Virus record (IMG/VR): IMGVR_UViG_3300031227_000504
Coordinates: 1-21,568 of that record
Length of the DNA: 21,568 nucleotides
Reading direction: 5' to 3' (one strand)
Source of the DNA: a virus
The notes beneath the pieces are model-generated. The model was not told the origin of the DNA and ran no database searches. It saw only the letters and a list, made by a program, of their open reading frames with translations. The translations under genes and the position numbers were made by a program. Each line of letters starts with the position of its first letter. The first letter of the stretch is position 1. This document shows positions 1 to 21,568 of this stretch, in pieces.

Positions 1-996
1 CTCTTTGCTGATGTGCTAGACCGACAGATGTTGGCAGCTTACAAAGCTACCCCACCTGTTTGGAAACCATATACTAAACTATCCACTGTACCTCGTATCT
101 CACCTCAAGTTGGTGGGTACAGATTCTCAATGAGGGGCGGAGACGAACATCTCGATAAAGTCGCTGAGAAAGGCGAGTATCTAGCTAGTGACAGGAATGC
201 TGACAGATATGCAATATCGGTTGACAAGTATGGACGGCAGTTCGATATATCATGGGAGTCAATGATTAACGACGACCTGAGCGCCTTAAATGATACCCCT
301 GCTCGTTTTGCGATGTCTGCACAAAGGACTGAACATCGTGTGGTTGTTTTGCAATACGCATATGACGAAACCGCTGGTGCTGGTGCTGCTGTACACGCAG
401 TTGGCGGACCCTTGTACTCTACTGCTGCTGCTGAACTGAATATGAGTGCTGCACTTCTAACCGTTGCTAACCTTGAGGCAGCCGTACAGGTAATGAGTGG
501 TCGCACTGATGCTGCTGGTGAGCCAATCTTCTGTAGGGCTAAATATCTTGTAGTACCTCCATCCCTTGAGTTTACAGCTCGCCAAATCCTGACCTCAACA
601 CAACTAACTGCTACTGATGACGCTGCTGGTGTAGCGAGAGTATGGCCTACAACCAACGTAATCGCTCAGTACGGTCTCCAGTTAATAGTTGACCCGTATC
701 TACCAGCTGCAAGCCAGGTTAATACTCCTGCTACCCCAAACTCGGCTAATAGCCAGTGGTACTTATTCAGTGACCCGAACGATATTAGGGTTATTGAAGC
801 TGCTCACTTGAGCGGTCACGAACGACCTGAAATCTGCATGAAGGCTTCTAATAAAGTTACCGTTGGTGGTGGCTCAATCAACCCGATGAGTGGGGACTTT
901 GCTACAGACAATGTATTCTACCGAGTGAAATTGGTCTTTGGTGCCACTACACTAGACTGGAGAGGAACTTATGCAGGTGGTCTAACGGCTGGATAA
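1..996 (+). CDS. Major capsid protein, Mu gpT/HK97-fold type, 5' end outside the window
   Basis: Forms the icosahedral head shell. The frame is open to the left edge (first codons read LFADVLDRQMLAAY), so the GTG at 13 is not the real start and the protein begins upstream. The N-terminal pattern 'vL.r.mL.aY....p.W....' followed by FDISWESMINDDLSALNDTP matches the conserved core of Mu gpT-like major head subunits as I remember the family. The central part is Ala/Thr-rich with long small-residue loops, and the C-terminus (FYRVKLVFGATTLDWRG) is the usual closing beta-strand. In relatives this domain is often fused to, or preceded by, a ClpP-like prohead protease, which would lie to the left. It heads the plus-strand structural run and is followed by a 110-base gap. 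Assignment to a capsid is firm; the exact subfamily is from memory. Confidence 0.85.
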   Translation, partial: LFADVLDRQMLAAYKATPPVWKPYTKLSTVPRISPQVGGYRFSMRGGDEHLDKVAEKGEYLASDRNADRYAISVDKYGRQFDISWESMINDDLSALNDTPARFAMSAQRTEHRVVVLQYAYDETAGAGAAVHAVGGPLYSTAAAELNMSAALLTVANLEAAVQVMSGRTDAAGEPIFCRAKYLVVPPSLEFTARQILTSTQLTATDDAAGVARVWPTTNVIAQYGLQLIVDPYLPAASQVNTPATPNSANSQWYLFSDPNDIRVIEAAHLSGHERPEICMKASNKVTVGGGSINPMSGDFATDNVFYRVKLVFGATTLDWRGTYAGGLTAG

Positions 997-1020
997 AGGA
1001 GTTATAGATAACTTGCTGGT

Positions 1021-1051
1021 CGAGGGGGGTTTTGCTCCTTTACCTCTCTCG
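1021..1051 (+). other. Weak stem-loop after the capsid gene
   Basis: The arms 1021-1029 (CGAGGGGGG) and 1043-1051 (CCTCTCTCG) can pair over 9 bp with two G-U pairs and a 13-base loop. No T tract follows, so this is not a convincing terminator. It may be an mRNA-stability or processing element after a highly expressed gene. The rest of the 997-1106 gap shows nothing I can name apart from the ribosome binding site AGGGGG at 1095-1100. Confidence 0.3.
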
Positions 1052-1106
1052 GCCGGACTTCCTCAAAAGTTTATAAAGGATTTATAAGTTTTTCAGGGGG
1101 TAAGAT

Positions 1107-1262
1107 ATGGCAGAATATGAACACAGTCATTTATACGGAGTACCTTATAACGTTCCCTATGACGTTCCCTACGATGTACCATACGATGTTCCGTTCAATT
1201 ATAGGTTCCCCTTAGAATTCCCTATTGATTTTGAGATAATAGAAAAACACGCTGGAGGATAA
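1107..1262 (+). CDS. Small protein (51 aa) with five VPY[DN] repeats
   Basis: ATG 1107 follows a purine-rich ribosome binding site (AGGGGG) by 6 bases and the frame closes with TAA at 1260-1262, three bases before the next ATG. Residues 12-31 are five tandem tetrapeptides, VPYN VPYD VPYD VPYD VPFN, encoded by imperfect 12-bp repeats at 1140-1199. The third-base differences between repeat units (gttccctatgac, gttccctacgat, gtaccatacgat) conserve the peptide, which argues for selection on protein. A second aromatic/proline stretch (NYRFPLEFPIDFEII) follows. There are no signal peptide or membrane segment and no cysteines. Function unknown. Its position between capsid and spike suggests a virion-associated or decoration peptide; that is inference only. 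Confidence 0.65.
   Translation: MAEYEHSHLYGVPYNVPYDVPYDVPYDVPFNYRFPLEFPIDFEIIEKHAGG
1140..1199 (+). repeat. Five 12-bp tandem repeats encoding VPY[DN]
   Basis: Units start at 1140, 1152, 1164, 1176 and 1188. Each encodes V-P-[YF]-[DN]. Bases vary mainly at third positions while the peptide stays constant. Confidence 0.8.
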
Positions 1263-1265
1263 ACA

Positions 1266-2852
1266 ATGGCACATTTTGGAACAGACGGAGTTTTAACACA
1301 AGCAGAATTTGAGCAAGTAGTGAGGACGGCTACAAAGGTGGTTGCCGCTTCCGATTCCAGCGCATCCTCACAGGGACTTGCTGACTATGTCTGTGATGGG
1401 ATAGCAGATGATGTACAGATACAGGCAGCTATTGATGCCGTTACTGCCCTTGGGGTAGAGGGAGGATTAGTCCAACTAAGTGAGGGAAATTTTAATCTAA
1501 CATCAGTTTTCACCCTTTCTAAGGGAATTAGATTTAAGGGACAGGGGAAGTCTGCAACTAGATTGACTCTTGGAGCAGATATTACTCCTTTTACTATATC
1601 AAATATCTATGATGTAGAGATTTCTGAGTTACTTATAATTGTTAATGCCGCACAGACAAATCCCATAATTAAATTGATTGCCAGCACATCAACAATGGGC
1701 AGAAATAATTTCAGGGCAATCCAAATTTCTAGTTCTACTCAAATCTTCACAGCAATTGAATTGAGTGCCGATGGAGCTTGGGGAATATGGAATAACCATT
1801 TCGATGATATAGCTGTAAGTGGTTCGGGTGTTACGGTAGTAAAACTTCATAGCAATGCTGTTAGTGCTTGGATAAACTTCAACTACTTTAACAATTTCTA
1901 TGTTATGGATGCTCTTGTTGGCATAGACATTGTTTATAGCGCTGGTGCTGGCTCTAATAGTAATAGATTTTCGAACTGGGGAGTTCAGTGTGGAGCTGGA
2001 ACTATTTTTGGACTAAGAATACCGAATAGTGCCATTGGTTACAATGCTGATACCACACTCTATTGTGTAGATTTCGTGGATATGCCTGCTGCGGGTAAAT
2101 ATTTCAGTATCGGGACAGGAGTTAAGGGAACAAGGATAATTGGTGGCACTTATGAAATGCAAGACTATCAAGAAAAGTATGTTGATAATGGTGTAGACAC
2201 AAAGATTGTAGGACTCACAGACTATGGTATGCAGTTAGTTTCGGAAGGCAACCTCCTCGCAATACCGACACTAGCTGGTTGGTCTGAAGGTGTGGGAGGG
2301 AGCGGTTCAACGAATCAGTACATATATGGCAATCAAGTAAGGACAGGCGTTACCTTAAATAGCTCTGCCCGACTTTATACTACTAGTCAACTGTTTGGTT
2401 TTGATGCTACAAGCTTTGTAAACTTCAGTTTTGATAAAGAGATAATATTCATATTCAACTACGCTAGATCTGCCTCCGAGGCTAATGCCATTGCTAGAGT
2501 GCAGATAAAGGCTGCGGCTACTGAAGGAGCTTTGGGAGCTAAAGGAATAGGTATAGAGGTGGATAACTTTGCTCTTTACGGCGAGAGTTATGGTACATCT
2601 TTGGCAAAACTAGATTTATCAACAGTACTGGTTGCTGACCATGCCTATCAAATTATGATTAAGTTTTACCCCGCTTCACGTATTGAATGGTGGGTAGATA
2701 GTGTGATAAAGGGAACTCAATCTACTGCGGTTAAAATACCGACTGGAAGTATTGTTGCATATATAGTTCACTCTATAATCACCACTATTTCGAACCCTAG
2801 TGCTGACGCTCAATCTTATGTTATGCAACCTAAAATCTGGACAGATAGATAG
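1266..2852 (+). CDS. Beta-helix spike/fibre-like protein with C-terminal lectin-like domain
   Basis: Probable virion surface protein that contacts host glycans. ATG 1266 has GGAGG 6-10 bases upstream. Residues about 39-100 (ADYVCDGIADDVQIQAAIDA, then GGLVQLSEGNFNLTSVFTL and IRFKGQGKSAT) are the classic N-terminal entry of right-handed beta-helix/pectate-lyase-3-type proteins, with 'D...DdvqIqaAIda' and the 'G..G' cap. Residues about 100-310 are short beta-rungs rich in N, I, V and G (NNFRAIQI, NHFDDIAVSG, NFNYFNNFYV). Residues about 345-528 look like a jelly-roll/concanavalin-type sandwich (FSFDKEIIFIFNYAR, RIEWWVDSVIKGTQ). I do not see the acidic triad that would prove lyase activity. It is unusual for a spike to lie directly after the capsid gene, so it may be a head fibre. 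Fold call fairly sure; role inferred. Confidence 0.7.
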   Translation: MAHFGTDGVLTQAEFEQVVRTATKVVAASDSSASSQGLADYVCDGIADDVQIQAAIDAVTALGVEGGLVQLSEGNFNLTSVFTLSKGIRFKGQGKSATRLTLGADITPFTISNIYDVEISELLIIVNAAQTNPIIKLIASTSTMGRNNFRAIQISSSTQIFTAIELSADGAWGIWNNHFDDIAVSGSGVTVVKLHSNAVSAWINFNYFNNFYVMDALVGIDIVYSAGAGSNSNRFSNWGVQCGAGTIFGLRIPNSAIGYNADTTLYCVDFVDMPAAGKYFSIGTGVKGTRIIGGTYEMQDYQEKYVDNGVDTKIVGLTDYGMQLVSEGNLLAIPTLAGWSEGVGGSGSTNQYIYGNQVRTGVTLNSSARLYTTSQLFGFDATSFVNFSFDKEIIFIFNYARSASEANAIARVQIKAAATEGALGAKGIGIEVDNFALYGESYGTSLAKLDLSTVLVADHAYQIMIKFYPASRIEWWVDSVIKGTQSTAVKIPTGSIVAYIVHSIITTISNPSADAQSYVMQPKIWTDR

Positions 2853-2896
2853 TTCTGGTATCGGAGTAATTTGAATATAATTAGTTAGGAGGGCTT

Positions 2897-3103
2897 ATGC
2901 CAGACCCAAGGGAATTCCCATTAAAAAGAGCAAACGATGACGGGGCGGATGTAGCCAGTGTCAGCACTTTGATAATCGCAGCCACCGACCAAAGAGGTGA
3001 CTTGGAACTCATCAATGACGGGGCTTATAATGTCTGGCTTGGCCGAGGTAATGCAGCCGTAGCCGATACTTGCACAGTTAATTTTAGGTATCATGCACAT
3101 TAA
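2897..3103 (+). CDS. Small phage protein (68 aa), possibly a truncated decoration-like protein
   Basis: ATG 2897 follows TTAGGAGGG (strong ribosome binding site). The sequence MPDPREFPLKRANDDGAD...LELINDGAYNVWLGRGNAAV resembles the first two thirds of small beta-sandwich phage proteins that usually run to roughly 90-110 residues with a Gly-rich strand and an 'NLy.GaV' end. Here it stops early after NFRYHAH. In the same frame after the stop, translation continues as GVNYAESVYTGGFQGFSYG up to about 3244, which loosely recalls the missing end. It could therefore be a gene shortened by a nonsense change, or simply a short protein. Function unknown; likely virion-associated from its place between structural genes. 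Confidence 0.55.
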   Translation: MPDPREFPLKRANDDGADVASVSTLIIAATDQRGDLELINDGAYNVWLGRGNAAVADTCTVNFRYHAH

Positions 3104-3113
3104 GGAGTAAATT

Positions 3114-3458
3114 ATGCCGAAAGTGTCTACACGGGGGGCTTTCAAGGTTTCAGTTACGGGAGAGCACCGGACAGGGTTGGGAAGGCTTATTGCGAAGACC
3201 TACAGTATCCAGCCACCAGCCCCACCACAGTGCCTCTCAACTAGATGTCTGTATCGTTTCTTTATGGACACCCTTTTCTGTGCTTTATTATCTAATTACC
3301 ACAGTCGGAGAGTTGCTTACGCTGAAAAGAACAGGAACAAAGATATACTGGAGCGATATAGGACAGGCGAACCTAGTCCCAAAACTATCTGGCAAGCTAT
3401 TCATGCCAATATCAAATTAAAATGCCCTGTATGTAGAAAATATATTTTTAGGAGGTAA
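3114..3458 (+). CDS. Hypothetical basic protein (114 aa) with C-terminal CPVC
   Basis: Not recognised. ATG 3114 has AGGAG at 3103-3107 with 6-base spacing, and the frame closes just ahead of a strong AGGAGG for the next gene, so it fits the operon. The protein is basic. It has a short hydrophobic patch (FFMDTLFCALL) near the middle, a charged stretch (EKNRNKDILERYRTGEPSPK) and ends in KCPVCRKYIFRR, which could be half of a zinc-binding site. Another frame (3190-3420) is also open across most of this stretch, and the first part overlaps the possible in-frame continuation of the preceding gene. The coding status here is the least certain in the plus-strand block. Confidence 0.4.
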   Translation: MPKVSTRGAFKVSVTGEHRTGLGRLIAKTYSIQPPAPPQCLSTRCLYRFFMDTLFCALLSNYHSRRVAYAEKNRNKDILERYRTGEPSPKTIWQAIHANIKLKCPVCRKYIFRR

Positions 3459-3463
3459 AAGAA

Positions 3464-3889
3464 ATGGCTTTGACTCAAACTTGGACTGACACAGGCATCG
3501 CAGAACTGATTTTACTCTTGAGGGGAGAACCAGCAACGGAGATGGAGTATATCGTTGCTCTTAATGACACTGATTCATGTGTGGCGGCAGCGGCTTCAAC
3601 CTACGCTGACCCTGCGGAAGCAGCCACTCACCATGTGGATGAGGGACTCGCTGAACAATTAATAGATACAGTAGCTGGTGCTACGGTAAACACGGCTGGC
3701 GATACCATAGAATTCAATCACATATTTACCGCTACAGCCGCTAGGAATGTCGTTGGTATTCATGTTCTTAATAATGATGCGGGTAGTCCTACTGTAACAT
3801 TTATTGAGTGCTGCTTCAATGCCCTTCTCGCTATGGAGAACACAGATACTCTTACTATTGATGGGCAGAGCACTATAGACCAGGCGTAA
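3464..3889 (+). CDS. Small beta-sandwich phage structural protein (141 aa)
   Basis: ATG 3464 is preceded by AGGAGG. The order of features matches a widespread family of small phage tail/fibre-associated proteins recalled from other genomes: W-T-D-T-G-I-A-E-L at the start, a strand 'Yi.alndtds', a helix with 'H.vdeGLAeq', then DTIEFNHIFTATAARNVVGIHVLNN and a final 'DTLTIDGQ'. The family pattern is 'tG...va.G..........t.L..e......v........f..tFt......i.E.Gif'. The protein at 13035 appears to be a distant relative of the same fold. Role is likely a virion accessory, perhaps an attachment base for the neighbouring spike proteins. Exact function unknown. Confidence 0.55.
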   Translation: MALTQTWTDTGIAELILLLRGEPATEMEYIVALNDTDSCVAAAASTYADPAEAATHHVDEGLAEQLIDTVAGATVNTAGDTIEFNHIFTATAARNVVGIHVLNNDAGSPTVTFIECCFNALLAMENTDTLTIDGQSTIDQA

Positions 3890-3902
3890 TTAAAGGGGTT
3901 TT

Positions 3903-4247
3903 ATGGCATACGCTAAAATTGAACCATCAGCCAATAACATCTTATTGGGTAGAAATGCCGTTGATGCTTATAGACAGGCCCATACCGAGCTACACGCTAA
4001 CGGCTGGTATAAAGGTATCTCCGAAGCTCACACGCCTTTGCTAGAGAAGATGCTGGCTGGCTTGGAGAAAGAGGGTTTTACCTCTAGTCATATTGAGTTG
4101 AAAGACAAGTCAGCCAATATTTTATCCAAATTCTTTACTGCATCTGAGACCCAGAATATCAAAGAGTTAGGCTTTGAGAGTAAAGGGGACTTCGGGTCAA
4201 AGGCTACAAAGGCTGACATGAAAGCCCTTGATGGGAAGTGGCAATAA
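3903..4247 (+). CDS. Hypothetical protein (114 aa)
   Basis: Not recognised. ATG 3903 follows AAAGGGG, and the stop TAA shares its last A with the ATG of the next gene (TAATG), so the two are translationally coupled. The protein is soluble, mostly helical in character (AVDAYRQAHTELHANGWYKG, PLLEKMLAGLEKEG), with a Lys/Asp-rich C-terminus (SKATKADMKALDGKWQ). It has no cysteines and no membrane segment. Its position in the head gene cluster suggests a virion or assembly role. Confidence 0.6.
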   Translation: MAYAKIEPSANNILLGRNAVDAYRQAHTELHANGWYKGISEAHTPLLEKMLAGLEKEGFTSSHIELKDKSANILSKFFTASETQNIKELGFESKGDFGSKATKADMKALDGKWQ

Positions 4248-5923
4248 TGGCTACCGAAACACTAAGACCCAACGCTGCTGGTGATGAGACAAGTATACAC
4301 TATCAATATCCTAATTCAACTTCTCATTACGATAAGGTAGATGAAGCAGTAGCAGATGATTTTAGTACTAGAATTTATACGCGTTTAGAATCTTATGCTA
4401 GGGATTTATATAATCTACCAGCCTCTTCGGGTTCTGGAACGATAAACTTTATCAAGATTTATTTTAGATGCAAAATGGAGGAAGAGGGATGGGTAAAACC
4501 ATCCCTAAAAAGCAATACTACAGTAACAGATGGTACGGAAGTAACATTGACTTGGTCGTGGGCTACTTATTCTCAGCAATGGGCAAAAAACCCTGATGAT
4601 GATGAGGATTGGGAATGGGCTGATATTGATGCTCTCCAAATTGGGGTGTCACTCAAAACAGGCGATGACGGAGATAGTTATTGTACTCAAGTCTATGTAG
4701 AGATTGATTATACCACCAGTACCGATTACCCCATATCCACAACTCCGGGGCTGACCGTATCAGTAACCGTAGCTTATAAGGCTGCATGGGATAGGGGACT
4801 TTCCCCCGGCTTGACGGCTTCGGCTACTCTTGCTTTCAAGAGGGGTTATAATGTTGCTTGTTCCGCTGCACTAAGCATAGTGTCGGTAATCAGCCGAGCG
4901 ATGACTTATACTAGGGCGACCACTTCCGGGCTTACAGTAGCGACCACCATCCTCAAGGGTTGGGGCAGGAAAATCACAACAACCTGCGGACTTACGGTAT
5001 CTGCTACCGTTGCTATTGCAAAGGCATTTCACAGGGCTGTAACTGCTGGACTGACGGCATCGGCTACTGTTGATAGAGTGACGACTTTTACCAGAGCAAC
5101 CATCTCTAACTTAACGGCATCGGTCACCGTTGCTTTCAAACGAGGTTATACGGTTGTCACTAATACTGCACTAAGTATAGTGTCAGTAATCAGCCGGGTC
5201 ATGACATATACCAGGGCTACCTCTCCGGGGTTAACTATATCTGCTACTGTAGCAAGGTTGTGGAACAGAACAATCATTACCTCTGCTGGTCTGACTGTTA
5301 GTGCTACAGTTAGCAAGTTGATTGCTTATAAGAGGGCAATAGCAGCTAATCTAGTAGCATCCGTAAACATAGGCAGGGTAGTGACTTATACAAGAGCTAT
5401 GGTTGCTGGCTTAACCATAAGTGCCACCATAGCCATAACTACGGGTTGGAAGATAGCTACTAATACAGCACTGGCGGTATCAGCCACCATTACTAGGACT
5501 ATGGCTTACCAAAGGTCTACCTTGGCTGGCTTGACTGCTGCTGTAACTATAGTCAAGAAAATGGCTAGACTGATAACAACTAATCCCGCCCTAGCGATAA
5601 GTGCCACTATAGCTAAACAGGTAGCTTACGCAAGGTCTATATCTGCTAATCTTTCCACATCCGTTAGTATAGCGAGGTTAATTGCAAGGACAATAACTAC
5701 AACCACCAATTTAGTATTATCCGTTTCCATTATTGCCCCTTATGCAGCTGTTGCTATTAATTATCTTATAGTGACTACCGCAAACTTAACAGTATCGGTG
5801 ACTATTCGGTATTGCGTCGTTTTAAGGGAGTTGTTAAGAGTTCCCATATCAAGATTAGCCGCAACAAGGCTACCCGTATCACGAAAAGAGCTTTGGCGTA
5901 GGATAAGGAGTTGTTTCGAATGA
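4247..5923 (+). CDS. Large repeat protein: N-terminal beta-sandwich plus about 17 tandem 20-residue repeats
   Basis: ATG 4247 (not the GTG at 4238) is preferred because it overlaps the previous stop as TAATG and has GGGAAG upstream, giving 558 aa. Residues about 1-160 form a beta-sandwich-like domain (ATYSQQWAKNP, DIDALQIGVSL, YCTQVYVEIDY) of a kind seen at the N-terminus of phage surface proteins. From base 4748, sixteen units of exactly 20 residues follow with no indels, consensus roughly 'G-L-T-[VA]-S-A-T-[VI]-a-r-x-x-x-y-x-R-a-x-t-x'. A 25-residue unit and a partial unit come next. The tail is basic (RLPVSRKELWRRIRS). Alternating small and hydrophobic residues suggest stacked beta-strands, perhaps a solenoid or fibre. 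The stop overlaps the next ATG (ATGA). Likely a virion fibre/decoration protein; function unproven. Confidence 0.75.
   Translation: MATETLRPNAAGDETSIHYQYPNSTSHYDKVDEAVADDFSTRIYTRLESYARDLYNLPASSGSGTINFIKIYFRCKMEEEGWVKPSLKSNTTVTDGTEVTLTWSWATYSQQWAKNPDDDEDWEWADIDALQIGVSLKTGDDGDSYCTQVYVEIDYTTSTDYPISTTPGLTVSVTVAYKAAWDRGLSPGLTASATLAFKRGYNVACSAALSIVSVISRAMTYTRATTSGLTVATTILKGWGRKITTTCGLTVSATVAIAKAFHRAVTAGLTASATVDRVTTFTRATISNLTASVTVAFKRGYTVVTNTALSIVSVISRVMTYTRATSPGLTISATVARLWNRTIITSAGLTVSATVSKLIAYKRAIAANLVASVNIGRVVTYTRAMVAGLTISATIAITTGWKIATNTALAVSATITRTMAYQRSTLAGLTAAVTIVKKMARLITTNPALAISATIAKQVAYARSISANLSTSVSIARLIARTITTTTNLVLSVSIIAPYAAVAINYLIVTTANLTVSVTIRYCVVLRELLRVPISRLAATRLPVSRKELWRRIRSCFE
4748..5782 (+). 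repeat. Tandem 60-bp coding repeats (16 exact-length units plus one of 75 bp)
   Basis: Units begin at 4748 and every 60 bases to 5648 with no length change. A 75-base unit starts at 5708 and a partial unit at 5783. Each unit opens with GLT/NLT/ALS/ALA and contains [VIA]S[AV]T[VI]. Units 2-3 (from 4808) and 7-8 (from 5108) are much more alike (FKRGY..., ALSIVSVISR.MTYTRAT) than neighbours, indicating a 300-bp higher-order duplication. Confidence 0.9.
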
Positions 5924-6267
5924 GTTATGATATTACTACAAATGTTGGCAAGGTAAGGCTTATCATTGGGGACAATACCGCAACCGAAGTATTCACCGAT
6001 GTTGAGATTACTTACTTTTTGACCGCAAACGACAACAATATCAATATGGCTGCTGCCGATGCATTAGAGGCGTGGATTGCGAAGTACATGGTGGCTCCAG
6101 ATAGTGAAAAGATAGGCGACTATTCTTACACTCAAAAGATAGTCGATAAGATGAATAAACTAAGAAACGAACTGAGGGAGAAGGATGCCTCTAAACCTTA
6201 CTTCACTTGGTCTGAATTTGATTTAACTGGGGTAGAAGATACCACTGTTAGCGAGGATGTAGAATGA
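5920..6267 (+). CDS. Head-tail connector/adaptor protein (gp6-like family)
   Basis: Sits under the portal and links head to tail. I choose ATG 5920 (115 aa) over the upstream TTG 5911: AAGGAG at 5905-5910 is 9 bases before it, and it overlaps the previous stop as ATGA. The sequence (TTNVGKVRLIIGDNTATEVFTDVEITYFL, then a helical 'aaAdALEAWia' segment and SEKIGDYSYTQKIVDKMNKLR) matches the helical phage adaptor family. The family hallmarks are 'vR.lIgD...... ftD.eI..fL' and 'IGDyS.t'. It begins a conserved run: adaptor, head closure, gp10-like, tail terminator. Its usual place is right after the capsid; here nearly 5 kb of surface-type genes lie between. Confidence 0.75.
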   Translation: MSYDITTNVGKVRLIIGDNTATEVFTDVEITYFLTANDNNINMAAADALEAWIAKYMVAPDSEKIGDYSYTQKIVDKMNKLRNELREKDASKPYFTWSEFDLTGVEDTTVSEDVE

Positions 6268-6623
6268 GTTTCAATACTCTCTTAATCCATACCTGTGATA
6301 TTGGAAGTTTAACTCAAGGCGTGGTTGATTTATACGGCACACCGGCAAAAACATGGCCTTTAACTTATACCAGTGAAAGTTGTCGTTTAATGTCCACTAC
6401 AGGCAGAGAGATTAAGGTCGGTGCTGAAGTAATGATTAGCGACTGGAAGCTCTTTGTAGATAACTCCGTGATTGTGGATGAGCAGGATAGAGTGAGTAAT
6501 ATCCTTCTAGCTTCTACTGGGGGGATTGTGGATAGCTCTACCTTTGAGATTCTATTAGTGCAAATGAGGTCTAATGGGATAGGCGAACATCATAAAGAAT
6601 TGGCTCTACAGAAGGTAGCATGA
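6264..6623 (+). CDS. Head closure / head-tail joining protein
   Basis: Overlaps the adaptor stop by ATGA. 119 aa, mainly beta: TLLIHTCDIGSLTQGVVDLYG, CRLMSTTGREIKVGAEVMISDWKLFVD and VDEQDRVSNILL. This is the layout of SPP1 gp16-like head-completion (stopper) proteins: an initial 'h.ct i' strand, a 'gre...g.....d..lf...' strand and an 'i...DrV' strand. It would plug the head after DNA packaging and dock the tail. Identification rests on family pattern and conserved gene order; the sequence family itself is variable. Confidence 0.6.
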   Translation: MSFNTLLIHTCDIGSLTQGVVDLYGTPAKTWPLTYTSESCRLMSTTGREIKVGAEVMISDWKLFVDNSVIVDEQDRVSNILLASTGGIVDSSTFEILLVQMRSNGIGEHHKELALQKVA

Positions 6624-7015
6624 AGATAACAACAGAATTTAAGGTCAACCTCAAAACAAAAGAGGTGCAGGATAAGGTTAAGAAGGCAACTCAGCTTGGT
6701 TTAAGGGATACAGTAGTAGCTGTTCATGGAGATGCTATTAAGAATGCAAAAGCGGTTAAATTCTGGAAGACAGGACACAATGCCCGTTCTCTAGCTAGTG
6801 AAGTATCTGGGATGGGAACAGTTAAGCAAGGGGAAGATGCCGAGCCTGAACGAGTCGTGGATGATAGCAAGCTGGAAGGAGCTGTCTATTCAACCAGTGG
6901 CTATGGTGGCTATGGTGAAACTGGAACAGTGTATATGGCAGCTCGCCCATATATGAAGCCGGCATTAGATAAGAACGCCAAGAATCTACCCAAGAATATA
7001 AAGGCACATTTATAA
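6620..7015 (+). CDS. HK97 gp10-like tail-joining protein
   Basis: ATGA overlap with the previous gene. The 131-aa protein has an N-terminal helix rich in Lys/Glu (KTKEVQDKVKKATQLGLRDTVVAVHGDAIKNAK) and a middle 'TGHNARSLASEV' segment. It ends in the signature GYGGYGETGTVYMAARPYMKPALD (family pattern: Y..y.E.GT..m.ArPFm.PAl), diagnostic for the HK97-gp10 family. It acts at the neck/tail terminus during head-tail joining. The stop shares its last A with the next ATG (TAATG). Confidence 0.8.
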   Translation: MKITTEFKVNLKTKEVQDKVKKATQLGLRDTVVAVHGDAIKNAKAVKFWKTGHNARSLASEVSGMGTVKQGEDAEPERVVDDSKLEGAVYSTSGYGGYGETGTVYMAARPYMKPALDKNAKNLPKNIKAHL

Positions 7016-7584
7016 TGGCTATAGCAGATATTAATGCAATCATCAAAACGTATCTGGATACTTGCGCAACCTTGACAGGGTTGGTGTCTACTAGGATATA
7101 CCAAGGGAGACTCCCTGAAAATGCCACACTCCCAGCGATAGGATTCCTTTGTAGAGGGGGTGTAAACAACACTTATTCACCATCGAGACTCGAGCAATCA
7201 GTCCAGTTCGATTGCTGGGCAGACGACCTAATGGAAGCCCGTAATGTCTACCGTGCTTTGTACAGCAATCTTCAGGGTATTCAGAATGTCTCAGTGTCAT
7301 GCCCCGACAAGGTAATCGGGACAGATAGCAATGGCTATAATTGTAAATTATCCCACACTTCTAATAATCGGAATAAACCTATCACTGGGACGCTAACCGC
7401 TACTTACTGGTCGGTATCTACTACTACTAACACTGCCGCTGTGTGGGAAAGTGGCATCCTATACTCCCCGACTTATTTGATAAGTGCTGGTGAGGAAGTG
7501 GCTGGTCAGGATTTAGTAGATATGGACATTCCCCGCTACTTTAGGGTATTAACCTTCTTTAATATCATGATTCGTGCAGAGTAA
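7015..7584 (+). CDS. Tail terminator/completion protein (DUF3168-like)
   Basis: ATG 7015 overlaps the previous stop. Residues 1-130 follow the DUF3168 pattern: an initial helix (DINAIIKTYLDTCATLTGLV), then RIYQGRLPENATLPAIGFL, SVQFDCWADDLMEARNVYRAL and a final beta-strand after NNRNKPITGTLTATYWS. Family members cap the tail tube and set where the tail stops growing. At 189 aa it is longer than typical (roughly 120-150). The extra C-terminal 50 residues (VWESGILYSPTYLISAGEE...FRVLTFFNIMIRAE) are unassigned and rich in beta-prone and hydrophobic residues. It closes the connector cluster; a structured intergenic region follows. Confidence 0.65.
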   Translation: MAIADINAIIKTYLDTCATLTGLVSTRIYQGRLPENATLPAIGFLCRGGVNNTYSPSRLEQSVQFDCWADDLMEARNVYRALYSNLQGIQNVSVSCPDKVIGTDSNGYNCKLSHTSNNRNKPITGTLTATYWSVSTTTNTAAVWESGILYSPTYLISAGEEVAGQDLVDMDIPRYFRVLTFFNIMIRAE

Positions 7585-7591
7585 CTTTTTG

Positions 7592-7627
7592 ACGCTCTGA
7601 GAGCCAAATCTAGGGGCTTTCAAGCGT
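7592..7627 (+). other. Two-part stem-loop after the tail-terminator gene
   Basis: ACGCT 7592-7596 pairs with AGCGT 7623-7627, and GAGAGCC 7599-7605 pairs with GGCTTTC 7615-7621 (one G-U pair), around a small internal loop. It lies directly upstream of the probable terminator and without its own T tract. It could be an mRNA 3'-end or 5'-leader structure. Confidence 0.45.
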
Positions 7628-7645
7628 AATCTAGTACATTACTAT

Positions 7646-7669
7646 AGGCGGGCTTAGTCTCGCCTTTTT
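7646..7669 (+). terminator. Probable intrinsic terminator upstream of the tail-tube operon
   Basis: AGGCGGG (7646-7652) pairs with CTCGCCT (7659-7665), seven pairs with one G-U, loop of six, followed by TTTTT. It lies inside the late gene run, so it probably attenuates rather than fully stops transcription, lowering or separating tail expression from the head-joining genes. Confidence 0.65.
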
Positions 7670-7692
7670 CAATAAAACAACAGGAGGTAAAC

Positions 7693-7857
7693 ATGGAAAA
7701 GACAGAAGAGGAACTAGAGCTTGAAACACTGGAGGTCGAGACTCGGATAGTCGAGCCAGAAGAAGTCAAGACTAAAATGACCGTAGAGCAGCTTGCATCC
7801 CGAAAGCAAGCACATGAAATCAAGGTAGCCAAATTTATTGCAGGAGGTAAATTCTAA
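7693..7857 (+). CDS. Small acidic protein (54 aa) before the tail tube
   Basis: ATG 7693 follows CAGGAGGTAAAC, one of the best ribosome binding sites in the window. The frame ends in TAA 7855-7857, sharing its last A with the tail-tube ATG. Its last codons (AGGK) contain the AGGAGG that serves the tail tube, so the two are coupled. The N-terminal half is extremely Glu-rich (MEKTEEELELETLEVETRIV, then EPEEVKTK); the second half is a basic helix (VEQLASRKQAHEIKVAKF). Not recognised as a family. Two minus-strand frames overlap it, but the start signal and coupling favour this strand. Confidence 0.7.
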   Translation: MEKTEEELELETLEVETRIVEPEEVKTKMTVEQLASRKQAHEIKVAKFIAGGKF

Positions 7858-8969
7858 TGGCTGAAACAATAGCAAACGTATTAACAGGGGTGGCAGTTTT
7901 AGAAGTAGGACACGCTCCAAGCGGAGCAAAGGCTGAATGGTCGGATGAGCAATATGTAACGGGGACTCAATCGGTTAAACTATCAAAGCCTGATGGTGGT
8001 GCTTATGGAAGTACTCATGTCGAGTTCACACCAACGGGGGCAGCCGCAGCATTAACAATAGCAGAGTTCGTAACACAGGCAGGCACATGGGGATGGGATT
8101 ACTTTAGGGTTGGAGCGGTTGGAACATATTGGGAACAAATGGAATGTCGCTTTACTGACCCTCTTTCCAATTCATGGGTAGACATAACCGTTCAGGTTGA
8201 TGTTGCGGCTCTGGGTGCTGAAAACTGGGAAACAAAAGACCTTGAGGGTGGTGATTTCTGTTTCTATGGTGGCTGGAGTGAGCAGGATGGTTCTTTCTCT
8301 GAATATGCAGCGGGAACTATTACATTGGTTACTGACGGCACCCATTTGACAGGGGCGGCTCCGTTAGGCCCTTCAGCGCAGATTTTGGTTACTGGGGCAG
8401 TAACCGGATGGGTACTGACTAGAGTTAGAATGGAGCTTTGGGAAACTGGAACTCCTAAATATGTCTATATTGATAATGTTGTACTAGAAGGCCAGACATT
8501 TACACTAGAACCGGGTAGTACGACTGCTGGTATTAGACTATCCTCACCCTCAACAGAAGTAGGGTACACCGAAGATGGTGTAACTATGACCTATTCCGCA
8601 GACGAGGCCGACATCGAGGTAGAAGAAGAGACATTCCCGATTGACAGGAAGATAACAAAGGAAACGGCAGAGGTCACCTGTAATATGGCAGAAAGTTCAC
8701 TTTACAACTTGGATGCAGCAATGGCTGGAAGTCTACTGTCTGGAAGTGTCATAAAGCTGGGAGCAGGTACCAATAAGAAGGTAGAACTAATTCTGACTGG
8801 TACTAACCCTGCGGGATTCCTCAGACAGATTTCAATACCATCTTGTACTGCTACTGGTTCTGTTGGTATGTCCTATAGGAAGGGCGAGAAGACTGTAGTA
8901 CCGGTTACTTTCCAAGCCCTCAAAACTTCGGGGCATCCTGCTGTCACTATAGTCGACAATGCAGTCTAG
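7857..8969 (+). CDS. Major tail tube protein with an extra lectin-like domain
   Basis: Builds the non-contractile tail tube. Residues from about 220 to 370 carry the tube core: STEVGYTEDGVTMTYSADEADIEVEEE, PIDRKITKETAEVTCNMAESSLYNLDAAM and a closing strand after GMSYRKGEKTVVPVTFQAL. This matches the 'G...ggv.lt......eievdq...pv......e...v...laE.tl.nL..a' pattern of siphovirus tube proteins. The first strand (NVLTGVAVLEVG) is at the N-terminus, and about 200 residues are placed between it and the second strand. That block (TGTQSVKLSKPDGG, WVDITVQVDVAAL, KYVYIDNVVLEGQTF) looks like a carbohydrate-binding beta-sandwich. AGGAGG of the preceding gene and TAATG coupling fix the start. The insertion would decorate the tail surface. 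Followed by the chaperone pair, as expected. Confidence 0.7.
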   Translation: MAETIANVLTGVAVLEVGHAPSGAKAEWSDEQYVTGTQSVKLSKPDGGAYGSTHVEFTPTGAAAALTIAEFVTQAGTWGWDYFRVGAVGTYWEQMECRFTDPLSNSWVDITVQVDVAALGAENWETKDLEGGDFCFYGGWSEQDGSFSEYAAGTITLVTDGTHLTGAAPLGPSAQILVTGAVTGWVLTRVRMELWETGTPKYVYIDNVVLEGQTFTLEPGSTTAGIRLSSPSTEVGYTEDGVTMTYSADEADIEVEEETFPIDRKITKETAEVTCNMAESSLYNLDAAMAGSLLSGSVIKLGAGTNKKVELILTGTNPAGFLRQISIPSCTATGSVGMSYRKGEKTVVPVTFQALKTSGHPAVTIVDNAV

Positions 8970-8993
8970 TAATAAACAAAAAAGGAGTAGGTT

Positions 8994-9353
8994 ATGTCAG
9001 AGAAGACTAGAACAGACGAGGATAAAATAGCCCAAGCTGGGATCGTGGTAATTTTGGGGGGCAAGGAATATGAAATTGCCCCCCTGGTTATCCGTGACTC
9101 ACGAGAGTGGCGTAAGAAAGTCGGTCCTTGGAGGGCTGAGATTGCTAGATTAGCCAGCGTAGACAGCGATAACACTGAAGAGTTTGTGGAAGCCCTTACT
9201 GAGCTTATGGTTGATAGGATTGACCAGACAATAGAGTATTTCTTTGGATACGCCAAGGACTTGAACCGAGAGGAGATCGAGAAGGTTGCTATTGACCGGG
9301 AAATAGTCAAATCCTTTAATGAGGTGCTCAAAGTTGCCTTCCCTTTCGAGTAA
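8994..9353 (+). CDS. Tail assembly chaperone, G-like (short form)
   Basis: ATG 8994 follows AAAAAAGGAG. The 119-aa protein lies between tail tube and tape measure, where lambda-type gpG genes sit. It is helical and charged: a short beta start (GIVVILGGKEYEIAPLVIRDSREWRKKV) followed by helices (EEFVEALTELMVDRIDQTIEYFFGYAKDLNREEIEKV). It coats the tape measure during tail assembly and is not part of the mature virion in lambda. Near its end the heptamer CCCTTTC (9341-9347) is in the right phase for a -1 slip, and the stop TAA (9351-9353) lies between the heptamer and a hairpin. Confidence 0.75.
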   Translation: MSEKTRTDEDKIAQAGIVVILGGKEYEIAPLVIRDSREWRKKVGPWRAEIARLASVDSDNTEEFVEALTELMVDRIDQTIEYFFGYAKDLNREEIEKVAIDREIVKSFNEVLKVAFPFE

Positions 9354-9385
9354 AACCTACTGAGGAAGATACGCTTTCAGTAGGT
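9341..9385 (+). promoter_or_regulatory. Programmed -1 ribosomal frameshift signal (slippery heptamer plus hairpin)
   Basis: Heptamer C CCT TTC (9341-9347) fits X XXY YYZ in the zero frame. After a 7-base spacer containing the zero-frame stop, ACCTACTGA (9355-9363) pairs perfectly with TCAGTAGGT (9377-9385). Two more G-U pairs are possible inside (9364-9365 with 9375-9376), leaving a 9-base loop. Spacing and stem length are typical for stimulatory hairpins. Confidence 0.85.
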
Positions 9386-9601
9386 GGGGCTTTTGAGTTC
9401 TTGATGGCTGAGTGGCACGTAACACCAGATTACATCATAAATAACTGGAGCGATGAGTTGCTGGATCTTATGATTGAGAAATTAACCGAAAGGAAGAATC
9501 GAGCAACCCGACCAGCATCGGGAGACACAGGGGGACATATGGTTTCTGATAAGATACTCTTTGCTCAAGCAAGCAATTTGATAAAGGTGGTCAAACAGTG
9601 A
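9347..9601 (+). CDS. Frameshift extension of the tail chaperone (T part of the GT-like fusion)
   Basis: This frame is -1 relative to the gene at 8994 and is open from the slippery heptamer onward (first residues RVKPTEEDTLSVGGAFEFLM). A slip would give 118 + 84 = 202 residues, the long GT-like chaperone. The TTG/ATG codons at 9401-9406 have no good ribosome binding site, so independent translation is unlikely. The T part contains the compact helical segment 'AEWHVTPDYIINNWSDELLDLMIEKLTERKNR', resembling the T domains that recruit tail tube subunits to the tape measure. The stop TGA overlaps the tape-measure GTG (GTGA). Confidence 0.8.
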   Translation, partial: RVKPTEEDTLSVGGAFEFLMAEWHVTPDYIINNWSDELLDLMIEKLTERKNRATRPASGDTGGHMVSDKILFAQASNLIKVVKQ

Positions 9602-11430
9602 ATATTGGCGATGCTGTTCTTAAAATTAAGGGAGACGATAAAGACCTTGACAGGGCTCTCAAAGATTCCCAAGGCAAGGTTAAGTCGTCTATGCAGAAGA
9701 TGAAGAAGGCGATGTTACCTGTTGGACTGGCACTTACGGCTATAGGTGCTGCGGGGCTAAAGATGGTAGATAGTGCTCGCAAGATGAATGCCCAACTCGG
9801 AGTGACGGCACTCAGTCTGGGTGTCACTACTAAAGAGATGCGAGACTTGGCTTTGAAAACTACCAATGTCACCTTCCCCTTAAAAGAAGTCACGGCCAGT
9901 TTTGACCTCTTGGCTCGTGCTGGCATTAGGGATACGGAAGTCTTGAAAGCTACGGCCACGGCGTTTGATACATTGGGCGATGCTATTGGTATGAGTGCGA
10001 GTGAAGTTACTGAAGTCATGGTTCCAGCGATGAAGACGTTCCGGCTGTCAGCAGAGGAGATCGCCAGTAAAACAGACATAATGACTTATATGGTGCGGAA
10101 TAGCACCACATCACTAGAAGATTTCAATACTATGGTGGGATACACTTCGCAGGATATGATTGATGCTGGGCTTACACTTGAGGACATGGCTGCTGCTATG
10201 ATGTATATGTCTGATAGTGGTGTGGAACCCGGTAAGGTGATGCTTAGAGAGTGGAATAAGGCAGTTACCCAATCGCAGAAAGAAGGTATCGCCCTCACGG
10301 AAGCCTTAGGCATGACTAGCAGTGAGTTAGAAACTTATAAAGGCAACCTTGAAGGCGCCGTAGGTATGACCCAAGAATATGCCGATGTGGCTAATGAGCA
10401 ATATGGCATTATAGATAAGGTCAAGCAAAAGTTCGAGGAGTTGACTTTAGTCGCAGGGTCATTCCTGACACCACTTGAGCCGATACTAGCTGGTATGACT
10501 GCTCTTGGTCCGATGATGATATTTTTGTCAACTTCGATAGGAACGGCGACAATGAAATGGATAGCTCATACTGTAGCTGTGGGAGCCGCCAAAATAGGAC
10601 TTATAGGACTTAATATTACTTTAGCTGCTACGATTGGGTTATTCGCAGTTTTAACTGCCGGGCTTGCCCTGCTTGGTTATGGTATTTTTAAGCTCATAGA
10701 ACATCAAAAGCTAAATAAAGAAATAACTGAAGCCAACATTAAAATGTCGGAGGAATACCAGAAGGCTTTAAGGGGCGAGGAAAATACATATTATGACCTT
10801 TTCAAGGCTCGCTATGAGAATATAAAATCCAGCGTAGAGGCTGGAAAGGCAACTGAAACCGAAATCAAGTGGCTGGAAGAACATAGGGCTGCGGCAGATA
10901 AATATGTCCAGGATATGAGTTATATGAAGCTGCACATTGATGGGGTTACTGAAAGCTACACGCAGCAGCAGAAGGCAGTAGAGGCTCTCACGAAAGCACA
11001 AGAAGATATGTATAAAGCTGCCAAGAGAACTATAGACATTCAGCGAGAGCCTTATAAAACACAAGCCGCCTACCAAGCGGCGAGGGCAGAGGCGAGTAGG
11101 CTTCAAGCAATGGCTCGGGTGGCAGCACAAGCGGGGAGGCCAGAGGAGTCCCAATGGTTTGCTATGCAGGCAGCAGCAATATCCACTAGATTGCAGATGA
11201 CAACTCAATTCGGCGGACTTCAAGAAGGTGGCATCGCTATGCGCCCCATAACAGCCAGGATAGCTGAAAAGAGACCGGAGGCGGTGATACCATTGGACAA
11301 ATTTGAAGGAATGCTAGGTGGCTATAAGACGGCTAATATATTCCTACAACTAGACGGACAAACACTAGCACGTGCTATAGGAACACCTCTAGTTGATGAA
11401 ATCAGAATAAGAACAGGAGTGCAATACTAA
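9598..11430 (+). CDS. Tail tape measure protein
   Basis: Sets tail length and occupies the tube lumen. GTG 9598 overlaps the chaperone stop, with AAGGTGG upstream. Residues about 1-60 are the usual start ('iGda.l.i.gd...l...l......' then LPVGLALTAIGAAGLKMVDSA). Residues about 65-280 match the TP901/PhageMin tail domain (TTKEMRDLALKTT, MVPAMKTFRLSAEEIASKTDIMT, MVGYTSQDMIDAGLTLEDMAAAM). Two hydrophobic stretches follow at about 290-365 (GPMMIFLSTSIGTATM, LAATIGLFAVLTAGLALLGYG), then coiled-coil-like helices. The C-terminus has the common 'GG.a..P..a.iaE..PEAViPLD' motif. At 610 aa it is short, predicting a tail of the order of 90 nm from the usual 0.15 nm per residue rule. No lytic domain was seen. 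Confidence 0.9.
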   Translation: MNIGDAVLKIKGDDKDLDRALKDSQGKVKSSMQKMKKAMLPVGLALTAIGAAGLKMVDSARKMNAQLGVTALSLGVTTKEMRDLALKTTNVTFPLKEVTASFDLLARAGIRDTEVLKATATAFDTLGDAIGMSASEVTEVMVPAMKTFRLSAEEIASKTDIMTYMVRNSTTSLEDFNTMVGYTSQDMIDAGLTLEDMAAAMMYMSDSGVEPGKVMLREWNKAVTQSQKEGIALTEALGMTSSELETYKGNLEGAVGMTQEYADVANEQYGIIDKVKQKFEELTLVAGSFLTPLEPILAGMTALGPMMIFLSTSIGTATMKWIAHTVAVGAAKIGLIGLNITLAATIGLFAVLTAGLALLGYGIFKLIEHQKLNKEITEANIKMSEEYQKALRGEENTYYDLFKARYENIKSSVEAGKATETEIKWLEEHRAAADKYVQDMSYMKLHIDGVTESYTQQQKAVEALTKAQEDMYKAAKRTIDIQREPYKTQAAYQAARAEASRLQAMARVAAQAGRPEESQWFAMQAAAISTRLQMTTQFGGLQEGGIAMRPITARIAEKRPEAVIPLDKFEGMLGGYKTANIFLQLDGQTLARAIGTPLVDEIRIRTGVQY

Positions 11431-13025
11431 TGCCTTTTCCTTATCCCTTTCCAATAATATTCGGCGTCTGGCCAGCGATGGCGGTAGTCATACAGGATGA
11501 GATACAGGATATTAAGAAATACTCAATTGGTATTGACTCACGCATAGAAGAGCGTAGTATAGCTTCCTTTACCATTGCGGATACGGCAGGGTCACAATCC
11601 TATGAATGGGGCGAACCTATAAGGATATTCGATCCCACTGACACCTTAGTCTATAGTGGGTTTATCGCTGAACCTGTACGGGTAAGTATGTCACCAGATG
11701 GCGGATTATATCACCCGATAAGGTGTAAGGATAACCACTTTCTAGCAGATAAACGATTAGTTATCGGGTCGTGGTCGGCAACTGATGTTGACGTTATTGT
11801 TACTGCTCTTCATACCGATTACCTCGCTGATGAAGGGGTTGGTATTGGGGCGATACAGGGAGCAGGTATTAACATAGCCGAGGCGGTTTTGAACTACACT
11901 ACAGTAGCTCAAGCCCTCGATGGATTAGCTGAGTACGCTGGATATACCTGGTTTATTGATGAGAATAAAGATTTATACTTTGTAGACAGAACGACTTATG
12001 CTGCCCCGTGGTCAGCCGATGAAGGGGATATGATAAAAGGGTCAGCTCGTTGGTCTGGGGGGAATCCACTGTACAGAAACAGACAATACATAAGAGGTGG
12101 CACTGCTCTTACTTCAACTCCACCAGCAGCGGGGATAACAGAACAATTCTTAGCTGATGGCACAGCACAGGCTTTTACAGTAGGCTTCCCGATAGCCTTA
12201 GAACCAACTATAACCGACTCCATATTAGGGGCACGAACTGTAGGAATCAAGGGTGTTGAGGCTGGATTTGATTATTACTGGAATAAGAACGATGCTACGG
12301 TTTACGCCGATGTTATTCCAGTAGCAGGGAGAACCGTTACCGTTGTGTATTATGGGTTGTACCCTTTGATTACACTATCAACAGATGAGGTCGAAAGGGT
12401 AGCACGTCAGGCAATAGAGGGTGGTACTGGAATAACCGAAAACATTGTTGATGAAGGATACCACGAAACTGCCGACTCCTCCTCTGAATCAGGTGCGGCT
12501 AAAATAGCTCAATATTGCAGAGGGTCACAGAAGTTTAATTATCGTACTACTACAAGTGGGCTAAAGCCTGGTCAGTTACAAAATATAGACTACCCATTAC
12601 TAGGGATTAACACAGAGGATATGTTAATAGAATCCGTTAGAATCTCCACTATCGGACTTGGAAGTCTATTTTATGATATTACTGCTGTTACCGGACCAGT
12701 AACAGGAAGTTGGACTAGATTCTTCTCCTCAATGGCTCGGCGAACAGATGCCATGCTTCATGTTGGAGATGATTATTTATTAGCAATTTTAAGTGGTGCT
12801 GACATATTAGCTTTAGCAGAATCTACAAGTTTGGCTAGTGACGACTTCACGGGGGGACTAGTAAACAGGTGGTTGAACTCAGCACCGATTGACTCAGGGT
12901 CTTTATGCAATGTACAGCATGAGAGGTTAGATTTAGCCGAGGCACCGGCTCTTGGGTCTCACGCTACAGAGAATTATCTATGGGATGACGCAACGGCTTT
13001 GTATTCATTTGCTACATGGGGATAG
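11430..13025 (+). CDS. Tail hub / distal tail protein
   Basis: ATG 11430 overlaps the tape-measure stop (TAATG). Following the tape measure, this is the position of distal tail or hub genes. Residues about 15-100 (AVVIQDEIQDIKKYSIGIDSRIEERSIASFTIAD..., GEPIRIFDPTDTLVYSGFI) are the first barrel typical of baseplate-hub proteins: 'd.......i.....er..a.f.i.d.......g..v.i.d.....fsG.I'. Residues about 110-200 (DVDVIVTALHTDYLADEG, TVAQALDGLAEYAGYTWFIDENKDLYFVDR) are the helix-plus-strand hub element. The C-terminal 110 residues are less conserved-looking and may hold a peripheral domain. No peptidase motif is seen, so the cell-wall opening activity must lie elsewhere. Assignment is by pattern and synteny. 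Confidence 0.75.
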   Translation: MPFPYPFPIIFGVWPAMAVVIQDEIQDIKKYSIGIDSRIEERSIASFTIADTAGSQSYEWGEPIRIFDPTDTLVYSGFIAEPVRVSMSPDGGLYHPIRCKDNHFLADKRLVIGSWSATDVDVIVTALHTDYLADEGVGIGAIQGAGINIAEAVLNYTTVAQALDGLAEYAGYTWFIDENKDLYFVDRTTYAAPWSADEGDMIKGSARWSGGNPLYRNRQYIRGGTALTSTPPAAGITEQFLADGTAQAFTVGFPIALEPTITDSILGARTVGIKGVEAGFDYYWNKNDATVYADVIPVAGRTVTVVYYGLYPLITLSTDEVERVARQAIEGGTGITENIVDEGYHETADSSSESGAAKIAQYCRGSQKFNYRTTTSGLKPGQLQNIDYPLLGINTEDMLIESVRISTIGLGSLFYDITAVTGPVTGSWTRFFSSMARRTDAMLHVGDDYLLAILSGADILALAESTSLASDDFTGGLVNRWLNSAPIDSGSLCNVQHERLDLAEAPALGSHATENYLWDDATALYSFATWG

Positions 13026-13034
13026 GAGAATAGG

Positions 13035-13538
13035 ATGTTAAGATTTTTCAAGAAGTTATTTAAAAAAGAACAGTTCCCTTTTAGAGAAGATTGGAAGTTA
13101 GAGGCTCGACACATTAAGACTGGTGAGATAATTGTTAAAAAAGGACATAATCTTATTGTAGACGCGGGAGAAGAATTAGTCGGAGATATGCTCATTGATA
13201 GAGGGGCACAGTGGGATACTGGGTTGACTTATTGTGCCTTAGGGGAAGACAATACAGCTCCAGCAGCGGGACAGACTCAGTTAGTAGATGAGGGCGGTGG
13301 TGCTGCTATGAGAAACACAATAACTTCTAAATCAAGGGCTGGTAGTATTGTTACATTAACAACCTTCTTTGCTGCCGCAGCTTGCACATCAGCCATTGAG
13401 GAAGCTGGGTTATTCGGAACTTCAACCGCAGGAGCGGCAGAGAACTCAGGGGAGATGTTTTCTAGATGGTTAGCTAGCTTTGACAATTCTCTAGGTAGTT
13501 TTGATATAACGATAACATATGTCTTGACGATAGGATAA
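13035..13538 (+). CDS. Small tail-tip protein (167 aa), same fold type as the 3464 gene
   Basis: ATG 13035 with TAGGAG upstream. The N-terminus is very basic (MLRFFKKLFKKEQ), then 'WKLEARHIKTGEIIVKKGHNLIVDAGEEL' followed by TYCALGEDNTAPAAGQTQLVDE and a final 'iEEAGLFG' strand pattern. This matches a family of phage proteins with 'NlI...G.......l.......y.alG....ap...qt.L..e.......' and 'FF......i.EaGLF'. They are found near tail fibre genes and probably form a beta-sandwich. It appears distantly related to the protein at 3464. Likely a tail-tip accessory component; molecular role unknown. Confidence 0.6.
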   Translation: MLRFFKKLFKKEQFPFREDWKLEARHIKTGEIIVKKGHNLIVDAGEELVGDMLIDRGAQWDTGLTYCALGEDNTAPAAGQTQLVDEGGGAAMRNTITSKSRAGSIVTLTTFFAAAACTSAIEEAGLFGTSTAGAAENSGEMFSRWLASFDNSLGSFDITITYVLTIG

Positions 13539-13547
13539 GGAGTAGAT

Positions 13548-14612
13548 ATGCCTATAGTAACTGGAAATGTAATCTTAGCAGCCGATGCAGTTAAACTCGG
13601 TGCCTCTATTTTTGGCGATGGCAACGATGGGGATGTAACTATTGCAGGGAACACTAATCTATCAAGAGATATGTTTTACAACACATTGACAGTCGACAAT
13701 GCGATTACCTTAACTACTAAGGGTTATCGGATATTTATAAAGGATTCATTAGATAATAACGGGACTATCTCTCATAATGGGAATGCGGGAGGAAATGGTG
13801 GGAATGGTCAAAATGGAGACGACGGTAATCCTGCCACTGGTGGTACTGCGGGCACGGCTGGCGCAGCATTACCTTCTGGAACTATTTTAGGCTCTATTGC
13901 AGGCAAGGTTGGTGAGATTGGTGGAGTTGGCGAGGATACAACCCCCGGTGGGGCTGGGGTTGTTGGAACCATAGGAGCTGCCGAACTCCTTGCACTTGTC
14001 GGTAATGGCGTTGCCGGTGGAACAGGGGGGGCTGGAGGAAATGGTAATATTACCAATGGTGGGGCAGGTAGTGCCGCAGGAGCCGCAGGTACTGGGACAA
14101 CAGGGGTTGGGGCTAGGGCAGTCCCAGCAGCGATTTCATTAGAGAATTATAGTGCTCGTATGGGCGGAAGTGCAGGGTCGGGTAGTGGCGGAAGTGCTGG
14201 TGGTGGTGGTGGGTCAGGAGCAGGTCAGCCTGGAGGTGGTGGAGGTGGTAGTGGGGGAAGTGGTTCTAATGGCGGTATGATAGTAATAGTCAGTAAAACA
14301 CTTGATAATGCTGCAGGTACAATCTCTGTTAATGGTGGAGCAGGAGGAGACGGCGGAGACGGCGGTGCTGGAAAGGCTGCTGATGACTGCGGTGGTGGTG
14401 GAGGAGGAGGAGGAGGGGGAGGGGGTAGTGGAGGCGTGCTTGTTTTAATTTATTATACTATCGTAGCAGGAACCGAACAAGCAACTGCTGGCGCAGCGGG
14501 AGCATTAGGGGCTGGGGGAGCACTTTCGGGAACGGGCACTAACGGAGCCAATGGAACGGCTGGCGCAGCGGGTAATGCTGGCTCAGTAATCAAGATAGAT
14601 AACACACCTTAA
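13548..14612 (+). CDS. Gly-rich adhesin-like tail protein
   Basis: Probable receptor-contacting protein of the tail tip. ATG 13548 follows ATAAGGAG. Residues about 20-75 (FGDGNDGDVTIAGNTNLSRDMFYNTLTVDNAITLTTKGYRIFIKDSLDNNGTISHNG) are a short beta-helical element. After that, long blocks of GG, GGx and polyglycine alternate with three hydrophobic inserts (PSGTILGSIAGKVGEIGG, MIVIVSKTLDNAAGTISVNGG, GVLVLIYYTIVAG). The layout recalls proteins in which parallel polyglycine-II helices pack to form a receptor-binding tip, as known for gp38-type adhesins of T-even-like phages; whether it is homologous is not shown. One cysteine only. The coding DNA is G-rich, especially around 14390-14430, unlike its neighbours. 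Confidence 0.65.
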   Translation: MPIVTGNVILAADAVKLGASIFGDGNDGDVTIAGNTNLSRDMFYNTLTVDNAITLTTKGYRIFIKDSLDNNGTISHNGNAGGNGGNGQNGDDGNPATGGTAGTAGAALPSGTILGSIAGKVGEIGGVGEDTTPGGAGVVGTIGAAELLALVGNGVAGGTGGAGGNGNITNGGAGSAAGAAGTGTTGVGARAVPAAISLENYSARMGGSAGSGSGGSAGGGGGSGAGQPGGGGGGSGGSGSNGGMIVIVSKTLDNAAGTISVNGGAGGDGGDGGAGKAADDCGGGGGGGGGGGGSGGVLVLIYYTIVAGTEQATAGAAGALGAGGALSGTGTNGANGTAGAAGNAGSVIKIDNTP

Positions 14613-14623
14613 AAGGAGATAAT

Positions 14624-14881
14624 GTGGGTAGAAGAATATATATAATCTCAAAGAGTGAAAAGATAACACAAGTCATTCGCAACCAAGCAGAAGCAAGTAA
14701 TTGCCCTGAGATAGTTTGGGGGGTACCACCCGCCTTGAAAGGTGTAATTGATGAGGTAAGCCTGCCTGTAGTGTTTGAAGAACCGGAACAATCTATCGTT
14801 AACCCGAGGAATATACTGGAAGAGCTAGATGAATTGAAACATAAGGTTGACCAATTACAGGGAACAAAGAGTGTGCTTTAA
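14624..14881 (+). CDS. Hypothetical protein (85 aa) with C-terminal coiled coil
   Basis: GTG 14624 is chosen because AAAAGGAG (to 14618) is 5 bases upstream; the overlapping ATG at 14622 runs into a stop after seven codons. Residues 1-30 have the alpha/beta pattern RRIYIISKSEKITQVIRNQAEAS, and residues 62-80 (ILEELDELKHKVDQLQG) have heptad character. Not recognised. It lies just before small membrane-protein genes at the end of the late operon. Confidence 0.6.
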   Translation: MGRRIYIISKSEKITQVIRNQAEASNCPEIVWGVPPALKGVIDEVSLPVVFEEPEQSIVNPRNILEELDELKHKVDQLQGTKSVL

Positions 14882-14906
14882 TTTACTATTTTGAAAGGGG
14901 TGAATT

Positions 14907-15062
14907 ATGCCTCGTTATATTGGATTAATCTATTGTAACATTTGTGAAGGCGAGGCAATAATTGGGCAGAGGAAGGATGGCTTCGCTTGGTTTGAGTGTA
15001 AGGGGAAGAAGAAGCCATTAAAGCGTAGTATGAAACGAAAGGAGGCTAGGTATATTGACTAA
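14907..15062 (+). CDS. Small basic protein (51 aa) with partial zinc-ribbon
   Basis: ATG 14907 follows GAAAGGGGTG (good ribosome binding site). The sequence has CNIC at 10-13 and a lone C at 31 (WFECKGKKK), then a Lys/Arg-rich tail (KKKPLKRSMKRKEARYID). Three cysteines may bind metal with another ligand or by dimerising. The stop overlaps the start of the next gene by 8 bases, and its own codons contain the AAAGGAGG used by that gene. Function unknown. Confidence 0.6.
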   Translation: MPRYIGLIYCNICEGEAIIGQRKDGFAWFECKGKKKPLKRSMKRKEARYID

Positions 15063-15294
15063 TTTATACAAAGCGTTGTGGTCAAAGATAGGCGGAAGAC
15101 CTTGGACTTATGCGATTAGAGATGCCCGACAAAAATACCCTACACCCTGGATGCTTGGAGTAATGGCAACAGGTATTATCATAGGGCGTTATCTCTGGAG
15201 CTACGAACTTCTGGTGGGTTTTGGTATCTTATTGGTTGGTATACTATGGGGTCATCTATGGTGGGGAACCAAGTATATTCAAGGACAACAATGA
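15055..15294 (+). CDS. Small two-helix membrane protein, holin candidate
   Basis: TTG start at 15055 is supported by AAAGGAGG 7 bases upstream. The 79-aa protein has a polar, basic N-terminus (TNLYKALWSKIGGRPWTYAIRDARQKYP) and two adjacent hydrophobic segments (about residues 31-48, WMLGVMATGIIIGRYLW, and 50-70, LLVGFGILLVGILWGHLWW), with a short charged end. Small two-pass proteins at the end of late operons are often holins, but this one has no diagnostic motif, so holin is a context-based inference. It could also be a prophage membrane protein of other use. Confidence 0.6.
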   Translation: MTNLYKALWSKIGGRPWTYAIRDARQKYPTPWMLGVMATGIIIGRYLWSYELLVGFGILLVGILWGHLWWGTKYIQGQQ

Positions 15295-15343
15295 AATGGG
15301 AGAGCTACCCATACCATTCTACGATTGTAGAAAGGAATATGAT

Positions 15344-15574
15344 ATGAAGAAACAAGAACAAGATGATTTGTTTGGCAGACTGGATGAAAGAACCTCTAAC
15401 ACATGGAACTCAGTAGAGAAGATAGAAAAGCATCTTGTCAAACTGAATAGTGCTGTAGTTGACAATGCAATCTCCTGTGCTAAACTTAAAACGAGTATTA
15501 AAAATCTGTGGGTTGTCTTGACCCTGATAGTTATAGTTCTTGCTGGAGCTCTCGGTTTGGGTGTTGCGCTATAG
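15344..15574 (+). CDS. Coiled-coil plus C-terminal membrane helix protein (XhlA-like layout)
   Basis: The preferred start is ATG 15344, with AAAGGA 7 bases upstream (76 aa); ATG 15296 in the same frame would add 16 residues but has a weaker site. Residues 1-45 (KKQEQDDLFGRLDERTSNTWNSVEKIEKHLVKLNSAV) are a heptad-rich helix and residues about 54-76 (LWVVLTLIVIVLAGALGLGVAL) a single membrane span ending at the C-terminus. This is the architecture of XhlA-type lysis/holin-associated proteins. It is the last plus-strand gene, 36 bases before the terminator hairpin. No endolysin lies next to it in this window. Confidence 0.6.
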   Translation: MKKQEQDDLFGRLDERTSNTWNSVEKIEKHLVKLNSAVVDNAISCAKLKTSIKNLWVVLTLIVIVLAGALGLGVAL

Positions 15575-15609
15575 CTGAGAGCCACTAGAATAGACGACAG
15601 AGCCTTTAT

Positions 15610-15649
15610 ACCCCTAATCAAGTAGTAATGCTTGGTTGGGGGTGTTTTT
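15610..15649 (+). terminator. Strong intrinsic terminator between convergent gene blocks
   Basis: Arms 15610-15622 (ACCCCTAATCAAG) and 15631-15643 (CTTGGTTGGGGGT) pair over 13 positions including two G-U pairs, with an 8-base loop and a following GTTTTT. It ends the late operon. The last codons and the stop (TGA at 15620-15618) of the minus-strand methyltransferase piece lie within this hairpin. No T tract is present in the minus direction. Confidence 0.85.
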
Positions 15650-16358
15650 CTCTTAAATCAAAGACTGATTGCCGACATCTATTCGCTGCAATCTCGCAAT
15701 ACTTCTCCTCTATCTCTATCCCTATACACTTGCGGTTTAATAACTGGCTTGCCAATAAGGTTGTCCCTGACCCTGAGAACGGGTCTATGACCGTATCCCC
15801 TACCCTAGAGCCTAGTGTTATAAGATAGGACATTAACTTGAGGGGTTTTACTGTGGCGTGGATATTACCCATTTTAGTGGCGTGTTTAGCTTCTTCGTTT
15901 TCACGGGGAGCATTCACCCTCATATTATTCCGTTCTGGCAAACCCTCACACCCCTTATTCTTCTCGGACTTTGAAGCCTTTGGTGTAATCAGAAAGGGGA
16001 AGGTCTTTTGTGCTGACTCTGGTAAATCCTTAAACCCATCGAATTCGATGGCATTAAACCATTTATCTAAATCAAAATATCTTGAGAATGAGCCTGAATC
16101 AGAATACTCACTATCACCCTTTCTAATACCAAGTCCTTTGCCACCACCAAAAACTAGAGTATCTCTTTTGTGGTCGTGTGTATGAGGGATTGATTTACTT
16201 ATCTTCCCATCATTCAGTACATCACTAAATCTTTTAACCATAGCCACCACCTGCTCATCAGGCATCTGTCTAAATTCATCAAGGGTCACACCATAATAAT
16301 CAAGTGTGTCAATCAAAGTTTCTGTCGGCTGATTATCTTCTGTTAAATATGGATTCAT
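15618..16358 (-). CDS. DNA methyltransferase, third (C-terminal) piece with the cofactor-binding motif
   Basis: Carries the AdoMet-binding half of a beta-class N6-adenine/N4-cytosine methyltransferase: HATVKPLKLM at 167-176, then motif I DPFSGSGTT at 192-200 and CIGIEIEEKYCEIA at 211-224. It lacks motif IV (DPPY), which is in the piece at 18054-18725. Residues from about 44 (FSDVLNDGK) through SGSFSRYFD and PKASKSEKNKGCEGLP match the middle-to-end part of intact family members as I recall them. The first 40 residues do not match, but resemble the extra N-terminus of the second piece (LDYYGVTLDEFRQMPD here). ATG 16358 overlaps the HNH stop as ATGA, with GAGG upstream. It cannot be active alone; assembly with the other pieces is inferred. 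Confidence 0.85.
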   Translation of the reverse strand: MNPYLTEDNQPTETLIDTLDYYGVTLDEFRQMPDEQVVAMVKRFSDVLNDGKISKSIPHTHDHKRDTLVFGGGKGLGIRKGDSEYSDSGSFSRYFDLDKWFNAIEFDGFKDLPESAQKTFPFLITPKASKSEKNKGCEGLPERNNMRVNAPRENEEAKHATKMGNIHATVKPLKLMSYLITLGSRVGDTVIDPFSGSGTTLLASQLLNRKCIGIEIEEKYCEIAANRCRQSVFDLREKHPQPSITT

Positions 16359-16909
16359 AATTTGTTATTCCTCGTCTTTCCCTTATGTATTTTCTTATGG
16401 CAACTAGCACAAAGAGTGATACCATTTTCTAATTCAAATCTTAATTCGGGGTAGTCTTTCCAAGATAAAATATGATGAGCTTTCACTTCGGCTCTCTCCC
16501 CACAAATTTGGCAAGTATAATCATCTCTTTTATGGACTTCCTTTCTCCAACGAGCAAATTTCCAACCTCGGTCTATTCTTTCAATCCTACCAATTATGTC
16601 AAAGAATTTAATCCGTGCTTCGGATATTGCTTTCTTGTGTTCTTCGCTAAATTCCCGACCCTTCGCTTTATCTGATATTAACCTTTTTGTTATATCGCTT
16701 CTCGGCTTGCCATAGGATAGATTATCACCCTTCTTTTTACTCATTCCCTTATTCCAGCCACGCCCCTTTTCCAAATTCTTGACTATATCAGGATGTAACT
16801 TATAGAGGGCTGACCTATGCTCTTTACAGCATACATACTTACCCCGTTCACAAGGCTTCCGATATACAGGCTTGTGGCAAATTTCACATTCAGCATTTGG
16901 CTTTCTCAT
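16355..16909 (-). CDS. HNH homing-type endonuclease with zinc finger and NUMOD3-like repeat
   Basis: DNA endonuclease, probably a mobile homing type. Using ATG 16909 (184 aa): a zinc finger at C8/C11/C27/H31, a NUMOD3-like DNA-binding segment at about 68-101 (KGREFSEEHKKAISEARI), then the HNH core with C133, C136, H145-H146, N162, C167, C170 and H175 (AHHILSWKD...NGITLCASCHKKIH). All expected metal and catalytic ligands are present, so it looks intact. A GTG at 16924 would add five residues but lies upstream of the predicted transcript start. The gene sits between two methyltransferase pieces; its stop overlaps the start of the third as ATGA. The AGGAG ends only one base before the ATG, too close for normal Shine-Dalgarno use. 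Confidence 0.85.
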   Translation of the reverse strand: MRKPNAECEICHKPVYRKPCERGKYVCCKEHRSALYKLHPDIVKNLEKGRGWNKGMSKKKGDNLSYGKPRSDITKRLISDKAKGREFSEEHKKAISEARIKFFDIIGRIERIDRGWKFARWRKEVHKRDDYTCQICGERAEVKAHHILSWKDYPELRFELENGITLCASCHKKIHKGKTRNNKL

Positions 16910-16915
16910 ACTCCT

Positions 16916-16944
16916 ATTATACACTGGAATACGACCATTGTCAA
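16916..16944 (-). promoter_or_regulatory. Consensus sigma70 promoter of the HNH gene
   Basis: On the minus strand, TTGACA (16944-16939), 17-base spacer, TATAAT (16921-16916). The usual +1 falls on 16909, the A of the HNH ATG, giving a leaderless transcript. The TTGACA contains the TGA stop of methyltransferase piece 2. Confidence 0.85.
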
Positions 16945-17354
16945 GTTAGTTTATTCTTAGCTTCTATAAGAGCTTCTATATTAATATCTATTGCCGAGCC
17001 ACAAATTAGATTGGCTGGGAAACGACCAGAGGGATTGGGGAAACTGGGGATCGGAGTGCAATCTTTCCATCCGTAGGTTTGAGTAGTTGTTGGTTGCCCC
17101 GCATTGCTAGGTGTCGCCTTTTCTACATCCTCCTCACTCTCATACGGCACTCGGCACGAGTCCAACCAAGTAATACCTTTTTGATTTTTAAGGGCTTGGT
17201 CAACAAAGGTCTTACATCCCTGCCAATAGTCAGGGGCTAGTTTCTTATCGGGATAGGATAAAAGCTCATCAAGCGTTATTCCTAATATATCAAGGGCTTG
17301 TTTCCCCTCGTTTGTAAGTTTGGCATTGCCATCTATTATCTCATAATATTGCAT
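16941..17354 (-). CDS. DNA methyltransferase, second (middle) piece
   Basis: 137 aa without any catalytic motif of its own. Residues about 48-71 (KTFVDQALKNQKGITWLDSCRVPYESEED) and 95-117 (GWKDCTPIPSFPNPSGRFPANLI) match the central region that lies between motif IV and motif I in intact phage methyltransferases of this type, from memory of the family. The first 47 residues do not, and contain LDILGITLDELLSYPD at 21-36, similar to the start of piece 3. Its C-terminal tail (EALIEAKNKLT) ends inside the next gene's promoter. ATG 17354 has AAGGAG 8 bases upstream, within the end of the Vsr-like gene (19-base overlap), so translation is coupled. It is probably the target-recognition/linker part of a split enzyme. 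Confidence 0.7.
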   Translation of the reverse strand: MQYYEIIDGNAKLTNEGKQALDILGITLDELLSYPDKKLAPDYWQGCKTFVDQALKNQKGITWLDSCRVPYESEEDVEKATPSNAGQPTTTQTYGWKDCTPIPSFPNPSGRFPANLICGSAIDINIEALIEAKNKLT

Positions 17355-18046
17355 AACTGCTCCTTAAACTTACCCAATAAAATATCACTTCCCTTCAACC
17401 TAATTACAGTATAGCCATTAGCGATTAGTTGCTTCGTTTGTCTTCTATCCACCTTTATTCTTGCTGGCTTTGAGTGCCAATAATCACCATCGGCAAATAT
17501 ACAAACCTCAGAATTAACTATAAAGTCAACAAGGGCGATGCCCTCAATATCCTCTTGTTTTTCATAGACAACCGCTTTTTCTATCAGCCAATTTTCCACG
17601 ATAGCTTCAATATCGGTATTCTGTTTCCTTTGATTTTTTATGCTGTCTATCGCCCTACACCTCTGGGAACAATATAACGGTTTCTTGTCTATCCTACTAA
17701 CTGCCGACTGAACTCGGTAAAAATTACCACCACAAACCTTACACTGGAGAATTATGCCCTTCTTTGCTCTATTCTTAGAATGATATGAATTAGCACAACT
17801 CTTTGAGCAAAAGCTATCTTTATCTTGCATACAACGCTTAACCAAAATAGACTTGCCACAACCGAGACATTGCTTCTCTATCTTCCCACCTTGCCAATGC
17901 GGATGGTTTTCGGGCTGCTCGGCTTTCATTCTTATTGACTGGGCTTTGTCCTTACACTTCCTAGAGCAGTAAAGCCCACCACCCCTAGCAACAAAAGCAG
18001 GCGATATATCAAACTTAACGCTACATACCTTACATATTCTTTCCAT
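17336..18046 (-). CDS. Zinc-finger, Vsr-like (EDxHD/PD-D/ExK) homing-type endonuclease
   Basis: Probable mobile endonuclease, not HNH. Using ATG 18046 (236 aa) there are three zinc fingers: C5/C8/C27/C31, C60/C63/C80/C84 and C102/C105/C126/C130. A linker follows, then a C-terminal nuclease domain: YEKQEDIEGIALVDFIV (D174) and CIFADGDYWHSKP (186-191), then RRQTKQLIANGYTVIRLKGSDIL. This is the layout of Vsr/DUF559-type folds used by EDxHD homing endonucleases such as I-Bth0305I; homology is judged by pattern only. GTG 18064 would add six residues but is upstream of the predicted transcript start. The gene lies between pieces 1 and 2 of the methyltransferase and overlaps piece 2 by 19 bases. All fingers and core residues look intact. 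Confidence 0.75.
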   Translation of the reverse strand: MERICKVCSVKFDISPAFVARGGGLYCSRKCKDKAQSIRMKAEQPENHPHWQGGKIEKQCLGCGKSILVKRCMQDKDSFCSKSCANSYHSKNRAKKGIILQCKVCGGNFYRVQSAVSRIDKKPLYCSQRCRAIDSIKNQRKQNTDIEAIVENWLIEKAVVYEKQEDIEGIALVDFIVNSEVCIFADGDYWHSKPARIKVDRRQTKQLIANGYTVIRLKGSDILLGKFKEQLCNIMR

Positions 18047-18052
18047 ACTCTT

Positions 18053-18082
18053 ATTATACCACAATCAACTTTTGTTTGTCAA
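18053..18082 (-). promoter_or_regulatory. Consensus sigma70 promoter of the Vsr-like gene
   Basis: On the minus strand, TTGACA (18082-18077), 18-base spacer, TATAAT (18058-18053) with an extended -10 (TGG before it). The expected +1 falls on 18046, the A of ATG. The promoter encodes the last residues (LDKQKLIVV) and the TAA stop of methyltransferase piece 1. Confidence 0.85.
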
Positions 18083-18725
18083 GCAATAACTGCTTCAGTT
18101 CCCTTAACTGCTCAAAGTCTAAAGCTATCTTTTCTTTATCTGTTTTCTGTAAGGGTTTCATGGCTACTATAATTACTTCTACTGCTGGCTTAGGTTGGAA
18201 GCCCCCATAACTACCATCTAGGGCTTTGGCTTGGGGAGTTGATGGTAGAGTGTCATCCACTGTAATATACTCAGTCTTTGCCCCCATTGTCGGGAGTGCT
18301 GATTTTTGACCCTCCGCCCTCGCTTTCATCCGTTGCCCAATAACTTCCCTTTCAGCCCCCAACCTCTTATCCACTGCCTTCCCTATATTCTGTGCCTTTG
18401 GGAATCCTGACGCATAAGTCCAGTATATCGGGGTAAAGTCTACCCTGAATCCAGCATCCTCTAAGCTAATAATCATCCTGCTTAGACAGTCGCTTCTAGG
18501 TATGCTCATTACAAAGGCAAATGCCCCAGGCTTAAGGACTCTTAGACATTCCTTCCAGATGCTAATATCAGGTAACGCTTTATCCCACGATTTAGACATG
18601 AATGAAATCCCATAAGGCGGATCGGTGCATAAGAGGTCTGTGCTATCGCTCTCAAGCCCTCTCAATACGGTTAGTGCATCAGAGCAATACTGTGTTACAA
18701 AATTATCCTTATAATATTGTTTCAT
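18054..18725 (-). CDS. DNA methyltransferase, first (N-terminal) piece with catalytic motif IV
   Basis: Catalytic half of a beta-class DNA methyltransferase. Motif IV TDPPYG is at 34-39, followed by ISFMSKSWDKALPDISIWKECLRVLKPGAF and SLEDAGFRVDFTPIYWTYASGFPKAQNIGKAVDKRLGAER, typical of phage N4/N6 enzymes. It ends its recognisable part with YGGFQPKPAVEVIIVAMKPL (173-192). The remaining 31 residues (QKTDKEKIALDFEQLRELKQ onward) are a charged helical tail not expected there. No AdoMet motif I; that is in piece 3. ATG 18725 overlaps the previous stop as ATGA. The base specificity cannot be read from sequence. Confidence 0.85.
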   Translation of the reverse strand: MKQYYKDNFVTQYCSDALTVLRGLESDSTDLLCTDPPYGISFMSKSWDKALPDISIWKECLRVLKPGAFAFVMSIPRSDCLSRMIISLEDAGFRVDFTPIYWTYASGFPKAQNIGKAVDKRLGAEREVIGQRMKARAEGQKSALPTMGAKTEYITVDDTLPSTPQAKALDGSYGGFQPKPAVEVIIVAMKPLQKTDKEKIALDFEQLRELKQLLLDKQKLIVV

Positions 18726-19171
18726 TTTCCCTCATATTGCTTTTTATTAGCCTTCCATCGTGGATACGAGACGTCTTTGCGGTCATTACCCTTGATATAC
18801 AGTAAAACATTCATTGCTGGTCTACTTAGTCCTTGTATCTTACTCTTCTTTCCCTCCATTACGATAACTACTGAGTCGTTTTGTATCTCGTCTACCAGAG
18901 CTTCTCCGGCTTCTTTGGTAGTCTTTAACCTGATTTCTACCTCTGCTAATATCTCTGTAACCCTAGTGAAATAAGCCTCACTGTTTAACCCCGCTTCAAA
19001 TATTGAGCCTATAGCATAATCAGGCCTATGTGGCCACTCGCCTTTCATCAATAGACTGCTATGCTTGATAATCCAAATCACCTGATAAGGGCACCATCTA
19101 ATCTCACCATATGTATACCATGCTTTACCGGCACAGTCTTTATAACTCTTGCAATCGTAGCACTCTTTCAT
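18722..19171 (-). CDS. Hypothetical Cys-rich phage protein (149 aa)
   Basis: No named family. The N-terminus has a Cys cluster (CYDCKSYKDC at 4-13 and WC near residue 26-27) that may bind a metal. A conserved-looking aromatic segment follows (IRWCPYQVIWIIKHSSLLMKGEWPHRPDY), then helices. The C-terminus is a small helix-turn-helix-like segment (LSRPAMNVLLYIKGNDRKDVSYPRWKANKKQ). This last part, an 'LS..a...L.yi.G..rk..sy..W' pattern, could contact DNA. I recall similar unnamed proteins in other phage early regions. It starts 5 bases after the DUF4406-like gene and its stop overlaps the methyltransferase start. Confidence 0.65.
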   Translation of the reverse strand: MKECYDCKSYKDCAGKAWYTYGEIRWCPYQVIWIIKHSSLLMKGEWPHRPDYAIGSIFEAGLNSEAYFTRVTEILAEVEIRLKTTKEAGEALVDEIQNDSVVIVMEGKKSKIQGLSRPAMNVLLYIKGNDRKDVSYPRWKANKKQYEGK

Positions 19172-19175
19172 AACT

Positions 19176-19490
19176 CTATTCTTTCACCTCAAATATTATT
19201 TCCTTCTTATGGTGTAGTGCAGTACCGTATTCAGCCATAGAACCACGAGAGCTTCTAAACCCTTTCATTAAATATATCGAATCACACCGTCTTACTATCT
19301 CACAGTCTCCTTGTATATAGTCTATCCCGTCTTCGGGCATGAGGATTGAGTTGGTATGAGGACATATCACAATCCAATTTTCTCGCCATAACCTTAACGC
19401 TACTCTACGAGCTTTCCAGATGTTGATTATCACACCTATCAATCCCCAGCGAGAGCGGTACGCCCCTGATATGTAAATTATTTTATTCAT
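19176..19490 (-). CDS. DUF4406 / nucleoside deoxyribosyltransferase-like protein
   Basis: 104 aa with the family pattern: KIIYISGAYRS at the start, a helix (NIWKARRVALRLWRENWIVICPHTNS), GIDYIQGDCEIVRRCDSIYLMKGFRSSRGSMAEYGTALHHKKEIIF. The Ser-x-Gly...Glu motif (SSRGSMAEYG) corresponds to the nucleotide-binding region of nucleoside 2-deoxyribosyltransferase folds. The exact substrate is unknown; it may act in nucleotide salvage or as a nucleotide-sensing protein. ATG 19490 overlaps the upstream stop as ATGA, with TGGAGG in front. Confidence 0.75.
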   Translation of the reverse strand: MNKIIYISGAYRSRWGLIGVIINIWKARRVALRLWRENWIVICPHTNSILMPEDGIDYIQGDCEIVRRCDSIYLMKGFRSSRGSMAEYGTALHHKKEIIFEVKE

Positions 19491-19909
19491 ATTTCCTCCA
19501 CTGGGGTTAATTTAATCTTTATACTCCGACAGATAGAACAACTACCATCATCCTTATCGGACTTACCTAATCCACAGAGGCTCTCTTGTGTCTCCAAAAT
19601 ATGGGCTATCTCATCATCACTCAATTCAGGTGAAGGTTTGCAGTAGCTAAGTTCTCTAATGAGTTCCTTAGCCTTTTCACCAAACCACTTCTTGCCCTCT
19701 TCCTTCCATTCAGGTTGACTATAATCAAATTCCTCCCAATATACTTCCCTAAGAATCCCTGTTATCCTTTCCTCCAACTCCACCCTCTCCAAGGGGTTGC
19801 GGTAGCCGAGTTCATATAAAATTTGTAATGCCACCTTACCATGTATCCAGTTATCACCATACCGTGCCCTCAATATACTCTTAACTTTTTCCTTTGCTTC
19901 TTTATTCAT
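19487..19909 (-). CDS. Hypothetical acidic protein (140 aa)
   Basis: Not recognised. ATG 19909 follows CAGGAG. The protein is Glu/Lys-rich and helical: KVKSILRARYGDNWIHGKVALQILYELGY is followed by a Glu-rich part (RVELEERITGILREVYWEEFDYSQPEWKEEGKKWF). Near the C-terminus three cysteines occur (SLCGLGKSDKDDGSCSICRS), possibly a metal site. The stop overlaps the next gene by ATGA, so it belongs to the early operon. Confidence 0.6.
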   Translation of the reverse strand: MNKEAKEKVKSILRARYGDNWIHGKVALQILYELGYRNPLERVELEERITGILREVYWEEFDYSQPEWKEEGKKWFGEKAKELIRELSYCKPSPELSDDEIAHILETQESLCGLGKSDKDDGSCSICRSIKIKLTPVEEI

Positions 19910-19920
19910 CTCTACTCCTG

Positions 19921-20685
19921 CTATGTAAGTCTTTTCTTTCCGCCCGAACCGTATACTTTTCCCCCATACATAAAACGCCTGTTAATAATTTGGCATTGTT
20001 CAACCCAAAATCGTTCCTTGGTAAAATGAACCAACGAGAATCCTTGCTGCCAGTTAGGGTTTTGTATCCAGTCAGGGTCTAGTGAACACAGACAGCCGTT
20101 CTCCCACCAGCCATAGATACCGAACCTATCCCTCTTGTAATATGAACCGAGCCTATGCGTGTGACCGTGCATACCTGAGCCACCATGCTTATCAGACATC
20201 CCCTTTGCTGTGTATCCTGAGTGTGCTCGTATTAAATCGCTATGAGTAACCATGAAGGTGCCGTTGATAAGAACCCCCTCCTCATAATCAACGTGCTCTA
20301 TCTCGTTTTCCGTTAACCCGTATTGCTTTTCTATGTTTAAGTCTCTCAGTGAAGCTAATTCCTTTGCCGTAGACCATAGGTATCTTTGCAATCTAGCCTC
20401 ATGGTTTCCGTCTATTAGTATCTGTCGAGAGTTAGGTGCCAGATTTCTTTGCCGGGTATTCATGTGGTGGGTAGAATCTAAATCGCTTTGCAGGGTATCC
20501 TTCCTGTTGGGGTTCTGGCTAAACTTAGACAATGGATAGAAGTCGCACAAATCACCAGCTTTAATTATCAAGCCGGGCTGTAACTCCGTAAGGAATAACT
20601 CTACCTCCCTTAATGCACGTTGGTCTTGGAATGGGTTATGGGTGTCATTGATGACTGCCATAATTCCTTGAAAGTTAATATTCAT
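19921..20685 (-). CDS. Calcineurin-like metallophosphoesterase
   Basis: Hydrolyses a phosphoester; substrate unknown. All five family metal-binding blocks are present in order: D14-T-H16, GDLCD at 44-48, GNHE at 93-96, the histidine in VTHSD at 148, and GHTH at 174-177. 254 aa fits phage members that act on nucleic acids or cyclic nucleotides. ATG 20685 follows AAAGGAGAG. The C-terminus (MYGGKVYGSGGKKRLT) is basic. Its place among early genes, beside a DUF4406-like protein, suggests nucleic acid or nucleotide metabolism. Confidence 0.8.
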   Translation of the reverse strand: MNINFQGIMAVINDTHNPFQDQRALREVELFLTELQPGLIIKAGDLCDFYPLSKFSQNPNRKDTLQSDLDSTHHMNTRQRNLAPNSRQILIDGNHEARLQRYLWSTAKELASLRDLNIEKQYGLTENEIEHVDYEEGVLINGTFMVTHSDLIRAHSGYTAKGMSDKHGGSGMHGHTHRLGSYYKRDRFGIYGWWENGCLCSLDPDWIQNPNWQQGFSLVHFTKERFWVEQCQIINRRFMYGGKVYGSGGKKRLT

Positions 20686-20694
20686 TACTCTCCT

Positions 20695-20901
20695 TTACCA
20701 ATGTAATAATTCACCATTAACATGATAGGGCATATCAACCCCATACAGTTTGAAATGTAACTGTAGAGCAAGCGATACTAACTCCTCGGTTACGGTATCA
20801 ACATACTGATTCTGTCCATACATTCGCAGTGGCTTTAATACCCCGTGTAAAGCCATACGATATTGCCCCACGCATTTATCAAATTCAATATCTTCACTCA
20901 T
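20695..20901 (-). CDS. Hypothetical protein (68 aa)
   Basis: Not recognised. ATG 20901 overlaps the previous gene by four bases (ATGA). The protein has a helical character (YRMALHGVLKPLRMYGQNQYVDTVTEELVSLALQLHFKLYGVD) with no cysteine cluster, signal or membrane segment. Tight coupling on both sides supports it as a real early gene. Confidence 0.6.
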   Translation of the reverse strand: MSEDIEFDKCVGQYRMALHGVLKPLRMYGQNQYVDTVTEELVSLALQLHFKLYGVDMPYHVNGELLHW

Positions 20902-21146
20902 TCTCCACCTATCAATGGCTTAAAAGCCCCATAGCCAGCATCAAGCATAGCTTGTTGGTATCGTTCCTCGTTCTCAGGGTAGGCAGAATGATAACTTATA
21001 TCAGGCAACTCCTTATCTACCTTTATCACTACACCGCCTTCATTAAGTACCCACAAAATTGCGTCAGCCAAGCTATCAGGTTTATCACCCTCAGACTGCT
21101 CCAGTAATTCAATGAGGTGTTCTCTTATCTCTTCTTGCTTACTCAT
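20898..21146 (-). CDS. Hypothetical protein (82 aa)
   Basis: Starts with an acidic helix (EEIREHLIELLEQSEGDKPDSLADAILWVL), followed by a short beta strand (GGVVIKVDKEL) and a C-terminal 'YQQAMLDAGYGAFKPLI' segment. That last motif is familiar from small unnamed phage early proteins, but I know no function. ATG 21146 overlaps the upstream stop by 8 bases. Confidence 0.65.
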   Translation of the reverse strand: MSKQEEIREHLIELLEQSEGDKPDSLADAILWVLNEGGVVIKVDKELPDISYHSAYPENEERYQQAMLDAGYGAFKPLIGGE

Positions 21147-21504
21147 CTTCTAACTCCTTAATTTTAGCCTTTAGCTTTAACTTAATATCAGCTTTTCTTT
21201 CCTTGGTCATCTTGTTATAAGTCCTAGCAATTACCTCTATTTCTTCATAGCGCTCGGTACCTATCCGCTTCTCAAAGAACTCTTTGTTTAGGCTGGGGAA
21301 GTCGTGGAATAGATTATGGCAAGCCATACATAATGCAACACAGTTATCTTCTTCATACCGAGTATTCAAATATCGCCTCCCCACGACTCCATGATGACAG
21401 TGATACCCCTTGGGTTTGGCATACTGACCACAATATTCACACCTCCCACCAGCTTTTAACTTGATGTAGTAACCGAATAATGTATCTACTGGGTCTATCT
21501 TCAT
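21139..21504 (-). CDS. NinG/Rap-like HNH-type zinc protein
   Basis: 121 aa with DTLFGYYIKLKAGGRCEYCG, then H37-H38 (CHHGVVGRR), N54 and C59/C62-H63 (NCVALCMACHNLFHDFP). The set C22/C25, HH, N and CxxCH forms an HNH/zinc fold. The pattern 'D.lf..yI.lr.g..CeyCG.......HHf..R...n.R...dN.v.lC..CH' resembles NinG/Rap recombination proteins of lambdoid phages, which act on branched DNA. It might instead be another HNH nuclease. The helical C-terminus ends in KELEDE. Starts with ATGA overlap over the preceding partial gene. Confidence 0.65.
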   Translation of the reverse strand: MKIDPVDTLFGYYIKLKAGGRCEYCGQYAKPKGYHCHHGVVGRRYLNTRYEEDNCVALCMACHNLFHDFPSLNKEFFEKRIGTERYEEIEVIARTYNKMTKERKADIKLKLKAKIKELEDE

Positions 21505-21568
21505 TTCTCACCATCAATTAACTTTTCAATCGCTAGGCATAGAGATAAGGCAAAAGTTTGAGCTATAG
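21501..21568 (-). CDS. C-terminal end of an unidentified gene, 5' end outside the window
   Basis: The minus-strand frame IAQTFALSLCLAIEKLIDGEK runs from the right edge to TGA 21503-21501, which overlaps the next ATG (ATGA), the linkage used throughout this operon. Too little is visible to identify it. Confidence 0.5.
   Translation of the reverse strand, partial: IAQTFALSLCLAIEKLIDGEK

Follow-up and report, generated by a model that had tools for sequence, protein, structure and literature searches.

The window, by which we mean the whole stretch of 21,568 nucleotides analysed here, contains on its minus strand three open reading frames (ORFs) that had been described, from the letters alone, as pieces of one methyltransferase separated by a zinc-finger Vsr-like and a zinc-finger HNH endonuclease gene. 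The three ORFs, which we call p1 (18725-18054, 223 aa), p2 (17354-16941, 137 aa) and p3 (16358-15618, 246 aa), are indeed present, and the split arrangement recurs in a second contig, IMG/VR 3300035698_002005, with 5 mismatches over 12,368 bases, which argues against an assembly error. Family matches confirm both intervening genes: endonuclease 1 matches DUF559 (E 2.4e-4, above the gathering score), MTES_1575 (1.2e-4) and Vsr (9.6e-4), and endonuclease 2 matches HNH (PF01844, E 5.1e-9). The features of the locus are collected in Table 1.

Table 1. Parts of the split methyltransferase gene and of the intervening sequences, in the direction of reading
Feature	Position	Strand	Remarks
p1 native part	18143..18725	-	motif IV; ends ..VAMKPL at site A
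p1 C-terminal tail	18054..18142	-	ends ..TDKEKIALDFEQLRELKQLLLDKQKLIVV, then stop; native boundary accurate to about 3 residues
Sigma-70 promoter-like site	18053..18082	-	12/12, TTGACA-18-TATAAT; inside p1 tail; endonuclease 1 ATG 6 nt on
Endonuclease 1	17336..18046	-	three CxxC..C zinc fingers and Vsr/DUF559-like nuclease (..FADGDYWHSKP..)
p2 N-terminal tail	17214..17354	-	47 aa: MQYYEIIDGNAKLTNEGKQALDILGITLDELLSYPDKKLAPDYWQGC
p2 native part	17004..17213	-	KTFVDQALKN..GRFPANLI; first half of target-recognition region
p2 C-terminal tail	16941..17003	-	CGSAIDINIEALIEAKNKLT, then stop
Sigma-70 promoter-like site	16916..16944	-	12/12, TTGACA-17-TATAAT; endonuclease 2 ATG 6 nt on
Endonuclease 2	16355..16909	-	zinc finger, NUMOD3-like region and HNH nuclease
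p3 N-terminal tail	16227..16358	-	MNPYLTEDNQPTETLIDTLDYYGVTLDEFRQMPDEQVVAMVKRF
p3 native part	15618..16226	-	SDVLNDGK..; HATVKP; motif I

Three consecutive pieces of one methyltransferase

On a profile of five intact homologues, p1 covers positions 15-200, p2 200-277 and p3 279-464. This consecutive, non-overlapping coverage of uninterrupted relatives, a check set beforehand, upholds the proposal that the pieces follow the order of a single beta-class enzyme. The native part of p1 aligns to residues ~13-196 of the intact proteins of L009, L011 and L012, and to the DNA of the related locus L218 as far as CCCTTACAGAAAA; p2 aligns with the middle of intact relatives, the first 53 nt of its native part also being directly alignable to L218 DNA; and the native part of p3 matches residues ~273 to 467 of L009. 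The Pfam model N6_N4_Mtase recognizes p1 over profile positions 2-110 (E 4.5e-5, slightly under the curated cut-off) and p3 over positions 147-220 (E 8e-24); p2 alone had no family match in Pfam. Motif IV (TDPPYG) is intact in p1 and motif I (DPFSGSGTT) in p3, so that the succession of motif IV DPPY, target-recognition region and motif I FxGxG that marks beta-class N4/N6 enzymes (PF01555) is preserved, and all three reading frames are open across their full native length. As far as a prediction from sequence can carry it, we regard it as confirmed that the window codes for a single DNA methyltransferase of the beta-class N4/N6 type, spread over three ORFs. One small amendment is that at the breaks each piece also contains tail sequence that is not methyltransferase.

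Both p2 and p3 possess a start codon of their own, in frame with the native sequence. That of p2 is preceded at a distance of 5 nt by a Shine-Dalgarno sequence, AAGGAG (17360..17365, minus strand), which lies within the end of endonuclease 1, while the ATG of p3 overlaps the stop codon of endonuclease 2 (ATGA), an instance of stop-start coupling.

Break sites, tails and endonucleases

Both breaks fall into highly conserved motifs, site A at ..VAMKPL/EKTFVDQ.. and site B at GRFPANL/..SDVLNDG, and directly beside them lie the positions with the highest conservation in the family (K190/P191, 96-98%; G262/R263/A266/N267, 94-98%). In an AlphaFold model of the intact L009 protein, built with 56 sequences (mean pLDDT 70; an input of five sequences gave 49.5, which was too poor), both sites are placed in loops, site A between strand 182-189 and helix 197-204 and site B after strand 268-270.

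The preliminary description had suggested looking for related continuous genes. Such a gene exists in L009, L011, L012, L018 and L089 and in most of 80 loci, and nearly all complete relatives found have a single ORF. L218, which is among the closest relatives, is empty at both window sites and split at a third one, site C. Related zinc-finger endonucleases split the same methyltransferase family at site B in L265 and at site C in L218, L272-275, L278, L300 and mycobacteriophages. The site-C splits bear conserved tails of their own. They are present both in further contigs and in cultured mycobacteriophages, and some of them lack an endonuclease altogether; OwlsT2W is one of those that have kept the split without it. 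Two independent splits of one methyltransferase by two endonuclease families had been judged unusual in advance; the case is no isolated oddity, since other phages split the same family at this third site. In other loci, site C also shows a possible stop-codon hop.

Both breaks of the window carry tails, none of the four having a counterpart in intact homologues. The N-terminal tail of p2 resembles that of p3, with a score reached in only 1 of 20000 shuffles, and a tail of L265 (2 of 20000). For the C-terminal tails of this type (type 1, found at sites A and B), 1045-1999 of 20000 shuffles reached the score; at their length homology cannot be shown, and as their similarity is not significant, we do not claim it. 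Shuffles likewise gave no significant homology between the mycobacteriophage C-tails and the other C-tails of type 2, found at site C. When tail profiles were run against 59,607 ORFs, only split junctions matched at E<0.1; the profile built from the N-tails of p2 and p3 missed the L265 tail (rank 184). Looking for the type-1 N-tail among viral contigs and named phages brought up, apart from the near-identical contig, only a small ORF of L092 whose match looks like chance, and the type-1 loci found are just two, the window and L265. The recurrence of tails at other such breaks suggests that they have a role in the pieces finding each other.

The two endonucleases had been called unrelated, which is correct for their nuclease domains, but not for the genes as a whole, because the site-B gene of L265 is a chimera: its first ~90 residues are 40% identical to the HNH gene of the window, and the remainder is 31% identical to the Vsr-like gene. 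Elsewhere, a scan of genome contigs for the endonuclease yielded a single weak cyanobacterial relative, and related endonucleases occur in Microcystis phage MaeS and Halorubrum virus BLv36, where no adjoining methyltransferase annotation was seen. The two promoter-like sites are the only sigma-70-like ones in the window that score at least 11/12, the expectation for a 12/12 site being 0.013 per window. We also tried the combination of promoter and start as a signature of the element, but rejected it: TTGACA-N17/18-TATAATANGAGTATG occurs in 91 stretches of viral contigs, nearly all of which precede other phage genes, and is thus not specific to the endonucleases.

Proposed assembly in trans and its alternatives

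Selfish genes usually require an intron or an intein to occupy a useful gene without killing it. At this locus we think it probable that homing endonucleases have instead produced a gene in pieces of the Aeh1 nrdA type, whose products reassemble in trans via element-derived tails. Homing-endonuclease elements would have entered one phage methyltransferase gene on two occasions, at the conserved motifs A and B, and the gene would now be read as three polypeptides. Each element, being neither intron nor intein, would give the upstream piece its tail codons and stop, contribute a promoter of its own together with the endonuclease gene, and give the downstream piece a start codon and an N-terminal tail. 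The three polypeptides would then most likely reassemble non-covalently to an active enzyme, aided by the tails, as reported for Aeh1 NrdA. Homing, cleavage by the endonucleases, docking of the tails, assembly in trans and methylation are all inferred, in the absence of expression, binding or activity data.

It is conceivable that the locus is merely a broken pseudogene, a dispensable gene hit by two homing endonucleases that no longer yields a working enzyme and whose tails are accidental read-out of the elements. Phages often acquire and lose methyltransferases of this family (PMC9957025), and L218 with its site-C split has an altered motif I (DPFAGSFTT versus DPF.GSGTT). A gene in decay that had only recently taken up insertions would in part look alike, a point that we count against the reassembly reading. 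Selection offers no help here, as the methyltransferase region of the window differs from that of the near-identical contig only once (F-to-Y), too little for a test. However, the native parts are fully open with intact catalytic motifs, the internal starts are equipped with a ribosome-binding site or stop-start coupling, and the two window N-tails are related to each other. Furthermore, 84 mycobacteriophage records match the split junction, most of them with at least 99% identity, and keep a similar split, several without an endonuclease. We hold decay to be unlikely. Much the same low standing applies to the possibility that the pieces are functional but associate by their native interface, the tails being irrelevant. 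Many split enzymes self-associate, and in L014-L017 and L090 the target-recognition module stands apart in ORFs of its own that lack such tails; against this stand the related N-tails at different splits and the mobile-element tails of Aeh1 NrdA, reported as interaction domains by Crona et al. 2011 (cited in PMC3267527).

Least of all do we expect that the pieces are joined, by a group I or II intron, by ribosomal bypassing or, as proteins, by a split intein; this we consider very improbable for the window. In its favour, Vsr-like endonucleases reportedly lie inside the split genes of the 'fractured gene' type, which carry split inteins. In T4 gene 60, a bypass is coupled to a homing endonuclease (PMC5009743). 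Yet a search of 15500-18900 for intron cores with Rfam gave no intron even at E 1, only a weak snoRNA model, and a search for split intein halves in the tails with Pfam, at E up to 10, gave no intein match, only a weak DUF; there is no Cys at the p1 junction. A bypass of the T4 gene 60 type was rejected, as the start codons of p2 and p3 are in frame with native sequence and recoding is not needed.

Beyond reassembly in trans at this locus, a broader joint reading can be put forward only tentatively, and we would not quite give it even chances: a widespread class of homing elements would persist in phage methyltransferase genes without splicing, by means of matched docking-tail pairs (type 1 at A and B, type 2 at C), with nuclease domains passing between elements and the DNA-binding front module remaining tied to the insertion site, and with a programmed stop-codon hop in several site-C members. 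This hop, which is not excluded, would take off from ACC, ACG or ACU before the stop, land mostly on GCC or GCG, and restore the conserved HPTVKP. If the tails do dock the pieces, selfish genes would have a third, simpler route into useful genes, workable at several sites of one enzyme and twice per gene, by which single-chain enzymes are turned into multi-subunit ones; the tail pairs would then be naturally occurring, compact tags for protein assembly. Thanks to the mycobacteriophage cases, standard genetics can address the question.

Relation to known systems

In a Foldseek search with an intact relative, the best matches were CcrM (6pbd, E 3.7e-12), M.BceJIV, M.MboIIA and M.RsrI, beta-class N6/N4 structures with 12-18% sequence identity, all of which are single polypeptides. 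The actinophage DNA methylases described by Gosselin et al. 2023 (PMC9957025), with an intein, a LAGLIDADG endonuclease and a ShiLan domain, belong to the same broad family as the window enzyme, p1 being ~40% identical to mycobacteriophage members, and several mobile elements have invaded them at conserved sites. Unlike in the window, these insertions are in frame, and in the main text of that study there is no mention of Vsr, HNH or a two-gene split.

Homing endonucleases at gene splits are familiar from several systems. Fractured genes reportedly combine split inteins with Vsr-like (EDxHD) homing endonucleases. In those of Dassa et al. 2009 (cited in PMC3653736) a Vsr-like endonuclease reportedly splits the gene as in the window, whose junctions, however, lack a split intein. 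T4 gene 39/mobA/gene 60 and phage 25 gene 43 also resemble the window in having a homing endonuclease at the split, in these cases in T4-type phages, and the products of the split phage 25 gene co-purify and are active (PMC2988022); yet both are single splits, and T4 gene 60 has in addition a 50-nt translational bypass that is needless in the window. The closest precedent is the one already named in the preliminary description, and aptly so: nrdA of Aeromonas phage Aeh1 (nrdA-a/mobE/nrdA-b), in which a homing endonuclease, with neither intron nor intein, splits the gene of an enzyme, and the split enzyme is active (PMC2988022). The window meets those criteria of this type that can be read from sequence, namely consecutive alignment, a free-standing endonuclease in the break, relatives without the element, and tails on both sides (with homology for the N-tails only); cleavage of the empty allele and assembly into an active enzyme, which also characterize the type, are inferred for it by analogy. 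While Aeh1 has one split, by an HNH endonuclease only, in a ribonucleotide reductase, the window has two splits, with two nuclease types, in a DNA methyltransferase.

Extent of the three methyltransferase pieces

The preliminary description had placed three ORFs (p1, p2 and p3), and their positions, on the minus strand, proved correct in the window sequence. p1 matches positions 2-110 of the Pfam profile N6_N4_Mtase and p3 positions 147-220, while a family match sought for p2 alone was not found; residues 48-117 of p2 fall mid-protein in intact relatives (tblastn/blastp). On a profile built from five intact homologues, p1 covers 15-200, p2 200-277 and p3 279-464, with hardly any gap or overlap, so that the pieces do represent separate consecutive parts of an uninterrupted methyltransferase, as had been claimed. 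Relatives with a continuous gene also exist: among 80 loci found with this profile, nearly every complete copy is a single ORF. The exceptions are contig 3300035698_002005, which repeats the window arrangement and mismatches it at 5 of 12,368 bases, the relative L218, and occasional breaks of frame, of which the one in L252 resembles a plain frameshift. The methyltransferase of the window is split.

The two breaks, A and B, were located by comparison with L218, which is among the closest relatives and is split at neither site; both breaks adjoin the positions most strongly conserved across the family. The intact relative L009 was modelled with AlphaFold from 56 sequences (mean pLDDT 70), and its fold matches CcrM, M.BceJIV, M.MboIIA and M.RsrI. 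In this model site A lies in a loop leading from strand 182-189 to helix 197-204, site B in a low-confidence stretch after strand 268-270, and a third break point seen in other phages, site C, in a loop at about 358-394.

Coordinates of breaks, promoters and related loci
Feature	Contig or phage	Position	Detail
Break A	window	p1 native to 18143; p2 native from 17213	within ATGAAGCCACTATCCGAAAAGACCTTT
Break B	window	p2 native to 17004; p3 native from 16226	between GGTCGTTTCCCAGCCAATCTAATT and AGTGATGTACTGAATGATGGG
Sigma-70 promoter, endonuclease 1	window	18053-18082	perfect, 12/12
Sigma-70 promoter, endonuclease 2	window	16916-16944	perfect, 12/12
Chimeric endonuclease	L265	3704-4582	
Downstream site-C piece	L218	5846-6121	motif I DPFAGSFTT, not DPF.GSGTT
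Endonuclease behind methyltransferase ORF	L306	2097-4618	
Site-C loci	Malithi, Seagreen, Kari, OwlsT2W, EleanorGeorge, Brusacoram, Fishburne		L330, L332, L333, L004, L334-L336
Hop candidate	L004 (OwlsT2W)	4380-4640	ACC-UAGA-GCC (also Malithi, Brusacoram)
Hop candidate	L274	4560-4780	ACG-UAG-GCG
Hop candidate	L273	1100-1320	ACG-UGA-AUG
Hop candidate	L300	4480-4760	ACC-UAGG-GCC
Hop candidate	L334 (EleanorGeorge)	2440-2760	ACU-UA-GCC
Hop candidate	L336 (Fishburne)	2500-2720	ACC-UAAU-GCC

Several relatives (L014, L015, L016, L017 and L090) encode a methyltransferase without the target-recognition module (KGIMWLDDCRIPF..GRFTPNLL..SRYYDLDKWF), which is encoded downstream on its own, in one small ORF or two. 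Specificity modules here stand apart from the catalytic core and are sometimes duplicated. Phage Taj (L006) carries a LAGLIDADG domain in frame, and OwlsT2W and Pollywog (L004/L005) a long in-frame insert adjoining the KPL motif near site A. The Taj domain and a 'ShiLan domain' have been reported for this methylase family (PMC9957025); possibly the latter is the insert found next to KPL.

Endonucleases and tails at sites A and B

Endonuclease 1, at site A, combines three zinc fingers with a nuclease domain of Vsr/DUF559-like type; in endonuclease 2, at site B, a single zinc finger is accompanied by a NUMOD3-like stretch and an HNH domain. The two had been described as unrelated, which holds for their nuclease domains but not for the genes as a whole, since a third gene shares parts with both: in L265, a contig with a methyltransferase split at site B, the endonuclease at that site is a chimera, its first ~90 residues resembling endonuclease 2 (40% identity) and the remainder endonuclease 1 (31%). 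At the sequence level this suggests that the front module is tied to the insertion site and that nuclease domains can be exchanged. In the relative L306, a related endonuclease directly follows a methyltransferase ORF, and the C-terminal peptides of the two are near-identical (AAQLSSDDFEDLII and AEQLSSDDFGDLLI, respectively), as if the 3' end had been duplicated by insertion.

Each window endonuclease starts 6 bases past the -10 box of its promoter. No other site in the window reaches 11 or 12 matches, and the expected number of 12/12 sites is 0.013. As this pattern is common ahead of other genes in other phages, it demonstrates a supply of host-type promoters, but not membership in one element family. 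With both promoters ending 6 nt ahead of the start codons, the endonuclease mRNAs may be leaderless.

All three pieces carry break-adjacent sequence without counterpart in intact homologues: C-terminal tails of about 29 (p1) and about 20 residues (p2), and N-terminal tails of 47 (p2) and 44 residues (p3). The N-tails share LD..G.TLDE....PD, at a score reached by 0/20000 and 1/20000 shuffles in two tests, and the p2 N-tail resembles that of L265 (2/20000). Tail profiles run against 59,607 ORFs gave E below 0.1 for split junctions only. Leave-one-out tests ranked the p2 tail 1 and the p3 tail 2, but failed to recover the L265 tail (rank 184); relatedness among the C-tails at sites A and B could not be demonstrated by comparison.

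Splits at site C and a possible stop-codon hop

The L218 methyltransferase is broken at site C, ahead of HPTVKP; the endonuclease that splits it has 242 aa and is related to endonuclease 1 at 33% identity. The altered motif I of the downstream piece may mean that the enzyme is damaged or that the sequence contains an error. Further site-C splits occur in L272/L273, L274/L275, L278 and L300, and also in cultured mycobacteriophages, where 84 records match the junction DNA. In the mycobacteriophage annotations each piece is called a methylase, and a 29-aa hypothetical protein usually separates the two. A Vsr-like endonuclease lies antisense at site C in Malithi, Seagreen and Kari; in OwlsT2W and its relatives the split is retained and no endonuclease is present.

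Site-C tails follow the patterns Y.LK...P.DI..EI.K.L (C-tail) and IS.EQ[FY]..LP..L..YF (N-tail). Outside the mycobacteriophages, these tails are well supported as a recurrent sequence type, N-tails ranking 1 and C-tails 1-4, each in 5/6 leave-one-out tests. Of the mycobacteriophage tails, the N-terminal one matches its counterpart in L274 (0/20000), but the match of the C-terminal one with the other site-C C-tails is not significant.

At several site-C junctions, HPT and an immediate stop close the N-tail ORF, and the methyltransferase restarts at VKP beyond a gap of 2-4 nt plus one codon. These junctions possibly represent a programmed stop-codon hop, in which peptidyl-tRNA-Thr would re-pair, with one or two G.U pairs, at a near-cognate landing codon (GCC, GCG or AUG), restoring HPTVKP, each position of which is 94-100% conserved in the family. 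Just upstream lie a GGAGG-like site and a stable hairpin (z -2.2 to -3.8), whose bases change while pairing is kept, and in its kinds of feature the arrangement is like T4 gene 60 (PMC5009743). Initiation at a downstream start instead of a hop is not excluded. L218 and L278 have an uninterrupted frame across the junction; for the window the question does not arise, because p2 and p3 have start codons in frame.

Origin of the split and relation to known systems

The best-supported explanation is that two homing elements inserted into one methyltransferase gene and that the resulting three polypeptides would reassemble non-covalently; homing, tail docking and enzyme activity are inferences. The chief alternative is that a dispensable gene is decaying. 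It remains possible, as the window allowed no selection test, but it is at odds with the relatedness of tails among splits, the intact motifs of the pieces and the existence of endonuclease-free splits.

Genes in pieces through homing endonucleases are already known. To our knowledge, what is new is that one gene is split twice, that the host gene encodes a methyltransferase, that tails recur at several sites and that nuclease domains are swapped between elements. In the closest paper on this methyltransferase family, the insertions described (intein, LAGLIDADG and ShiLan) are in frame, and neither Vsr, HNH nor split genes are mentioned in the main text (PMC9957025). For split enzymes, the comparison is with NrdA of phage Aeh1. 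This case is reportedly, going by the title, treated by Crona et al. 2011. The pieces of Aeh1 NrdA reassemble non-covalently (PMC2988022), and we propose the same for p1, p2 and p3.
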